Under the pieces are notes generated by a model. That model worked only from the letters and a program-made list of their open reading frames with translations, made no database searches and was not told the DNA's origin. From assembly GCF_001983955.1 (NCBI RefSeq), contig NZ_CP019562.1:434001-498000 (forward strand): a stretch of DNA of 64,000 nt, written 5' to 3'. Origin of the DNA: Streptococcus oralis (GTDB taxonomy: Bacteria; Bacillota; Bacilli; Lactobacillales; Streptococcaceae). Below, one piece after another: positions 1 through 64,000 of the stretch (the stretch's first letter is position 1; every line of letters begins with the position of its first letter). The position numbers and the translations under genes were made by a program.

Positions 1-887
1 TCTGGAGCGTTGAAAGCTTGCGTTGCATAGGCTTCAAAACCATAGTCTAGATTTTGCAATGGAGAGACATCTACCATTTTGGCATTTTCAGGATCAAAGG
101 AAGCCCCGATTTTGTACATGTTTGGATAGATATTGTCATAGTCTAGAACAGCCTTATCCAATCCTTGTGGACAGTAGAGAAGGACAGGTTGCTCCCCTAC
201 AAAGACCAGATTTGGACATTCCATCATGTAGGCAGTGCGATTGTTAGCGAAGTCTAGGTCACCAACCTCTTGCCAGTTGGTGTAGTCATTATCTATAGCC
301 TTGTAGAGACGGACGAAGCCTTTTTTCTCCAAGTCTTGACCACCCACGATGGCATAATATTGCCCCTTAAAGTTGAAAATTTGTGGGTCACGGAAGTGGT
401 CAGTAGAGTCTGATGGCTGGTCAATCAAGACCTTGTCAATCTTTGTAATCTTGCCATCCTTATCCATCAAAGCGCCAATCTGGTAAGGGTGACGGATCCA
501 ATTTTCATCACGGACATTTCCAGTATAAAATAGGAACAACTGATTGCCGAACTGCATGGCAGAACCAGAGTAGGCACCGTGGCTATCCAATGGAGTATCT
601 GGCAAAATTTTGACTCCAGTTTCTGTAAAGTGCACTAAATCATCACTTTCAAGCTGCACCCAAGACTTCAACCCATGGGCTGCACCGAAGGGGAAGTTTT
701 GGTAAAAGAGAATCCATTTGCCATCGAAATAAGAAAAGCCATTTGGGTCATTGAGAAGCCCCATTTTAGGCTCGACATGGTAACGAGTATGCCAAGGAGA
801 TTGTGCCATCGTTTCCTTGATTTGTTTGATTTCATCATTAGACCAGTCTTCATAGCGTCTGTAACGGCGCTCGGTTGTCCATTCCAT
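1..887 (-). CDS. scrB: Sucrose-6-phosphate hydrolase, GH32 (3' end beyond window)
   Basis: Cytoplasmic beta-fructosidase that cleaves sucrose 6-phosphate delivered by ScrA into glucose 6-phosphate and fructose. The reading frame starts at ATG 887 (MEWTTERRYRRYEDW), with a GGAGG-type ribosome binding site just upstream, and stays open to base 1, so about 295 N-terminal residues are present and the C-terminus is missing. The three GH32 signatures are visible: LNDPNG (nucleophile Asp, near 741-757), FRDP (near 385-405) and MECP (acid/base Glu, near 217-232). It diverges from scrA, the usual streptococcal arrangement. A second ATG five bases further in (882) is out of frame. Function is secure by family; only the 3' end is unknown. 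Confidence 0.95.
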   Translation of the reverse strand, partial: MEWTTERRYRRYEDWSNDEIKQIKETMAQSPWHTRYHVEPKMGLLNDPNGFSYFDGKWILFYQNFPFGAAHGLKSWVQLESDDLVHFTETGVKILPDTPLDSHGAYSGSAMQFGNQLFLFYTGNVRDENWIRHPYQIGALMDKDGKITKIDKVLIDQPSDSTDHFRDPQIFNFKGQYYAIVGGQDLEKKGFVRLYKAIDNDYTNWQEVGDLDFANNRTAYMMECPNLVFVGEQPVLLYCPQGLDKAVLDYDNIYPNMYKIGASFDPENAKMVDVSPLQNLDYGFEAYATQAFNAP

Positions 888-920
888 TTTATCTTTCCTC
901 CATAAGTTCTATTCTATTAT

Positions 921-951
921 TAATAGTAAACGTTTTCGACAAAAAAAGCAA
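921..951 (-). promoter_or_regulatory. scrB promoter with ScrR/LacI-type operator
   Basis: On the minus strand a -35 TTGCTT (946-951) and -10 TACTAT (923-928) are 17 bp apart. Between and overlapping them lies GTCGAAAACGTTTAC (926-940), a LacI/GalR-family palindrome with a central CG. This is the expected position for the sucrose repressor ScrR. Which of ScrR or CcpA binds cannot be told from sequence alone. Confidence 0.7.
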
Positions 952-1171
952 GTCTTTTATGTTAAAAAAGAGAAAAATATGTCAAACGATTGCCAGAAAT
1001 CGAGTAAAGGAAATCTGGCAAATTTTCACGAAAAAATGAAAGAAAATGTAAATAAAAGCCTTGATTCCTCAAGTATAAAGATATTTTTTTGAGGAAAAAG
1101 AGAATATCCCTCAAAAACGCGCAGAAATAATCAGAGAAAAAAGAAAGGGAATAAAAATTTCTGCAAAACGC

Positions 1172-1230
1172 TTGACATATTTTAGAAACATGATAAAATA
1201 ATAGTCGTAGGGCGAATAAAATCGCTTTCA
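1172..1230 (+). promoter_or_regulatory. scrA promoter with downstream cre and operator-like sites
   Basis: TTGACA (1172-1177), 16-bp spacer, TAAAAT (1194-1199) preceded by TG gives a strong extended promoter. The half-operator-like GCAAAACGCTTGACA (1163-1177) overlaps the -35. TAAAATCGCTTTCA (1217-1230) differs from the CcpA cre consensus (TGNAANCGNWNNCA) at one position and lies just after the expected transcription start, where CcpA would block elongation. A further CAAACGATTG-like site and a 7-bp inverted repeat (991-997/1014-1020) lie between the two divergent promoters; their role is not known. Confidence 0.7.
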
Positions 1231-1265
1231 AACAAGAACAAAATTTTATAAGGAGATTTTTGCAA

Positions 1266-3152
1266 ATGAACAATCAGGATATTGCAAAAAAGGTCATCGA
1301 AGCCCTTGGCGGACGTGAAAATGTCAACAGTGTAGCCCACTGTGCGACTCGTCTACGTGTCATGGTCAAAGATGAAGGGAAAATCAATAAGGAAGTGATT
1401 GAGAACTTGGATAAAGTTCAAGGAGCTTTCTTTAACTCAGGTCAATACCAAATCATCTTTGGTACTGGTACAGTAAACAAGATGTACGACGAAGTCGTTG
1501 CACTTGGTTTGCCAACATCTTCAAAAGAAGACATGAAAGCAGAAGCTGCTAAACAAGGAAACTGGTTCCAACGTGCTATCCGTACTTTCGGTGACGTTTT
1601 TGTGCCAATCATCCCAGTTATCGTAGCGACTGGTCTCTTCATGGGTCTTCGTGGACTCATGAACGCTCTTGGAATGACACTTCCAGATGATGTGAAGATT
1701 TACTCAGAAATCCTTACAGATACAGCCTTCATCATCTTGCCAGGTTTGGTTGTATGGTCAACCTTCCGCGTATTCGGTGGTAACCCAGCTGTTGGTATCG
1801 TCCTTGGTATGATGCTGGTTTCTGGTTCGCTTCCAAACGCTTGGGCTGTAGCTTCAGGTGGTGAAGTAACAGCTATGAACTTCTTTGGCTTCATTCCTGT
1901 TGTTGGTTTGCAAGGTTCTGTTCTTCCAGCCTTCATCATTGGGGTGGTCGGAGCCAAGTTTGAAAAAGCTCTCCGCAAGGTGGTTCCAGATGTCTTGGAT
2001 CTCTTGGTGACACCGTTCGTGACACTTTTGGTCATGTCTATCCTTGGACTCTTTGTCATCGGACCAGTCTTCCACGTTGTTGAAAACTACATCCTTCTCG
2101 GAACAAAAGCAATTCTTGCCTTGCCATTTGGTCTTGGTGGTTTGGTCATCGGTGGGGTTCACCAATTGATTGTTGTATCAGGTGTGCACCACATCTTCAA
2201 CTTGCTTGAAGTACAATTGCTTGCTGCGGACCATGCCAACCCATTCAACGCTATCATTACTGCAGCGATGACAGCTCAAGGGGCTGCAACTGTTGCCGTT
2301 GGTGTTAAAACGAAGAATCCTAAACTGAAAACACTTGCTTTCCCAGCTGCTCTTTCTGCCTTCCTCGGTATTACAGAGCCTGCTATCTTCGGGGTAAACT
2401 TGCGCTTCCGTAAACCATTCTTCCTTTCATTGATCGCTGGTGCTATCGGTGGTGGATTGGCTTCTATCCTTGGACTCGCTGGTACTGGTAATGGTATCAC
2501 CATCATCCCTGGTACAATGTTGTACCTTGGGAATGGTCAATTGTTCCAATACCTTCTTATGGTAGCTGTATCATTCGTTCTTGGTTTTGCCCTTACTTAC
2601 ATGTTTGGTTACGAGGATGAAAAAGAAGTTGCTTCTGAAGTAGCGACAGAACGTTTGGTCCAAGAAGAAACAACTGGTAACATTCCAGTAGCTCCTCAAA
2701 ACGAAACAATCCAAACTCCTATCGTTGGTGATGTCGTAGCGCTTGCTGATGTGAATGACCCAGTCTTTTCAAGTGGTGCAATGGGACAAGGGATCGCTGT
2801 AAAACCAAGCCAAGGCGTGGTTTACGCACCAGCTGATGCAGAAGTATCGATTGCTTTTGCTACAGGACATGCTTACGGTTTGAAGACAGCAAATGGAGCT
2901 GAAATTTTGATCCACGTTGGTATCGATACGGTGACTATGAACGGTGAAGGCTTTGAACAAAAAGTTTCTCAAGGCGACAAGGTCAAAGCTGGTGACGTTC
3001 TCGGAACCTTTGACTCAAACAAAATCACTGCTGCAGGTCTTGACGACACAACAATGGTTATCGTGACTAATACAGCAGACTACGCTTCTGTGACACCAGT
3101 CGCAAGTGGTTCTGTTGTCAAGGGTGACGTGATCATCGAAGTGAAAGCCTAA
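1266..3152 (+). CDS. scrA: Sucrose-specific PTS transporter EIIBCA
   Basis: Membrane permease that imports sucrose and phosphorylates it to sucrose 6-phosphate using HPr~P. It is a single chain of 628 residues in the order IIB, IIC, IIA. The N-terminal IIB domain shows AHCATRLR with the phosphorylated Cys. A long hydrophobic IIC domain spans roughly residues 105-455. The C-terminal IIA domain (about 490-628) carries the HVGIDTV motif with its active His. An in-frame TTG at 1260 exists, but ATG 1266 is better spaced from AGGAG (1251-1255). The gene diverges from scrB and ends in its own terminator; scrK follows on a separate promoter. Length and domain order are normal for streptococcal ScrA. 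Confidence 0.95.
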   Translation: MNNQDIAKKVIEALGGRENVNSVAHCATRLRVMVKDEGKINKEVIENLDKVQGAFFNSGQYQIIFGTGTVNKMYDEVVALGLPTSSKEDMKAEAAKQGNWFQRAIRTFGDVFVPIIPVIVATGLFMGLRGLMNALGMTLPDDVKIYSEILTDTAFIILPGLVVWSTFRVFGGNPAVGIVLGMMLVSGSLPNAWAVASGGEVTAMNFFGFIPVVGLQGSVLPAFIIGVVGAKFEKALRKVVPDVLDLLVTPFVTLLVMSILGLFVIGPVFHVVENYILLGTKAILALPFGLGGLVIGGVHQLIVVSGVHHIFNLLEVQLLAADHANPFNAIITAAMTAQGAATVAVGVKTKNPKLKTLAFPAALSAFLGITEPAIFGVNLRFRKPFFLSLIAGAIGGGLASILGLAGTGNGITIIPGTMLYLGNGQLFQYLLMVAVSFVLGFALTYMFGYEDEKEVASEVATERLVQEETTGNIPVAPQNETIQTPIVGDVVALADVNDPVFSSGAMGQGIAVKPSQGVVYAPADAEVSIAFATGHAYGLKTANGAEILIHVGIDTVTMNGEGFEQKVSQGDKVKAGDVLGTFDSNKITAAGLDDTTMVIVTNTADYASVTPVASGSVVKGDVIIEVKA

Positions 3153-3180
3153 TCCTCTTCGAAAATCAAATCTAAAAACA

Positions 3181-3211
3181 AAACGAACAAATATTATGTT
3201 TGTTCGTTTTT
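3181..3211 (+). terminator. Rho-independent terminator after scrA
   Basis: AAACGAACAAA and TTTGTTCGTTT form a near-perfect stem around a short loop, followed by a T run. It lies about 30 bases after the scrA stop codon. Confidence 0.85.
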
Positions 3212-3274
3212 ACTTGGATGGTAAGATTTACAGAGGAAAATCTAAAATATTGAGAAATCTAGCCCTTTAAAATG

Positions 3275-3283
3275 TGCTATAAT
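3275..3283 (+). promoter_or_regulatory. Extended -10 promoter of scrK
   Basis: TG-C-TATAAT is a perfect extended -10 element 28 bases before the scrK start. No good -35 is seen at 16-18 bp spacing. Its position argues against the in-frame ATG at 3272 as the start codon. Confidence 0.7.
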
Positions 3284-3310
3284 AGAGAAAACAAAGATAA
3301 GAGGTTTATC

Positions 3311-4198
3311 ATGACAAAATTATATGGAAGCTTAGAAGCGGGCGGTACAAAGTTTGTCTGTGCTGTCGGAGATGAAAATTTTAATATTGTAGAAAAAACA
3401 CAATTTCCTACAACAACTCCAATCGAAACTATCGATAAAACCATCGAATTCTTTTCAAAATTCGATAATCTTGCAGGTCTTGCCATCGGATCCTTTGGTC
3501 CTATCGATATCGATAAAAACTCAAAAACCTATGGCTTTATCACAACGACTCCAAAACCTCACTGGGCAAATGTAGACCTACTTGGTGCCCTTCGTCGTGC
3601 CCTCAACGTACCCATGTATTTCACAACAGACGTAAATAGCTCTGCCTATGGTGAAGTAGTTGCTCGTAACAATGCTGGTGGCCGTATCGAAAACTTGGTT
3701 TACTACACGATCGGTACAGGGATCGGTGCAGGTGTTATCCAACGTGGTGAGTTTATCGGTGGTGTCGGTCACCCTGAGATGGGGCACTACTATGTGGCTA
3801 AACACCCAATGGATGTAGAAAAAGAATTTAACGGCGTTTGTCCTTTCCACAAGGGCTGTTTGGAAGGATTTGCGGCTGGTCCAAGTCTCGAAGCTCGTAC
3901 AGGTGTTCGTGGTGAAAACATCGAACTCAACAGTTCTGTTTGGGACGTCCAAGCCTACTATATCGCTCAAGCTGCGGTCAATGCTACCGTGACGTTCCGT
4001 CCAGATGTGATCGTCTTTGGTGGCGGGGTTATGGCCCAACAACACATGCTGGACCGTGTACGTGAGAAATTCACAGCTCTTCTAAATGGTTACCTACCAG
4101 TACCAGACGTGCGTGACTACATTGTCACTCCAGCAGTTGCAGGCAATGGTTCTGCCACACTTGGGAACTTTGTCCTCGCTAAGAGTGTCGCAAAATAA
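3311..4198 (+). CDS. scrK: Fructokinase (ROK family)
   Basis: Phosphorylates the fructose released by ScrB to fructose 6-phosphate, completing sucrose catabolism. The protein has 295 residues. The N-terminal phosphate-binding loop SLEAGGTKF and the ROK zinc motif (GHPEMGHYYV...HP...CPFHKGCLEG) are both visible, with FGGGV near the C-terminus. ATG 3311 is chosen over ATG 3272 because it follows AGAGGT by a normal distance and the upstream ATG lies in the promoter. The end at 4198 is followed by a terminator. Context with scrA and scrB supports fructokinase over glucokinase. Confidence 0.93.
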   Translation: MTKLYGSLEAGGTKFVCAVGDENFNIVEKTQFPTTTPIETIDKTIEFFSKFDNLAGLAIGSFGPIDIDKNSKTYGFITTTPKPHWANVDLLGALRRALNVPMYFTTDVNSSAYGEVVARNNAGGRIENLVYYTIGTGIGAGVIQRGEFIGGVGHPEMGHYYVAKHPMDVEKEFNGVCPFHKGCLEGFAAGPSLEARTGVRGENIELNSSVWDVQAYYIAQAAVNATVTFRPDVIVFGGGVMAQQHMLDRVREKFTALLNGYLPVPDVRDYIVTPAVAGNGSATLGNFVLAKSVAK

Positions 4199-4210
4199 AA
4201 CAAAGAAAAC

Positions 4211-4239
4211 ATCCGCTTGGGAAACCAAACGGATTTTTC
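4211..4239 (+). terminator. Terminator between scrK and the convergent TVP38 gene
   Basis: ATCCG-C-TTGG, GAAA loop, CCAA-A-CGGAT, then TTTTTCT. The stem has one mismatch. The T run favours termination of scrK. Confidence 0.75.
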
Positions 4240-4244
4240 TATTC

Positions 4245-4862
4245 TCAAAACATCTGCCAGAAGAAATCAATAATATAGGTCAAACCATAAGTATAAACCA
4301 CTAGGGTAAAGGGCTTGGTCAAAACGATGATAATCATATAGCGCTTAAAGGTCATCTTGGTAAGGGCAGCCAGCATACAGAGAAAGTCAGCTGGGCTAAC
4401 TGGCCAGATCATCATAAAGATAAAGAAACGCTCGAAACGATTGCCCTTATCTAGCCAACCGATGTACTTGTCATAGGTGCGCTTGCTGACGACGGACTGG
4501 ACAAAGGCAGCTCCATAGAGACGGACGAGGTAAAAGATAATGGCACAACCAATCACGATGCCGATATAGTTATAGATGGTTCCGATGATGTGGCCGTAAA
4601 TAAATACCCCAGCCACTGAGGTCAAAGCTCCCGGAATGATCGGAACAACGGTTTGTAGGATCTGTAAAAAGATAAAGAGTGGTGGCCCCCAAACCCCAGC
4701 TTGCTGGATAAAGGCCGATAGGGTTTCCTTGGACTGTAACACTCCTGCCTGATAGGCCCAAATACAGAAAATCAAGGTGCCGACTCCCCCGACGATAGAT
4801 GAGATATTGATGACTTGCTGTAGAAGGGGAGAAACAGCTTTCATTTGCTTATCCTTTGACAT
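4245..4862 (-). CDS. TVP38/TMEM64 (VTT/DedA-like) membrane protein
   Basis: Integral membrane protein of 205 residues with about five hydrophobic segments. The central stretch LQTVVPIIPGALTSVAGVFIYG resembles the conserved F/L-x-x-x-P-P/I-x-P core of the TVP38/DedA (VTT) family, whose members are thought to act in membrane lipid or proton-coupled transport. WPVSPADFLCMLAALTKM is the second conserved loop. GAGGAG precedes ATG 4862. It converges on scrK and diverges from the helicase gene. Substrate unknown. Confidence 0.8.
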   Translation of the reverse strand: MSKDKQMKAVSPLLQQVINISSIVGGVGTLIFCIWAYQAGVLQSKETLSAFIQQAGVWGPPLFIFLQILQTVVPIIPGALTSVAGVFIYGHIIGTIYNYIGIVIGCAIIFYLVRLYGAAFVQSVVSKRTYDKYIGWLDKGNRFERFFIFMMIWPVSPADFLCMLAALTKMTFKRYMIIIVLTKPFTLVVYTYGLTYIIDFFWQMF

Positions 4863-4994
4863 GTAAACTCCTCATAGATAGTATGATTCTACTATACCAT
4901 ATTTTATAGAGAAAAACTATCTAGATTATCTGACTGGAGAAATAAGTGTGGTAAAATGAGAATAAGAAAATGACGGTATAGAATGAGGGGTATC

Positions 4995-7628
4995 ATGTTA
5001 GGTTTAAACTTTAAAGGAAGCTGGCGCCAATATCAAAAACAGGTCTTGGATCGTTTTCAGGACTATCAAGCAGACGGTCATGTTCATCTAGTGGCTGCTC
5101 CAGGGTCTGGAAAGACAACCATTGGTATCGAGCTAATCGCTCGTTTTGGCAATCCAGCCCTTGTCTTGGTTCCAACTGTCACCATTCGTGAACAATGGGT
5201 GGACAGGATTCAAACAGCCTTTTTAGAGAACGAACAGAAGATTTCAGATCTCGTTTCCCAAAACTTAAAGGAGATGAAAGCATTAACGATTGTGACCTAT
5301 CAGGCTTTTCATAGTGCCATGAACCAACTGCAATCACAAGAAGATGGTGAAGCAGAGGATTTTGTGGGATTTGATTTGCTTGCAAGTCTAAGAACTCAGA
5401 AAGTTGCGACTCTTTGCTTGGACGAATGCCACCACCTGCGCAATGAATGGTGGAAAAGTCTGGAAGCCTTTCGCAAGCAGTATGAACCGCTGAAACTCAT
5501 CTCCCTGACAGCGACACCACCTTATGACAGCGAGCCTGAACTCTGGGAACGCTATATCCGTATGTGTGGGGAGATCGATCAAGAAATAACAGTACCTGAA
5601 CTAGTAAAGGAAGACACTCTTTGCCCTCATCAGGATTTTGTCTATATGTGTTCACCAACAGCTGAAGAGGCGGAACGTCTCAAACGGTTTGAGGAGACTA
5701 AGTGGGACTATATTCATCACCTTATAGTCGATTCTGATTTTCAAACATTTGTAGCAGGGTCTAAGGTTCTCAAAGGGGATATTTCATCTGATTTGCTCTT
5801 AGAAGATCCCAAGTACTTGTCCGCTATATTGATTTATATGCATTCTCAGGGGTTAACGATTCCTCCCTCTTTGCAAAATTTACTGGGAACCCATAAGCTT
5901 CCAGCATTGACCTCCTACTGGCTGGAGACGCTGTTGCAGAGCATACTCTATCAGACACCAGATTGGTATGAGGATCCAGATGGATATAGGAAAAAGTTAG
6001 AGGCTGACTTGAAGGCGCGTGGCTTGGTGGAAAAACGTCAGGTTTATCTACTTAAGTCCAAGGCTTCTGACCAGCTTTTAACCCAATCTCTGGGGAAGTT
6101 GTCTGCCATTGTCGATATCTTTTTGACGGAGTATGAGAGTCTAGGTCAGGAACTGAGACAGTTAGTACTAGCTGACTATATTCGCAAGGATTTTGCTACC
6201 TATCTGGGAGATAATCAGGCAACCATTTCTCAGTTGGGGGTTCTCCCTTATTTTGAAAGCATTCGTCGAAAAGCTCAGGAGCAAGAGATCCCTATATCTT
6301 TGGCTGTCTTGTCAGGTAGTGTCGTTATTTTGCCTACCGATGTGGTAGCAGAGTTGAAGGAACTCTTGCCTCAGGTTCCTCTTAGTTTCTCATCTATTGG
6401 TCACTTGGATCCAAAAGATTATGTGCAGGTTGGTTTTCCTAGCTCAGCTAAGGGAATCGTAGCGGCAGTGACGGAGCTTTTTCAACGAGGGCAGATTCAA
6501 GTCCTAGTCGGAACCAAATCCCTCCTCGGAGAGGGTTGGGATGCTCCTTGTATTAATTCCCTAATACTCGGAAGCTTTGTGGGGAGCTTTATGCTAAGTA
6601 ACCAGATGCGCGGGCGTGCCATTCGTATCTGGCCGGGGCATCCAGAAAAGACCAGCAACATCTGGCATCTGGTAGCCGTTCAAGCGCAAGCACTTATCAC
6701 TCTTCCTGGTGAGGAGCCTAGACCAGAGAGCAATCAGGATCTGCAGACCTTGTCGCGACGGATGGAGCATTTTCTTGGATTGGCTTATAATCAGGAGAGT
6801 ATTGAGACCGGTTTAGATCGTTTGGATTTTCCAAAGCCCCCTTTTAAGAAAAAGCAAATTAGTGAGTACAATGAGCGAGTTAAGAGTCTCTCCAAGGATC
6901 GAGCAGGCTTGAGAAAAAAATGGCAGGAAGCTCTTGTTGTAGCGGATCAATTTGAGATAGTTACAGAAGTCGCAACCCAAAAACAGAAGATCCCAGTCAT
7001 GCTCTTGCTTGATGCATTAAAATGGGTTCGCATGTCATTGCTCTTGTTGGCAGTGGATTTGTTGGTTTTGCTATTTAGACTGAGACTAATCGGTGTTTGG
7101 TGGCTTACGACAGCCTGTCTCCTATTTTTGGCCTTTGCATCTTGGCGCTACCTCCGCTATAAGAGTCCTTATAAACGTTTGCAGTCTCTGGGTGAGCAGA
7201 TCCGAAAGGCTCTGCTAGATTCGGGGCATCTAACGGACGATCAATCCCGTGTTCAGGTAGAGGAGGACAAGGAAAACTACATGGTCTTTGCCTATCTCAA
7301 GGGAGGAAGCATGAGGGACAAGGAGCTGTTTGCGCAGACTGTGGGAGAGTTCTTTGCTCCAGTGGATAACCAGCGCTATCTCTTGAAGGCAGAGAAAGTC
7401 CGACAAGGTCAGTCACCTTACTATGCCGTGCCTAGTCTTTTTGACAAGCGCAAGGAAGAAGCACAGAAATTCCTCGACTTTCTGAGGCCAACTATTGGAC
7501 GTTATCACCTCGTCTATACACGAACAGAGGCCGGGCGGAAAATTCTTCTCGAAGCTCGTATCAAAGCTCTCTCCAATAAAAATGACCGTACCTTGACTAA
7601 GAAGAAGGTTAAAAGTCAGTTGGAGTAG
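4995..7628 (+). CDS. Superfamily 2 DEAD/DEAH-type helicase with two C-terminal membrane segments
   Basis: 877-residue protein from ATG 4995 (GAGGGG at 4985-4990; ATG 4983 is an alternative start). Helicase motifs are complete: motif I APGSGKTT (about residues 35-42), motif II DECHH (143), motif III SLTATPP (170), and motif VI QMRGRAIR (about 537) preceded by GTKSLLGEGWDAP. Two hydrophobic segments follow (about 678-700 and 704-720), starting MSLLLLAVDLLVLLF and VWWLTTACLLFLAF, with a soluble C-terminal part of about 150 residues. No nuclease motif was recognised. Base composition is like the neighbouring core genes, unlike the AT-rich genes at 12.4-16.1 kb. It lies directly upstream of the type I restriction operon but has its own end and spacing. 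An ATP-dependent translocase held at the membrane is inferred; its substrate is unknown. Confidence 0.8.
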   Translation: MLGLNFKGSWRQYQKQVLDRFQDYQADGHVHLVAAPGSGKTTIGIELIARFGNPALVLVPTVTIREQWVDRIQTAFLENEQKISDLVSQNLKEMKALTIVTYQAFHSAMNQLQSQEDGEAEDFVGFDLLASLRTQKVATLCLDECHHLRNEWWKSLEAFRKQYEPLKLISLTATPPYDSEPELWERYIRMCGEIDQEITVPELVKEDTLCPHQDFVYMCSPTAEEAERLKRFEETKWDYIHHLIVDSDFQTFVAGSKVLKGDISSDLLLEDPKYLSAILIYMHSQGLTIPPSLQNLLGTHKLPALTSYWLETLLQSILYQTPDWYEDPDGYRKKLEADLKARGLVEKRQVYLLKSKASDQLLTQSLGKLSAIVDIFLTEYESLGQELRQLVLADYIRKDFATYLGDNQATISQLGVLPYFESIRRKAQEQEIPISLAVLSGSVVILPTDVVAELKELLPQVPLSFSSIGHLDPKDYVQVGFPSSAKGIVAAVTELFQRGQIQVLVGTKSLLGEGWDAPCINSLILGSFVGSFMLSNQMRGRAIRIWPGHPEKTSNIWHLVAVQAQALITLPGEEPRPESNQDLQTLSRRMEHFLGLAYNQESIETGLDRLDFPKPPFKKKQISEYNERVKSLSKDRAGLRKKWQEALVVADQFEIVTEVATQKQKIPVMLLLDALKWVRMSLLLLAVDLLVLLFRLRLIGVWWLTTACLLFLAFASWRYLRYKSPYKRLQSLGEQIRKALLDSGHLTDDQSRVQVEEDKENYMVFAYLKGGSMRDKELFAQTVGEFFAPVDNQRYLLKAEKVRQGQSPYYAVPSLFDKRKEEAQKFLDFLRPTIGRYHLVYTRTEAGRKILLEARIKALSNKNDRTLTKKKVKSQLE

Positions 7629-7656
7629 GAGCGTATGGGAAAATCCATCTGAAACA

Positions 7657-7665
7657 TGATATAAT
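7657..7665 (+). promoter_or_regulatory. Extended -10 promoter of the hsd operon
   Basis: TG-A-TATAAT sits 95 bases before the hsdR start, with no clear -35. It is the only good promoter seen between the helicase and the terminator at 16210, so it probably drives all five genes hsdR to the membrane-protein gene. Confidence 0.6.
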
Positions 7666-7759
7666 AATAGAGAAAATAAATTTTTAATAGTTGAAACAGT
7701 TGAATAGAATGAAGGTTTTAGAATAAACTATTCTTTAAAAGCATAAGAAAGGTTTTTTG

Positions 7760-10700
7760 ATGGCAAAGAAAAAAGATTTTTCTGAATTAACCAGGGTACA
7801 AATTCCAGCAGCTCTACACCTTATGAGACTGGGCTATACCTATCTTCCCCGTAATGGGAAGGAGATTGCAGAACGAGATCCAGATACCAATATCCTCGTA
7901 TCTGTTTTTAAGGAGCAATTTTTAAAATTTAACAACTACCTGACAGAGGAAGACTTTGAGAGAGAATTGGCCAATATCAAGTTGGAACTAGATCAAAATG
8001 ACTTGGGACGTTCTTTCTTTAGACGCCTGCAAGGTCAAGAAGATACCGTTTATATTGACTGGGAAAACCCTGAAGCCAATACTTTTCATCTAGCGCTTGA
8101 AGTCACTTGTAAAAATGGCCAGGATGAATTCCGTCCTGACATTGTCGTATTTATCAATGGTCTGCCTCTTTCTTATATCGAAGTGAAACAGCCAAATGCG
8201 ATTCGAGATGGGAAAACAGGAATTCAGTCGGAGCAAGACCGAACTAGACAACGCTTTGAAAATCGCAAGTTCCGCCGCTTTAACAATATCACCCAGTTGA
8301 TAGCTCTGTCTGATAACTTGCCCTATATCAGTGGGCAAGGTCAACAGAAACAGGGCTCTTACTACGGTTCAAATGCCTATTCAAAAACTAAGTTTAATGC
8401 TTTCAAGGAAGAAAGAGAAGAAGATTTTCTTCATTCCTTGGCAACCTTAACAGAGGATCAAATCGACTTCGTTTTAGATGACATGAACCACTTTGCCCTC
8501 AAGTCCCAGCCAGAATTCAAAACAAACCTAAATCCTGACACACCTTGTAATGCCTTTCTGTCCTCCTTGTATCATAAAGAACGCCTGCTCTTTATGCTTC
8601 GTTTTGGACTTGTCTATGTAGAGGAAGAGAGCAAGGATGGTCAGATGCAACTGCAGAAGCACGTCATGCGCTACCCTCAGTATTTTGCGACGCGTGCCAT
8701 TGAAGAAACAATTGCAAGAGGTGTTAAGAAGGGCATTATCTGGCATACACAAGGTTCAGGGAAGACAGCCTTGGCTTTCTTCAATATCCGCTATCTAACC
8801 AATTATTTCTCAAAACAGGGAATCGTCCCTCAGTTTTACTTTGTTGTGGATCGTTTGGATCTGGCAGACCAAGCCTTTAAAGAATTTACCAAACGAGGGC
8901 TCAAAGTTAAGCGAATCAACAGCCCTCAAGAGCTCAATCAAAAACAAGATGGCTATGATGTTGCTGTGGTCAATATCCAGAAGTTCAAGGATAATTCAGA
9001 CTTGACTGACCGCTCTGGTTATGACCTCCATCGTCAAAATATCTATTTTATCGATGAAGCCCATCGCTCTTATAATGAACGCGGTTCCTACCTACCAAAT
9101 CTCTATCAGGCAGATACCAATGCAATCAAGATTGCTTTGACTGGGACCCCATTGATCACCTATAAGAAAGATGGCAAGACCAAGGAAAATCATGCGACCA
9201 CACGTGATATTTTTGGGGACTATATCCACAAATACTACTACAACCAGTCTATCGATGATGGCTTTACCCTACGTTTGATGCGAGAAGATATCGAGACTTC
9301 TTATAAAGACAATCTCAGATCCATCAATGAAGAGATCCAACGTGGAGGCTTATCCAAGGAGGATATCTTTGCTCACCCTCGTTATGTAGAACCTATGTTA
9401 GACTTTATCATCGAGGACTTTAATCGTGCACGTGATGTAATTTTTGATGATCAGACGATTGGTGGCATGATCGTCTGTGACTCGTCAAAGCAGGCGCGTG
9501 AGCTTGAAAAGCAATTGGAAAAACGTCGTAAAGCTGGAACAATCAACTTGACATCCGCATTGATTCTCCATGATGAGGGAGATAAGGAAGAAAAGAAAGA
9601 CAAGGTAGATGCTTACAAAGAAGGCAAAATTGACCTTATCATCGTCTACTCCATGCTCTTGACAGGTTTTGATGCCCCGCGTCTCAAACGTCTCTACCTA
9701 GGGCGTAAAATCAAGGCTCATAACCTTTTACAGACTCTAACCCGTGTCAATCGTCCATACAAGGACTATCTCTTTGGCTATGTCATCGACTTTGCGGATA
9801 TTTCGAAAGAGTTTGACAGGACCAATCGTGCCTATCTGGAAGAACTCAATCAAGAGTATGATACAGCCTTGACAGGGGAAAATGGAGAGGATGTTTTTGG
9901 CTCGCTCTTTGTCCCTGCAGACGAGATTTCTCATGAATTAAGCAAGACTGAGCTAATCTTGCTTGACTATCCAACAGATAATCTGGAATACTTTTCCCAA
10001 GCTATCAATGATATCAAGGATAGAAAGCAGTTAATCGATCTACGAAAAGCTTTGGAGTCTATCAAGCAGTATTACAATATTGCTCGTCTCCTTGGTTACC
10101 ATCAATTGATCGAGCAGATTGACATTGCTCAGGTCGCAATCTTGCTCAATATCCTCTCAAGACGGATGCTGACACTGTCCTTGATTGATAAACCAGCTGA
10201 CTTTTCTAGTCAAACGCTCTTAAATTTAGCGATGTCTGAGACCAGTTTTAGTTTTGTCAAGATTGCAGAGGAAGAACTTCGTCTAGCAGCTAATGACCTG
10301 GAGGATTGGAGACGTCGGGTAGCTGGTAAGATTAAAAAACAGCGTGATGAAAAGGATCCTGAGTGGGTTTCTCTCTACGAAGAATTCCAACGTATCATGC
10401 AAAAACATTTTATCTATAGCCAAGAAGGTTATACGATGGAAAATATCAAGGAAACACAAAAAGACTATGAGGAACTCTTTAAGTCCGTGGAAAACTATCA
10501 TACTCGTATGAGACGCTTGACCATGAACTTTAACGGAGATGAAATGGCAGCTCGTTCCTACAAGCACGTGACCAACTCAACGACGGTCAGTGAGTTTCTT
10601 GCAATTTACTATGTCATCAAAGATTCTAAAGTCAGACTAGATCATAAAATAGGTCAAAACCAAGGAATATTAGAAAATGAAGGATATTTAAAAAGATTGA

Positions 10701-10816
10701 TTGAAGAAGAAATCACACATGGAGTCTTGGATAGTCAACCTGATAAAAGATTATCAATGCAAGATGTTGATCGTGTGGTTGAATCATTGTTTGAAGAATA
10801 TGAACGGGAGTATTAA
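7760..10816 (+). CDS. hsdR: Type I restriction enzyme, HsdR motor/endonuclease subunit
   Basis: Cleaving and ATP-dependent translocating subunit of a type I restriction-modification complex. It has 1,018 residues, normal for HsdR. The N-terminal PD-(D/E)xK nuclease is visible as D127 and E141-V-K143 (RPDIVVF...IEVKQ). Walker A is TQGSGKT with K335, the DEAH box is D432-E-A-H435, and motif III is ALTGTP. The C-terminal helical domain carries many charged residues and contacts HsdM. ATG 7760 follows AAGAAAGG; a TTG at 7757 is in frame but closer. hsdM starts 5 bp after the stop. The subunit is intact, so the system looks functional. Confidence 0.96.
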   Translation: MAKKKDFSELTRVQIPAALHLMRLGYTYLPRNGKEIAERDPDTNILVSVFKEQFLKFNNYLTEEDFERELANIKLELDQNDLGRSFFRRLQGQEDTVYIDWENPEANTFHLALEVTCKNGQDEFRPDIVVFINGLPLSYIEVKQPNAIRDGKTGIQSEQDRTRQRFENRKFRRFNNITQLIALSDNLPYISGQGQQKQGSYYGSNAYSKTKFNAFKEEREEDFLHSLATLTEDQIDFVLDDMNHFALKSQPEFKTNLNPDTPCNAFLSSLYHKERLLFMLRFGLVYVEEESKDGQMQLQKHVMRYPQYFATRAIEETIARGVKKGIIWHTQGSGKTALAFFNIRYLTNYFSKQGIVPQFYFVVDRLDLADQAFKEFTKRGLKVKRINSPQELNQKQDGYDVAVVNIQKFKDNSDLTDRSGYDLHRQNIYFIDEAHRSYNERGSYLPNLYQADTNAIKIALTGTPLITYKKDGKTKENHATTRDIFGDYIHKYYYNQSIDDGFTLRLMREDIETSYKDNLRSINEEIQRGGLSKEDIFAHPRYVEPMLDFIIEDFNRARDVIFDDQTIGGMIVCDSSKQARELEKQLEKRRKAGTINLTSALILHDEGDKEEKKDKVDAYKEGKIDLIIVYSMLLTGFDAPRLKRLYLGRKIKAHNLLQTLTRVNRPYKDYLFGYVIDFADISKEFDRTNRAYLEELNQEYDTALTGENGEDVFGSLFVPADEISHELSKTELILLDYPTDNLEYFSQAINDIKDRKQLIDLRKALESIKQYYNIARLLGYHQLIEQIDIAQVAILLNILSRRMLTLSLIDKPADFSSQTLLNLAMSETSFSFVKIAEEELRLAANDLEDWRRRVAGKIKKQRDEKDPEWVSLYEEFQRIMQKHFIYSQEGYTMENIKETQKDYEELFKSVENYHTRMRRLTMNFNGDEMAARSYKHVTNSTTVSEFLAIYYVIKDSKVRLDHKIGQNQGILENEGYLKRLIEEEITHGVLDSQPDKRLSMQDVDRVVESLFEEYEREY

Positions 10817-10821
10817 CTTTT

Positions 10822-12426
10822 ATGAGTGAAACATTTAAATCTCAAATTAAAGACTTAGTAGATGATTTGAAGGCTGTTTTTACGCATGTTGGATTAGGTG
10901 GAGAAGCAGCTGAATATAAACTTCTTACCCAATCTTTCCTCTATAAGTTTTTAAACGACAAATTTTTATATCAGGCAAAAGCTATTGATGCTTCTAATAG
11001 TTATGAAAAACTAATTGATATGAGTGAAGAAGATTATTCTTGGCTTCTAAAATTTATCGGTACCAGCACGGCTTGGCTCAAGCCAGACCAGTTGATTGAA
11101 ACGCTTCACCGTCAGCAAAATGAAGCGACTTTCTACGAGACTTTTGAAAATACCCTCAACCAGATCGCCATTGATAATAACGATATCTTCTCTGTTCATA
11201 CAGACGGAGATACGGCTATTCGTCTCTTTGACGAGCGTCTGATTACCGATAACATATCAGATAGCAGTAAGCGTAATGAAGTCGCAAAAGCCATCATTAA
11301 TCTCCTTACTCGAGTGAAGTTCGATGAGACTATCTTTTCACAAGGTTTCGACTTTTTCTCTACCCTCTTTGAGTACATGATCAAGGACTACAACAAAGAT
11401 GGCGGTGGTAAGTACGCTGAGTACTACACACCTCACTCTGTGGCAAAGATTATCGCTGATATCCTTGTGGGAAACGACCAACCATCAAACGTGCGGATCT
11501 ATGACCCGTCAGCTGGTTCGGGAACCTTGCTAATGAATCTGGCTAGTCGTATCGGTGTGGACAAGACCACTGTCTATAGTCAGGATATCTCGCAAAAATC
11601 ATCTAATCTTCTCCGTCTTAATCTAATTTTGAATGGACTGCAACATTCCATCCATAATATCGTACAGGGAAATACCATCATCGCCAACCGTCATCCTGAA
11701 AAAATGGACTATATCGTTTCCAACCCTCCTTTTAAGCTGGACTTTTCAGAGTGGCGTGACCAAGTAGAGACATTGCCAGAAGCCAGTGAGCGTTTCTTTG
11801 CAGGAGTGCCAAAGGTTCCAGCCAAGTCTAAGGACAAGATGGCGATTTACGAGCTCTTTGTACAGCATATCATCTACTCCTTGAAGTCAGACGGTCAAGC
11901 AGCCGTTGTCTTGCCGACAGGATTTATCACTGCCCAGTCAGGGATTGATAAGGCCATCCGTCAACACTTGGTGGACAATCAAATGCTGGCTGGTGTCGTT
12001 TCCATGCCGTCTAATATCTTTGCGACGACAGGTACCAACGTCTCTATCCTCTTTATCGATAAGAAAAATAAGGGTGATGTCGTCCTCATCGATGCCTCAA
12101 ATCTCGGAACCAAGGTCAAGGAAGGCAAGAACCAAAAGACCGTGCTCTCTCCTGAAGAAGAGCAGAAGATCGTCGAGACCTTTATCAAGAAAGAAGCCGT
12201 CGAGGACTTTTCAGTCACTGTCTCTTATGAGGATATCAAGGAGAAAAACTACTCTCTCAGCGCAGGACAATACTTTGACATCAAGATAGACTATGTGGAT
12301 ATCACAGCAGAAGAGTTTGAAGCCAAGATGACCGCCTTTCAAAACAAGCTCTCAGACCTTTTCCAGCAATCGCATGCATTGGAGCAGGAGATTGAAGAGC
12401 AGATGAAGAGGGTTAAGTATGAGTAG
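10822..12426 (+). CDS. hsdM: Type I DNA methyltransferase, HsdM subunit
   Basis: N6-adenine methyltransferase subunit (534 residues) that, with HsdS, modifies the host recognition sites. The HsdM N-terminal helical domain comes first. The SAM-binding motif I is DPSAGSGTLL (D228) and the catalytic motif IV is NPPF (N301-F304). It begins 5 bp after hsdR and its last 8 bases overlap hsdS, so translation of M and S is probably coupled. No truncation or frameshift seen. Confidence 0.96.
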   Translation: MSETFKSQIKDLVDDLKAVFTHVGLGGEAAEYKLLTQSFLYKFLNDKFLYQAKAIDASNSYEKLIDMSEEDYSWLLKFIGTSTAWLKPDQLIETLHRQQNEATFYETFENTLNQIAIDNNDIFSVHTDGDTAIRLFDERLITDNISDSSKRNEVAKAIINLLTRVKFDETIFSQGFDFFSTLFEYMIKDYNKDGGGKYAEYYTPHSVAKIIADILVGNDQPSNVRIYDPSAGSGTLLMNLASRIGVDKTTVYSQDISQKSSNLLRLNLILNGLQHSIHNIVQGNTIIANRHPEKMDYIVSNPPFKLDFSEWRDQVETLPEASERFFAGVPKVPAKSKDKMAIYELFVQHIIYSLKSDGQAAVVLPTGFITAQSGIDKAIRQHLVDNQMLAGVVSMPSNIFATTGTNVSILFIDKKNKGDVVLIDASNLGTKVKEGKNQKTVLSPEEEQKIVETFIKKEAVEDFSVTVSYEDIKEKNYSLSAGQYFDIKIDYVDITAEEFEAKMTAFQNKLSDLFQQSHALEQEIEEQMKRVKYE

Positions 12427-13639
12427 TATAAGACTAGGGGAGATTGGAAAAATCTCAATGTGTAAGAGAATATTGAAATCTCAGACAAATGAATTTTCAG
12501 GTATCCCTTTTTATAAAATCTCAACGTTTGGTGGTACTCCGACAGTATATATTGATGAAAAGGTTTATCGTGAATACAAAGAAAAATATTCATATCCTAA
12601 AAAAGGTGATATTTTAATTTCTGCTGCAGGAACAATTGGAAAAACAGTAATATTTGATGGAGAAGATTCTTATTTTCAGGATTCCAATATAGTATGGATA
12701 GAAAATGATGAATCAAAGGTAACAAATCAGTTTCTGTATTATTTTTTACAAACAAATCCTTTTATTACCACAAATGGAAGTACCATAAAAAGATTATATA
12801 ACGATAATTTAAGAGATACTAAGATATCAAATGTTCCTTCAATCCAACAACAAAATCAAATAACAGATATTTTGGGTACTTTAGATAAAAAAATCCAAAC
12901 CAACAACCAAATCAACCAAGAGTTGGAAGCCATGGCTAAAACCCTCTATGACTACTGGTTTGTGCAGTTTGATTTCCCAGACCAGAATGGAAAACCCTAC
13001 AAATCATCAGGCGGAAAAATGGTCTATAACCCAGAACTTAAACGCGAAATCCCAGAGGGATGGGAAGTGGAGACTCTTAAAGACTTTGAGTCGAAAATTA
13101 TTACTGGAAAAACACCTTCTAGAGCAAATAGTGATAATTTTGGAGGTGAAGTTCCTTTTATAACAATTGGAGATATACGAGGAAATACTTTTATTTATAG
13201 CACTTCAGAAACATTGACTGATTTAGGAGCAAGCGTACAACAGAATAAGTATTTACCTGAGGGTAGCTTATGTGTTTCTTGTATTGCGACAGTGGGTGAA
13301 ATTGGATTTACTACTGAATGGTCTCATACAAATCAACAAATAAATTCAATTGTTTTTGAGGATGAAACGAATAGATATTATCTTTATTTTGCGTTGAAAA
13401 ATTATTTTGAAAATGCTAATGCGAGTGCAAAGACTGGAAATACTTTTGCTAATATGAATAAAGAAGATTTTTCAGGAATTAGAATCATTCTACCAAGAAA
13501 TGAAATCAAAAATAATTTTCACAAAATAACAGAGCTTTATTTTGCACAAATCAAATGTTTACAAGGACAAAACCAAGAACTCACCCAACTTCGTGATTGG
13601 CTCTTGCCAATGCTGATGAATGGGCAGGTGAAGGTATAA
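12419..13639 (+). CDS. hsdS: Type I restriction specificity subunit HsdS
   Basis: DNA-recognition subunit of 406 residues. Two target recognition domains are evident: TRD1 at about residues 1-145 (AAGTIGKT, IPSIQQQNQI-type ending) and TRD2 at about 220-365 (KIITGKTPSRANSDNFGGEVPF...). They are separated by a conserved helical region (LDKKIQTNNQINQELEAMAKTLYDYWFVQFDFP). A second conserved helix ends in LRDWLLPMLMNGQ. The TRD-coding parts are visibly AT-richer than the conserved parts, the usual sign of TRD exchange. ATG 12419 overlaps the hsdM end. Only one hsdS and no recombinase gene are present in this window. The target sequence cannot be predicted. Confidence 0.95.
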   Translation: MSSIRLGEIGKISMCKRILKSQTNEFSGIPFYKISTFGGTPTVYIDEKVYREYKEKYSYPKKGDILISAAGTIGKTVIFDGEDSYFQDSNIVWIENDESKVTNQFLYYFLQTNPFITTNGSTIKRLYNDNLRDTKISNVPSIQQQNQITDILGTLDKKIQTNNQINQELEAMAKTLYDYWFVQFDFPDQNGKPYKSSGGKMVYNPELKREIPEGWEVETLKDFESKIITGKTPSRANSDNFGGEVPFITIGDIRGNTFIYSTSETLTDLGASVQQNKYLPEGSLCVSCIATVGEIGFTTEWSHTNQQINSIVFEDETNRYYLYFALKNYFENANASAKTGNTFANMNKEDFSGIRIILPRNEIKNNFHKITELYFAQIKCLQGQNQELTQLRDWLLPMLMNGQVKV

Positions 13640-13657
13640 AATTCAGGAGATAATGAG

Positions 13658-14731
13658 ATGGAAAAAAGATTAAGATTGTTTCATTTTTCAAGAGAAAATG
13701 AAAATGTTAATGTAGTATCAGGGAGAATCTTCGAATCAAGCTTAATTGATTTTAAAGAAGAATTCGATAAAATTATTGCTGATTTAGACACACGAGTTGA
13801 AAAATGTATGGATGATAAATTTGCAAAAAATTTTAGATTTAATCGAAGAACATCTCAAATGGTTACAAATATTTCTGAGATGTTTGATAGTCGTGATAAA
13901 TTTAAGTCAAATTCAGATGATATTGCAAGTAAGTTTAAGGATGCAATAGGTAAACAATTCCAGAATGATTTCTATCTAGTAGTACTAACCACTATGCTAA
14001 ATAATAGTGAGGTGCTTTTTATAGTAAAAATGGAGACAGGAACTGCTATACAAGTTACGAACGAAAATACTTTAAAAACACTTGATAGAATTTTACCTGA
14101 TAAAAAATCTAGGCTTCAGAAAGCTACTGTAATATTCAAAGATAGAACTATTTCGTTTAAAGAAGGAAGAGAAGCAAGCAACACAGAAAGAGAGAATATT
14201 CATTCAAGGGTATTAGATAGGACTGATGATAATATTTCTCGTTACTTCTTTAAAGAGTTTTTGGAAAGTACAAATGTCATTGATGATCCCGATTCAGCAG
14301 CTAAAGCAGCTATAGAAGCAGTAGAAATTGTTTCAAAGCCATATTTAAAGGACGATAAATCATCAAATGATGTCAAAGAAAGATTGCAAAGCTTTTTGTC
14401 TCAAAAACGTGATACATCTTTTGATGGCTTAATTGGAGAAATCAGTACTTTACTTGATTTTACGAAAACAGGAATCAATATGGATTCTGAAAAACTAGCT
14501 AAAGAAGCATATCAAAATGCTAAAAAAAGAAATAATACAGTTGTATTTACTTTTACAGCCGAGCTAAAGACCCCACCAAGAACAGTGTATGTTTCTAAGA
14601 ATAATAATAAAGAATTAGAGATTAGAGTTTTCGATAGTTTATTGGAACAGGGAGATGTTGTGTGGGATCAGGAAGGTAATTTTTCAATAATGAAGATAAA
14701 TACAAATAGGATCACTATAGCAAAGAGGTGA
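13658..14731 (+). CDS. NA37/YejK-like nucleoid-associated protein (putative), AT-rich operon gene
   Basis: 357-residue soluble, highly charged protein with no signal peptide or membrane segment. Residues about 104-165 (FYLVVLTTMLNNSEVLF... then LQKATVIF) and about 192-205 (ISRYFFKEFLEST) resemble the NA37 core pattern, in which a hydrophobic strand pair is followed by KAARI-like and YFREFLGC-like motifs. This family match is by eye and moderate. It begins 18 bp after hsdS with AGGAGA before ATG and no promoter, so it is read from the hsd operon. Its stop TGA lies in the ribosome binding site of the next gene. The DNA is clearly AT-richer than hsdR, suggesting separate acquisition. A DNA- or nucleoid-sensing role is inferred from the family and context only. 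Confidence 0.6.
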   Translation: MEKRLRLFHFSRENENVNVVSGRIFESSLIDFKEEFDKIIADLDTRVEKCMDDKFAKNFRFNRRTSQMVTNISEMFDSRDKFKSNSDDIASKFKDAIGKQFQNDFYLVVLTTMLNNSEVLFIVKMETGTAIQVTNENTLKTLDRILPDKKSRLQKATVIFKDRTISFKEGREASNTERENIHSRVLDRTDDNISRYFFKEFLESTNVIDDPDSAAKAAIEAVEIVSKPYLKDDKSSNDVKERLQSFLSQKRDTSFDGLIGEISTLLDFTKTGINMDSEKLAKEAYQNAKKRNNTVVFTFTAELKTPPRTVYVSKNNNKELEIRVFDSLLEQGDVVWDQEGNFSIMKINTNRITIAKR

Positions 14732-14736
14732 TTGTT

Positions 14737-16125
14737 ATGTATAGTCAAATTTTCTCTTGGATTCAAAATTATCATGAGCAAGAGAGTTGGTTTAATATTT
14801 TTGAAAAGAAGAATACATTTAAATATAATATCAAGTTTATAGTTTATCAAGAAGAAGTTGAAAAATTTAAACATGATTTTTCATTATCCTTACCGCAGAA
14901 TATATTTGTTGGATGTAACTCTTATACTCTAGATCAATTTCAAGACCCTGAAAGTGAAAATAATATTATTCTTACTATCGAACAAAACTTAGTTCCTGAA
15001 AAAAATAAAAAGTTATTTTTTTATTCAGAAAAAGATTTTCTTGAATTCGAAAAAGAGTTTTTAAAAAAAATTGCAATTAAAGATTTTAAAAATAGAGAAA
15101 GTAAAATTAAAGTGGATGTTTTTGAAAAAGGTATCGAAATTATTTCTCCGATATTCTCTCAAAAAAACGAAGAATTACTGATTCCTAAAATTCTTCTTTC
15201 TAAATCAGAATTTAATCATGTTAAAATATGTGCTTTACCAAATGTAATTACTAATATTAACTACGAAGATTGTAAAAAAGTATCATTAATTAATTTATTG
15301 GATTTGCTATCTGAACGAATGATTTCTGATAACGGAGAAAATACTGAATTTGTAATTAGTTTTGAAAAAAATGCAATCTTAAAATTAGATGATGTTAGTG
15401 TAACAGAAAAATTTTTTAAAAATTTTGAAAATATTTTTGACTTTATTTTTAGTGATGATAAAACCTACTATGAGAAGTTAATTATTTTTAGAGGACTCTT
15501 TTCAGATTTAGTAAATAATAAATTAAAAATAGATGATAAAGACATAGGGATAACCTGGAAAAAATTAAAAATTAATTACAATTTATTTATAAAAGATAAG
15601 TTAAAAAAATATATTGATGATAAGAAAAAAATTACAGAAGACTTTACAAATCTGCAAAGGAAAACTTCTGATAGTATAAAAATTGTATCAAATTCATTAT
15701 TGCAACAAATTTTAGTTTTGATAGCAACAGTTTTAACAACTTTTATTCTTAAAAATTTTTCTACTAGAATAGCGATGCTATTAACCCTTATTGTTGGATT
15801 ATTGTATTTGATTCTTATTATAAGAATTAACTGTTTAAAAGGATGGCATTTTGAATCCAAATCTATTGAATTAGAATATAAGAAAATAGATAACATGTAT
15901 AGTATTTTTTATAATGTTGAAGAAGATTATTTTAATAAGTTAAAGCAAGATTATAAAGAAAAAATGGATGATTTAATACAGGTCGAAAAATGGAGCCATA
16001 AAATTGTAAACTTAATCACAGTTTTAGTTGCTTTTTCTATATTATTTGTTTATTTACATCCATGTTTGTACACTCATTGTGAATTTTATAAGAATATAGT
16101 TGATTTCTTTATTCAACGTTTTTGA
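14737..16125 (+). CDS. Unrecognised protein with three C-terminal transmembrane helices
   Basis: Family not recognised. From ATG 14737 (AGAGGTGA at 14724-14731) it has 462 residues; GTG 14728, overlapping the previous stop as GTGA, is an alternative start. The first 320 residues are soluble, Lys/Asn/Ile-rich and end in a Lys-rich helical segment (KDKLKKYIDDKKKITEDF). Two adjacent membrane helices follow (about 324-340 and 344-362), then a charged, coiled-coil-like loop (about 365-420), and a third helix (about 422-442, IVNLITVLVAFSILFVYL). Composition is extreme: 13 G/C in the 60 bases 15601-15660. It ends the hsd operon, about 85 bases before a terminator. Coupling to the NA37-like gene suggests that the two proteins work together, possibly as sensor and membrane effector; that is inference. 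Confidence 0.7.
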   Translation: MYSQIFSWIQNYHEQESWFNIFEKKNTFKYNIKFIVYQEEVEKFKHDFSLSLPQNIFVGCNSYTLDQFQDPESENNIILTIEQNLVPEKNKKLFFYSEKDFLEFEKEFLKKIAIKDFKNRESKIKVDVFEKGIEIISPIFSQKNEELLIPKILLSKSEFNHVKICALPNVITNINYEDCKKVSLINLLDLLSERMISDNGENTEFVISFEKNAILKLDDVSVTEKFFKNFENIFDFIFSDDKTYYEKLIIFRGLFSDLVNNKLKIDDKDIGITWKKLKINYNLFIKDKLKKYIDDKKKITEDFTNLQRKTSDSIKIVSNSLLQQILVLIATVLTTFILKNFSTRIAMLLTLIVGLLYLILIIRINCLKGWHFESKSIELEYKKIDNMYSIFYNVEEDYFNKLKQDYKEKMDDLIQVEKWSHKIVNLITVLVAFSILFVYLHPCLYTHCEFYKNIVDFFIQRF

Positions 16126-16209
16126 ATCAATAAGCCTATTTAAATTCTGAATATTTGTAAGTTGTTAAAAAAACATGATGTTTATATTTACTAAATACTA
16201 GCATATATC

Positions 16210-16239
16210 CCAGCCAAATCAACTTTTGGCTGGTTTTTA
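16210..16239 (+). terminator. Terminator of the hsd/defence operon
   Basis: CCAGCCAAA (16210-16218) pairs perfectly with TTTGGCTGG (16225-16233) around a 6-base loop, followed by TTTTTA. It separates the restriction operon from the toxin-antitoxin pair. Confidence 0.88.
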
Positions 16240-16250
16240 TTTTCTAAATA

Positions 16251-16283
16251 TGGTATAATTAAATTACCTAAAAGGTAATTTAA
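16251..16283 (+). promoter_or_regulatory. Promoter and perfect palindromic operator of the first HigBA pair
   Basis: TG-G-TATAAT (16251-16259) is an extended -10. Overlapping its 3' end is a perfect 10-bp inverted repeat, TTAAATTACC (16259-16268) and GGTAATTTAA (16274-16283), around TAAAA. This is the expected place for autorepression by the antitoxin, which has an N-terminal helix-turn-helix. Confidence 0.75.
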
Positions 16284-16301
16284 TATAACGGAAAGGGACA
16301 T

Positions 16302-16640
16302 ATGAAGCTTATCTATACAAACAAAACTGTTAAAAAGCAGTGCACAGAGCTGAGGCAGGCGAAGAAGGATTTTTCGGATAAGATTGCTGTAAAGTTGCAT
16401 CGGTTGATCAACTTTTTGGAAGCGGCGAATTCTTTGGCTAGTGTGACAGCTTTTCCTAAATATCACTTTCACCAACTTAAGGGAAAGAGACAGGGACAGT
16501 TTGCTTTAGATATAGATGGTCGAAGGAGTTCCTATCGGTTGATTGTGGGTTTTCGGGAAGAGGATCTAGAAAAGGTATTTCCTAGTTCTGTTGAAATCGA
16601 AATCCTAAAAATAGAGGAGGTCAGCAATCACTATGAGTAA
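16302..16640 (+). CDS. higB: RelE/HigB-family toxin
   Basis: 112-residue protein of the RelE/ParE fold, normal length for HigB. The pattern LRQAKKDFSDKIAVKLHRLINFLEAA is followed by FHQLKGKRQGQFALDIDGRRSSYRLIVGF, where the L-K-G and R-Y/S-x-R-L-I-V strands are typical of ribosome-dependent mRNA interferases. A ribosome binding site (GGAAAGGGA) precedes ATG. The end overlaps the antitoxin start by 8 bases. The toxin-first order is characteristic of higBA rather than relBE. Activity is not proven by sequence. Confidence 0.82.
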   Translation: MKLIYTNKTVKKQCTELRQAKKDFSDKIAVKLHRLINFLEAANSLASVTAFPKYHFHQLKGKRQGQFALDIDGRRSSYRLIVGFREEDLEKVFPSSVEIEILKIEEVSNHYE

Positions 16641-17718
16641 TAAAATTATTGAATACAAAGACCTGATTGCTTTTCATCCAGGTCAGTATGTTGAAGAGTT
16701 GATTGAAGATTATAACGTAACGCAGAAAGAATTTGCGGAGCGTCTAGGAGTTTCCGCAAAGACTATCAGCAAGCTGGTCAATGCAGAGGAGTCCATTAGT
16801 AAGGAAACGGCTCATAAGTTAGCCAAGCTAAGCGGAGTTTCTATGCAGACTTGGCTCAATCTTCAAAATGCTTATGATGTAAAAGTTGCAGAGATTGTAG
16901 AACAGAAAGAGCTAGAAGAAGGTAGCGAGAAAGAAATCTGTGAGATGATAGATTTCAAGTATTTTAAGGAAGAAGGCTACGTTCCAGACAAACGCTATAG
17001 CTTGAAGGAAAAGATTATTGAGCTTCGCAAGATTTTAGGTGTGGCAAGTTTAGAAAACCTTATAACTTTTAACCATTTAGTCAGCTATCGGAATACGCGT
17101 GAGTTTACAACTAAAAGTATAGTAAACTCTAATATCATGCTGGAGTTGGCATCTAAAAAAGCACGTGATACAACAACTACCAAGCTCAATCGTAGAAAGC
17201 TAGAGAGAAGCTTGCCTGCCTTGAGAGAGTTGACCAGACAGGACCCAGAAGCCTTTCCTCAACGCTTGTACGATATCTTGTTAGACTGTGGTATTGTTTT
17301 AGTTGGTCTACCTGCGTTACCAAATGCTAATCTGAATGGAGCGACTAAAAAATTCAGTAATGGTAGTGCCTTGCTTTTACTCACGGATCGAAACAAAGCG
17401 TCAGACATTTTCTGGTTCTCACTATTTCATGAGATTGGACACATTCTGGAGAATGATTTTTCATCTGATGAAGGAAACAGTGAGTCCTATCTTCGTTCTG
17501 AGGAACAGGCAGACCAGTTTGCAAAAGATCTATTGATTAGACCAGGAGACTATCAAGCTTTTGTCAAAAAAGGAAACTTTGCGAAGTCTGATATTCTTCG
17601 CTTTTCTGAGGAGATAGATATTCATCCGAGCGTTGTTTTAGGCAGATTACAAAATGAGGGTATTCTAGGTTTTGACCGTTTCAGAGAACTAAAAGAAAAT
17701 TATTACTTTGTTTCCTAA
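16633..17718 (+). CDS. higA: HigA-type antitoxin fused to an ImmA/IrrE-like metallopeptidase
   Basis: 361 residues, far longer than a plain HigA antitoxin (about 100). Residues 1-90 are an HTH_3/HigA domain (VTQKEFAERLGVSAKTISKLVNAEESISKETAHKLAKL, then MQTWLNLQ). The C-terminal part holds a zinc-peptidase motif FHEIGHIL with a downstream EEQADQFA that supplies the third ligand, as in the M78 ImmA/IrrE family. Start ATG 16633 overlaps higB by 8 bases and has GAGGAGG upstream. The likely role is repression of its own promoter and neutralisation of HigB. The peptidase may cleave the antitoxin or another repressor in response to stress; that is inference from ImmA. Confidence 0.85.
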   Translation: MSNKIIEYKDLIAFHPGQYVEELIEDYNVTQKEFAERLGVSAKTISKLVNAEESISKETAHKLAKLSGVSMQTWLNLQNAYDVKVAEIVEQKELEEGSEKEICEMIDFKYFKEEGYVPDKRYSLKEKIIELRKILGVASLENLITFNHLVSYRNTREFTTKSIVNSNIMLELASKKARDTTTTKLNRRKLERSLPALRELTRQDPEAFPQRLYDILLDCGIVLVGLPALPNANLNGATKKFSNGSALLLLTDRNKASDIFWFSLFHEIGHILENDFSSDEGNSESYLRSEEQADQFAKDLLIRPGDYQAFVKKGNFAKSDILRFSEEIDIHPSVVLGRLQNEGILGFDRFRELKENYYFVS

Positions 17719-17827
17719 GTGTCAGGAAACTTTAGAAGAAGAAAAAAGATTCATACAGTCAGTCATGTGAAGCTCATAATTCGCTCATTTTTTAGATACA
17801 ACTTTGTTTCCATATTTCCTGGAAACT
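17705..17827. promoter_or_regulatory. Pair of matching inverted-repeat sites, 96 bp apart
   Basis: ACTTTGTTTCC-N9-GGAAACT occurs at 17705-17731 and again at 17801-17827 with the same 9-base spacing but different spacer bases. The first overlaps the end of the HigA/ImmA gene, the second lies 21 bases before the DUF1722 start. The conserved arms with variable centre look like a dimeric regulator site; the regulator is unknown. Confidence 0.5.
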
Positions 17828-17847
17828 GATAGATAACAAGGAGAAAC

Positions 17848-18252
17848 ATGGAACAAATTAACCAAAAATCCCAGTGTCAGCAACTCTGGGCTAGGAACAA
17901 ATACCTCGTTTTGAGCCATTCCAGCAATATTTATAATGAAATTCGCCAATATCTCAAGAATGAACAGGTGGAGGTAAGTCATGTTCAGGAACTGATCGAC
18001 CGTGCCTGTCAAATCCCTGAGCATAGGGGTCAGGTTTGCAATGCCTTTCAGCATATTTGGGGTTATTTCAAAAAGAAAGCGACAGATGTTGAGCGCAAAG
18101 ACTATATGCTCTTGCTGGATCGCTACCGCTTTGGTCAAGCTTCTAAGCAAGATTTGATTGCTAAGACTCGAGAGTTACTTGATCGCTATCCCAATACCTA
18201 CTTGCAACATTCGACTTTACTGAAAGGAGACACCCATGAGACTTTGGCATGA
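17848..18252 (+). CDS. DUF1722 (YbgA-like) protein
   Basis: 134-residue soluble protein. The pattern LWARNKYLVLSHSSNIYNEIRQYL, then AFQHIWGYFKKKATDVERKDYMLLLDRYRFGQASKQDLIAKTRELLDRYPNTYLQHSTLL matches the DUF1722/YbgA domain, a small helical domain of unknown function that in Proteobacteria sits next to photolyase. AAGGAGAAAC precedes ATG. Its last 17 bases overlap the following glycosylase-like gene. A DNA-repair link is inferred from both neighbours. Confidence 0.8.
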   Translation: MEQINQKSQCQQLWARNKYLVLSHSSNIYNEIRQYLKNEQVEVSHVQELIDRACQIPEHRGQVCNAFQHIWGYFKKKATDVERKDYMLLLDRYRFGQASKQDLIAKTRELLDRYPNTYLQHSTLLKGDTHETLA

Positions 18253-18601
18253 GGCTTTGATTTCACAACTTCCCCGTCCGCAACTTTTGGGGCAACATAG
18301 AGAGTGTTGCGCCCTGCGTGGTAATGGCTGGGGCAAAAAGCATGCGACGGTTGATTATGTCTTTACTCACTCGCCCTATCGTCTCTATGCCTATCATCGC
18401 TTGATCATGGAGGAGATGGCTAACCGTGACTATAATGTCAGTCCAGAATGGCTAGACAAGAACTACCGTGGTAAGACTTGCCCTCCTTATCAAGATTTAG
18501 CAGAGGAGAAGCTAGGCAAGCCCATCTATAGTGAGCATGATGCAGGATACTATGAGGAATGTCTGGCTAATCTCCGAGAGAAAGGCATTGAGTTGGTGTA
18601 A
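18236..18601 (+). CDS. TIGR02328-family protein, pyrimidine-dimer DNA glycosylase-like
   Basis: 121-residue protein that matches the small TIGR02328 family, related to pyrimidine-dimer DNA glycosylase (endonuclease V type). The conserved opening MRLWHEALISQLPRPQLLGQ and HRECCALRGNGWGKKHATVDYVF are clear, as is the later HRLIMEEM. The family is named from homology; direct activity in streptococci is not established from the sequence. It starts inside the end of the DUF1722 gene with AAGGAGA upstream, so the two are translationally coupled. A terminator follows. Confidence 0.82.
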   Translation: MRLWHEALISQLPRPQLLGQHRECCALRGNGWGKKHATVDYVFTHSPYRLYAYHRLIMEEMANRDYNVSPEWLDKNYRGKTCPPYQDLAEEKLGKPIYSEHDAGYYEECLANLREKGIELV

Positions 18602-18660
18602 GAGTCAGGAATAGCTCCACATTATAACTCTTCTCGTAATTTTTTCGAATAATAAAAATG

Positions 18661-18693
18661 AGACCTTTAGAATGATTCTAAGGTCTTCTTTTT
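18661..18693 (+). terminator. Terminator after the TIGR02328 gene
   Basis: AGACC-T-TTAGAA and TTCTAAGGTCT form a stem with one bulged base around TGA, followed by TCTTTTT. Confidence 0.85.
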
Positions 18694-18757
18694 ATGAGTA
18701 TTAGGATTTACTTTTAATAACTTTTAAGTTATAATTGAATTAGAAAGAGGTTGCTTG

Positions 18758-19123
18758 GTGCATACAATTTACTTCTATAAGGACAAAAATGGAAATGAGC
18801 CAGTCTTAGATTATATGAGAGAATTGGCTAGAAAGAAGAGTAAGGATAGTCGCATCAAACTCAATAAACTAAACGACTATATCGAGTTGCTTAGTCAGCA
18901 TGGGACTAGAGCTGGTGAACTCTATATCAAACATTTGGAAGATGAGATTTGGGAACTAAGACCTCTGAGGGATAGGATTTTATTTGTAGCGTGGCTTGAT
19001 GGGAGTTTTGTTCTCTTACATCATTTTGTCAAAAAGACTCAGAAAACTCCTAGGAGAGAGATTGATAAAGCCAAGCGTGAACTGAAGGACTTAAAAGAAA
19101 GAGGGTTAAGTGATGAAGAATAG
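18758..19123 (+). CDS. RelE/Gp49-like (HigB-type) toxin, GTG start
   Basis: About 121 residues of the phage-derived Gp49-like/RelE toxin family ([24 protein letters not shown]..., [39 protein letters not shown]). The [14 protein letters not shown] strand pair and the [11 protein letters not shown] motif are hallmarks. GTG 18758 has AGAGG seven bases upstream; TTG 18755 is also possible. The last 11 bases overlap the antitoxin gene. This is a second toxin-first module, of a different subfamily from the one at 16302. Confidence 0.85.
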
Positions 19124-19406
19124 TGCTATTGGGAGTAATTGGAAAGATGTCCGCTCTGAACTCTTCACCAAGGAGGAAATCCTTGAAAGTGATATGCGAG
19201 TGGCTATCATGAGTGAGTTGATTGAAGCCAGACACGAGCAAGGTATCAGTCAGAAAAAGCTAGAGGAACTCAGTGGAGTGAGCCAGCCTGTCATAGCTAG
19301 GATGGAGACAGGAAAGACTAGTCCTCAGTTGGATACGGTCTTAAAAGTCTTAGCCAGTTTAGGAAAGACACTAGCAGTCGTCCCACTTGAACAGGAAAAA
19401 AATTGA
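19113..19406 (+). CDS. XRE-family (HigA-type) antitoxin
   Basis: 97-residue protein with one helix-turn-helix in its C-terminal half ([57 protein letters not shown]). Unlike the antitoxin at 16633 it has no peptidase domain. ATG 19113 follows AGAGGGTT inside the toxin gene; GTG 19110 is an alternative. It should neutralise the toxin encoded at 18758 and repress the shared promoter. Confidence 0.87.
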
Positions 19407-19658
19407 TAGAGATGAGATTACTTGGTTGGCTAAAATCATCCACTGGATAATTTTACCTCCCGTCCGCACTTTTTCAGGGAAATATCAGAATTAGAAAAGA
19501 AAACCAACCTATAGTCTTTTCTAATAACAAGCCATAGTCACTGATGAGAATCGTCAATAGCTCGTTTGAGCATTTCAACTAAAATACAGCAATAAAACAA
19601 GCAATACAAAGGATTTGAGACACTGGTCTCAAGTCTTTTTCTTTTGTTCGAAAAAGCG
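19407..19658. other. Gene-free stretch with inverted repeats before metE
   Basis: No convincing gene. It holds a perfect 11-bp inverted repeat ATTAGAAAAGA/TCTTTTCTAAT (19490-19500, 19515-19525) and a terminator-like hairpin at 19614-19641. Together they could delimit a small RNA or be the decayed end of the accessory block. Confidence 0.4.
19614..19641 (+). terminator. Rho-independent terminator upstream of metE
   Basis: TTGAGAC, ACTG loop, GTCTCAA, then GTCTTTTTC. The stem is perfect. It lies over 200 bases after the second antitoxin gene and before the MET-box, so it isolates metE from the accessory block or ends a small transcript. Confidence 0.75.
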
Positions 19659-19678
19659 ATATAGTTTCAAACTATATC
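19658..19678 (+). promoter_or_regulatory. MET-box (MetR/MtaR-type LysR binding site) of metE-metF
   Basis: A perfect palindrome with arms GATATAGTTT and AAACTATATC around a central C. It matches the TATAGTTTnAAACTATA motif described for streptococcal MetR/MtaR regulators of methionine genes. It lies about 40 bp upstream of the likely -10, the position for LysR-type activation. Confidence 0.8.
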
Positions 19679-19718
19679 AAAGCCTAATTATTTACAATTA
19701 TACAGACAGTTTCTTTTC

Positions 19719-19727
19719 TGTTAAGAT
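19719..19727 (+). promoter_or_regulatory. Extended -10 promoter of metE
   Basis: TG-T-TAAGAT, with TATACA (19699-19704) 17 bp upstream as a weak -35. A weak -35 next to a MET-box is consistent with an activator-dependent promoter. Confidence 0.55.
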
Positions 19728-19758
19728 AGTTTCAACAACAAATTTTGGAGGACACATC

Positions 19759-22008
19759 ATGTCAACTACGATCATCGGTTTCCCTCGTTTGGGTGAATTC
19801 CGCGAATTGAAATTTACAACTGAAAAATACTTTAGAAAAGAAATCTCAGAAGAAGAACTCTTGGCAGCAGCTAAAGAATTGCGTGCGAAACACTGGAACA
19901 TTGTCAAAGAAAAAGGAATCACTGAAATCCCATCAAATGACTTTTCTCACTATGACAACTTCCTAGATGCAGCTTTCCTTTTCAATGTGGTGCCTGCTTC
20001 AGTTCAAAACTTGGACTTGTCTGACCTTGAGCGCTACTTTGCTTTGGGTCGTGGTTACCAAGGTGAAAAAGGGGACGTGCGTGCCCTTCCGATGAAGAAA
20101 TGGTTCAACACCAACTACCACTACATCGTGCCTAAATTTGAAAAAGATACTCAAGTAAAATTGGCAGGTCACAAGATCTTTGATGAGTTTCAAGAAGCCA
20201 AAGAACTTGGATTGAACACTCGTCCTGTTCTTGTAGGTCCATTCACTTTCCTTCAATTGTCAGACTTTGAAGAAGGCGTGAAAGCAGAAGACTTCGTAGA
20301 CAGCTTAGTAGCTGCTTACCAAGAAGTTTTTGCTAAATTGGCTGAACTTGGTGCGACTCGCATCCAACTCGACGAAGCGGCTCTTGTCAAAGACTTGACA
20401 GCTGAAGAAAAAGCTCTCTTCTTGAACCTCTACAACAAACTCTTGGCTGACAAGAAAGGTCTTGAAGTCTTGCTTCAAACTTACTTCGGAGACGTTCGTG
20501 ACGTTTATGCTGACCTTGTGAAATTGCCAGTAGATGCGATCGGTCTTGACTTCGTTGAAGGTAAGAAAACTCTTGAACTTGTTAAAGGTGGCTTCCCAGC
20601 TGACAAGACTCTCTATGCAGGTATTGTCAATGGTAAGAACATTTGGCGTAACAACTATGAAAAGAGCTTGGCTGTTCTTGAGCAAATCCCAGCTGAAAAC
20701 ATCGTATTGACAAGCTCATGCTCACTTCTTCATGTGCCATTTACAACTGCTAATGAAGAATTTGAACCAGCTATCTTGAACCACTTTGCCTTTGCAGTTG
20801 AAAAATTGGATGAAATCCGTGACTTGGATGCTATCCGCAACGGTCAAGGTGCAGAAGCTCTTGCAGCTAACAAAGAACTCTTTGCGACTGAACGTGTCGG
20901 AGCAAATGCGGAACTTCGTGCGCGTATCGCTGGATTGACTGACGCAGACTACACTCGTTTGCCAGCTTTTGCTGAACGTGAAGCTATCCAAGAAGAAGCT
21001 TTCAAACTTCCAGCACTTCCAACAACAACCATCGGTTCATTCCCTCAAACTAAGGAAGTTCGTGCCAAACGTTTGGCCTTCCGTAAGGGTGAATTGTCAC
21101 AAGAAGAGTACGACGCCTTCCTTGCTGAAACTATCGACGAATGGATCAAATGGCAAGAAGAAGTTGGATTTGACGTGCTTGTACACGGTGAGTTCGAGCG
21201 TAACGACATGGTTGAGTACTTCGGTCAAAACTTGTCAGGTTACCTCTTCTCTAAGAATGGTTGGGTACAATCTTACGGTATGCGTGGGGTGAAACCGCCA
21301 ATCATCTGGGGTGACGTCACTCGTCTTAACCCAATCACTGTCAAATGGTCTAGCTATGCTCAAAGCCGTACAGACAAACCTGTCAAAGGTATGTTGACTG
21401 GACCGGTTACCATCCTCAACTGGTCATTCCCACGTGAAGACATCTCTATCAAGGACTCAACTCTTCAAATCGCCCTTGCTATCAAGGATGAAGTTCTTGA
21501 CCTTGAAGCTGCTGGTGTGAAAATCATCCAAATCGACGAGGCTGCTCTTCGTGAGAAATTGCCACTCCGTCGTAGCGACTGGTACGAAGACTACCTTGAC
21601 TGGGCTATTCCAGCCTTCCGCTTGGTACACTCTACAGTAGCGCCAGATACTCAAATCCACACTCACATGTGTTACTCAGAATTTACAGATATCATCCCAG
21701 CCATCGACAACATGGATGCGGACGTTATTTCCTTTGAAGCAAGCCGTTCAAATCTTGAAATCTTGGACGAACTCAAAGCAAAAAACTTCCAAACAGAAGT
21801 GGGACCTGGGGTTTACGATATCCACTCTCCTCGTGTGCCAAATGAAGGCGAAATCGACCACACAATTGATGCTATTCTTGCCAAAGTACCAAGCAAGAAA
21901 GTTTGGATCAACCCTGACTGTGGTTTGAAAACACGTGGTATTCCAGAAACAAAAGAAAGCTTGATCCGCCTTGTCGAAGCAGCAAAAGCTGCGCGTGAGA
22001 AATTGTAA
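19759..22008 (+). CDS. metE: Cobalamin-independent methionine synthase
   Basis: Transfers the methyl group of 5-methyltetrahydrofolate (triglutamate form) to homocysteine, giving methionine. 749 residues, normal for MetE. The start ATG 19759 ([19 protein letters not shown]) has TTGGAGG upstream; the open frame continues further upstream without a credible start. The two-barrel structure is reflected in the repeated TTIGSFP segments. Zinc and catalytic ligands are visible in HTHMCYSEF and in NPDCGLKTR near the C-terminus. It is followed by metF, which makes its methyl donor, and is preceded by a MET-box. Confidence 0.97.
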
Positions 22009-22068
22009 GAACCCATTTCTCCCTACACGGTTGATCAGTAAGAAATCAACTAGAAAAGGTTAATATAT

Positions 22069-22935
22069 ATGTCACGCCAAACACCGTCACTTTCATTTGA
22101 AGTGTTCCCTCCAAACCCAGCTGTGTGTAATGATAAAATTATTTCAGCTTTGCAGGATATGCGGGAGCTAACACCGCACTTTATCAGTGTGACTGCCAGC
22201 AATAATAAATTTAATATCAAGGAAACAACGGTTCGTTTGGCTGACTTTATCCAGAATGACTTGGCGATTCCAACCATTGCCCACTTGCCAGCCATCTATC
22301 TGACTAAGGAAAAGGTTGCTGAAACCATTGCAGACTTGGATAAGGTTGGGGTACAGAAAATCTTGGCCTTGCGTGGGGACATTATCCCTGATGTGGAACC
22401 ACAAAAGGATTTCCGCTACGCAACGGATTTGATCGAGTTCATCAAGGAACAAGCCTCTCACTTTGATATTATTGGCGCTTGTTATCCTGAAGGGCATCCT
22501 GACTCGCCAAACCAGATCTCAGATATTCAAAATCTCAAGAAGAAAGTGGATGCAGGCTGTTCAAGCCTTGTAACGCAACTTTTCTTTGACAATGAGCGCT
22601 TCTACGATTTCCAAGACAAGTGTACCTTGGCAGGGATTGATGTTCCTATTCATGCGGGTATCATGCCTATTCTTAACCGTAATCAAGCGCTTCGTCTCTT
22701 GAAGACTTGTGAGAATATCCATCTTCCACGCAAATTTAAGGCTATCTTAGACAAGTATGAGCATGACCCTGAGTCGCTCAGAGCAGCAGGACTTGCCTAT
22801 GCAGTGGACCAGATCGTGGACTTGGTCACTCAGGATGTCGCAGGTGTGCATCTTTACACCATGAACAATGCTGAAACAGCAAAATACATCCACCAAGCAA
22901 CCCATGCCTTGTTTAACCATCAGTCTTTAGGATAA
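22069..22935 (+). CDS. metF: Methylenetetrahydrofolate reductase
   Basis: FAD enzyme that reduces 5,10-methylenetetrahydrofolate to the 5-methyl form used by MetE. 288 residues, normal length. SFEVFPPNP, SVTASNN, HLPAIYLTKE, ILALRGDIIPD and FDIIGACYPEGHP are characteristic. It lies 60 bp after metE with no separate promoter seen, so it is co-transcribed, and it ends in a terminator. Confidence 0.96.
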   Translation: MSRQTPSLSFEVFPPNPAVCNDKIISALQDMRELTPHFISVTASNNKFNIKETTVRLADFIQNDLAIPTIAHLPAIYLTKEKVAETIADLDKVGVQKILALRGDIIPDVEPQKDFRYATDLIEFIKEQASHFDIIGACYPEGHPDSPNQISDIQNLKKKVDAGCSSLVTQLFFDNERFYDFQDKCTLAGIDVPIHAGIMPILNRNQALRLLKTCENIHLPRKFKAILDKYEHDPESLRAAGLAYAVDQIVDLVTQDVAGVHLYTMNNAETAKYIHQATHALFNHQSLG

Positions 22936-22944
22936 TAAAAAGCA

Positions 22945-22982
22945 AACCATTCTTCTCAGGTGAGGGGAATGGTTCCTTTTTA
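22945..22982 (+). terminator. Terminator after metF
   Basis: AACCATTC (22945-22952) pairs with GAATGGTT (22967-22974); CCTTTTTAA follows. Confidence 0.85.
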
Positions 22983-23013
22983 ATAGAAAAGCCCGCACTT
23001 TTTAAGAAAAATA

Positions 23014-23022
23014 TGATAAAAT
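23014..23022 (+). promoter_or_regulatory. Extended -10 promoter, distal pnp or small-RNA promoter
   Basis: TG-A-TAAAAT, about 490 bases before pnp. Transcription from here would produce a long leader containing the hairpins described at 23138-23445. No strong -35. Confidence 0.5.
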
Positions 23023-23137
23023 AGACTCTGTACGTACTTGATACAAAGATGAGGGTATAAAAGTTTTAAAGGCTTTGTCGATTCTCAATTTTATGATAGA
23101 AATTTTTTCATAATTTGTTCTTTTCAGTATTTAGTTT

Positions 23138-23445
23138 GAGCGACACGAACGAGTCAAATCGATGTTATTTGACGAGAGAGTTAGTAAAGCATTTAGCTAA
23201 TCGTCTAATAGCAATTAGCGTGAAAGGATTAGATGCTTTAGCATCAAACCTTTCTAATGATTTGTAGCTAGATAGTTGAACACGGGCTAAATCCCTAGTG
23301 AAAAAGATAGATTTCCTGGTGTGCATCGCACACTGCGTCAATTTATGCTATCATGAGTAATTGAACTCGGCCGAAAAGCTGTGTAAAAAAGATAATCTGT
23401 CTTGTCTTCATCGAAGACTTCGCCAGTTTCCTATTTTTACTTTGC
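23138..23445 (+). ncRNA. Structured non-coding region upstream of pnp with a tandem 85-nt element
   Basis: No gene in this stretch. Successive hairpins are visible: GTCAAAT/ATTTGAC at about 23155-23175; GCTAAT/ATTAGC at about 23200-23221; and GAAAGG plus GATGC-TTTA-GCATC plus CCTTTC at about 23222-23254. Two imperfect copies of an 85-nt unit follow, starting with TTGAAC at 23276 and 23361. In the same place each copy carries a hairpin with the loop ATC: GTGTGC/GCACAC (23319-23333) and GTCTTC/GAAGAC (23404-23418). Two stem pairs differ between copies and both are compensated. It may be a 5' leader of pnp, a separate small RNA, or a dispersed streptococcal repeat; which one is not decided by sequence. 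Confidence 0.5.
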
Positions 23446-23464
23446 TTTTGACGTCCTTGGTATC

Positions 23465-23491
23465 TTGATCTTTGTAGGCAAGGCGTATAAT
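23465..23491 (+). promoter_or_regulatory. Proximal pnp promoter candidate
   Basis: TTGATC (23465-23470) and TATAAT (23486-23491) with a short 15-bp spacer, 24 bases before the pnp ATG. If used, the messenger would have almost no leader and the structured region upstream would be outside it. Confidence 0.45.
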
Positions 23492-23515
23492 TTCATCAAT
23501 CCAAAGGGGATTAAA

Positions 23516-25729
23516 ATGACAAAACAAGTGTTTCAAACGACTTTTGCGGGTCGTGAGTTAATCGTAGAGACTGGTCAGGTTGCTAAGCAAGCAAATGGCT
23601 CTGTTGTCGTCCGTTACGGTGAGTCAACTGTCTTGACTGCTGCCGTTATGTCTAAGAAAATGGCAACTGGGGATTTCTTCCCACTTCAAGTCAACTACGA
23701 AGAAAAAATGTATGCGGCTGGGAAGTTTCCTGGTGGTTTTATGAAACGTGAAGGGCGTCCTTCGACAGATGCAACTTTGACAGCGCGTTTGATTGACCGT
23801 CCAATCCGTCCTATGTTTGCGGAAGGTTTCCGTAACGAAGTGCAAGTCATCAATACGGTTCTTTCTTACGATGAAAATGCCTCTGCTCCAATGGCAGCTA
23901 TGTTTGGTTCATCCTTGGCACTTTCTATCTCAGACATTCCGTTTGACGGTCCAATCGCTGGGGTACAAGTGGGTTATGTCGATGGCCAAATCATCATCAA
24001 CCCTACTCAAGAACAGGCAGAGCAATCGCTTCTTGAATTGACAGTAGCTGGGACCAAACACGCTATCAACATGGTTGAGTCTGGTGCCAAAGAATTGTCA
24101 GAAGAAATCATGTTGGAAGCCCTTCTGAAAGGGCACGAAGCAGTCAAAGAATTGATTGCCTTCCAAGAAGAAATCGTTGCGGCAGTCGGTAAAGAAAAAG
24201 CAGAAGTGGAATTGCTTCATGTAGACGCTGACTTGCAAGCTGAAATCATTGCAGCTTACAACAGCGACCTCCAAAAAGCGGTCCAAGTAGAAGAAAAATT
24301 AGCTCGTGAAGCTGCAACTCAAGCAGTTAAAGACCAAGTAACAGCGGTTTACGAAGAAAAATATGCAGACCATGAAGAATTTGACCGTATCATGCGTGAT
24401 GTGGCTGAAATCTTGGAACAAATGGAACACGCTGAAGTGCGCCGTTTGATTACGGAAGACAAGGTGCGTCCTGACGGTCGTAAGGTTGATGAAATCCGTC
24501 CTTTGGATGCGGTTGTTGACTTTCTTCCTCGTGTGCACGGTTCAGGTCTCTTTACTCGTGGCCAAACTCAAGCCCTTTCAGTCTTGACCTTGGCTCCGAT
24601 GGGCGAAACGCAAATCATCGATGGTTTGGATCCAGAGTACAAGAAACGCTTTATGCACCACTATAACTTCCCTCAATACTCTGTAGGGGAAACTGGTCGT
24701 TACGGTGCGCCTGGTCGTCGTGAAATTGGTCACGGTGCTCTTGGTGAGCGTGCTCTTGCTCAAGTCTTGCCTAGTTTGGAAGAATTCCCATACGCGATCC
24801 GCTTGGTAGCAGAAGTCTTAGAATCAAATGGTTCTTCTTCTCAAGCTTCTATCTGTGCGGGCACTCTTGCCCTTATGGCTGGTGGTGTGCCAATCAAGGC
24901 GCCAGTAGCTGGTATTGCCATGGGTCTCATCTCTGATGGAAATAACTACACTGTATTGACAGATATCCAAGGTTTGGAAGACCACTTTGGAGACATGGAC
25001 TTTAAGGTAGCAGGTACTCGTGAGGGGATTACAGCCCTTCAAATGGATATTAAGATCCAAGGGATTACTGCAGAAATCTTGACAGAAGCTCTTGCTCAAG
25101 CCAAGAAAGCGCGTTTTGAAATCCTTGATGTGATTGAAGCAACCATTCCAGAAGTTCGTCCAGAATTGGCTCCAACTGCACCGAAAATTGATACCATCAA
25201 GATTGATGTTGATAAGATCAAGATTGTCATCGGTAAAGGTGGAGAAACCATCGACAAAATTATCGCTGAAACAGGCGTTAAGATTGATATCGACGAAGAA
25301 GGTAATGTTTCTATCTACTCTAGCGACCAAGATGCCATTAACCGAACCAAAGAAATCATCGCTGGCTTGGTTCGTGAAGCGAAAGTGGATGAAGTTTACC
25401 ATGCTAAGGTTGTTCGTATCGAGAAATTTGGTGCCTTTGTCAACCTCTTTGATAAGACAGATGCACTTGTGCACATTTCTGAAATGGCTTGGACTCGTAC
25501 CAACCGTGTTGAGGACTTGGTAGCTATCGGTGATGAAGTCGATGTTAAGGTTATCAAGATTGATGAAAAAGGCCGTATCGATGCCTCTATGAAAGTTCTT
25601 CTTCCTCGTCCGCCAAAACCTGAGCATGATGAAAAAGGCGAAAAGTCTGAGCGACCTCACCGTCCACGTCATCACAAGGACCACAAACCGAAGAAAGAAT
25701 TTGCACACAAACCAAAAGACTCAGAATAA
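23516..25729 (+). CDS. pnp: Polyribonucleotide nucleotidyltransferase (PNPase)
   Basis: Phosphorolytic 3'-5' exoribonuclease that degrades mRNA and can polymerise tails. 737 residues. Two RNase PH domains (the second with [20 protein letters not shown]), a KH domain with the [11 protein letters not shown] loop, and a C-terminal S1 domain ([19 protein letters not shown]) are in order. The tail is rich in His, Lys and Pro. ATG 23516 is chosen because AAGGGGA precedes it and [18 protein letters not shown] is the conserved start. cysE follows 14 bp later. Confidence 0.97.
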
Positions 25730-25743
25730 GAAAGGAGAAATGT

Positions 25744-26361
25744 ATGGGATGGTGGCGCGAAACCATTGATATTGTAAAAGAAAATGATCCAGCGGCGCGC
25801 ACCACTTTGGAGGTTTTACTGACCTATCCAGGTGTCAAGGCCTTGGCTGCCCACCGTCTCTCGCATTTTCTCTGGAAGCATGGCTTTAAACTCTTGGCTC
25901 GTATGCACAGTCAGTTTTGGCGCTTTTGGACTCAGATTGAGATCCATCCGGGTGCCCAGATTGACTCAGGTGTTTTTATCGACCATGGTTCAGGCCTGGT
26001 GATTGGAGAGACGGCGATTGTTGAAAAAGGCGTTCTTCTCTACCACGGAGTGACTCTTGGCGGGACTGGTAAGGATGTTGGCAAACGCCATCCGACTGTG
26101 CGAAAAGGAGCTCTCATATCAGCTCATGCCCAAGTCATTGGACCGGTAGAAATCGGTGAAAATGCCAAAGTCGGTGCAGCAGCAGTTGTTGTGGCAGATG
26201 TACCTAGTGATGTGACGGTTGTCGGAATCCCAGCTAAGATCGTCCGAGTTCATGGACAGAAGGATGAACCAACGATCCACGAAGTTGAAGAAAAACGTGA
26301 GTATTACGTCAATAAACTAGAGCAGGCTAGAGAAGCCAGTCACAGATCGTCTGGTTTGTAG
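25744..26361 (+). CDS. cysE: Serine O-acetyltransferase
   Basis: Makes O-acetylserine from serine and acetyl-CoA, the first step of cysteine synthesis. 205 residues. An N-terminal helical segment is followed by left-handed beta-helix hexapeptide repeats (IHPGAQIDSGVFIDHGSGLVIGETAIVEKGVLLYHGVTLGGTG), where the active-site His residues of DHGSG and YHGVTLGGTG are seen. It has AAAGGAG upstream and is in the pnp-cysS gene row. Confidence 0.95.
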   Translation: MGWWRETIDIVKENDPAARTTLEVLLTYPGVKALAAHRLSHFLWKHGFKLLARMHSQFWRFWTQIEIHPGAQIDSGVFIDHGSGLVIGETAIVEKGVLLYHGVTLGGTGKDVGKRHPTVRKGALISAHAQVIGPVEIGENAKVGAAAVVVADVPSDVTVVGIPAKIVRVHGQKDEPTIHEVEEKREYYVNKLEQAREASHRSSGL

Positions 26362-26372
26362 AGGATAGCTAT

Positions 26373-27239
26373 ATGATTCAAGCAAGAAACAAGTTAAGCC
26401 AAGAGGAGTTATCTGAGGCGAAAAAACTAATTAACTGTAGCCAAGCCTATGATGGAACTTATCGTGATCCCTATCTTTCTAACATGCTTAATTTTGACCC
26501 AAACATGCCCGCCTTTTTCCTTTATTATGAAAAAGGCGAACTTGTTGGTCTATTAACTGTCTATGCTGATGACCAAGATGTGGAAGTGACGATACTGGTT
26601 CATCCAAATCATCGCCGTCAGGGAATTGCGCGTGCTTTGTTTACGAGTTTTGAGAAAGAAACGGCTTCTTTCCCTATTCGTTCAGTTACTTTTCAGACAG
26701 AACGTATTTTTTTAGAGAATCATCCTGAATTTGCCAGTAACTGGGGACTAATCGAGGATAAAGAGACAGAAACTTGGTTAGGTAAGAATAGAAGACCTTA
26801 TCAGTTAGTAACTGTTTCTAATCTTGAAGTTTTGTTAGCAGATAGTTCGTATCAGGAGCAAATTAGCCAGTTAAAATTTCAGGCATTTTCAGAGGAACAT
26901 GAATCGAGAGAAGTTGTGGATAGATATGTCGCTGAAGCTCTGAAGGATTCAGAAAGTCGCCTATATATTTTATTAAAAGACGGTCAGGTTATTGGGACTT
27001 GCACGGTAGATTTATCGACTAATACGAATTACTTCTACGGTTTAGCAATATCAGAACTTGAACGTGGCAAAGGCTATGGAAGCTATTTAGCAAAATCCCT
27101 TGTCAACCAACTAATTGAGCAAAATGATAAGGAATTTCAGATTGCCGTGGAAGATAGTAATGTAGGTGCCAAACGTTTGTATGAAAAAATTGGCTTTGTC
27201 AAACAGACACAGGTGATTTATTTGAAAGCAAAAGTGTAG
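26373..27239 (+). CDS. Tandem GNAT-family N-acetyltransferase
   Basis: 288 residues carrying two GNAT modules. The first has the acetyl-CoA loop motif HPNHRRQGIARALF (about residues 77-92), the second ISELERGKGYGSYLA (about 225-240) followed by VEDSNVGAKRLYEKIGF. The second module looks complete. Substrate is unknown. It begins 11 bp after cysE and runs in the same direction, so it is likely co-transcribed. Confidence 0.85.
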   Translation: MIQARNKLSQEELSEAKKLINCSQAYDGTYRDPYLSNMLNFDPNMPAFFLYYEKGELVGLLTVYADDQDVEVTILVHPNHRRQGIARALFTSFEKETASFPIRSVTFQTERIFLENHPEFASNWGLIEDKETETWLGKNRRPYQLVTVSNLEVLLADSSYQEQISQLKFQAFSEEHESREVVDRYVAEALKDSESRLYILLKDGQVIGTCTVDLSTNTNYFYGLAISELERGKGYGSYLAKSLVNQLIEQNDKEFQIAVEDSNVGAKRLYEKIGFVKQTQVIYLKAKV

Positions 27240-27261
27240 AACTAGAAAGGTAACTACAAGA

Positions 27262-27783
27262 ATGGCAGTATATTTTTACGGCTGTATCACCATGGATGGC
27301 TACTTGGCAGACAGTCAGCACAGGATAGACTGGCTGCATCAGCTTGGTTCTGTAGAGGATACAGGCTATGATGACTTTTACAGGCAAATGGATATCACCA
27401 TCATGGGCAAGCGGACCTTTGAGGAAATCCAAGATTTGCAAGATGTAGAAAGTTTTTATCAAGCTACGGAAAACTATGTCTTTACGCATGATAGGCACCT
27501 GCCTGTCAGCAATTACCAGCCAGTAGCTGGGGATGTGGTGGACTTTGTTTGCCAGATTGACAAAGGCAAAAATGTCTTTGTGATTGGTGGTAATTCCTTG
27601 GTAGGACCGCTCTTGGATGCGGATCTTTTCGACCACCTCATTATTCAGATAGCGCCCCTTATCCTAGGAAAGGGGGTTCCCCTCTTTACCCAAGAGGAAG
27701 GGCAGCGCTTTTACCAACTGGATAGCCTCAGACAATTTGGCCCTTTTGCAGAGCTGGTTTTCAGTCGAAAAAGTCAGAAATAG
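27262..27783 (+). CDS. RibD C-terminal/dihydrofolate-reductase-like protein
   Basis: 173-residue reductase-fold protein. [23 protein letters not shown], then [13 protein letters not shown] and [15 protein letters not shown] are the NADPH-fold motifs shared by RibD-C and DHFR-like proteins. Short stand-alone members of this family are common in Firmicutes and mostly without known substrate. It is not the housekeeping FolA. Confidence 0.85.
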
Positions 27784-27800
27784 AGAAGGGAGTGGACCGC

Positions 27801-29144
27801 ATGATTAAAATTTATGATACCATGTCTCGTGATCTGCGAGAATTTGTCCCCATCGAAGAAGGAAAGGTTCGCATGTATGTTTGTGGGCCAACTGTTTACA
27901 ACTATATCCACGTTGGGAATGCCCGTTCAACGGTGGCTTTTGATACCATTCGTCGTTATTTTGAATACCGTGGCTACGAAGTTGCCTATATTTCCAACTT
28001 TACAGATGTAGACGATAAGATTATCAACCGTGCCAAGGAAGAAGGTATCACGCCTCTGGAGGTTGCGGACAAGTACATCGCTGCCTTTCGTGAGGATGTG
28101 ACGGCCTTAGGCGTGAAACCTGCGACTCGCCATCCGCGTGTAGTGGAGTTTATGGCGGACATTATCCGCTTTGTGGAAGACTTGATTGAAAAAGGTTATG
28201 CTTACGAGAGTCAAGGGGATGTTTACTTCCGTGTAGAAAAATCACATAACTATGCTAAGTTGGCCAATAAAACCTTGGAAGATTTGGAGCTGGGTGCTTC
28301 AGGTCGTACCGATGAAGAAACAGCTCGTAAGGAAAATCCTGTAGACTTTGCCCTTTGGAAAGCTGCAAAACCAGGCGAGATTTCTTGGGACAGTCCTTGG
28401 GGACCTGGTCGTCCGGGTTGGCATATCGAGTGTTCGGTCATGTCGACAGAGATTTTGGGAGATACCATTGATATCCACGGTGGTGGAGCTGATTTGGAGT
28501 TTCCTCACCATACCAACGAAATTGCCCAGTCAGAAGCAAAAACAGGCAAGACTTTTGCTAACTACTGGATGCATAATGGCTTTGTCAATATCGACAATGT
28601 CAAGATGTCTAAGTCCTTGGGCAACTTTATTACCGTGCATGATGCTCTTAAGACCATTGATGGGCAAGTACTTCGTTTCTTCTTTGCGACTCAGCATTAC
28701 CGTAAACCAATCAACTTTACCGAAAAAGCAGTGCGAGACGCTGAGACCAATCTCAAGTATTTGAAGAACACTTATGAGCAACCATTTACAGGAAAAGTGG
28801 ATGTCAAAGAGTTACAAGCCTTTAAAGATAAGTTTGTAGCAGCCATGGATGAGGATTTCAACTCTGCTAACGGTATCACAGTTGTCTTTGAAATGGCCAA
28901 ATGGATCAACTCTGGCAACTATGATGCAAGTGTTAAGGAAGCTCTAGCGGATATGTTGGAGGTCTTTGGTATTGTTTTTGTCGAGGAAGTTTTAGATGAA
29001 GAAATCGAGGCCCTGATTCAAAAACGTCAAGAAGCGCGTGCTAATCGTGACTTTGCGACAGCAGACCAAATCCGTGACCAACTAGCTGCTCAAGGGATTA
29101 AGCTACTTGATACCAAGGATGGAGTGAGGTGGACACGTGATTGA
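27801..29144 (+). CDS. cysS: Cysteinyl-tRNA synthetase
   Basis: Charges tRNA-Cys. 447 residues. The class I signatures are HVGN ([18 protein letters not shown]) and KMSKS ([11 protein letters not shown]). Zinc ligands lie in VCGPT, HIECSVM and the following His residues ([12 protein letters not shown]). ATG 27801 is preferred over GTG 27792 because GGGAG (27788-27792) is well placed for it. The stop overlaps mrnC by 8 bases. cysE and cysS in one row link cysteine synthesis to its use. Confidence 0.96.
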
Positions 29145-29523
29145 TGTCAATCTCATTAACGGGATTGCGTTGGCTTTTGAGGGAGATGCTGTTTATTCCA
29201 TGTATATCCGCCGCCATCTCATCCTCAAAGGCATGACCAAGCCCAATAAACTTCACCAAGAGGCGACCAAGTATGTCTCAGCCAAGGCTCAGGCTCGCCT
29301 GATTTCCCTCATGTTGGAGGAGCAAGTCCTGACGGAAAAAGAAGAAGAAATCTACAAACGTGGCCGCAATACCAATAGTCACACAAAGGCTAAAAATGCA
29401 GATGTCGTGACCTATCGGATGTCTACTGGCTTTGAAGCAGTCATGGGCTATCTTCATTTGACAGAAAATGTGGAGCGTCTAGAGACCATAATTTCTTGGT
29501 GCATCCAAAAAGTGGAGGACTAG
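29137..29523 (+). CDS. mrnC: Mini-ribonuclease III
   Basis: 128-residue stand-alone RNase III catalytic domain lacking a double-stranded RNA-binding domain; the family matures 23S rRNA ends. [19 protein letters not shown] contains the catalytic acid pair region and [36 protein letters not shown] the second conserved block. The start is GTG 29137, inside the end of cysS, the usual arrangement in Firmicutes. Confidence 0.93.
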
Positions 29524-29525
29524 AG

Positions 29526-30395
29526 ATGCTTGCAAAAGAATTACTAGACTGGTTTCCTGAGGCTCAGATTTCAGATCAGCCGATTGAGAAACCAGGCTAT
29601 CTCACTCTCCCTTTAGATTCTCAGCAGTGGATTTTACTGGAGGAAGCTGGGCTCAGCGAGCGTGAAAAGCAGCTGGTTTCCCTTTTGACCCAAGAGGAAC
29701 ATGCAACTTCGCTCAATCCTTGGTATTCCTATCTGATAGAGGGTAAGGGGCAGGCGCCTCAAACTTTTAAGAAGATACAACTGGTTTATTGCCATCTATC
29801 CTATTATCAACAGGAAAATCTAGCCTCTTGGCTGGATATGATGCAGACCCTCTTTCCTAACTGCCAGACAGTGTTGCAGGTCGGAGTTCAGGACTATGTT
29901 TTTGTTCTCCAGCAAGATAAATACAGTTCTGTTCGCTCAATCTTATCCGATACGATTGAAGCGGTTGAGTATGACTTCGGTCTTCGTCTGTCTATCATGT
30001 TGGGGCAGGTCTGGTCACAGGCTGGCTATCAGGCTCTGTCAGCTTTAATCCAAGCGGAGCGGGACTTGTTTAAGGCTTGGTGGCGTCAGGGTCACCAAGG
30101 TGTACACACCTTTTCACAACTCTATCTATGGAGTATGGGAGAAAGACTAGTGGACCTGAGAGTCATTAAAGAATGCCTGCACCAGATGATCTTGGATCAG
30201 GATCAGATTCAGGAAATTATCCTATCTCTCTGGGAAAACAGTGCTGTTCTGACTAAAACAGCCCAGCAACTCTATCTACATCGCAATTCTCTCCAATACA
30301 AGATTGATAAATGGGAAGAATTAACAGGACTTCAGTTGAAGGAGTTGACGGATCTCACCTTGTGTTATCAGTTGATTTTACCAGATATTCTCTAA
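29526..30395 (+). CDS. PucR-type C-terminal HTH regulator
   Basis: 289-residue protein. The C-terminus SLWENSAVLTKTAQQLYLHRNSLQYKIDKWEELTGLQL is the PucR-family helix-turn-helix (HTH_30). The N-terminal 200 residues are a GGDEF-like/unknown domain without clear motifs. ATG 29526 has GGAGG upstream inside the end of mrnC, so the frame begun at 29496 is not used. It is directly upstream of msmK, and related proteins sit next to msmK in other streptococci, so control of sugar uptake is plausible but not shown. Confidence 0.8.
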   Translation: MLAKELLDWFPEAQISDQPIEKPGYLTLPLDSQQWILLEEAGLSEREKQLVSLLTQEEHATSLNPWYSYLIEGKGQAPQTFKKIQLVYCHLSYYQQENLASWLDMMQTLFPNCQTVLQVGVQDYVFVLQQDKYSSVRSILSDTIEAVEYDFGLRLSIMLGQVWSQAGYQALSALIQAERDLFKAWWRQGHQGVHTFSQLYLWSMGERLVDLRVIKECLHQMILDQDQIQEIILSLWENSAVLTKTAQQLYLHRNSLQYKIDKWEELTGLQLKELTDLTLCYQLILPDIL

Positions 30396-30425
30396 AGTTT
30401 TGTGCAAGTTGCACAGAACTTTTTG
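30394..30425 (+). terminator. Terminator between the PucR-like gene and msmK
   Basis: AAGTT-T-TGTGCA, AGT loop, TGCACA-G-AACTT, then TTTTT. It begins inside the stop codon of the regulator gene. Confidence 0.8.
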
Positions 30426-30446
30426 ATTTTTTTGGTCACCTTGCCA

Positions 30447-30475
30447 TAGAAATGTAAAGCGTTTTCATTTATAAT
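30447..30475 (+). promoter_or_regulatory. msmK promoter with a cre site in its spacer
   Basis: TATAAT (30470-30475) with TAGAAA (30447-30452) 17 bp upstream. Between them GTAAAGCGTTTTCA (30454-30467) matches the cre consensus at 12 of 14 positions. CcpA bound here would cover the promoter, giving repression by glucose. Confidence 0.7.
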
Positions 30476-30509
30476 AAAACTATCAAAAGACAAAAGGAGT
30501 TCACCTTCC

Positions 30510-31640
30510 ATGGTAGAATTAAATCTTAAAAACATTTACAAAAAATATCCAAACAGCGAACACTACTCAGTTGAAGACTTCAACTTGGACATCAAAGACA
30601 AGGAATTTATCGTTTTCGTAGGTCCTTCAGGATGTGGTAAGTCTACAACTCTTCGTATGATCGCTGGTCTTGAAGACATCACAGAAGGTACTGCATCTAT
30701 CGATGGCGTGGTTGTCAACGACGTGGCTCCAAAAGACCGTGACATCGCCATGGTATTCCAAAACTACGCTCTTTATCCACACATGACTGTGTATGACAAC
30801 ATGGCTTTCGGTTTGAAATTGCGTAAATACAGCAAAGAAGACATCGACAAGCGTGTGCAAGAAGCGGCAGCAATCCTTGGTTTGAAAGAATTCTTGGATC
30901 GTAAACCTGCTGACCTTTCTGGTGGTCAACGTCAACGTGTTGCCATGGGTCGTGCGATCGTCCGTGATGCAAAAGTGTTCTTGATGGACGAGCCTTTGTC
31001 AAACTTGGATGCCAAACTCCGTGTATCTATGCGTGCTGAAATTGCGAAAATTCACCGTCGTATCGGTGCTACAACTATTTACGTAACCCACGACCAAACA
31101 GAAGCGATGACACTTGCCGACCGTATCGTTATCATGTCAGCTACTAAGAACCCTGCTGGTACAGGTACTATCGGACGTGTTGAACAAATCGGTACCCCTC
31201 AAGAAGTTTACAAAAATCCAGTTAACAAGTTCGTTGCAGGATTCATTGGAAGCCCAGCTATGAACTTCATCAACGTGAAATTGGTTGGTAGCGAAATTGT
31301 TTCTGACGGTTTCCGTTTGAAAGTTCCAGAAGGAGCTTTGAAAGTTCTTCGTGACAAAGGCTACGAAGGAAAAGAATTGATCTTCGGTATTCGTCCAGAA
31401 GATGTGAATGCAGAACCTGCTTTCCTTGAAACATTCCCAGAATCAGTTGTCAAAGCAACTATCTCTGTATCAGAATTGCTTGGTTCAGAATCTCACCTTT
31501 ACTGCCAAGTTGGTAAAGACGAATTTGTTGCCAAAGTGGATGCTCGTGACTACTTGCAAACAGGTGCAACAGTTGAACTTGGATTTGACTTGAACAAAGC
31601 ACACTTCTTCGATGTAGAAACTGAAAAAACAGTCTACTAA
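30510..31640 (+). CDS. msmK: Sugar ABC transporter ATPase shared by CUT1 importers
   Basis: ATP-binding subunit of carbohydrate ABC importers, 376 residues. Walker [11 protein letters not shown]-loop [11 protein letters not shown], signature [15 protein letters not shown], Walker [13 protein letters not shown] and the switch His (VTHDQTEA) are all present. A C-terminal MalK/UgpC-type regulatory (TOBE) domain follows. No permease or binding-protein gene is nearby. This is expected for streptococcal MsmK, an orphan ATPase that energises several sugar importers. AAAGGAG precedes ATG. Confidence 0.93.
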
Positions 31641-31654
31641 GCAAATGAAATGTC

Positions 31655-31688
31655 AAAACACTGCTAGAGAAATCTGGCAGTGTTTTTT
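31655..31688 (+). terminator. Terminator after msmK
   Basis: An 11-bp stem, ACACTGCTAGA/TCTGGCAGTGT with one G-T pair, closed by a GAAA tetraloop, followed by seven T. Confidence 0.92.
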
Positions 31689-31745
31689 TAATGATTGGTA
31701 TTGGCATAAAAACAGGCTTTTCTAGTTTTCATATCCTTAAAAAAG

Positions 31746-31754
31746 TGATAAAAT
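31746..31754 (+). promoter_or_regulatory. Extended -10 promoter of relA
   Basis: TG-A-TAAAAT, 25 bases before the relA start; no strong -35. Confidence 0.55.
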
Positions 31755-31778
31755 GGTAGGAAGAATTGGAGAGTATAG

Positions 31779-33995
31779 ATGCCGAAAGAAGTGAATTTGA
31801 CGGGCGATCAGGTAGTCGCTTTAACGAAAGAATATTTAATAAAGGAAGACGTTGCTTTTGTACAAAAAGCATTGATTTACGCAGTTGATTGTCATAGTGG
31901 GCAGTTTCGGAAATCAGGTGAGCCCTATATTATCCATCCCATTCAGGTAGCAGGAATTTTGGCTAAGCTCAAACTGGATGCCGTAACCGTTGCCTGTGGT
32001 TTTTTGCATGACGTGGTTGAGGATACAGATGCGACACTGGATGATCTGGAGAGAGAGTTCGGTCATGATGTTCGAATTATCGTTGATGGGGTGACCAAGC
32101 TTGGTAAGGTTGAGTACAAATCACTTGAGGAACAATTGGCTGAAAATCACCGCAAAATGCTTATGGCCATGTCTGAGGATATCCGTGTTATCTTGGTTAA
32201 ATTATCGGACCGTTTGCACAATATGCGGACTCTCAAACACCTGCGAAAGGACAAGCAAGAACGGATTTCCAGAGAAACCATGGAAATTTACGCACCACTT
32301 GCTCATCGTCTAGGGATTTCCAGTGTCAAGTGGGAGTTGGAAGATCTATCTTTCCGTTACCTCAATCCAACTGAGTTTTACAAGATCACCCACATGATGA
32401 AGGAAAAACGCAGAGAACGTGAGGCTCTGGTCGACGAAGTCGTAACCAAGTTGGAGGACTATGCTACCGAACGCAATCTCAAAGGGAAAATCTATGGTCG
32501 TCCTAAGCATATCTATTCGATCTACCGCAAGATGCAGGATAAGAAGAAACGCTTTGAGGAAATTTATGATCTGATTGCCATTCGCTGTATCTTAGATACC
32601 CAGAGTGATGTCTATGCTATGCTGGGTTATGTACATGAACTTTGGAAACCTATGCCAGGCCGCTTCAAAGACTATATCGCTAATCGTAAGGCCAATGGTT
32701 ACCAGTCTATCCATACAACTGTTTATGGGCCAAAAGGGCCGATTGAATTCCAGATTCGGACCAAGGAAATGCACGAAGTGGCTGAGTATGGGGTTGCGGC
32801 TCACTGGGCTTATAAGAAAGGCATTAAAGGGCAGGTCAACAGCAAGGAATCAGCTATCGGGATGAACTGGATCAAGGAGATGATGGAGCTCCAAGACCAG
32901 GCTGATGATGCCAAGGAATTTGTGGACTCTGTTAAGGAAAACTATCTGGCGGAGGAGATTTACGTCTTTACTCCTGATGGTGCGGTTCGCTCCCTACCAA
33001 AAGATTCAGGACCGATTGACTTTGCCTATGAAATCCATACCAAAGTCGGTGAAAAAGCGACTGGTGCCAAGGTCAATGGCCGTATGGTTCCGCTGACAAC
33101 CAAGCTCAAGACAGGGGATCAGGTTGAAATTATCACCAATCCCAACTCCTTTGGTCCGAGTCGTGACTGGCTCAACATGGTCAAGACCAGCAAGGCGCGC
33201 AACAAGATTCGTCAGTTCTTTAAAAATCAAGACAAGGAATTATCCGTTAACAAGGGCCGTGAAATGTTGATGGCCCAGTTCCAAGAAAACGGCTATGTAG
33301 CCAATAAGTTTATGGACAAGCGTCACATGGACGAGGTTCTTCAAAAGACCAGCTACAAGACAGAGGAAGCCCTCTATGCAGCCATTGGTTTTGGAGAAAT
33401 TGGCGCTATTACCGTCTTCAACCGCTTGACCGAAAAGGAACGCCGTGAGGAAGAGCGTGCCAAGGCCAAGGCGGAGGCAGAGGAGCTTGTCAAAGGTGGC
33501 GAAGTTAAGGTCGAGAACAAAGAAACCCTCAAGGTCAAGCATGAGGGTGGTGTGGTCATTGAAGGTGCTTCAGGTCTCCTAGTTCGGATTGCCAAGTGTT
33601 GCAATCCAGTGCCGGGTGACGACATTGTCGGCTACATTACTAAGGGACGAGGTGTAGCTATTCACCGTGTGGACTGTATGAATCTCCGTGCCCAAGAAAA
33701 CTACGAGCAACGTCTTCTTGATGTGGAGTGGGAAGATCAATTCTCAAGCAAGGAATACACTGCCCACATCGATATCTATGGTCTCAACCGTACAGGGCTC
33801 TTAAATGATGTTCTGCAAGTTCTCTCCAACACAACTAAGAATATCTCAACTGTTAATGCTCAACCAACTAAGGATATGAAATTTGCTAATATCCATGTCT
33901 CATTTGGTATTTCCAACCTCTCTACACTGACCACAGTCGTGGACAAGATTAAGAGTGTGCCAGAGGTTTACTCCGTCAAACGGACCAACGGCTAA
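31779..33995 (+). CDS. relA: Bifunctional (p)ppGpp synthetase/hydrolase Rel
   Basis: Long Rel enzyme of 738 residues that makes and degrades the stringent-response alarmone (p)ppGpp. Domains in order: HD hydrolase with the intact HDVVEDT motif (about 75-81), synthetase ([31 protein letters not shown]), TGS ([25 protein letters not shown]), a zinc-finger/CC region ([17 protein letters not shown]) and a C-terminal ACT domain. Both active sites look intact, so it is bifunctional as expected for a Firmicute. dtd follows 29 bp later. Confidence 0.96.
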
Positions 33996-34024
33996 TTGTC
34001 CTAGCTCTTACTAGAAAGGCTATT

Positions 34025-34468
34025 ATGAAAATCATTATCCAACGAGTTAAGAAAGCCCAAGTGAGTATCGAAGGTCAGGTTCATGGAAAAATTAATCAGG
34101 GACTCTTATTGCTAGCCGGTGTTGGCCCAGAGGACCAAGAGGAAGATCTGGACTATGCTGTGAGAAAGCTTGTCAATATGCGGATTTTTTCAGACGCAGA
34201 AGGCAAGATGAACCTGTCTGTCAAGGATATTGAAGGGGAAATTCTCTCTATTTCTCAGTTTACTCTTTTTGCGGATACCAAGAAGGGTAATCGTCCCGCT
34301 TTTACAGGTGCAGCCAAGCCGGATATGGCAGCTGCCTTCTATGAGGCTTTCAACCAAAAGCTAGCTCAGGAAGTGCCTGTTCAGACAGGCATCTTTGGAG
34401 CGGATATGCAGGTGGAGTTGGTAAATGATGGGCCAGTTACCATCATTCTTGATACTAAAAATAGATAA
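34025..34468 (+). CDS. dtd: D-aminoacyl-tRNA deacylase
   Basis: Removes D-amino acids wrongly attached to tRNA. 147 residues, full length. The cross-subunit Gly-cisPro motif is seen in [11 protein letters not shown] near the C-terminus, and [21 protein letters not shown] is the other conserved block. It is placed after relA as in most Gram-positive bacteria and ends at a terminator. Confidence 0.96.
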
Positions 34469-34470
34469 GA

Positions 34471-34498
34471 AAACCAAGCCAGCTGGCTTGGTTTTTGT
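34471..34498 (+). terminator. Terminator after dtd
   Basis: AAACCAAGCCAG and CTGGCTTGGTTT form a perfect palindrome, with further T residues on the plus strand. It separates two convergent genes. Confidence 0.9.
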
Positions 34499-34912
34499 TT
34501 ATAGACACTCCCATAAAGAGGTATGTTTGTTGTAAAAGTCTGGATAGTTTTCTCTTAGGTGGCTAGCCGTTATATAATATAAAGTAGAATGACATGAAGT
34601 AAAGACTGGAGTAAGAGAGTAGAAATATTGAGGGCCAGTGATGGCTAAAAAGAGAAATAATAGAAGGTCAACAGAGAGAATCGCTAAGTAATAAAGTCGA
34701 ATTTTTTTGTTCATCTGAGGATAAATCTCAGAGAAATGTTTTTTGAGTCGGAAGACCAAGCGAGACAGCAGTAGTCCCTGAGCGAGGATGAAAATGAAGC
34801 AAAAAATCAGACCTCTCTCCAAAGAAAGTTCGTATCGGGGTCTGAAAGTTACCAACAGTAGCAAATCGCTGACTACAATGGCTGCAAAATGGATTCTAAA
34901 GAGTTTTTTCAT
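34499..34912 (-). CDS. Small unrecognised membrane protein
   Basis: 137 residues with about four hydrophobic segments (IHFAAIVVSDLLLLVTF, GLIFCFIFILAQGLLLSRLVF, LYYLAILSVDLLLFLFLAI, and a weaker fourth). No domain is recognised. Charged loops such as RLKKHFSEIYPQMNKKIR separate them. It converges on dtd with only the terminator between. Likely a lineage-specific membrane protein. Confidence 0.65.
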   Translation of the reverse strand: MKKLFRIHFAAIVVSDLLLLVTFRPRYELSLERGLIFCFIFILAQGLLLSRLVFRLKKHFSEIYPQMNKKIRLYYLAILSVDLLLFLFLAITGPQYFYSLTPVFTSCHSTLYYITASHLRENYPDFYNKHTSLWECL

Positions 34913-35019
34913 AAGATGACCTCCCTCTTTTATCTAGCTTCATTCTACACCAAATGAATGGGACTTACAACTAAAATGACAAAAAATCCCTGAAATGAAC
35001 TTCTTTCAAGGATAAGGGC

Positions 35020-35670
35020 TTAGTTGATTTTTTCGACATAGAGTTGTTTGGCGATATCCATACTAACTTGGAGGTCTTCGTCTTTGTTGACCAGAGTAAA
35101 GCTATTGGAAAAGCCATCAAACTGCTTGACTTGGAGTTGGTCACCGATATGAATTGCGTGCTTTTCTAGATATTTGAGTAGTTCAAAGCTATCATGAACG
35201 CGAGTCAGGAGATAGGTTCCAGCTTCCTGGACGGCCGCTAGTGGCAGGTTATTGATTTCAACCAAGAGTTCTCCCTCGGCTGGTATGGTTCCACCGTGGG
35301 GACAGGTTTTAGGGAAGCCCAGTAGTTTATCCAGTCTCTTTACAAATAGGTCAGAGACAGTGTGCTCTAGGACCTCAGCTTCTTCGTGGATCTGGTCACT
35401 GGTATAGTCGAGATGGTGAACTAGAAAGACCTCAATCAACCGGTGTTTGCGATAGAGCTCAGAAACCAGTTTGAGGCCAATATCTGTCAATAGATAGCCA
35501 TTCTCCTTATCCTTGAGGATGAGATTTTCACTTTTCATGCGTTTGATCATCTCTGTTACAGCAGGCGGAGAGACCTGCATACGGGCAGCAATCTCTTTGT
35601 TGGTGATTTTTTGCATCTCCGTACCGATTTCATAAATACATTTTAAATAATCTTCTTTATTTGGAGTCAT
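35020..35670 (-). CDS. psaR: Manganese-dependent DtxR-family repressor PsaR
   Basis: Metal-sensing repressor of the psaBCA manganese importer. 216 residues from ATG 35670 (MTPNKEDYLKCIYEIG), which has AGAGG six bases upstream; an ATG at 35697 would add nine poorly conserved residues. The N-terminal winged helix (ITNKEIAARMQVSPPAVTEMIKRM), the metal-binding dimerisation domain (HRLIEVFLVHHLDY...HEEAEVLEHTVSD, CPHGGTIP) and the C-terminal SH3-like domain are complete. It lies beside tpx and psaBCA, which it is known to control in pneumococcus. Confidence 0.95.
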   Translation of the reverse strand: MTPNKEDYLKCIYEIGTEMQKITNKEIAARMQVSPPAVTEMIKRMKSENLILKDKENGYLLTDIGLKLVSELYRKHRLIEVFLVHHLDYTSDQIHEEAEVLEHTVSDLFVKRLDKLLGFPKTCPHGGTIPAEGELLVEINNLPLAAVQEAGTYLLTRVHDSFELLKYLEKHAIHIGDQLQVKQFDGFSNSFTLVNKDEDLQVSMDIAKQLYVEKIN

Positions 35671-35699
35671 TCGTTTCCTCTTGTTCATTCTCTCCATCT

Positions 35700-35705
35700 A
35701 GTATA
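35700..35705 (-). promoter_or_regulatory. psaR -10 element
   Basis: TGG-TATACT on the minus strand (TG plus one base, then TATACT). It starts immediately after the T run of the tpx terminator, so some psaR mRNA may come from read-through as well. Confidence 0.5.
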
Positions 35706-35733
35706 CCAAAAAAAGCTAGATTTCTCTAGCTTT
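35706..35733 (-). terminator. Terminator after tpx
   Basis: On the minus strand AAAGCTAGA, GAAA, TCTAGCTTT, then TTTT. It is placed about 20 bases after the tpx stop. Confidence 0.85.
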
Positions 35734-35753
35734 CTGTCATAATGCTTGTGATT

Positions 35754-36248
35754 TTAGTCTAGTTCTTTAACTGCAGCAATAGCAGCTTCAAAGTCTGGCT
35801 CCGTGTTGATATTGTCAACGTATTCTACATAACGGATGACATTGTCAGTATCGAGAACAAAGACGGCACGTGCAAGGAGATGCCATTCGTTGATCAAAAG
35901 GGCATAATCGTGCCCGAAAGAATGGTCGAAGTAGTCTGAGAGCATGATGGCATTGTCAAGACCTTCAGCCCCACACCAGCGTCCTTGGGCAAATGGTAGG
36001 TCCATAGAAACAGTAAGAACGACGGTATTGTCGAGGTTAGCTAGTTCTTGGTTGAATCGACGTGTTTGCGTTGAGCAGATACCAGTATCGATAGAAGGGA
36101 CAACACTCAAGACTTTTTTCTTTCCATCAAAGTCAGCTAGCGTTTTTTTAGAGAGATCGGTTGTCGTAAGAGAAAAGTCAAGTGCCTTGTCTCCGACTTG
36201 CAGTTGTTTACCTGTAAAAGTTACAGGATTTCCGAGAAAAGTGGTCAT
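35754..36248 (-). CDS. tpx: Thiol peroxidase
   Basis: Thioredoxin-dependent lipid and hydrogen peroxide reductase of the Tpx/PsaD peroxiredoxin class, 164 residues. The peroxidatic Cys is in [11 protein letters not shown] (about residue 58) and the resolving Cys in GRWCGAEGL (about 92), the normal pair. Its position next to psaBCA links manganese uptake to peroxide defence, as in other streptococci. Confidence 0.95.
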
Positions 36249-36274
36249 GAAACTACTCCATTCTTTTTTCTTTT

Positions 36275-36304
36275 ATTTTACCGAGAATTGTCAGATTTTT
36301 CCAA
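36275..36304 (-). promoter_or_regulatory. tpx promoter
   Basis: Minus-strand TTGGAA (36299-36304), 18-bp spacer, TAAAAT (36275-36280). Confidence 0.55.
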
Positions 36305-36328
36305 TGATTTGACTGGAAATTAAAAGAG

Positions 36329-36364
36329 AAAAAAACGACCGTTCATGTGAGAACGACGTTTTTT
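36329..36364 (-). terminator. Terminator after psaA
   Basis: On the minus strand AACG..CGTTC, TCACAT loop, GAACG..CGTT with a small internal bulge, then TTTTTT. It ends the psaBCA operon just upstream of the tpx promoter. Confidence 0.8.
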
Positions 36365-36370
36365 AATGGA

Positions 36371-37303
36371 TTACTTAGACAAACCTTCAGCAATCTTGTC
36401 AAGGTTGTATTTCATCATGTTGTAGTAGCTGTCACCTTCTTTACCTTCTTCAGCAATTGAGTCAGTAAAGATTTGCGCGTAAATTGGGATATTTGTGTCT
36501 TGTGAAACAGTCTTCATTGGACGGTCATCGACACTTGATTCAACAAAGAGTGATGGAACTTTTGTTTGGCGAAGTTTTTCAACCAAGGTCTTGATTTGTT
36601 CAGGTGTTCCTTCTTCTTCTGTGTTGATTTCCCAGATGTAGGCACTTGGGACTCCGTAAGCTTTAGAGAAGTATTTGAAACATCCTTCGCTGGTTACGAT
36701 GAGTTTCTTCTCAGCAGGGATATTGTTAAATTTCTCTTTGGCTTCCTTGTCCAGTTTGTCTAGCTTTTCAGTATATTCTTTGAGATTTTTTTCGTAGAAT
36801 TCCTTGTTGCTAGGATCTTTGGCAATGAGCTGTTTAGCGATATTTTTAGCATAAATCATCCCATTTTCAAGGTTGAGCCAAGCGTGTGGGTCTTCTTTGC
36901 CTTTCTCGTTTTGGCCTTCAAGGTAGATAACATCAACGCCTTCGCTGACTGCAAAGTAGTCTTTGTTTTCAGTTTTCTTGGCATTTTCGACCAATTTGGT
37001 AAACCAAGCATTGCCACCTGTTTCAAGGTTGATACCGTTATAGAAAATGAGGTCAGCCTCAGAAGTTTTCTTTACGTCTTCAGGAAGTGGTTCGTACTCG
37101 TGTGGGTCTTGACCAACAGGAACGATACTGTGAAGATCGATCTTATCGCCAGCGATATTTTTGGTAATATCAGCGATGATTGAGTTTGTAGCAACAACTT
37201 TTAGTTTTTGGTTTGTAGATGCTGTGTCTTTTTTTCCGCTAGCACAGGCAGCTAATCCAATGATAGCAAGAAAAAGAACAAGCAATGTACCTAATTTTTT
37301 CAT
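36371..37303 (-). CDS. psaA: Manganese-binding lipoprotein PsaA
   Basis: Cell-surface substrate-binding lipoprotein of the Mn(II) ABC importer, 310 residues. A signal peptide with lipobox LAAC (Cys about 20) is clear. The four metal ligands of cluster A-I binding proteins are in place: His in DPHEYEP, His in EDPHAWLN, Glu in SEGCFKYF and Asp in [10 protein letters not shown]. It is the last gene of psaBCA, 25 bp after psaC. Confidence 0.97.
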
Positions 37304-37328
37304 TAGATTCCTCCAGAAGGGTTTCCCC

Positions 37329-38177
37329 TTATTTATTGATTTTTTTATTTTTTAGTTTCAAGTATCGTTGCTTTGGTGCGATAAAGAAACTGATTAAAAA
37401 GAAGCTGGCGGATGTGAGCACGATGCTGGATCCTGCTGCGAGATTGAAGCTATAGCCGACAAAGAGTCCCAAAACAGAAGCGGTTGCTCCTAGGGTTGAT
37501 GAAAGAAAAATCATGCTCTTTAGGCTATTGGCATAAAGGTAAGCCGTCGCAGCTGGGGTGATCAGCATAGCCACGATAAGAATGGTTCCAACACTTTGCA
37601 TGGCAGTGACTGACACAAGGGTCAAGAGCACCATGAGCAGATAGTGGTAGAAATTAACGGGCATTCCCATGGCTTTAGCCAGAAGCTCGTCAAAGGATGT
37701 AATCAATAGTTGTTTAAAGAAAATCCCGATAATCAAGAGAATCAATGCCCCCATACCAATGGTAATCCACATGTCTGTATCTTGGACAGCGAGGATATTC
37801 CCAAAAAGGATATGGAAGAGGTCTGTCGAACTCTTGGCAACACTAATCAAGATGACACCTAAGGCTAAGAAAGATGAAAAGGTAATACCAATGGCGGTGT
37901 CACTCTTGATGATAGAGTTTCCCTTGATGTAGGTAATGATGATGGAAGCCATCAAACCAAAGATGATCGCTCCAATAAAGAAATCAATTCCCAGGATAAA
38001 GGAAAGGGCTACGCCGGGCAAAACTGCGTGAGAGATGGCATCCCCCATGAGAGACATTCCACGCAGGATGATAAAACATCCCACAGCTCCAGCAACGACT
38101 CCGATGACAATAGCTGTGATCAAGGCGTTTTGTAGGAAATGGAAATGTTGCAATCCATCGATAAATTCTGCTATCAT
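37329..38177 (-). CDS. psaC: Manganese ABC transporter permease
   Basis: Membrane channel subunit of the ABC-3 family, 282 residues with about eight hydrophobic segments. [37 protein letters not shown] is the typical family core. It overlaps psaB by four bases (ATGA), giving coupled translation. It ends in a basic tail ([10 protein letters not shown]). Confidence 0.95.
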
Positions 38178-38896
38178 AGGTCACCTCCATTGAAAAAGAG
38201 TTTGCTACCGTAGGCCTTTTTGAGATTGGCCTCGGTAAAGGTTTCTTCGGTCGGACCAAGGTCTATTAATTCTCGATTGAGAAGCAAAACTTGGTCGAAA
38301 TAATGGGGGACTTTACTGAGGTCATGATGGACGATGAGAACTGTTTTACCAGCTTTTTTAAGGTCTCTCAGCGTATTCATGATAATCTCTTCACTAACCG
38401 AATCAATCCCGACAAATGGCTCATCTAGAAAGATGTAGTCAGCTTCCTGCACTAAGCAGCGGGCAATCAACACACGTTGGAATTGTCCTCCTGAGAGCTG
38501 GCTGATTTGGCGATCAGCATAGTCTGAAAGTCCAACGATTTCAAGTGCATCTGCCACTTTTTTCCAGTGGCTGGCCTTTAAAGTGTGAAAGAGCGGGATA
38601 GATGGATAGAGTCCCAGTGAGACACATTCCTTGACCTTGATAGGGAAATTGTAGTCGATATGGATTTTTTGCTCGACATAGGCAACTCGATTTAAAGATT
38701 TCTTGACTTCTTTGTCGTCGAGAAAGGCCTGACCTTCATGTGGGATAATTCCCAACATACCTTTTAATAAAGTTGATTTTCCAGCACCATTTGGACCAAT
38801 AATTCCGGTAATAGTTGGTCCTTGGAGCACTAGTGAAATATCCTTTAGTGCCAACGTTTCTTTGTAGGAGACACTGAGGTTTTCGATACGTATCAT
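38174..38896 (-). CDS. psaB: Manganese ABC transporter ATP-binding protein
   Basis: ATPase of the PsaBCA importer, 240 residues. Walker [10 protein letters not shown], signature [14 protein letters not shown], Walker [13 protein letters not shown] and switch VHHD are complete. AGGAGG precedes ATG 38896. First gene of the operon, transcribed from a promoter overlapped by a palindrome that fits PsaR. Confidence 0.96.
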
Positions 38897-38920
38897 ACTG
38901 TTGTATTCCTCCTGCCTTTT

Positions 38921-38958
38921 AATATACCTTAAAAAAAAAATTAAGTCAAGTTAATTTT
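38921..38958 (-). promoter_or_regulatory. psaBCA promoter overlapped by a PsaR-type palindrome
   Basis: On the minus strand TTGACT (38944-38949), 17-bp spacer, TATATT (38921-38926). The perfect inverted repeat AAAATTAA-N6-TTAATTTT (38937-38958) places the -35 in its centre. This matches the AT-rich operator expected for the manganese repressor PsaR: bound repressor would hide the -35. Confidence 0.75.
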
Positions 38959-39075
38959 TGAAAAATTTAAAATAATAACTGAAAAATGAAGAAAAAAGAG
39001 AAACCATTTTTAATTGCATTCCCAAGTGTTTTTTGCTAAGCTAAGAATAAGTGAAAAAATGAAAGCGAGAACAAG

Positions 39076-40968
39076 ATGACACGTTATCAAGACGATTTTT
39101 ATGATGCAATCAATGGCGAATGGGAAAAAACAGCTGTCATTCCAGCTGACAAATCTCGAACAGGTGGTTTTATTGACCTTGACGAGGAAATTGAAGAGTT
39201 GATGCTGGCGACTACGGACAAGTGGTTGGCAGGTGAGGATGTTCCAGAGGATGCCATCCTCGCAAACTTTGTTAAGTACCATCGTATGGTACGTGATTTT
39301 GACAAGAGAGAAGCAGATGGGATCAAGCCTGTTTTGCCAATGCTCAAGGAATACCAAGATTTGGAGAGTTTTGCAGATTTCACCAGCAAACTGGCAGAGT
39401 TTGAACTAGCAGGGAAGCCAAACTTCCTTCCATTTGGTGTATCACCAGACTTTATGGATGCCAGAACCAATGTTCTCTGGGCCAGTGCACCAGGGACGAT
39501 TTTGCCAGATACGACTTACTACGCTGAAGACCATCCTCAGCGTGAGGAGCTCTTGACTCTTTGGAAGGAAAGTACTACGAATCTTCTCAAAGCCTATGAT
39601 TTTTCAGATGAGGAAATCGCAGACTTACTAGAGAAAAGATTGGAATTGGACCGTCGTATTGCGGCTGTAGTGCTTTCTAACGAAGAAAGTTCAGAGTATG
39701 CCAAACTCTACCATCCATACGCTTATGAAGATTTCAAGAAATTTGCTCCTGCCCTACCTTTGGATGATTTCTTCCAAGTAGTTCTTGGCCAAACTCCAGA
39801 TAAAGTTATCGTAGATGAAGAACGTTTCTGGCAAGCAGCAGATCAATTCTATAGTGAAGAAGCGTGGCCTCTACTCAAAGCAACCTTGATTTTGGGTGTG
39901 GTCAATCTCTCAACAAGCTATCTCACAGATGAGATTCGTGTCCTGTCAGGTGCTTATGGTCGTGCCCTTTCAGGTGTTCCAGAAGCTCAGGATAAGGTCA
40001 AGGCAGCTTATCACTTGGCCCAAGGACCTTTCAAGCAAGCTCTTGGTCTCTGGTATGCGCATGAAAAATTCTCCCCAGAAGCTAAGGCTGACGTAGAGAA
40101 AAAAGTAGCGACTATGATTGACGTTTATAAGGAACGCTTGGCTAAGAACGACTGGCTCACACCTGAAACGCGAGACAAGGCCATTGTCAAACTCAATGTC
40201 ATTAAGCCTTATATTGGTTATCCAGAAGAGCTACCAGCCCGCTACAAGGACAAAGTAGTGGATGAAACTGCCAGCCTCTTTGAGAATGCCCTAGCCTTTG
40301 CGCGTGTGGAAATCAAGCATAGCTGGAGCAAGTGGAACCAGCCGGTTGACTACAAGGAGTGGGGTATGCCTGCTCACATGGTTAATGCCTACTACAATCC
40401 TCAGAAGAACTTGATTGTCTTCCCAGCGGCCATTTTACAGGCTCCTTTCTATGACTTGCATCAGTCGTCCTCAGCCAACTACGGTGGTATTGGTGCTGTT
40501 ATTGCTCACGAGATTTCTCACGCCTTTGACACAAATGGTGCGTCCTTTGATGAAAATGGTAGTCTCAAGGATTGGTGGACAGAGAGTGACTATGATGCCT
40601 TTAAAGAAAAAACGCAGAAAGTTATCGACCAGTTTGATGGCCAAGAATCTTACGGCGCAACGATTAACGGGAAACTAACCGTATCCGAAAACGTTGCCGA
40701 CTTGGGCGGAATTGCTGCAGCCCTTGAAGCTGCTAAGAGAGAACCAGACTTCTCAGCTGAAGAATTCTTCCACAACTTTGCTCGTATCTGGCGCATGAAA
40801 GGCCGTCCTGAGTTAATGAAACTTATGGCCAGTGTTGACGTACACGCACCGGCTAAACTTCGTGTTAATGTCCAAGTGCCAAACTTTGATGCCTTCTTTA
40901 CAACCTATGATGTCAAAGAAGGCGACGGAATGTGGCGTGCACCAGAAGACCGTGTGATTATTTGGTAA
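39076..40968 (+). CDS. pepO: M13-family zinc endopeptidase PepO
   Basis: Neprilysin-type metallo-endopeptidase of 630 residues without a signal peptide; in streptococci PepO acts on peptides and is found at the surface despite this. The zinc motif is AHEISHAFD with the third ligand in ENVADLGGIAA, and the substrate-binding NAYYNP (about 437) and C-terminal CxxW-like MWRAPEDRVIIW are conserved. A weak AAGCGAGAA ribosome site precedes ATG. It diverges from psaBCA, a gene order known from pneumococcus, and ends at a shared terminator. Confidence 0.95.
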   Translation: MTRYQDDFYDAINGEWEKTAVIPADKSRTGGFIDLDEEIEELMLATTDKWLAGEDVPEDAILANFVKYHRMVRDFDKREADGIKPVLPMLKEYQDLESFADFTSKLAEFELAGKPNFLPFGVSPDFMDARTNVLWASAPGTILPDTTYYAEDHPQREELLTLWKESTTNLLKAYDFSDEEIADLLEKRLELDRRIAAVVLSNEESSEYAKLYHPYAYEDFKKFAPALPLDDFFQVVLGQTPDKVIVDEERFWQAADQFYSEEAWPLLKATLILGVVNLSTSYLTDEIRVLSGAYGRALSGVPEAQDKVKAAYHLAQGPFKQALGLWYAHEKFSPEAKADVEKKVATMIDVYKERLAKNDWLTPETRDKAIVKLNVIKPYIGYPEELPARYKDKVVDETASLFENALAFARVEIKHSWSKWNQPVDYKEWGMPAHMVNAYYNPQKNLIVFPAAILQAPFYDLHQSSSANYGGIGAVIAHEISHAFDTNGASFDENGSLKDWWTESDYDAFKEKTQKVIDQFDGQESYGATINGKLTVSENVADLGGIAAALEAAKREPDFSAEEFFHNFARIWRMKGRPELMKLMASVDVHAPAKLRVNVQVPNFDAFFTTYDVKEGDGMWRAPEDRVIIW

Positions 40969-40972
40969 GATA

Positions 40973-41001
40973 AAAACCAGGGATGTTATCCTTGGTTTTT
41001 T
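40973..41001. terminator. Bidirectional terminator between pepO and the hydrolase gene
   Basis: AAAACCAGGGAT, GTT, ATCCTTGGTTTT with one G-T pair; T runs on both strands. Confidence 0.85.
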
Positions 41002-41006
41002 GCTTG

Positions 41007-41636
41007 CTAGAAAAAGGGATTAAAGGTCTTTTCGTGAGCGATCGTCGTAGCTGGACCATGCCCAGGGTAGACATCGTAGTTAGGAAGAGTAAAGAGTTGC
41101 GTCTGAATGCTATGGAGGAGTTGTTCCGTGCTACCTGTAGGAAGGTCTGTCCGTCCGATGGTTTCTCGGAATAGAGCATCTCCCGTCAAGACTAGATGAG
41201 CATCAGGAAAGACCAGGGAAACACCGCCGATAGAGTGCCCTGGGGTCGGTAGAACGGTAAAACGAAATTCCTCAAGCTGGTATTCCTCATGAAAGACATA
41301 GGTGTGTTCTGCTGGTTTTGCGACCACATCTGCCATATCATCATGACGAGGGAGACCAGAGAGATTATCTATAGGTGTATAAAGCCAGCTAGCTTCACTC
41401 TCTGCTACATAAACTGGGGGATTTCCAAAAGTCTCACGAACCAAGTCCAGACTCATAATATGGTCGTAGTGGGTGTGGGTCAGGAGAATCGCGCAGACTG
41501 GTTTGTTGATTTTTTCGATAGTCATGCGAATAGCTTCCCAATGGCTACCTGGGTCAACCACAATCAGGTGTTGGTCTCCTTCCAGATAATAAGTGTTTTC
41601 ATAGGCAACGGGATTCACGGTTTTATGGATTTTCAT
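41007..41636 (-). CDS. Metallo-beta-lactamase-fold hydrolase (glyoxalase II-like)
   Basis: 209-residue hydrolase. The zinc motif THTHYDH is followed by LPTPGHSIGGVSLVF, TGDALF and PGHGPATT, giving all the metal ligands of the MBL fold. Such short proteins include glyoxalase II and persulfide dioxygenase-like enzymes; the exact substrate is unknown. It neighbours pepO as in related genomes and has its own end at the bidirectional terminator. Confidence 0.87.
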   Translation of the reverse strand: MKIHKTVNPVAYENTYYLEGDQHLIVVDPGSHWEAIRMTIEKINKPVCAILLTHTHYDHIMSLDLVRETFGNPPVYVAESEASWLYTPIDNLSGLPRHDDMADVVAKPAEHTYVFHEEYQLEEFRFTVLPTPGHSIGGVSLVFPDAHLVLTGDALFRETIGRTDLPTGSTEQLLHSIQTQLFTLPNYDVYPGHGPATTIAHEKTFNPFF

Positions 41637-41659
41637 ACTGGCTCCAATCTCAAAGAATG

Positions 41660-42254
41660 TACTAAACTAAGTATAGCATAGAAGAGGGAAATAAAGTGAA
41701 AAGAAAGTCCCTCTTTTGTATTCAAGGTTGGTTGATTTATATTAAAAAAAGAAGGAAATTGCTGTGAGAAGACTTGTTATATTTTTAGTTGAATGGTAAT
41801 AAGAACATAGAACAAATAAGAAATAACTGATAAAAATACGGTTTCTTTTATTGAGAACGCATTTGGATTTTATAGTTATAATTATAAATAAAATATGTTA
41901 AAAAAAACATTTGCGAAGTGTATCAAAATATAAATATAATAATTTGATACATTAAATAGTATTTTATTTATTTTCATATAATAACAAAAACAAGGTTTAC
42001 AGCTTGTAAATAAAGGGTTTTAATAGAGTTTTATGAATCAAATAATTTGAATATTATAATTTTATTTTAAATAAAATTATAAAAATTGTTGAAAAAGATA
42101 GGGAAAAGTGTTAGTATGAATATGCATATTGAATATGAGGATATAATCCTTTTAGAATAATGAAATTTAAGGACCATTTTTTGAGTAGGGAAGAAATTTC
42201 GTTTTTTCTATATTTCAATATCGATATAATAAAAATAGGAAGGTTGTGTATCTT
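41660..42254. promoter_or_regulatory. Gene-free AT-rich region before the adhesin gene
   Basis: About 600 bases, very AT-rich, without a gene. It holds two inverted repeats: GTATCAAA/TTTGATAC (41920-41927, 41943-41950), and TTATAATTTTATTT/AAATAAAATTATAA (42054-42067, 42069-42082) with one base between, a perfect 29-bp palindrome. TATAAT at 42225-42230 is the likely -10, 24 bases before ATG. The long AT-rich leader could bind a global regulator or make the DNA flexible; no regulator is identified. Confidence 0.5.
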
Positions 42255-45200
42255 ATGAAGAGTAAGCAACAGGATTTTAGAACGGAGAAGTACATTCGTT
42301 ATGGTATTCGGAAGTACAGCTTTGGGGCAGCGTCGGTGGCAATTGCGGCCGGTTTGATGATGTTCCTAGGTAATGGTGCGGTATCGGCAGCGGAAGTACA
42401 AGGTGCAGATGCAACAGTGGCAACGACAACACCAGTAGCAACAAAGGAGTCGGAGTCAACTATAACGGCGGAGAAATCTGAAGCTAAGGCGTCAGAAAAA
42501 GTAGTAGAGACTAAAAAAGTTGATAAGACTGCTCTGACTAAAAAAGTAGTTGAGTTAGAAGCGAAGATTGCATCTGCAAAGAAAGCTGATGCAACAGCGA
42601 TAGCTACTGCAAATGAAGTATTGATTGCGGCAAAGGCAGTTCTTGCAAACGAAACTGCAAAACAGGCTGATATCGATGCAGAGCATGCTAAAGTTGAAGC
42701 TTTGATTACAGTTGTAGTTGAGTCAGACGAAGCTGGGAAACAAGTTGAGGAAACAGCAGCAACTACAGCAGTCAAACCAGTGGCGACCACTGCTACAGAA
42801 AAAGCAGAAAAAGTAGAAGAAACTGTCGAACCAGTCCAAGAAGGTAAAAAAGTCTTAGAACAAGTTACGTCTGAAGCTGAGGTAACCAATGTTTTAGCAA
42901 CTGAAGCAGTCCGGAAAAATAAGCTTGAGGCTGAAAACAAAGCGGCAATTGAGGCGGCGATAGCTAATAATAAAGAAGTTATTGCAGAAACTAAAAAAGT
43001 CCTAGCGAATGATACCCTTACAGCTAAACAAATCAATGATCAATTGTCACGCTTAAATGATTCCATTATTGCTGTCTACAATGATTTGAAGAAAGCAGGA
43101 ATCGGAAAAGATGGAAACTTTGGAGTAGCTTTGGCTGCTCAAGATTTCTATGCCGAAGAGGGTTCTAACACAACTCATGCATCAGAAACAAACGCTTCAA
43201 ATCATACTGGTAAAGATACCTATACAATTCCGGTACAAGAAATTAAATTAATTACGGGTACTGATGCTACAGGGTTAGAGATAGAAGTCTATTCTAATCA
43301 ACGGACTGGTGAAGATACCAATGCTGGAAATGGGATGCATACAGAACAAGGTGGAAAAACTGGTCATAACAACAAAGGACGTGTAGACTATCCATTAACC
43401 CCTGATGCTGCTAAAAAGTTAGCTGAAGAAGCACCACTTTGGAGAAATAAACTCCGTGCGGATGGGTCAAGAATTTCAAACGCTGCGACGTCAATATACT
43501 CTGCTAACGGTGGTTATGAATACCTAGCTACAGAAATTTATGGCTATGGGTATGAACAAGGAGTTGACAGAGTTTATATTAAAGGTTTGAAAGATCGTAT
43601 TGCAGTTACAGAAAAAGCTAAGCAAGCTGGTTGGAGTCTTACCTCTGTAACACCAACTAACCTTGTACCAGGTGTTGCTTATGATGAGGCGACAGATACC
43701 ATTCAAGGTAAAGTAATTGCTGGTATTGAAAATGGAGTGTATGACTTACGATTCAATATTACTGCAACGAATACAGATGGGCGGACTGTCACCTTCCAAA
43801 TTCAGAATCTACGTGCTGGTTGGGTAGGTTGGCAAGATAGCACACCTCCTACAATTCAGTCAGATTCAGCTCGTTATGATAGAACTGTTGGTGATGATGC
43901 GAATATCAATCTTCGTTTTCATGATTCTTCGGGAGCTAGTGCGATACCTGGCAATTCAGCAGGAAACTATGACTATACAACTGCTGAAGGTAAAGTAGTT
44001 AAAGTTCGTCAAAATTCTTCTAAAGCAGTCACAGGTGTCTCAGGCTACAACACTATAGGAGCAGAATTAGATGATTCTAAAGTGTTGATTCCTGGTACCA
44101 ACTATACTGTAACAAACAGTACTGCTGAAGAGCAAAAAGCTGCTGGAACCAACATGGGTAATGCTGTCATTGGAGGTAAGGTGACAGAGGCAGGTATCTA
44201 TACCGTTTCAGTATTTGCTAAAGATTATGATAAATTATCTAATAGTACGACATGGAATCAGTCAGGTCAAGAGGCTCACGGTTCTATTACTGTAGTTGTT
44301 AAGCCTAAAGTTGAAGTTCAAAACGTTGAAACCTATTCAACAACAGTTCCTGTTAAAATCTCGAAAGGTGCTACAAGTGCTAAGGTTACAATGCCAGATG
44401 GAACTGTAACAAACTTGAAAGCCGTTAATGGTAAATGGCTTGTAGATAGTGGTTCAACCAATACTGCGGTTACTGAAAATCAAGAACTAGGTGCTGTAGA
44501 TTCAAATACCGTCTTTAATATTCCAGTCACGTCAGAAGCAACTGCAAAAGTTGGTGTTGATAATATCAAAGTAGAAGCATCAGCTGAAAATGTTAAGGGA
44601 ACTTTCTTACGTGAGCGAGTTGAATTGAATGGAACTGATGGGCAAAAACACACTGCAGTTTTAAATAGTACATCTGGTCACTGGGAGCTTCCTGCTGACT
44701 ATGCCGAAGTGAAAACAGCAAATGGAGATGGGACTACAACTTGGACGAAACGCCAAGTATACACTGAAGCGAAACTAGATGGCGGTATGAAATTCTTCAT
44801 TTACGAATATACTCGTCAACTTGATAAAGATGGAAATGTAACCAGTGTAACTACTCCTGATCGTCCAATGACGGAATATGTTTCTCAAAATACTAACCAA
44901 GCTGGCGATGGTATGTCAGTAACTATTACTTTTGACAAACATTCAAACACATGGACATCATCAGATGGAACAGAAGTTACTGCTAAAAAGTTGGGTGATG
45001 ATTCATGGGAAGTTCATACTAAATCAGGTTTTGGTGGAATCATTAGAGGAACAATCGCAACTAACTCAGATGTAGCGACTGTTGTCAATACGAAACCAAC
45101 TGCAAGCTCACAAGATTATACTTCTACTAAAGGAACTGCGGTAGATCTCCGTAATGAAGCAAAAGCTGCAGTGACAATCTCTGATGCAGAAGATACTAAG

Positions 45201-48200
45201 TACGGAAAAACAACTTACATTACTCGTATTACAGTAACATCTCCTTCAGGAGTTCAGAAGGTTTATGACACTAAACAAGATGCAAACAACTATAATCTTG
45301 CTAGTGGTTATACACTGAGTGAAGTGGGAGTCTATACAGTAACAGTTGAAGTTATTGATAGTAATGGCAATTACACAACAGATGCTACAATAGGTGGAAC
45401 TGAATCTGGTGTGGATCATGGGGCTGGCTCATCAACCGCTACAACAACTTACCACATTACAGTAACAGACACGATTGAAGGTCATAATGTAACATCCACA
45501 GATGTTCAAGGAGCGACTCAAACAGGTACTCCAACCTTTACATCTGTTGGTGATGGCTCACCTGTGGCACCAAGTGCTACTTCACCTGCTAAGTTGGTAG
45601 ATCCTACCACTGGTAAGTTAGTTGACCAAGTAACAATTGATGGTCAAGGAACATACACAATTAATAATGAAACTGGTGTTGTGACATTTGTTCCGTTGAA
45701 AACATTCACAGGTACAGCAACCCCAGTGACTGTATCATTAACAGCAACTCTTGGTCAAGATAAAGATGGACAACCTATTACCACTACAGCGACAGCAACA
45801 TATACTCCAACTGTTACACCAGTTACTCCAACAGCAACTCCTGCAGAATCAACTGGTATCCAAGGCGCTACTCAAACAGGAACGGTAGCATTCAAAGAAG
45901 GACACTCTGTTGCTCCAATCAAGCCGAACTCAGCTGTTCTTCTTGATAAGAATGGTACTCCGGTAGCACCTGGAGCTTCAGTAGATGCTTTGGATGAGAA
46001 TGGTAACAAAGTAGGGGAATATACAATTGACCCAACTTCAAATACTGTAACATTCAGTCCAACCGATAAGACTTACAAAGGTAAAGTCCAACCTGCAACA
46101 GTTCAGGCTGAAGATGAGAATGGTACAAAAGTTAAGACAACTTATACTCCACATATTGTAGGTGTTACTCCAACAGCAGAACCTGCTAAGTCAGTTGATG
46201 TCCAAGGAGCAACTCAAGAAAGTACAGTAACATTCAATGGTGGTACGACTACACTGGATGGTAAACAGGTGACTGTAGATATTGACCCAGCTACTTTCAC
46301 TCTTTTAGATGAAACCGGAACTCCAGCAACATCTGTTCCAGCTAAAGACCCTAGTGGAAATGTTATTGGTACATATACTCTGAAAACAGTTGGTGAACAA
46401 GCCGTTGCAGTCTTTACCCCAACTGATAAGACTTATAGTGGTGAAGTTCAACCTGTGCGTGTACAGGCTAAAGATAAAAATGGTATTTCGGTTGAAACAA
46501 CTTACACACCATTGATTACGCCAGTTACACCAACAGCAACTCCAGCAACTTCTGAAAATATTCAAGGAGCAACACAAACAGGCACTCCTACATTTGTTCA
46601 AGGTGATGCAATTGCACCAATTAAACAAGGTTCAGTAAAACTTCTTGATAAAGAAGGAAATGAAGTTCCTGCAGGTCAGACAACTCCAGCTTATGCTGAA
46701 GATGGGACTACTGAAATTGGTACATTCTCTATTGATCCAACAACTGGAAAGGTAACCTTTAGTCCAACGGATAAATTGTATTCTGGTAAGGTTACTCCAG
46801 CAACTGTGCAAGCAGAAGATGAAAATGGAACTAAAGTGACGACAACTTACACGCCACAAATTATCCCAGTAAATCCTATTGGAGTTCCTGCGACTTCTGA
46901 AGATGTTCAAGGTGCAACTCAAACTGGAAAACCAGAATTCCAAGGTGGAACTGCAGTTGTCAATGGAAAAGAAGTTACTGTTGAGATGAATGACACTGTT
47001 CCAGCTAAATTGATTGATTCTAAAACTGGAAATGTTGTGGATTCTATCACTATTCCGGGTGAAGGTACTTATACTGTAGCACCGGACGGAACAGTAACCT
47101 TTGTTCCTGAAAAAACCTTTACAGGTCAAGCATCAGGCGTTGAAGTTTTACGTGAAGACAAGAATGGAACCCCCGTTACAGCAAGCTACACTCCAGTTGT
47201 TAAGGCAGCAATTCCAACAGCTACTGATGCTGTTACAGAAGACATTCAAGGTGCAACTCAAAAAGGAGTGCCTACATTCCTAGGTGGTAGGGTTACTGTT
47301 AATGGAGTGGAAAAAATTGTTCCTATTGATGAAGCCAAGGGTCTTGAACTTATTGATCCAAAAACAGGAAAACCAACAGATCAACCAATTGTCATTCCAG
47401 GCGAAGGAACTTATACTGTAAATAATGGTATGGTAGAATTTAAGCCAGAACCACAATTTACTGGAAAAGGAACAGGTGTAGAAGTACAACGTGTAGATGA
47501 GAATGGAACTCCTGTAAAAGCTAAATACACTCCAGTTGTTAAACCAGCAACTCCAACAAGTTCGGATGTTATTACAACAGATGTTCAGGGTGCAACTCAA
47601 TCAGGAACACCAACATTTGAAGGTGGAAAAGTCAAAGTTAATGGTATTGAGAAAACTGTTGAAATTGATGAAACAGTCAAACCAACGTTTGATGATGGTA
47701 CAAAAGAGAAGACAATTCCAGGTGAAGGTACATATACTATTGATGAAACTGGAAAAGTAACCTTTACTCCCGAGAAGACATTTACAGGTCAAGCAACAGG
47801 TGTGACTGTTAAGCGTGTTGATAAGAACGGAACCCCAATTACAGCTAAGTATACCCCAGTTGTTATCCCGGTTACACCTACTTCAAAAGATTCTGAATCA
47901 GAAGGTCCGAAAGGACAACCTCAATCAGGAACACCAACATTTGAAGGCGGAAAAGTAACAATCAATGGTAAAGAAATTCCGGTAGAAATTGATGAAACAG
48001 TTAAGCCGACCTTTGACGATGGTACAACAGAGAAGAAGGTACCAGGTGAGGGTACATATACTATTGATGAAGCTGGAAAAGTTACTTTCACACCAGAGCC
48101 AGAATTTGTAGGTCGAGCAACTGGAGTAACAGTTAAACGTGTTGATAAGAATGGAACCCCAATTACAGCTAAATACATCCCTACTGTACGTCCGAATACT

Positions 48201-49853
48201 TCATTTGTTGATACTAAAGGAAATATCCTAGCACCAAGTGAAGATGGTTCGCAACCTAAGAAAGATATTCCAGGATATAAAATTGTTGAAACTAAGGTTG
48301 ATGAAAAAGGCAATGTGGTCCACGTTTATGAGAAGGTTAAGACTAGTCATAAGGATAAGGAAGGCAATGACATTCCAGGTTATCCAACCGAAGACGGCGA
48401 ACAACCTAAGAAGGATATTCCAGGCTACCGCTTCGTAGAGACCAAGAAACTTCCAAACGGCGACACAGAACACGTTTATGAGAAGGTTAAGACTAGTCAT
48501 AAGGATAAGGAAGGCAATGAAATTCCAGGCCACCCAACCGAAGACGGTGAACAATCTAAGAAAGATATTCCAGGCTACCGCTTCGTAGAGACTAAGAAAC
48601 TTCCAAACGGCGACACAGAACACGTTTATGAGAAGGTTAAGACTAGTCATAAGGATAAGGAAGGGAATGACATTCCAGGTTATCCAACCGAAGACGGTGA
48701 ACAACCTAAGAAAGATATTCCAGGTTACCGCTTCGTAGAGACTAAGAAACTTCCAAACGGTGACACAGAACACGTTTATGAGAAGGTTAAGACTAGTCAT
48801 AAGGATAAGGAAGGGAATGAAATTCCAGGTTATCCAACCGAAGACGGTGAACAACCTAAGAAAGATATTCCAGGTTACCGCTTCGTAGAGACTAAGAAGC
48901 TTCCAAACGGTGACACAGAACACGTTTATGAGAAGGTTAAGACTAGTCATAAGGATAAGGAAGGGAATGAAATTCCAGGTTATCCAACCGAAGACGGTGA
49001 ACAACCTAAGAAAGATATTCCAGGTTACCGCTTCGTAGAGACTAAGAAACTTCCAAACGGTGACACAGAACACGTTTATGAGAAGGTTAAGACTAGTCAT
49101 AAGGATAAGGAAGGCAATGACATTCCAGGTTATCCAAGCGAAGGCGGTGAACAACCTAAGAAAGATATTCCAGGTTACCGCTTCGTAGAGACTAAGAAAC
49201 TTCCAAACGGTGACACAGAACACGTTTATGAGAAGGTTAAGACTAGTCATAAGGATAAGGAAGGCAATGACATTCCAGGCCATCCAACCGAAAACGGTGA
49301 ACAACCTAAGAAGGAAATTCCAGGTTACCGCTTCGTAGAGACTAAGAAACTTCCAAACGGCGACACAGAACACGTTTATGAGAAGGTTAAGACTAGTCAT
49401 AAGGATAAGGAAGGCAATGAAATTCCAGGACATCCAACCGAAGACGGCCAACAACCTAAGAAAGATATTCCAGGTTACCGCTTCGTAGAGACTAAGAAAC
49501 TTCCAAACGGCGACACAGAACATGTTTATGAGAAGGTTAAGACTAGTCATAAGGATAAGGAAGGCAATGAAATTCCAGGACATCCAACCGAAGACGGTGA
49601 ACAACCTAAGAAAGATATTCCAGGCTACCGCTTCGTAGAGACTAAGAAACTTCCAAACGGCGACACAGAACATGTCTACGAAAAAGTTGTTACTGCCCCT
49701 CAACAAAAGCCGACTGAGCAATCTCCAACTACTAAAGCAACCAAAGAATTACCTAATACTGGTACGGAAGATCATGCAGCTTTGGCAGCTCTAGGAGTAC
49801 TTGGTTTGATGAGCGGATTTGGACTTGTGTCTCGCAAGAAAAAAGAAGACTAA
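42255..49853 (+). CDS. Giant YSIRK/LPXTG wall-anchored adhesin with CshA-type and 50-residue repeats
   Basis: 2,532-residue surface protein. Residues 16-45 (YGIRKYSFGAASVAIAAGLMMFLGNGAVSA) form a YSIRK-type signal peptide. A Lys/Ala/Glu-rich helical stalk spans about 50-275. A globular region follows (about 285-760: DKTGK-like and Ig-like segments, including WVGWQDSTPPTIQSD), and a further beta-rich region to about 1080. Eight CshA-type fibril repeats (about 1082-1978), seven opening with QGATQ and the last with KGQPQ, then lead to one diverged and nine near-identical 50-residue repeats (about 1981-2479). The sortase signal is LPNTG (2499-2503) with a hydrophobic helix and RKKKED tail. ATG 42255 is preferred over GTG 42246, which is too close to AGGAAGG. 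An adhesin or biofilm role is inferred from family; the ligand is unknown. Confidence 0.92.
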   Translation: MKSKQQDFRTEKYIRYGIRKYSFGAASVAIAAGLMMFLGNGAVSAAEVQGADATVATTTPVATKESESTITAEKSEAKASEKVVETKKVDKTALTKKVVELEAKIASAKKADATAIATANEVLIAAKAVLANETAKQADIDAEHAKVEALITVVVESDEAGKQVEETAATTAVKPVATTATEKAEKVEETVEPVQEGKKVLEQVTSEAEVTNVLATEAVRKNKLEAENKAAIEAAIANNKEVIAETKKVLANDTLTAKQINDQLSRLNDSIIAVYNDLKKAGIGKDGNFGVALAAQDFYAEEGSNTTHASETNASNHTGKDTYTIPVQEIKLITGTDATGLEIEVYSNQRTGEDTNAGNGMHTEQGGKTGHNNKGRVDYPLTPDAAKKLAEEAPLWRNKLRADGSRISNAATSIYSANGGYEYLATEIYGYGYEQGVDRVYIKGLKDRIAVTEKAKQAGWSLTSVTPTNLVPGVAYDEATDTIQGKVIAGIENGVYDLRFNITATNTDGRTVTFQIQNLRAGWVGWQDSTPPTIQSDSARYDRTVGDDANINLRFHDSSGASAIPGNSAGNYDYTTAEGKVVKVRQNSSKAVTGVSGYNTIGAELDDSKVLIPGTNYTVTNSTAEEQKAAGTNMGNAVIGGKVTEAGIYTVSVFAKDYDKLSNSTTWNQSGQEAHGSITVVVKPKVEVQNVETYSTTVPVKISKGATSAKVTMPDGTVTNLKAVNGKWLVDSGSTNTAVTENQELGAVDSNTVFNIPVTSEATAKVGVDNIKVEASAENVKGTFLRERVELNGTDGQKHTAVLNSTSGHWELPADYAEVKTANGDGTTTWTKRQVYTEAKLDGGMKFFIYEYTRQLDKDGNVTSVTTPDRPMTEYVSQNTNQAGDGMSVTITFDKHSNTWTSSDGTEVTAKKLGDDSWEVHTKSGFGGIIRGTIATNSDVATVVNTKPTASSQDYTSTKGTAVDLRNEAKAAVTISDAEDTKYGKTTYITRITVTSPSGVQKVYDTKQDANNYNLASGYTLSEVGVYTVTVEVIDSNGNYTTDATIGGTESGVDHGAGSSTATTTYHITVTDTIEGHNVTSTDVQGATQTGTPTFTSVGDGSPVAPSATSPAKLVDPTTGKLVDQVTIDGQGTYTINNETGVVTFVPLKTFTGTATPVTVSLTATLGQDKDGQPITTTATATYTPTVTPVTPTATPAESTGIQGATQTGTVAFKEGHSVAPIKPNSAVLLDKNGTPVAPGASVDALDENGNKVGEYTIDPTSNTVTFSPTDKTYKGKVQPATVQAEDENGTKVKTTYTPHIVGVTPTAEPAKSVDVQGATQESTVTFNGGTTTLDGKQVTVDIDPATFTLLDETGTPATSVPAKDPSGNVIGTYTLKTVGEQAVAVFTPTDKTYSGEVQPVRVQAKDKNGISVETTYTPLITPVTPTATPATSENIQGATQTGTPTFVQGDAIAPIKQGSVKLLDKEGNEVPAGQTTPAYAEDGTTEIGTFSIDPTTGKVTFSPTDKLYSGKVTPATVQAEDENGTKVTTTYTPQIIPVNPIGVPATSEDVQGATQTGKPEFQGGTAVVNGKEVTVEMNDTVPAKLIDSKTGNVVDSITIPGEGTYTVAPDGTVTFVPEKTFTGQASGVEVLREDKNGTPVTASYTPVVKAAIPTATDAVTEDIQGATQKGVPTFLGGRVTVNGVEKIVPIDEAKGLELIDPKTGKPTDQPIVIPGEGTYTVNNGMVEFKPEPQFTGKGTGVEVQRVDENGTPVKAKYTPVVKPATPTSSDVITTDVQGATQSGTPTFEGGKVKVNGIEKTVEIDETVKPTFDDGTKEKTIPGEGTYTIDETGKVTFTPEKTFTGQATGVTVKRVDKNGTPITAKYTPVVIPVTPTSKDSESEGPKGQPQSGTPTFEGGKVTINGKEIPVEIDETVKPTFDDGTTEKKVPGEGTYTIDEAGKVTFTPEPEFVGRATGVTVKRVDKNGTPITAKYIPTVRPNTSFVDTKGNILAPSEDGSQPKKDIPGYKIVETKVDEKGNVVHVYEKVKTSHKDKEGNDIPGYPTEDGEQPKKDIPGYRFVETKKLPNGDTEHVYEKVKTSHKDKEGNEIPGHPTEDGEQSKKDIPGYRFVETKKLPNGDTEHVYEKVKTSHKDKEGNDIPGYPTEDGEQPKKDIPGYRFVETKKLPNGDTEHVYEKVKTSHKDKEGNEIPGYPTEDGEQPKKDIPGYRFVETKKLPNGDTEHVYEKVKTSHKDKEGNEIPGYPTEDGEQPKKDIPGYRFVETKKLPNGDTEHVYEKVKTSHKDKEGNDIPGYPSEGGEQPKKDIPGYRFVETKKLPNGDTEHVYEKVKTSHKDKEGNDIPGHPTENGEQPKKEIPGYRFVETKKLPNGDTEHVYEKVKTSHKDKEGNEIPGHPTEDGQQPKKDIPGYRFVETKKLPNGDTEHVYEKVKTSHKDKEGNEIPGHPTEDGEQPKKDIPGYRFVETKKLPNGDTEHVYEKVVTAPQQKPTEQSPTTKATKELPNTGTEDHAALAALGVLGLMSGFGLVSRKKKED
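45500..48190 (+). repeat. Eight CshA-type fibril repeats within the adhesin gene
   Basis: Units of about 340 bp start with the codons for (D/N)(V/I)QGATQ near 45500, 45856, 46199, 46557, 46903, 47240, 47580 and, degenerate (GPKGQPQ), 47900. Each ends in a strand like VTVKRVDKNGTPITAKYTP. They are diverged from each other, unlike the downstream 150-bp repeats, so they are older. Confidence 0.85.
48342..49691 (+). repeat. Nine tandem 150-bp repeats encoding a 50-residue module
   Basis: Exact 150-bp period, in frame, starting with ACTAGTCATAAGGATAAGG at 48342 and every 150 bases to 49542. Nine full units encode T-S-H-K-D-K-E-G-N-(D/E)-I-P-G-(Y/H)-P-x-E and so on, and differ at few sites: D/E at position 10, Y/H at 14, and isolated T/S, D/N/G, E/Q, P/S and D/E changes. 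A diverged unit of 48 residues (48198-48341) precedes them. High identity suggests recent expansion and easy gain or loss of copies. Confidence 0.95.
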
Positions 49854-49897
49854 TTCTATACTCGAGATTCTAAGTAGTATCCATTAGTTTCTGAAAC

Positions 49898-49933
49898 AAA
49901 AAACCAACTAATCGTTAGATTAGTTGGTTTTTG
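49898..49933. terminator. Bidirectional terminator after the adhesin gene
   Basis: AAACCAACTAATC, GTTA, GATTAGTTGGTTT with A/T runs on both sides. It serves the adhesin (plus) and the DUF2974 gene (minus). Confidence 0.9.
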
Positions 49934-49934
49934 T

Positions 49935-51011
49935 CTATTCTCGATTTTTCCAAGCTTGGTAGCGAGTGTCAATCAAGAGTTGGGTTAAGCGTCCCATGGT
50001 TTCTCTTTCTTCGGGAGTGAGGGATTGGGCTTGGACAAAGAGATGGTGAACGTGTTCAATGACCTTGAAGGAAGAGAGGTCGTTGATAGAGGAGATGCCT
50101 GCATCAAGAATGATTCCAAAAAAGAGGTCAAAGTAGAGCTGCAGTTCCGTATCAGGGACCGTTTCAACCCATTCCTTGAAAGTAGTGTCGACTTGTTGGC
50201 TGTCACTATTGGTCTCGTCTAGTTGGACAAAGTGTTTGTCTTCAACCTGCCAACTAAAGGTGTCGTGCTGAGCAAGGCCACCTAAGGCGGTGCTTCGAAC
50301 GACGATTTTTTTGTCCGGAATTTCCAACATCATTCCGATGATAGACCCTTGCGGGATAAACACTTTCGTTCTTTCCATCATGTTTTGATAGCCTGGTGTT
50401 TCGGTTAGTTCCTTGTGAAGCCCAGGGGCATCAAAAGTATAGACAGAGATAATGTTTTTCTGCAAGTTTGGATCAAGTTGACTGGCAGCATAGACAGCTA
50501 AATTGCCCCCTTTTGAGTGCCCTGCTAGGATAACCTTTTGCTTAGGATGTTGAGCAAAAAAGTTCTCCAAATATTGGAGGGCATGTTTTTGAGCAGGGAT
50601 TTCCTTCATATAGGTCATATGGAAATCTTCTTTCCAACCGATGATACTATCATCCGTCCCACGAAAAACAAGCAAATAGGTATCGAGACTGATACGATAA
50701 GTCATGGCTGCAAACTGTTTTTGCAATTCAGGATCGATATCGTTGATAAAATCTGAGAGCTTGCAATTTTTAAAGCGTTTGTGTTGAGCGAGCTGATTCA
50801 ATAACTGGAGACGATTTTTATTGGTCAACATCGTCGTGTCTCTAGGGATTTGAGGTGCAAGATCTATGAGGCGCTTTGGTTCTTGGGTAACTACATCATC
50901 AAAAGGAAGATAGGTTAATTCGGTCAAGGCAAGAACGTCTAACTCATTCACGGGGTGATCATAAAAGGAATCGTATGCTACATCATTTAAGTAGTCAAAA
51001 ATATTGGCCAT
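49935..51011 (-). CDS. DUF2974 (Mbeg1-like) alpha/beta-hydrolase
   Basis: 358-residue protein with a lipase-type nucleophile elbow GHSKGGNLA (Ser in the middle). SLDTYLLVFRGTDDSIIGWKEDF is the preceding FRGTD motif of the lipase_3-like fold, and YTFDAPGL is the following acid region. These proteins are intracellular in Firmicutes, with unknown substrate. AAAGGAG precedes ATG 51011. No signal peptide. Confidence 0.85.
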   Translation of the reverse strand: MANIFDYLNDVAYDSFYDHPVNELDVLALTELTYLPFDDVVTQEPKRLIDLAPQIPRDTTMLTNKNRLQLLNQLAQHKRFKNCKLSDFINDIDPELQKQFAAMTYRISLDTYLLVFRGTDDSIIGWKEDFHMTYMKEIPAQKHALQYLENFFAQHPKQKVILAGHSKGGNLAVYAASQLDPNLQKNIISVYTFDAPGLHKELTETPGYQNMMERTKVFIPQGSIIGMMLEIPDKKIVVRSTALGGLAQHDTFSWQVEDKHFVQLDETNSDSQQVDTTFKEWVETVPDTELQLYFDLFFGIILDAGISSINDLSSFKVIEHVHHLFVQAQSLTPEERETMGRLTQLLIDTRYQAWKNRE

Positions 51012-51122
51012 AAAATCTCCTTTCTCTATGTTTATCCTATCACATTTACCTAGAATTAGCTAGTGGGCTTGTTCGAATGACCTAGTAGGGTTGGATTGAA
51101 ATACATAGAAAATAGATTGCTC

Positions 51123-51899
51123 CTATTTCAAACCTCTAAACGAGCTTACTTGTATGTTTTTGCTATCAATCCCATTTTCCTTTAAAAAATTCTTCATCTC
51201 ATTTACATCATCAGGCTGACCTGTGATGAGATAGCTGGCTTGATTGCCGTATTCATCAATAGCACGTTTTACAAATTCTTGACTTTGAGAAAGTTCCTCG
51301 CTAGTTTTATAAGTAAAATTCGATGTTTTTTGAGCCAGTTCTTTCATCTCATTATCGAAAATAGTAACTCCTTTGTCAAAATGGTTGAGAATAATTGGAG
51401 CTTTACCAGACCATTCTTTGATAAGGGGGCGTAGAGCAGAAATACCAACATCAGATGCAAAGCAAACTAGTGGCTGATTCGTATCTTTAACAGTCAAAGA
51501 GGAATCCAGCCAACTCATCTCAATCTCACTGCCAGATGGTAAATGTGTCAAGGTGTTCTTAAAGTTGCTACCACTATTATGAGTCAAAATGAGAATTTCA
51601 TCTTCATCAGGTGTGGAGGCAATGGTTAGCCATCGACTGGTTTGCTCTCCCTTAGCTTCATATTTACTAGCAGTAGACGAGGTATCAGGGAGTGCAAACT
51701 TAGCATAAGCCCCAACTTTCCAGATTTGATGACTCGGTTTTGTGATATGAATTAAATATAGATCTCCGCTGGGGTTTTCGATGGATTTTATCGATAATGT
51801 CTGGCTTCGTCCAAGATAAGCGATGGCACCCCAAGTTATAATACATAGCGCTCCAAGTGTTGATAGAATGATAATAAACATTTTTTTACCTCTTTTCAT
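51123..51899 (-). CDS. Membrane-anchored ferredoxin-reductase-like protein
   Basis: 258 residues. One N-terminal transmembrane helix (MFIIILSTLGALCIITWGAIAYLG) anchors the rest outside or on the membrane. The body matches the FNR fold: RWLTIAS corresponds to the R-x-Y-S/T flavin motif, PLVCFASDVGISALRPLIKEW to the nicotinamide-binding GxGxxP-like strand, and YLITGQPDDVNEMKNFLKENGI to the terminal NAD(P) region. FAD/NAD(P)-dependent electron transfer is inferred; no ferredoxin partner is encoded next to it. Its upstream region carries one of two matching operators that flank the TetR gene, so TetR control is likely. Confidence 0.72.
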   Translation of the reverse strand: MKRGKKMFIIILSTLGALCIITWGAIAYLGRSQTLSIKSIENPSGDLYLIHITKPSHQIWKVGAYAKFALPDTSSTASKYEAKGEQTSRWLTIASTPDEDEILILTHNSGSNFKNTLTHLPSGSEIEMSWLDSSLTVKDTNQPLVCFASDVGISALRPLIKEWSGKAPIILNHFDKGVTIFDNEMKELAQKTSNFTYKTSEELSQSQEFVKRAIDEYGNQASYLITGQPDDVNEMKNFLKENGIDSKNIQVSSFRGLK

Positions 51900-51925
51900 T
51901 TTTTATAACTCCTGTTCTTAATTTT

Positions 51926-51954
51926 ATGAATGAACTATAAAAATATTCATTCAT
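51926..51954. promoter_or_regulatory. TetR-type operator 1
   Basis: ATGAATGAA (51926-51934) and TTCATTCAT (51946-51954) form a perfect 9-bp inverted repeat, 11 bp apart, upstream of the flavin-reductase-like gene. The same arms recur upstream of the TetR gene. Confidence 0.7.
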
Positions 51955-51985
51955 ATCTTTTCAAAAAAATAAAGAAATCCATTCT

Positions 51986-52549
51986 TTATTTTAGAACTCC
52001 TTTAATGAAGTTGGTCGCAAGTATTTCAACAGTTTTGCCAATATCTGGAAAATCTTTTTCCGTGATATGCATATCCATATAGTAAAACAGATTATAAACC
52101 TGTAAAATATCTTGAATCTTTTCTGGCGAGTACCCTTCAGCCTGCATACGATTTGTAAAAGTTTTAACTAGAAACTGATGAAAAGGATTTGCGACTTTGC
52201 CTTCTTCCGAGGAATAGTAGCTGTGCAACTCATCTGCGATGGCAGGATTGTACCATTCTGCAAGGATTTTATTGGAAGAAACGAGAGTTCTGGACTGAGC
52301 AAATAGTTGACCAATGAGGTCGATCATGTCAATTTCCCAATCCAGTTCTTCGATCATAGCTTGGCGAACACGGTTGTTTTCATCTATATAGATGTCTAGA
52401 AAAATGGCTTCTTTACTCTCGTAATAGTTATAAAAAGAACCAACTGCAACACCAGCTTGCCTAGCAATTTCTGAAATACCTGTTGCCTTGTAACCTTTTT
52501 TCGAAAAAACTTCATAGGCTGCAGTCTTTAAAGATTTTTTTTTGTCCAA
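51986..52549 (-). CDS. TetR-family transcriptional repressor, TTG start
   Basis: 187 residues. The N-terminal helix-turn-helix is clear (AAYEVFSKKGYKATGISEIARQAGVAVGSFYNYYESKEAIF); the C-terminal ligand domain has no known specificity. No in-frame ATG or GTG lies near the conserved start; TTG 52549 has GGAGG ten bases upstream and is the likely start. A palindrome with the same arms as operator 1 lies at 52573-52602, upstream of this gene, so it probably represses itself and the flavin-reductase-like gene. Confidence 0.85.
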   Translation of the reverse strand: MDKKKSLKTAAYEVFSKKGYKATGISEIARQAGVAVGSFYNYYESKEAIFLDIYIDENNRVRQAMIEELDWEIDMIDLIGQLFAQSRTLVSSNKILAEWYNPAIADELHSYYSSEEGKVANPFHQFLVKTFTNRMQAEGYSPEKIQDILQVYNLFYYMDMHITEKDFPDIGKTVEILATNFIKGVLK

Positions 52550-52572
52550 TAGGATTTAACCTCCTTTGCTTC

Positions 52573-52602
52573 ATGAATGAATAAATCTATTCGTTCATTC
52601 AT
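52573..52602. promoter_or_regulatory. TetR-type operator 2
   Basis: ATGAATGAA (52573-52581) and TTCATTCAT (52594-52602), 12 bp apart, overlap the upstream region of tetR. The arms are identical to those of operator 1. Confidence 0.7.
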
Positions 52603-52876
52603 ATTCTAACAAATCATGGATAGCTTGTCAATAAGAAGGCTAGATCTATTAAATAAGTGAAAGAAACGCTAACTAAATGAGCACAAAAAGGAAAATATAG
52701 GATAAGGCTGGAACTATAATTAAAAATAAGGTATGATATCAGTGGGAATGTTCTCTATTTAGCATCTGTTTTCTTATCTGGATTTGGGAAATAGGCTTCT
52801 AAACAGTATGAGATACTGATCCGTAAATCTGATATGAAGAGTTTTGATACTTTGAGAAATAGCAAAGGAGGAGCGC

Positions 52877-53554
52877 ATGCACAAGATTTTACTAGTAGAA
52901 GATGACCAAGTTATTCGGCAACAAGTGGGGAAACTGCTCTCTGAGTGGGGCTTTGAGGTCGTTTTGGTAGAAGATTTTATGGAAGTATTGAGCCTTTTTG
53001 TTCAGTCAGAACCTCATTTGGTCCTCATGGATATTGGTCTGCCTCTTTTTAATGGTTACCACTGGTGTCAGGAGATTCGTAAGATCTCTAAGGTGCCCAT
53101 CATGTTTCTGTCTTCGAGAGACCAGGCGATGGATATTGTCATGGCGATCAATATGGGGGCAGATGACTTTGTAACTAAGCCTTTTGACCAGCAGGTCCTC
53201 CTTGCCAAGGTTCAGGGTCTGTTGCGCCGTTCCTATGAGTTTGGCCGTGATGAAAGTCTGCTAGAGTATGCGGGTGTGATCCTCAATACCAAGTCTATGG
53301 ACCTGCACTATCAGGGGGAAGTTCTGAGTTTGACCAAGAATGAATTTCAAATTTTGCGAGTGCTGTTTGAACATGCTGGCAATATCGTGGCGCGTGATGA
53401 CCTGATGCGGGAACTCTGGAATAGCGACTTTTTCATCGATGATAACACCTTGTCTGTAAACGTTGCTCGCTTGCGCAAAAAGTTGGAGGAGCAAGGTTTA
53501 GCAGGGTTTATCGAAACCAAGAAAGGGATAGGATACGGACTGAAACATGCTTGA
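52877..53554 (+). CDS. OmpR-family response regulator of a BceRS-like pair
   Basis: 225 residues. The receiver domain has the acidic pocket (VEDD), phospho-acceptor Asp in VLMDIGLP (about 52) and the conserved Lys in TKPFD. A winged-helix DNA-binding domain follows (LTKNEFQILRVLFEHAGNIVARDDLMRELW). It overlaps the kinase gene by 8 bases. The likely pneumococcal counterpart is TCS01 (rr01), near thrS in that genome, linked to bacitracin response; the assignment rests on synteny and family. Confidence 0.88.
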   Translation: MHKILLVEDDQVIRQQVGKLLSEWGFEVVLVEDFMEVLSLFVQSEPHLVLMDIGLPLFNGYHWCQEIRKISKVPIMFLSSRDQAMDIVMAINMGADDFVTKPFDQQVLLAKVQGLLRRSYEFGRDESLLEYAGVILNTKSMDLHYQGEVLSLTKNEFQILRVLFEHAGNIVARDDLMRELWNSDFFIDDNTLSVNVARLRKKLEEQGLAGFIETKKGIGYGLKHA

Positions 53555-54521
53555 TTGGAAATCATTTTTTCTAGCCTATCTGCGTTCTCGCAGTCGCATC
53601 TTTGTCTATATTTTTTCATTAGGCTTTCTCGTCCTTCTCTTTCAGTTTTTATTTGCTAGTCTAGGAACTTATTTTCTTTATTTCTTTCTGCTCAGTAGTT
53701 TTTTGACCTTCTTATTTTTGGCTTGGGATATATTTGCAGAAGCTCAGGTTTACCGGCAGGAAGTACTCTATGCTGAGAGAAATCCCAAGTCTCCTCTGGA
53801 ATGTGCGCTAGCAGAAAAGCTCGAAGGGCGTGAGTCTGAATTGTATCAAAAGAAGTCTGAAGCGCAGAGCAAGCTGACGGATTTGCTTGATTACTACACC
53901 TTATGGGTTCACCAGATCAAGACGCCCATTGCAGCGAGTCGCCTTTTAGTAGCAGAAGTCTCTGATCGGGAGGTAAAGCAGCAGCTGGAACAGGAAATTT
54001 TCAAGATTGACTCCTATACCAACCTGGTTTTGCAGTACCTGCGTTTAGAGAGTTTTCACGATGATTTGGTCTTTGAACAGGTTCAAGTGGAGGACTTGGT
54101 CAAGGAGATGGTTCGTAAGTACGCACTTTTCTTTATCCAAAAGGGACTGACGGTCAACCTCCATGACCTTGACAAAATTATCGTGACCGATAAGAAGTGG
54201 TTGTTGGTCGTCATTGAACAAATCCTTTCAAACAGCCTCAAGTACACCCAGGAAGGTGGGCTAGAGATTTATATGGAAGGCCAGGAGCTCTGTATCAAGG
54301 ATACGGGAATCGGGATTAAAAACAGCGATGTACTCCGAGTCTTTGAACGTGGTTTTTCAGGCTACAATGGGCGTTTGACCCAGCAGTCATCTGGACTTGG
54401 CCTCTACCTATCCAGGAAAATTTCTGAAGAGCTGGGCCACCAGATTCGTATCGAGTCTGAGGTTGGGATAGGAACAACCGTTCGCATCAAGTTTTCCAAT
54501 AGGAATCTGATAATTGAGTGA
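53547..54521 (+). CDS. Intramembrane-sensing histidine kinase (BceS-like)
   Basis: 324 residues. Two adjacent membrane helices (about 12-55) are separated by almost no extracellular residues, the mark of intramembrane-sensing kinases that listen to an ABC transporter. The H-box is LWVHQIKTPIAASRLL, the N-box NSLKYT, G-boxes DTGIGI and SSGLGLYL. No BceAB-type transporter gene is next to it in this window; in pneumococcus the partner transporter of this pair lies elsewhere. Confidence 0.88.
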   Translation: MLDWKSFFLAYLRSRSRIFVYIFSLGFLVLLFQFLFASLGTYFLYFFLLSSFLTFLFLAWDIFAEAQVYRQEVLYAERNPKSPLECALAEKLEGRESELYQKKSEAQSKLTDLLDYYTLWVHQIKTPIAASRLLVAEVSDREVKQQLEQEIFKIDSYTNLVLQYLRLESFHDDLVFEQVQVEDLVKEMVRKYALFFIQKGLTVNLHDLDKIIVTDKKWLLVVIEQILSNSLKYTQEGGLEIYMEGQELCIKDTGIGIKNSDVLRVFERGFSGYNGRLTQQSSGLGLYLSRKISEELGHQIRIESEVGIGTTVRIKFSNRNLIIE

Positions 54522-54681
54522 GCATAGTTGATGATAACCTTATCCATCTGTGGAACTTTTGTTTTAGTCGATATCTCTATTTTTATGATAACGTCTAGAA
54601 GTTACCGTAAGATTGTCCAGATGTAAAAAATGTTACACTAGGAAACGACTAGAATATAGTCAAAAAATAAAAGAGGTAAAA
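54522..54681. other. Short intergenic region before the DUF898 pseudogene
   Basis: No gene seen. GTAA-N6-TTAC-like segments near 54635-54652 may be regulatory; AAGAGGT at 54671-54677 is the old ribosome binding site of the following gene. Confidence 0.4.
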
Positions 54682-54983
54682 ATGAAAGAAAGTTATTTTG
54701 ACGGAGGAATCCTAGATTATATTGGATACTCTATCTTAGTAGCCATAGTTTTCGGGCTTACCTTGGGGATCGCAACATCTTAGGCGGTTTGCATGATGCA
54801 AAATTGCAAACCAAACACACGGTAGTAGATAGTCAACGTCTATACTTTGACAGGACTGGAGCACAACTATTCGGCAACTGGATCAAGTGGTTTCTTCTAA
54901 CCATCATCACGTTTGTAATCTATGGCTTCTGGTTGCAAATCAAAATGAAGCAATGGATTGTCGAACACACCAATCATGTTTAA
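54682..54983 (+). pseudogene. Broken DUF898-like membrane protein gene
   Basis: ATG 54682 begins MKESYFDGGILDYIGYSILVAIVFGLTLGIATS and stops at TAG, where the intact family has Trp (TGG). Downstream, the next frame continues TKHTVVDSQRLYFDRTGAQLFGNWIKWFLLTIITFVIYGFWLQIKMKQWIVEHTNHV to 54983, as in intact DUF898 proteins of streptococci. Joining the two needs both the nonsense change and a one-base deletion near 54804. So there are two lesions and the gene is dead or a sequencing artefact. RBS AAGAGGT is still present. The family reading is from memory of streptococcal homologues. Confidence 0.75.
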
Positions 54984-54989
54984 AGATTA

Positions 54990-55028
54990 AAACGGCATCT
55001 TCTTTCAGAGGAGATACCGTTTTTTCTT
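54990..55028 (+). terminator. Terminator after the DUF898 pseudogene
   Basis: AACGG-CATCT, then AGAT-ACCGTT around a loop, followed by six T. Confidence 0.8.
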
Positions 55029-55110
55029 TTTCGTATAAGGAAACAAAAATTTCTTCCTTTTTCTATCTGTTCAATTGATAGATTTCTTTGGAGAAAGACT
55101 GTAAAATTTT

Positions 55111-55119
55111 TGATATAAT
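55111..55119 (+). promoter_or_regulatory. Extended -10 promoter of the DUF389 gene
   Basis: TG-A-TATAAT, about 140 bases before the start. The leader between them has no clear structure or gene. Confidence 0.55.
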
Positions 55120-55261
55120 GTTAAGGATAGACTGATGGATGCTTAAAGGATAATTTTCAAAAACATAACAGGTGAGAATTAAAAATATGTAAGATTGAAA
55201 AGAAGTCTCTCTGCTATCATCCAAGCAGAAACAAGAGTATATGAAATAAAAGGAGTAACCA

Positions 55262-56311
55262 ATGACCGGAAATTATTCAACACGTGAATACCGTGAGAAA
55301 TTATATGATGATCTTCATGTTCGATTAAGAGATATAGTGATTTTGATGTGTGCGATTTTTATTGCCTCTATAGGTTTAAATATGAATTCAACAGCTGTCA
55401 TTATTGGAGCCATGCTGATTTCCCCTCTTATGACACCGATTGTTGGACTGGGTTTTGGTTTAGCTATTTTTGATACCCGTTTAATCAAACAATCTCTAGA
55501 GGTTTTATTTACTCAAGTATTGGTCAGTTTGCTTGTCTCGACTCTGTATTTCTGGATTTCTCCCTTATCTTATGCAAGTAGCGAACTGATTGCACGAACC
55601 TCTCCAACCATTTGGGATGTTCTCATTGCTATTGCTGGTGGGATAGCAGGTGTAATTGGATCAAGGAAAAAAGAAGCAAACAATATCGTGCCAGGAGTAG
55701 CCATTGCAACAGCTCTGATGCCACCTATCTGTACTGCAGGATATGGTTTAGCTAATGGAAATGTACGATTTTTATTTGGGGCTCTCTATCTTTTTTTGAT
55801 CAACTGTGTCTTTATCATGCTAGCCAACATTGTTGGAACAAGAATTTTGATGAGAAAATCTCCCTTAAGTTCATTTAAAGAGCTAAACATTAAAATGAAA
55901 ATTGGCTTGACATCCTTGATTGTATTATTGGTTCTTCCAGCCAGTTATTCAGCAGTCACTCTGTCGATAGAACAAGCGCGAAAAGAAGGAATCAAACAGT
56001 TTATAGCAAAAGAGTTCGCCAATCACACGGTCATTAATCAAGTCTACAAGTCAAGGAATAATGAATTGGTCTTGACGGTTGTTGGAGATCCGATTTCAGA
56101 CGAAGAATTAGAAACGCTCCACCAAAAACAAGCCTCTTACGGTATTCAATCTGTTGAATTGAAAGTCAATCAAGTCCATAATTCGACAAAATTAGACAGT
56201 GATACGACCAAGGAATTTTATGAAACTATTAACAAGTATATCGATCAAAAACTCTCTGAAAAGGATTCACAAAAAGATCTCGTAAAAGAAAAAGAAGCAG
56301 ACAAGGATTGA
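55262..56311 (+). CDS. DUF389 membrane protein
   Basis: 349 residues with about six membrane segments in the first 240. STAVIIGAMLISPLMTPIVGLGFGL and AGGIAGVIGSRKKEANNIVPGVAIATALMPPICTAGYGL are the conserved blocks of the DUF389 (TIGR00341/TIGR00271) family of hydrophobic proteins of unknown function. The C-terminal 100 residues are soluble and charged (KDSQKDLVKEKEADKD tail). AAAGGAG precedes ATG. It converges on thrS. Confidence 0.85.
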   Translation: MTGNYSTREYREKLYDDLHVRLRDIVILMCAIFIASIGLNMNSTAVIIGAMLISPLMTPIVGLGFGLAIFDTRLIKQSLEVLFTQVLVSLLVSTLYFWISPLSYASSELIARTSPTIWDVLIAIAGGIAGVIGSRKKEANNIVPGVAIATALMPPICTAGYGLANGNVRFLFGALYLFLINCVFIMLANIVGTRILMRKSPLSSFKELNIKMKIGLTSLIVLLVLPASYSAVTLSIEQARKEGIKQFIAKEFANHTVINQVYKSRNNELVLTVVGDPISDEELETLHQKQASYGIQSVELKVNQVHNSTKLDSDTTKEFYETINKYIDQKLSEKDSQKDLVKEKEADKD

Positions 56312-56455
56312 GGATATTGAACTTTTCTAACTCGAGGAAGCAAATCTTGGGAGGATATCCTACACCCAAAAATTAGTGGATAGAAAGAATTGTTGACGAG
56401 GCTGCCATTTGTGGTGGTTTGACCAATCACTACTAGCTCAGCTTAATCAAAATAT

Positions 56456-56490
56456 AAAAAAGCAACAACTGAAATAGTTGTTGCTTTTTT
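56456..56490. terminator. Bidirectional terminator between DUF389 and thrS
   Basis: AAAAAAGCAACAACT, GAAAT, AGTTGTTGCTTTTTT. A perfect stem with A and T runs. Confidence 0.92.
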
Positions 56491-56522
56491 GGTGGCTGAG
56501 ATTTTGTTCCAGGTTAAATGGT

Positions 56523-58466
56523 TTATTTCTCAACGCGTGATTTGTTGGCGATATCAGCAAGGATAGCTTGGACAAAGTCATCAACTGAGACAGTGTGTGT
56601 TTCTTTTTGGCCGTAGCGGCGAACGTTGACTGTTTTGTCTTCCATTTCCTTGTCCCCAACGATCAATTGGTAAGGAATTTTGCTTGTTTGTGAAGCACGA
56701 ATCTTGAACTGCATTTTTTCATTGCGCTCATCTACATCTGCACGGACACCACGGTCACGGAGTTTTTTAGCTACTTCCCATGCGTAGTCCACGTGTTTTT
56801 CGTTAGATACTGGGATGAGAGTTACTTGGTGTGGGGCAAGCCATGTTGGGAAGGCCCCCTTGTAGTTCTCAATCAAGATAGCTGTGAAGCGTTCCATAGT
56901 TGAGATAACCCCACGGTGAATCATAACTGGACGGTGTTCTTCACCATCAGCTCCAATGTATTTGAGGTCGAAGCGTTCTGGAAGCAAGAAGTCAAGCTGG
57001 ATAGTCGAAAGGGTTTCTTCTTTTCCGAGAGCTGTCTTAACTTGGATATCCAATTTTGGTCCATAGAAGGCTGCTTCACCTTCAGCTTCAAAGTAGTCAA
57101 CACCCATTTCATCAAGTGCTGCACGAAGCATGGTTTGGGCATTTTCCCACATCTCATCGTTGTCAAAGTACTTGTGAGTATCTTGAGGGTCACGAAGAGA
57201 GAGACGGAAGCGGTATTCAGTCAAGTTGAAGTCTTCATAAACATCGATAATCAACTGAAGGGCACGTTGGAATTCTTCTTGGATTTGTTCTGGAGTAACA
57301 AAGAGGTGACCGTCGTTGAGAGACATTTCACGCACACGTTGAAGACCAGTGAGGGCACCAGATTTTTCATAACGGTGCATCATACCAATTTCAGCGATAC
57401 GGATTGGCAATTCGCGGTAAGAGTGAACATGGTGTTTGAAGACTTGGATGTGGTGTGGGCAGTTCATTGGACGAAGGACAAATTCTTCCCCGTCACCCAT
57501 GTCCATGGTTGGGAACATGTCTTCTTGGTAATGATCCCAGTGACCAGAAGTCTTGTAAAGCTCCACAGAAGCAAGTGGTGGAGTGTAAACGTGTTGGTAG
57601 CCAGAAGCCAACTCTTTGTCGACGATGTAGCGTTCCAATTCACGACGGATCGTCGCACCGTTTGGCAACCAGAATGGAAGTCCTTGACCAACTTCTTGAG
57701 AAATCATGAAGAGGTCAAGCTCTTTACCAAGTTTACGGTGGTCACGTTCTTTAGCTTCTTCACGCATTTGAAGATAGTTCTTCAAGTCTTTCTTATCAAA
57801 CCAAGCTGTCCCGTAGATCCGTTGCATCATCGCGTTGTCGCTATTTCCACGCCAGTAAGCACCAGCTACATGGAGAAGGTGGAAGATTTGGATACGGCCT
57901 GTTGATGGAACGTGAGGGCCACGGCAAAGGTCTACATATTCACCCTGACGGTAGATAGTCAAACCGCCTTCGTCCTCAGAGTGTTCTTCAATCAATTCCA
58001 ACTTGTAAGGGTCGTTTTTGAAGATTTCACGTGCCTCGTCTTTCGTCACTTCTTCACGGATTGATGGGAAGTTTTCTTTGACGATTTTTTGCATTTCTTC
58101 TTCGATACGAGGAAGGTCTTCGTTGGAGATTTGACCAGCCTGATTGTCCGTATCATAGTAGAAACCATCTTCGATAGCTGGACCAACTCCCAAGTGAATG
58201 TCTGGGAAGAGGCGACGAGCTGCTTGGGCAAACAAGTGGGCAGCTGAGTGACGCAAGATCGGAAGGGCATCTTCGTGATCAGGTGTCACGATTTCGATGC
58301 TTCCATCTTCAGTGATAGCACGAGTCGTGTCGATGAGTTTGCCGTTGAATTTACCAGCCAAGGCTTTTTTAGCGAGGGAATTGCTGATAGATTGGGCAAT
58401 TTCAAAAGTAGTAACGCCAGATTCGAATTCACGAACAGCGCCATCTGGGAAAGTAATCTTAATCAT
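56523..58466 (-). CDS. thrS: Threonyl-tRNA synthetase
   Basis: Charges tRNA-Thr. 647 residues, normal. Domains in order: TGS (about 1-60), editing domain with [10 protein letters not shown] (HxxxH), class II catalytic core ([47 protein letters not shown]) and the C-terminal anticodon-binding domain. The zinc ligands (Cys of NCPHH, His) are intact. It starts 10 bp after the kinase gene stop with AAGGAG; the T-box upstream of the kinase gene controls both. Confidence 0.97.
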
Positions 58467-58476
58467 GGTTTTCTCC

Positions 58477-59100
58477 TTAAATATTTATTCTATTTTTGTT
58501 GGACAATTTTAAGAGCCTAGCAAATTCTTCCGCAGTCTGATTCTCTGATTGACTACCATCTGTTACGAGGCTAGTATAGCCTAATCTCACCGCTTCCTTA
58601 CGAACCATTTGAGCAAAAAGAATGTCTCGTTGCATCCAGTTTTCAAAAGCTTGATCGGGGTTGGTTGTACCCTCTAAGACATAAGGAACCCATTCTCTCT
58701 GTATATAATGCTTTTTTTGAAAATCAGCTGTCGGAGTCAAGCATAGATAGGAGGATGCTTGACATTCAAGCTCCTTTACTAAGTGAGGCAAAAGTCCTGC
58801 TCCCTCCACCAAGAGAGGTCTGTTTTGATTCTTTATCAAGTAAGATTTTACATAAGGAAAAATCTCTTCATAAAAGCGCCATTCTTCATCTGCCATCTCT
58901 TCTGGATTTCTCATCCAGATTTGTTCTGGATTTCTATCCTGCCTAAGAAGGCAAATTGGCTGTGAGTCTTCACTTGCTTGACTCATCATCTTTTCTACCA
59001 AATCATCCAGTTTGATATGAAGTAGTTGATACTGTCTAGCAAGAAGTGAGGCAATTGTTGACTTTCCACTGCAAGGCGATCCGCCAATCATATAAAGCAT
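58477..59100 (-). CDS. P-loop kinase-like protein, first gene of the threonine T-box operon
   Basis: About 207 residues from ATG 59100 (GGAGG seven bases upstream; ATG 59103 is equally possible). Walker [13 protein letters not shown] is at the N-terminus, followed by [12 protein letters not shown] and [10 protein letters not shown], as in adenylate/shikimate-kinase-like small-molecule kinases. C-terminal residues such as [17 protein letters not shown] may form the lid. No named substrate. It lies between the T-box leader and thrS and should therefore be induced when threonine is scarce, so a link to threonine or translation is possible; that is inference. Confidence 0.78.
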
Positions 59101-59121
59101 CATTCTTCCTCCTTCTGACAA

Positions 59122-59330
59122 AACAAAAACGACATCCTAAAAGGACGTCGCAACGTGGTTCCACCTTCATTCATGTTCCTCAAAAAAGAGGGACACCTCT
59201 GATTGGCTTTAACGTAGCCACCGTTTTATGTTTGCATAAAAGTCAGTAGAGTAGTATCAGTTTAGGCTTTCTATGCGTTTCCAGCAACCACGCACTCTCT
59301 AGTAGAAAGGGACTAAGTGACTTGTCTCTA
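59122..59330 (-). promoter_or_regulatory. Threonine T-box riboswitch
   Basis: On the minus strand the T-box core AAGGTGGAACCACG lies at 59154-59167. It is followed by the terminator GCGAC-G-TCC, TTTT, AGGA-T-GTCG and a T-rich run at 59122-59150. Upstream, 160 bases fold into the stem I region, with GTGCGTGGTTGC- and AAACTGATACT-like segments that could hold the specifier. A threonine codon ACT occurs in the latter (near 59246-59258), but the specifier is not firmly placed. Uncharged tRNA-Thr would favour the antiterminator and allow transcription of the kinase gene and thrS. Confidence 0.88.
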
Positions 59331-59336
59331 TGCATT

Positions 59337-59364
59337 ATTATAGCATGATTGCGAGAATTTTCAA
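59337..59364 (-). promoter_or_regulatory. Promoter of the T-box operon
   Basis: Minus-strand TTGAAA (59359-59364), 16-bp spacer, TATAAT (59337-59342) with an extended TG. The -35 overlaps the stop codon of the membrane-protein gene ending at 59361. Confidence 0.8.
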
Positions 59365-59735
59365 GGTTTTTGTATAATTTTTTTATTTTTCTCTCGCTGG
59401 AAGACATGCTTGATCCCCACACCAGCAGCCAACCCAAGTAGGGCAAAGAGTTCATAGGCTAGGAAGTAAAGCAGGATGAACTCACCAAAGGTGATGATAG
59501 TAAAGCAATAGAGCAGACCAATGCTGAGTAGCCACCAAAGTGAGAAATGAAATCGATAGCTATAAAGTAGCGATACGATAAAGGTTACTAGAGGTGAAAA
59601 GAGGACGATGTTGTAAATGTACAGTCCCTTCAGTGTATATGGGTCAGAGATGAGTAGAGAGAGGAGTTCATAGAGTGGCCAGTAAAAGAAGAAAATTACA
59701 AGGTAGTATGGGATATACTTAAGATAATTCCGCAT
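59361..59735 (-). CDS. Small unrecognised membrane protein
   Basis: About 124 residues from ATG 59735 (GGAGG nine bases upstream); a longer frame starting at 59795 lacks support. At least three hydrophobic segments are present: YLVIFFFYWPLYELLSLLI, IVLFSPLVTFIVSLLYS, LWWLLSIGLLYCFTIITFGEFILLYFLAYELFALLGLAAGVG. No family is recognised. It ends at the T-box promoter. Confidence 0.65.
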   Translation of the reverse strand: MRNYLKYIPYYLVIFFFYWPLYELLSLLISDPYTLKGLYIYNIVLFSPLVTFIVSLLYSYRFHFSLWWLLSIGLLYCFTIITFGEFILLYFLAYELFALLGLAAGVGIKHVFQREKNKKIIQKP

Positions 59736-59826
59736 GGCAATAGTCCTCCAATCTGCAAAAATTGAGAGATATTTGAGAGATATTGTAGACCACATAATCC
59801 TAAATGAAGGGGAAATCTCTACTTAT

Positions 59827-59855
59827 ATTATAGCACGATTTAGAAGCTCTTACAA
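59827..59855 (-). promoter_or_regulatory. Promoter of the small membrane protein gene
   Basis: Minus-strand TTGTAA (59850-59855), 17-bp spacer, TG-C-TATAAT (-10 at 59827-59832). Confidence 0.65.
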
Positions 59856-59898
59856 TTTAATCCAGTGATCAATGATAGTGATCTTTTCGAGTGTTTTC

Positions 59899-59907
59899 TG
59901 TTATAAT
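59899..59907 (+). promoter_or_regulatory. Extended -10 promoter of the phosphoesterase gene
   Basis: TG-T-TATAAT, 35 bases before the start, diverging from the promoter at 59827. Confidence 0.65.
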
Positions 59908-59941
59908 ACTAACAAAAGAAGTAAAAGGGTAAGGAGAAAGA

Positions 59942-60793
59942 ATGACCAAAATAGCAGTTCTTTCAGACATACATGGAAATACGACAGCTTTGGAAGCTGT
60001 TCTGGCTGATGCAAGAGCGGCAGAGGTAGATGAGTACTGGCTTTTAGGAGATATTCTGATGCCAGGAACAGGGCGTAGAAGGATCTTGGACCTATTAGCT
60101 AGCTTGCCTATTACAGTAAGAGTGCTGGGAAATTGGGAAAACAGTCTCTGGAGAGGCCTGCATCGCAAGTTAGATCCTACAAAAGCGAGCCATCGTTATC
60201 TCCTGCGTCAAAGTCAGTACATCTTAGAGGATGTCAGCCCTGAAGAAATCGAAAACCTCAATAATCAACCCATGCAAGTTCATCGTCAGTTTGGTGATTT
60301 GATGGTAGGAATCACTCACCATCTCCCTGATAAAAACTGGGGAAGAGAGTTGATCCATACGGGAAAGCAAGAAGATTTTGATAGATTGGTGACGAATCCA
60401 CACGCCTCTATCGCAGTATATGGCCATATTCATCAACAGTTGCTTCGTTACGGAAGTGATGGACAGTTGATTCTTAATCCAGGTTCCATTGGACAACCCT
60501 TCTTTCTAGATGCGAAGTTGCGTAAGGACCTGCGGGCCCAGTATATGATTATAGAGTTTGATGAAGCAGGTTTGTCTGATGTTGATTTTCGTCGTGTGGA
60601 TTATGATGTAGAAGCTGAATTGCAGTTGGCTAAGGATTTGAAGCTCCCCTATTTTCAGGTCTACTATGAAAGTTTGGTAAATGGGATTCACCATACTCAT
60701 AACCATGAATTGTTGGGTCAGATTAGTGAACAAGAAGGTTATGATCAGGATGTTGAACTCTGGATGGAAAGAGACAAAAAAGATTGGTTTTAA
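59942..60793 (+). CDS. Calcineurin-like metallophosphoesterase (YfcE/MJ0936-type)
   Basis: 283 residues. Metal ligands are in order: DIHGN (D8, H10), LLGDIL, LGNWE, GITHH and YGHIHQQ. It ends in NPGSIGQP, the usual phosphodiesterase strand, followed by a longer C-terminal part. The family cleaves phosphodiester or phosphomonoester bonds; the substrate is unknown. AAGGAG precedes ATG. Confidence 0.9.
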   Translation: MTKIAVLSDIHGNTTALEAVLADARAAEVDEYWLLGDILMPGTGRRRILDLLASLPITVRVLGNWENSLWRGLHRKLDPTKASHRYLLRQSQYILEDVSPEEIENLNNQPMQVHRQFGDLMVGITHHLPDKNWGRELIHTGKQEDFDRLVTNPHASIAVYGHIHQQLLRYGSDGQLILNPGSIGQPFFLDAKLRKDLRAQYMIIEFDEAGLSDVDFRRVDYDVEAELQLAKDLKLPYFQVYYESLVNGIHHTHNHELLGQISEQEGYDQDVELWMERDKKDWF

Positions 60794-60892
60794 GAGGATT
60801 TCTAGCTAGAAAACAGATAGTCTAGGAACTGTTGTTTTCCGATAAGTCGAACTGGATACGAATTGTCGGCTTCTCAAATTTATGTTAGAATA

Positions 60893-60901
60893 ACGGAATA
60901 T
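60893..60901 (+). promoter_or_regulatory. Extended -10 promoter
   Basis: TG-T-TAGAAT, 52 bases before the next gene. Confidence 0.5.
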
Positions 60902-60953
60902 AACTAATTTGAATCTCATACTAATTGATATTCAAAATAAGAGGAGACAGATA

Positions 60954-61895
60954 ATGAAACCAGAAGAGTTACACGCTATTGCCTCGGAGTTGGGCTTGCA
61001 ATTTGACGAAGATTCGCGTAGTATTTATGGCACGCAGTCAGGCTATTTATTATTCCTGCAAGAAACTGACGTGAAAAATCAGTTTCGACTTTGTGTCAGT
61101 GTGAGTTTGAATGGTAATCCTGCGGATTCAGAAGAAAATGAATTGGTTTGGGATGAGTTTAAGAGTGAATCTCTTCCAAACTTGTCGACCTTGTCTATCA
61201 ACCAGTACCTTGTTTCTTTTGTTGTAAAAGGTGCCATGCGCAAATCAAAAACAATTGAAAAGTTACAGACGCTCATAACAGACCTCGTTGTCTTCCTTGA
61301 AACCCATCATTTCGTACAAGTCTGTGCCTACAGTGGTCAGGAAGGCCCCGTTGGTCTCTATCAATTAGGTGATTCAATTTTCCTTATCAACGAGGAAAGC
61401 TATCAATTGCTGAAGAGCAACCTTCAAATTGAGGTGGATTCTTATCAAAACCAGAAGGAAAATGTTCTTCTTGGAGCAGTCGGTGCCTTGCTGGGTGCCT
61501 TGATTGGTGGAGCAGTTGCTCTATTTATCGCACGTCTAGGTTATGTAGCTATGGTAGCGGGTATCGTTCTGGGGATTTGTACCATTAAAGGATATGAAAT
61601 CCTTGGAAGAAAGGTATCTCGAAAGGGGATTGTGATTTCCTCTATTTGGATGGTGATTACTGTCTTTCTAGTGAATCAAATTGATTTGGCGATGGAAGTC
61701 GTTGCCAAACTAGGGGTTGAGTTTGCCTTTGCTTTCCGAGTGGTGAATCAATTAATCTTTAGCGGTGATTTCCCAGATAACTATTTTTATAATCTAGCTA
61801 TGTTAGCTGTGTTTACCTTAGTTGGTGCTGGGGTGTCTATCAGCTCGGTTTGGTCAAGTCATAAAACAAAAGGGATTGTCCGAAAAATTGCATAA
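60954..61895 (+). CDS. Unrecognised protein with C-terminal transmembrane domain
   Basis: 313 residues from ATG 60954 (GAGGAG seven bases upstream); a frame begun at 60909 has no site. The first 175 residues are soluble (MKPEELHAIASELGLQFDEDSRSIYGTQSGYLLFL). Four hydrophobic segments follow (VLLGAVGALLGALIGGAVALFIARLGYVAMVAGIVLGICT..., GIVISSIWMVITVFLVNQI, NLAMLAVFTLVGAGVSISSVW). No family recognised. It ends at a terminator. Confidence 0.7.
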   Translation: MKPEELHAIASELGLQFDEDSRSIYGTQSGYLLFLQETDVKNQFRLCVSVSLNGNPADSEENELVWDEFKSESLPNLSTLSINQYLVSFVVKGAMRKSKTIEKLQTLITDLVVFLETHHFVQVCAYSGQEGPVGLYQLGDSIFLINEESYQLLKSNLQIEVDSYQNQKENVLLGAVGALLGALIGGAVALFIARLGYVAMVAGIVLGICTIKGYEILGRKVSRKGIVISSIWMVITVFLVNQIDLAMEVVAKLGVEFAFAFRVVNQLIFSGDFPDNYFYNLAMLAVFTLVGAGVSISSVWSSHKTKGIVRKIA

Positions 61896-61901
61896 AAAAT
61901 A

Positions 61902-61955
61902 AGTCTTTGTATGCCCTCTACCGTTCTGGTTGTCAAGAGGGATACAGGACTTTTT
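61902..61955 (+). terminator. Terminator
   Basis: AGTC-TTTGTAT-GCCCTCT and AGAGGG-ATACA-GGACT pair with small bulges around a 16-base loop; TTTTT follows. Confidence 0.8.
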
Positions 61956-61984
61956 GCATGGAGAAGGTAATCATTCGTTAATAT

Positions 61985-62012
61985 TTGACAGGATAAGCAA
62001 ATAAGGTATAAT
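61985..62012 (+). promoter_or_regulatory. Strong promoter of the Rrf2 gene
   Basis: TTGACA (61985-61990), 16-bp spacer, TATAAT (62007-62012). Both hexamers match consensus. Confidence 0.85.
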
Positions 62013-62059
62013 GTTTATACGGGAAAAGATGAATAAAATATCAATGAAAGGAGAAGAAG

Positions 62060-62497
62060 ATGCAAATTTCAAGCCGATTTACAATTGCGACTCATATGAT
62101 GATTATTATTGCAATGCAGGATACAGAAAGTAAAGTAACCAGCGATTTTCTTGCAGCTAGTGTCGGAGTCAACCCAGTCATTATCCGTAAGACTTTATCG
62201 CAACTCAAAAAAGCTGGATTGATTTCAGTTGCTCGTGGTACGGGAGGAACTGAGATAATAAAAGACCTTCAAGAGATCAATTTGTTGGATGTCTACCAAG
62301 CTGTGGAGTGTTTAGGAAAATCTGGTAAGCTCTTTAGTTTCCATGACAATCCAAATCCTAATTGCCCAATTGGTGCGAATATCCATGCAGTCTTGGACCA
62401 AAAGCTGTTCGATGTTCAAGCAGCTATGGAAAACCAACTGCGTCAGACAAGTCTGGCTCAGGTTGTAGCTGATGCTCAGAATAAACTGTCTAAGTGA
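62060..62497 (+). CDS. Rrf2-family transcriptional regulator
   Basis: 145 residues. The winged helix is typical: SSRFTIATHMMIIIAMQ, SDFLAASVGVNPVIIRKTLSQLKKAGLISVARGTGGTEI. Only one Cys (NPNCPIG) is present, so it lacks the three-Cys iron-sulfur cluster of IscR/NsrR and resembles the YwnA-like branch. Ligand and targets unknown. AAAGGAG precedes ATG. Confidence 0.88.
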   Translation: MQISSRFTIATHMMIIIAMQDTESKVTSDFLAASVGVNPVIIRKTLSQLKKAGLISVARGTGGTEIIKDLQEINLLDVYQAVECLGKSGKLFSFHDNPNPNCPIGANIHAVLDQKLFDVQAAMENQLRQTSLAQVVADAQNKLSK

Positions 62498-62596
62498 GAG
62501 GACTAAGGTTCTCTTTTTCTATTGCCGCTCTTTTTATAAGTTGGGCAAGAAGAATTGTGGTAAAGTGTACTAGATGCTTTACGGTAAACTATAAAG

Positions 62597-62637
62597 AAAA
62601 ATGTGAGCCTCAGTTTCAGGTTCACATTTCATTTTTT
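62597..62637. terminator. Terminator after the nucleotidyltransferase gene (minus)
   Basis: AAATGTGAGCCT and AGGTTCACATTT with one G-T pair; T/A runs on both sides, so it may also stop the Rrf2 transcript. A similar hairpin lies at 63511-63548. Confidence 0.85.
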
Positions 62638-62639
62638 AC

Positions 62640-63422
62640 TCATGGCAAAATGGCCTTTAGTTGGTTCAGAATGGTTTGTAAGGTTACGATCGCTTGTTCT
62701 CCTTGTTGTGGTTGGTAGAGTAGTTGGAAATACTTGCGAATAGTTTCTTCAAATTGCTTAGGGAGGAGTGTACAATGGGCCTTTGCATACTCCAGCATCC
62801 GTTTTTCACCAGGATGGGTTTGCTCATTGAGCGCAAATAACAAGTCAAAGTAGGAAGCAAAAAACTCACTCGTACGATGATTCATACTGAGAAGATCTTG
62901 GCGTTTGATAGCTTTTTCTATTTGGTGAGAGAAGGCAGGCATGGCTTGTTCTAGCAAAAGGAGTTGCCTTTCGATGATATGCATTTTGAGTTCCTGTGGA
63001 TAGGGAATCTGGTAGGTTCTTTGGAGAGAAGCATAGTGTCCATTCGGGTCATATAGAATCTTGCTGTGGAGTAGATTATGCCACATGCAAGTTGTATAAG
63101 CATTTTGAGCTTTGTGTTGAAAAACGGTTGAGTTCAATTCCTGTTCAAACGACTCCATCGAATGATAAATCAACTCGATTTCGATACCGTTGTTTAGTAC
63201 ACAGTCGTCCTCTAACTCCCAAAACTGGTTTCCAATTTCCATATAGGAGCAGTATTTACTCAAAATTTTTAGGCGATTCGCCTCATCAATAGGAGAGTTG
63301 AGATAGACATAAACGTCATAATCAGAGTTTTGATCGTAGGCTTGTCCTGCACGAGAACCACCAAGAGCAATAGCTTCTACTTGTTCCAGTTGAGAGAATT
63401 CTTTGCAAAGTTCGTGGATCAT
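62640..63422 (-). CDS. DUF4037-type/aminoglycoside-adenylyltransferase-like nucleotidyltransferase
   Basis: 260 residues. The N-terminal nucleotidyltransferase core has ALGGSRAGQAYDQNSDYDVYVYL, the GS-x10-DxD motif with two catalytic Asp. A third acid may lie in EIELIYHS. The rest is helical (a DUF4037-like C-terminal half). No resistance function can be concluded. Start ATG 63422. It is bounded by two alike hairpins. Confidence 0.8.
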   Translation of the reverse strand: MIHELCKEFSQLEQVEAIALGGSRAGQAYDQNSDYDVYVYLNSPIDEANRLKILSKYCSYMEIGNQFWELEDDCVLNNGIEIELIYHSMESFEQELNSTVFQHKAQNAYTTCMWHNLLHSKILYDPNGHYASLQRTYQIPYPQELKMHIIERQLLLLEQAMPAFSHQIEKAIKRQDLLSMNHRTSEFFASYFDLLFALNEQTHPGEKRMLEYAKAHCTLLPKQFEETIRKYFQLLYQPQQGEQAIVTLQTILNQLKAILP

Positions 63423-63510
63423 GATTTTTCTCCTTACTTTATGGTTTTAAAGTCATTTTACCAAAAAGTAAAACGTTTGCATAGCATTGAGTTACTCTTT
63501 TTCATTTATA

Positions 63511-63548
63511 GCAAAAATGTGAACCCTTGTTTTGAGTTCACATTTCGT
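63511..63548 (-). terminator. Terminator after the amino-acid permease gene
   Basis: On the minus strand AAATGTGAACtcaaaacaagGGTTCACATTT followed by TTGC. Its stem resembles that at 62597-62637. Confidence 0.8.
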
Positions 63549-63550
63549 TT

Positions 63551-64000
63551 TTATTCTGCGGCTTGTTGCCAATGTTTTGCTAGCTTATGAGAAAGGCTGG
63601 AAATGGCAAAGTTAAAAATAAAATAAATCAAGGCAATCAGGATATAAAGACTGAAGACCTGCTCTGGTTCGAAATAGCGTCCCATGAGAATTTGGCTGGC
63701 GCCAAAGAGTTCTTGTAGGGCGATAACAGAGTAGAGAAGACTGGTATCCTTAATCACAGTTACAAACTGAGAAATGATAGCTGGCAGCATTTTGCGAATC
63801 GCTTGTGGGAGAATGATGTAGTAGAGGATTTGCGCAGAGGTGAATCCTTGCGACATTCCTGCTTCGTACTGGCCCTTGTCCACGGCATTGAGGCCGCCTC
63901 GGATAATCTCAGCCAGGGCTGCTGAGGTAAAGAGGGTAAAGGCTGTAATACCAGCTGGTGTGGACTTCATCTTAAACACCAAAAAGATGGTGAAAATCCA
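63551..64000 (-). CDS. Amino-acid ABC transporter permease (5' end beyond window)
   Basis: C-terminal 149 residues of a HisM/GlnP-type permease; the frame is open to base 64000, and an ATG at 63982 is inside the gene. The EAA loop EAGMSQGFTSAQILYYIILPQAIRKMLP, which touches the ATPase, is clear, with membrane segments before and after (FTLFTSAALAEIIRGG, FVTVIKDTSLLYSVIAL, FSLYILIALIYFIFNFAIS). Substrate, probably a polar amino acid such as glutamine, is not fixed. It continues beyond the right edge. Confidence 0.9.
   Translation of the reverse strand, partial: WIFTIFLVFKMKSTPAGITAFTLFTSAALAEIIRGGLNAVDKGQYEAGMSQGFTSAQILYYIILPQAIRKMLPAIISQFVTVIKDTSLLYSVIALQELFGASQILMGRYFEPEQVFSLYILIALIYFIFNFAISSLSHKLAKHWQQAAE

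Follow-up and report, generated by a model that had tools for sequence, protein, structure and literature searches.

Phage-defence genes embedded in type I operons are reported for prrC (PMC12707154) and tgvAB (PMC11411939), and the Kiwa system, in which a membrane protein is combined with a DNA binder (PMC12904381), is reported as active against phages in its S. thermophilus form (PMC11514479). Nucleoid or DNA association is established for YejK and StaR, with YejK inhibiting gyrase and TopoIV (PMC10053502), and a YejK-domain transcription unit protected E. coli against phage in the DefensePredictor report (PMC13092281, 2026). Among the matches listed in the published literature, mostly outside bioRxiv and the subscription journals, no defence pair of an NA37 protein plus a membrane protein was present and the YejK mention in PMC13092281 was the closest. 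Such a pair appears new, embedded type I defence genes and a protective YejK unit being already known.

The pair described here, NA37L and MEMB, lies directly behind the hsd genes of a type I R-M operon in the window, the whole 64,000-nucleotide stretch of Streptococcus oralis DNA that was analysed (Table 1). It resembles Kiwa in having two genes, for a membrane protein and a DNA-associated protein, and in using the same slot in sibling R-M operons. It differs in sequence, to which Kiwa has no relation, in the size and layout of MEMB compared with KwaA, in having the NA37 fold as against DUF4868, a contrast drawn at the level of protein family, and in the proposed mechanism, Kiwa working in the opposite order. 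As with PrrC and TgvAB the cargo is predicted to lie within the hsd transcription unit; unlike these, the pair occurs without hsdRMS in the 11 non-streptococcal loci viewed and has no nuclease domain recognised by Pfam, NCBIfam or PADLOC. The DefensePredictor system is likewise built on a protective YejK-domain unit, a likeness compared at the level of the YejK domain only, and differs in coming from E. coli. NA37L and MEMB very probably form a defence module. The whole proposal, that they act as one portable anti-phage unit, with NA37L detecting infection at the DNA and MEMB as the attacker of the membrane, is given a probability of roughly 0.55.

A gene pair following hsdS in a type I operon

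The ATG of NA37L follows the end of hsdS after an 18-base gap, and the second open reading frame has a probable start at the ATG at 14737, the mechanical start being the GTG at 14728. The stop codon of NA37L (TGA, 14729-14731) falls inside the likely ribosome-binding stretch of MEMB, as is read directly from the sequence. The GC content of NA37L is 0.302 and that of MEMB 0.222; hsdM has 0.427 and the window as a whole 0.41. A scan of both strands over 7500-16500 gave 27 promoter-like matches against 29.4 +/- 5.3 in shuffled sequence; none lies in the gap between hsdS and NA37L, and the best on the + strand (11/12, at 14801-14829) is internal to the MEMB gene. The scan of the window operon found no terminator-like site from hsdS to the end of MEMB. 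The short gap, the lack of an intervening terminator and the hairpin following MEMB predict that both genes lie inside the hsd transcription unit. Coordinates, GC content and the promoter scan thus agree with the original prediction of two AT-rich genes after hsdS with no promoter between, and the translational coupling it described, with the first gene's TGA in the ribosome-binding site of the second, is seen at these positions.

Table 1. Features of the window, with the contents of the corresponding position in sibling operons
Feature	Position	Strand	Evidence or content
hsdR, 5'-most of the three hsd genes	7757..10816	+	HSDR_N 1.4e-25, SWI2_SNF2 2.9e-42
hsdM	10822..12426	+	N6_Mtase 2e-66; PDLC03033 5.8e-265
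hsdS	12419..13639	+	Methylase_S 2e-47
Conserved hsdS 3' end, left edge of cargo slot	13568..13635	+	last homologous block, 90-97% identity in 8 two-edged sibling loci
NA37L, divergent NA37/YejK-fold protein, 357 aa	13658..14731	+	ORF list of window; ribosome-binding stretch 13644-13649
AAAGAGGTGA, likely ribosome-binding stretch of MEMB, containing NA37L stop	14722..14731	+	sequence reading
MEMB, 462 aa; N-terminal ~317 residues soluble, then three C-terminal hydrophobic helices	14737..16125	+
Predicted transmembrane helix 1, residues 320-338	15694..15750	+	hydropathy 2.1
Predicted transmembrane helix 2, residues 344-362	15766..15822	+	hydropathy 2.6
Predicted transmembrane helix 3, residues 423-441	16003..16059	+	hydropathy 2.3
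Intrinsic-terminator-like hairpin; probable operon end, right edge of cargo slot	16210..16233	+	9-pair stem then TTTTTATTTT; sibling homology restarts 16205-16210
L067 slot			true Kiwa: KwaB 1.9e-173, KwaA 3.3e-79
L072 slot			Kiwa, 88% and 95% identical to L067
L065 slot			KwaA-like protein (1.5e-10) + unrecognised 343-aa protein
L064 slot			PDC-S06 AAA_13 / PrrC-like gene, split in two
L068 slot			GmrSD_N protein like NsnA (7e-54) and PD-T4-2_A (2.2e-29) + 283-aa protein
L063 slot			three small ORFs, one DUF4325 STAS-like; not PADLOC-scanned
L070, L071 slots			unrecognised 277-aa + 137-aa multi-helix pair, 93% identical between loci
L069			left edge only; proteasome-like protein (9.6e-06); no higB
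L066			ends at contig end
L073, L074			same-strand cargo beside hsdS absent
L075			164-aa ORF

Family, fold and co-conservation of the two proteins

Neither protein is convincingly recognised by any Pfam, NCBIfam or PADLOC model. NA37L has no PF04245 match at E<=1 and is thus under the curated Pfam cut-off for NA37, which sets it apart from the NA37/YejK/StaR family as curated; it is therefore named a divergent relative and not a curated member. Three of its seven relatives compared with PF04245 (P0016, P0089 and P0092) score above the cut-off and the other four have no match, and structure comparison finds the YejK fold for NA37L itself. The resemblance to NA37/YejK originally noted by eye is upheld by these two results. 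A Pfam match to 7TMR-HDED (E 0.0023) is below its cut-off and was dismissed as a domain of NA37L. The same genome carries another PF04245 gene (G000:C1:930362-931294), which shows no significant BLAST match to NA37L and is followed 3' by a 200-aa ORF with a single hydrophobic stretch that is not MEMB-like; judged by family this gene is likely StaR, with NA37L then a second copy.

The hydrophobic peaks of MEMB occur at residues 320, 344 and 423 only (hydropathy threshold 1.2), and the same hairpin-plus-one layout is seen at this threshold in all 14 full-length pair loci, with the starts of helices 1 and 2 separated by 20-32 residues and the third helix starting 70-85 residues after the second. 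One additional weak N-terminal peak is present in 6/14 of the MEMB-like proteins. The structure model of MEMB has a mean pLDDT of 64.8, with residues 141-223 below pLDDT 50, and no significant fold match was returned for it in the structure search. Weak matches to BenE (Pfam E 0.16) and HgcA (NCBIfam E 0.043) were dismissed. Hydropathy and model searches thus agree with the earlier description of an unrecognised protein with a large soluble part and three C-terminal helices. The homologue search gave at least 70 rows for MEMB, the window's own included, among the best 7996 candidates scored. Comparison with hhalign gave a probability of 92.8 between MEMB and the partner at L026 and of 96.2 for the partner at L025; a PADLOC match of the L026 partner to CARF_TM (E 0.0027) covers the membrane region only and was dismissed. 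The L056 partner shares the layout and reaches a weak probability of 16.2 when compared alone, its score of 1.7e-108 being obtained with alignment A5, which includes the L056 partner as a row.

Both proteins are sparsely distributed. NA37L carriers number 3/147 genomes (G000, G035 and G074), 5/196 in the family and 8/395 in the order, nine of them distinct, and the pair is conserved as had been anticipated, a MEMB-like gene adjoining NA37L in 9/9 genomes. Searches with MEMB found carriers in 5/197, 6/259 and 3/38 genomes searched, 12 of them distinct, with an NA37 gene directly upstream of MEMB in 10/12. The upstream gene in G1082 (364 aa) scores 35.6 bits with a bias of 22.5 against a home-made NA37 profile and has no Pfam match; G006 contains a 96-position MEMB remnant with stops and no NA37 match within the surrounding 16 kb. 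Sequence identities of NA37L and MEMB correlate over 91 locus pairs (r=0.973, reached by 0/2000 permutations), a co-divergence that partly reflects shared descent. Because the same two genes, their order and the membrane layout recur in several families, the pair is confirmed as more than chance. MEMB is interrupted in G035, and the named-species homologues are mostly from oral streptococci. At L025 (G591) the start of the NA37 gene is fused to the end of MEMB through the peptide SYTHLDVYKR, which we take to be a common assembly/adapter artefact, and a natural fusion is therefore not claimed.

The cargo slot and other settings of the pair

The HsdM of the window recurs (E<=1e-100) in 17/118 genomes of the genus, three of which are pair carriers. 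Thirteen of the remaining 14 sibling loci were compared, leaving out G022, in which HsdM is in two pieces. In 8/13 (L063, L064, L065, L067, L068, L070, L071 and L072) homology to the window ends at 13635-13643 and restarts at 16205-16210, immediately ahead of the terminator and of the genes for HigB/HigA-like proteins. The replaced segment contains the cargoes given in Table 1, and the PDC-S06 slot cargo scores 6.3e-142. Strong PADLOC defence matches occur in the slot cargo of L064, L067 and L068, and the GC content of the cargo is 0.27-0.31 in the nine sibling loci measured. The DUF4325 cargo of L063 and the proteasome-like cargo of L069 belong to families that are not, to our knowledge, known as defence genes. 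The eight two-edged siblings, with Kiwa and other defence families among their contents, support an exchange of the pair for known defence genes at this site. The pair occupies a cassette slot common to defence systems, since the sibling slots hold Kiwa, PDC-S06 and GmrSD-type cargo; with known defence systems carried there by sister operons, it therefore looks like a portable anti-phage cassette.

The presence of true Kiwa in two siblings (L067 and L072) strengthens the Kiwa-type logic that the original prediction drew from a DNA binder with a membrane partner, and it also favours the main rival to the proposal, the Kiwa order of events. MEMB would then sit in the membrane and detect phages as they attach or inject, and NA37L would be the effector, binding the incoming DNA to block its replication or transcription. 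The combination of a membrane protein with a DNA binder follows the logic described for Kiwa (PMC12904381), and MEMB diverges faster than NA37L in streptococci (41% compared with 60% identity to L011), as a phage-exposed sensor might. The proteins themselves argue the other way. MEMB, with 462 aa and a C-terminal three-helix part, is unlike the ~190-aa KwaA of L067, and NA37L is without sequence likeness to KwaB, none having been claimed at the outset: membership in Kiwa was rejected on a score of -10.3 bits for KwaB against the NA37 profile, an hhalign probability of 0.1 to true KwaB and the absence of a PADLOC assignment, no PADLOC KwaB or KwaA match being obtained for NA37L and MEMB at E<=1. 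KwaB is absent from the best 50 rows of Foldseek or VIA for NA37L, which by itself is uninformative, and the KwaB of L067 has no PDB chain match at E<=0.1. Solved KwaA chains exist (9mrg), and Kiwa is characterised by a membrane lattice that brings a DNA binder to the phage DNA once it is injected. The Kiwa-like order of events is considered unlikely for this pair.

A link to restriction itself was also weighed, in which the pair would be a PrrC-like accessory kept inactive by HsdRMS and released when a phage inhibits HsdRMS. The pair is placed directly after hsdS in 6/6 Streptococcus loci viewed (the window, SK1/G035, L011, L013, L014 and L018), the genes beyond the operon varying among several of them; prrC (PMC12707154) and tgvAB (PMC11411939) are described precedents within type I operons; and a PDC-S06/PrrC-like gene occupies the same slot in G161. 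The slot, holding very different cargoes, therefore need not mean a functional link to R-M, and no relative of the window HsdR, HsdM or HsdS was found by tblastn (E<=1e-3) in any of the 11 non-streptococcal pair loci (11.7-19 kb each), which argues against such guarding as a rule. The suggestion that the pair acts if restriction fails is accordingly unsupported as a rule, and the guarding role is regarded as improbable.

Two of these 11 loci are prophages. In the L024 prophage an amidase gene immediately precedes the pair and a prophage tail gene lies close by, and the L025 pair similarly follows an amidase gene near a phage tail gene. The L026 pair adjoins transposase and Fic genes, the L056 pair is near a Dsr1-like SIR2 protein, the L090 pair is near a Mokosh-type MkoC (5.9e-293) and the L087 pair adjoins a PDC-S73/TIR-like protein with a methyltransferase. 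A lone HSDR_N protein adjoins the pairs at L086 and L088, the former also having a resolvase. No recognised defence gene or phage is nearby at the L023, L085 and L089 pair loci, the last adjoining a glycosyltransferase gene. Neither NA37L nor MEMB has a match in 50,697 phage and 72,556 plasmid records (tblastn, E<=1e-3), and the divergent NA37 protein of L085 likewise has none there at the same threshold. The sole match among viral contigs is the IMG/VR contig L059, identical to the L024 prophage; the P0100 query matched no viral contig. The defence families in the sibling slot, together with the several loci near defence genes or phage, bear out the defence setting first proposed.

These mobile contexts, with the tight coupling, low GC content and patchy distribution of the genes, would also suit an addiction pair of the toxin-antitoxin type, which would stabilise the locus, phage defence being secondary or absent, with MEMB as a possible membrane toxin and NA37L its soluble partner. 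Both proteins are large, a HigBA-like pair already adjoins the streptococcal slot, and the other slot cargoes include the strong PADLOC defence matches noted above, so that an addiction role appears very improbable.

Proposed mode of action and partner exchange

In the preferred reading of a sensing NA37L and a membrane-attacking MEMB, the two genes would be a co-transcribed functional unit, and the type I R-M operon would carry them behind hsdS as cargo open to exchange. NA37L, as a nucleoid- or DNA-associated protein of the YejK fold, would watch DNA or DNA topology and control MEMB. The two-helix hairpin and the third helix would anchor MEMB in the membrane and leave the large N-terminal domain of MEMB in the cytoplasm, facing NA37L. 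Such a layout would suit a cytoplasmic domain for sensing or docking, carried on an anchor that could disrupt the membrane. Infection would change the state of NA37L, MEMB would be released or activated, and the active protein would damage or depolarise the membrane and so stop phage production. The computation shows the genes themselves, their joint conservation, the NA37L fold, the membrane layout and the swap slot with its other defence cargo; co-transcription, phage protection, sensing, the direction of signalling and membrane damage are inferred. The direction, from NA37L to MEMB, is the more doubtful part of this scheme and is put at somewhat less than an even chance.

Evidence bearing on the direction comes from NA37 genes with a different neighbour. 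At L057 and L058 an NA37 gene scoring above the Pfam cut-off is immediately followed by a gene for a RelA_SpoT protein (4.9e-15 and 4.2e-21; PADLOC PDC-S33), and L058 also adjoins a protein with DRT-type matches. The likeness to RelA/SpoT-domain toxin pairs (toxSAS) lies in this adjacency, and the RelA_SpoT partners may be toxSAS-like; the partner of NA37L differs in being a membrane protein that is not alarmone-synthetase-like. Further NA37-RelA/SpoT pairs were not found in the orders of G853 (PF04245 in 1/13 genomes) and G821 (1/20). NA37 thus appears with exchangeable partners, which, on the basis of these two loci, suggests that NA37 is the constant sensor or control member and MEMB the effector, the reverse of Kiwa. 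RelA/SpoT-like partners fit a sensor or an antitoxin better than the effector that the Kiwa order of events would make of NA37L.

A broader and tentative reading is that the NA37 family founded a modular class of immunity in which a sensor of the nucleoid or of DNA topology is joined to interchangeable effectors. One branch would have a hairpin-plus-one membrane killer and the other RelA/SpoT-type enzymes, the membrane branch having entered the slot shared with Kiwa, PDC-S06 and GmrSD-type cargo. The slot is a test bed of related hsdRM operons with differing cargo, one of which, Kiwa, is well studied, and its unnamed cargo, such as the two proteins of 277 aa and 137 aa in L070/L071, is a shortlist of further candidate systems. 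If the proposal is true, nucleoid proteins of a family known for housekeeping would contribute the sensor to an immune system, which would suggest that bacteria read DNA topology or the state of the nucleoid as a sign of infection.

Other neighbours of NA37 genes

The NA37 genes of L057 and L058, both above the Pfam cut-off, are directly followed on the 3' side by a gene with a RelA_SpoT domain, forming a second kind of NA37 pair, and in L058 the two genes adjoin one for a 1089-aa protein similar to DRT-type PADLOC models (E 1.3e-27). In L029 a DNA topoisomerase gene (Topoisom_bac 3.4e-94) lies after a gene of PF04245, the NA37/YejK/StaR family, an order that fits the connection of StaR and YejK to topoisomerases. 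Two further loci concern NA37L (the divergent NA37-fold protein) and its partner MEMB. The NA37L frame is open and the MEMB frame interrupted in S. sanguinis SK1 (G035, locus L012), and in L025 a single frame joins the NA37 start to the MEMB end through SYTHLDVYKR, a junction presumed to be an assembly artefact.

Coordinates of the features described
Feature	Locus	Positions	Strand
NA37 + RelA_SpoT	L057	5753-7807	
NA37 + RelA_SpoT	L058	6048-8041	
PF04245 + topoisomerase	L029	2499-3966	
Interrupted MEMB frame	L012	8040-8990	
NA37-MEMB single frame	L025	7197-8729	
Helicase-like protein	window	4983-7628	
HigB-like + HigA	window	16302-17718	
Second small gene pair	window	18755-19406	
Two-gene cargo	L070	5507-6728	-
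Two-gene cargo	L071	6359-7580	
KwaA-like + partner	L065	6394-8020	

Genes flanking the operon and slot

Located 5' of hsdR is an 881-aa ResIII/DEAD helicase-like protein, also found upstream in the Streptococcus locus L011, with partial likeness to PADLOC PbeA (2.2e-15). The slot, the exchangeable cargo site downstream of hsdS, is adjoined by a HigB-like gene and a 361-aa HigA protein having a peptidase M78 domain and a PADLOC PD-Lambda-2_B match (E 1e-26), possibly a further defence unit. Judged by eye, a nearby pair of small genes (122 aa and 98 aa) resembles a toxin of RelE type with an HTH antitoxin.

Cargo of sibling slots

The same slot in sibling operons L070 and L071 holds genes for two proteins, of 277 aa and 137 aa, the shorter of which has four hydrophobic segments; no PADLOC model matched the L070 cargo, and the pair is a candidate undescribed system. 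In L065 a KwaA-like protein (PADLOC E 1.5e-10) accompanies a 343-aa partner recognised by no model, and together these may represent a divergent Kiwa.
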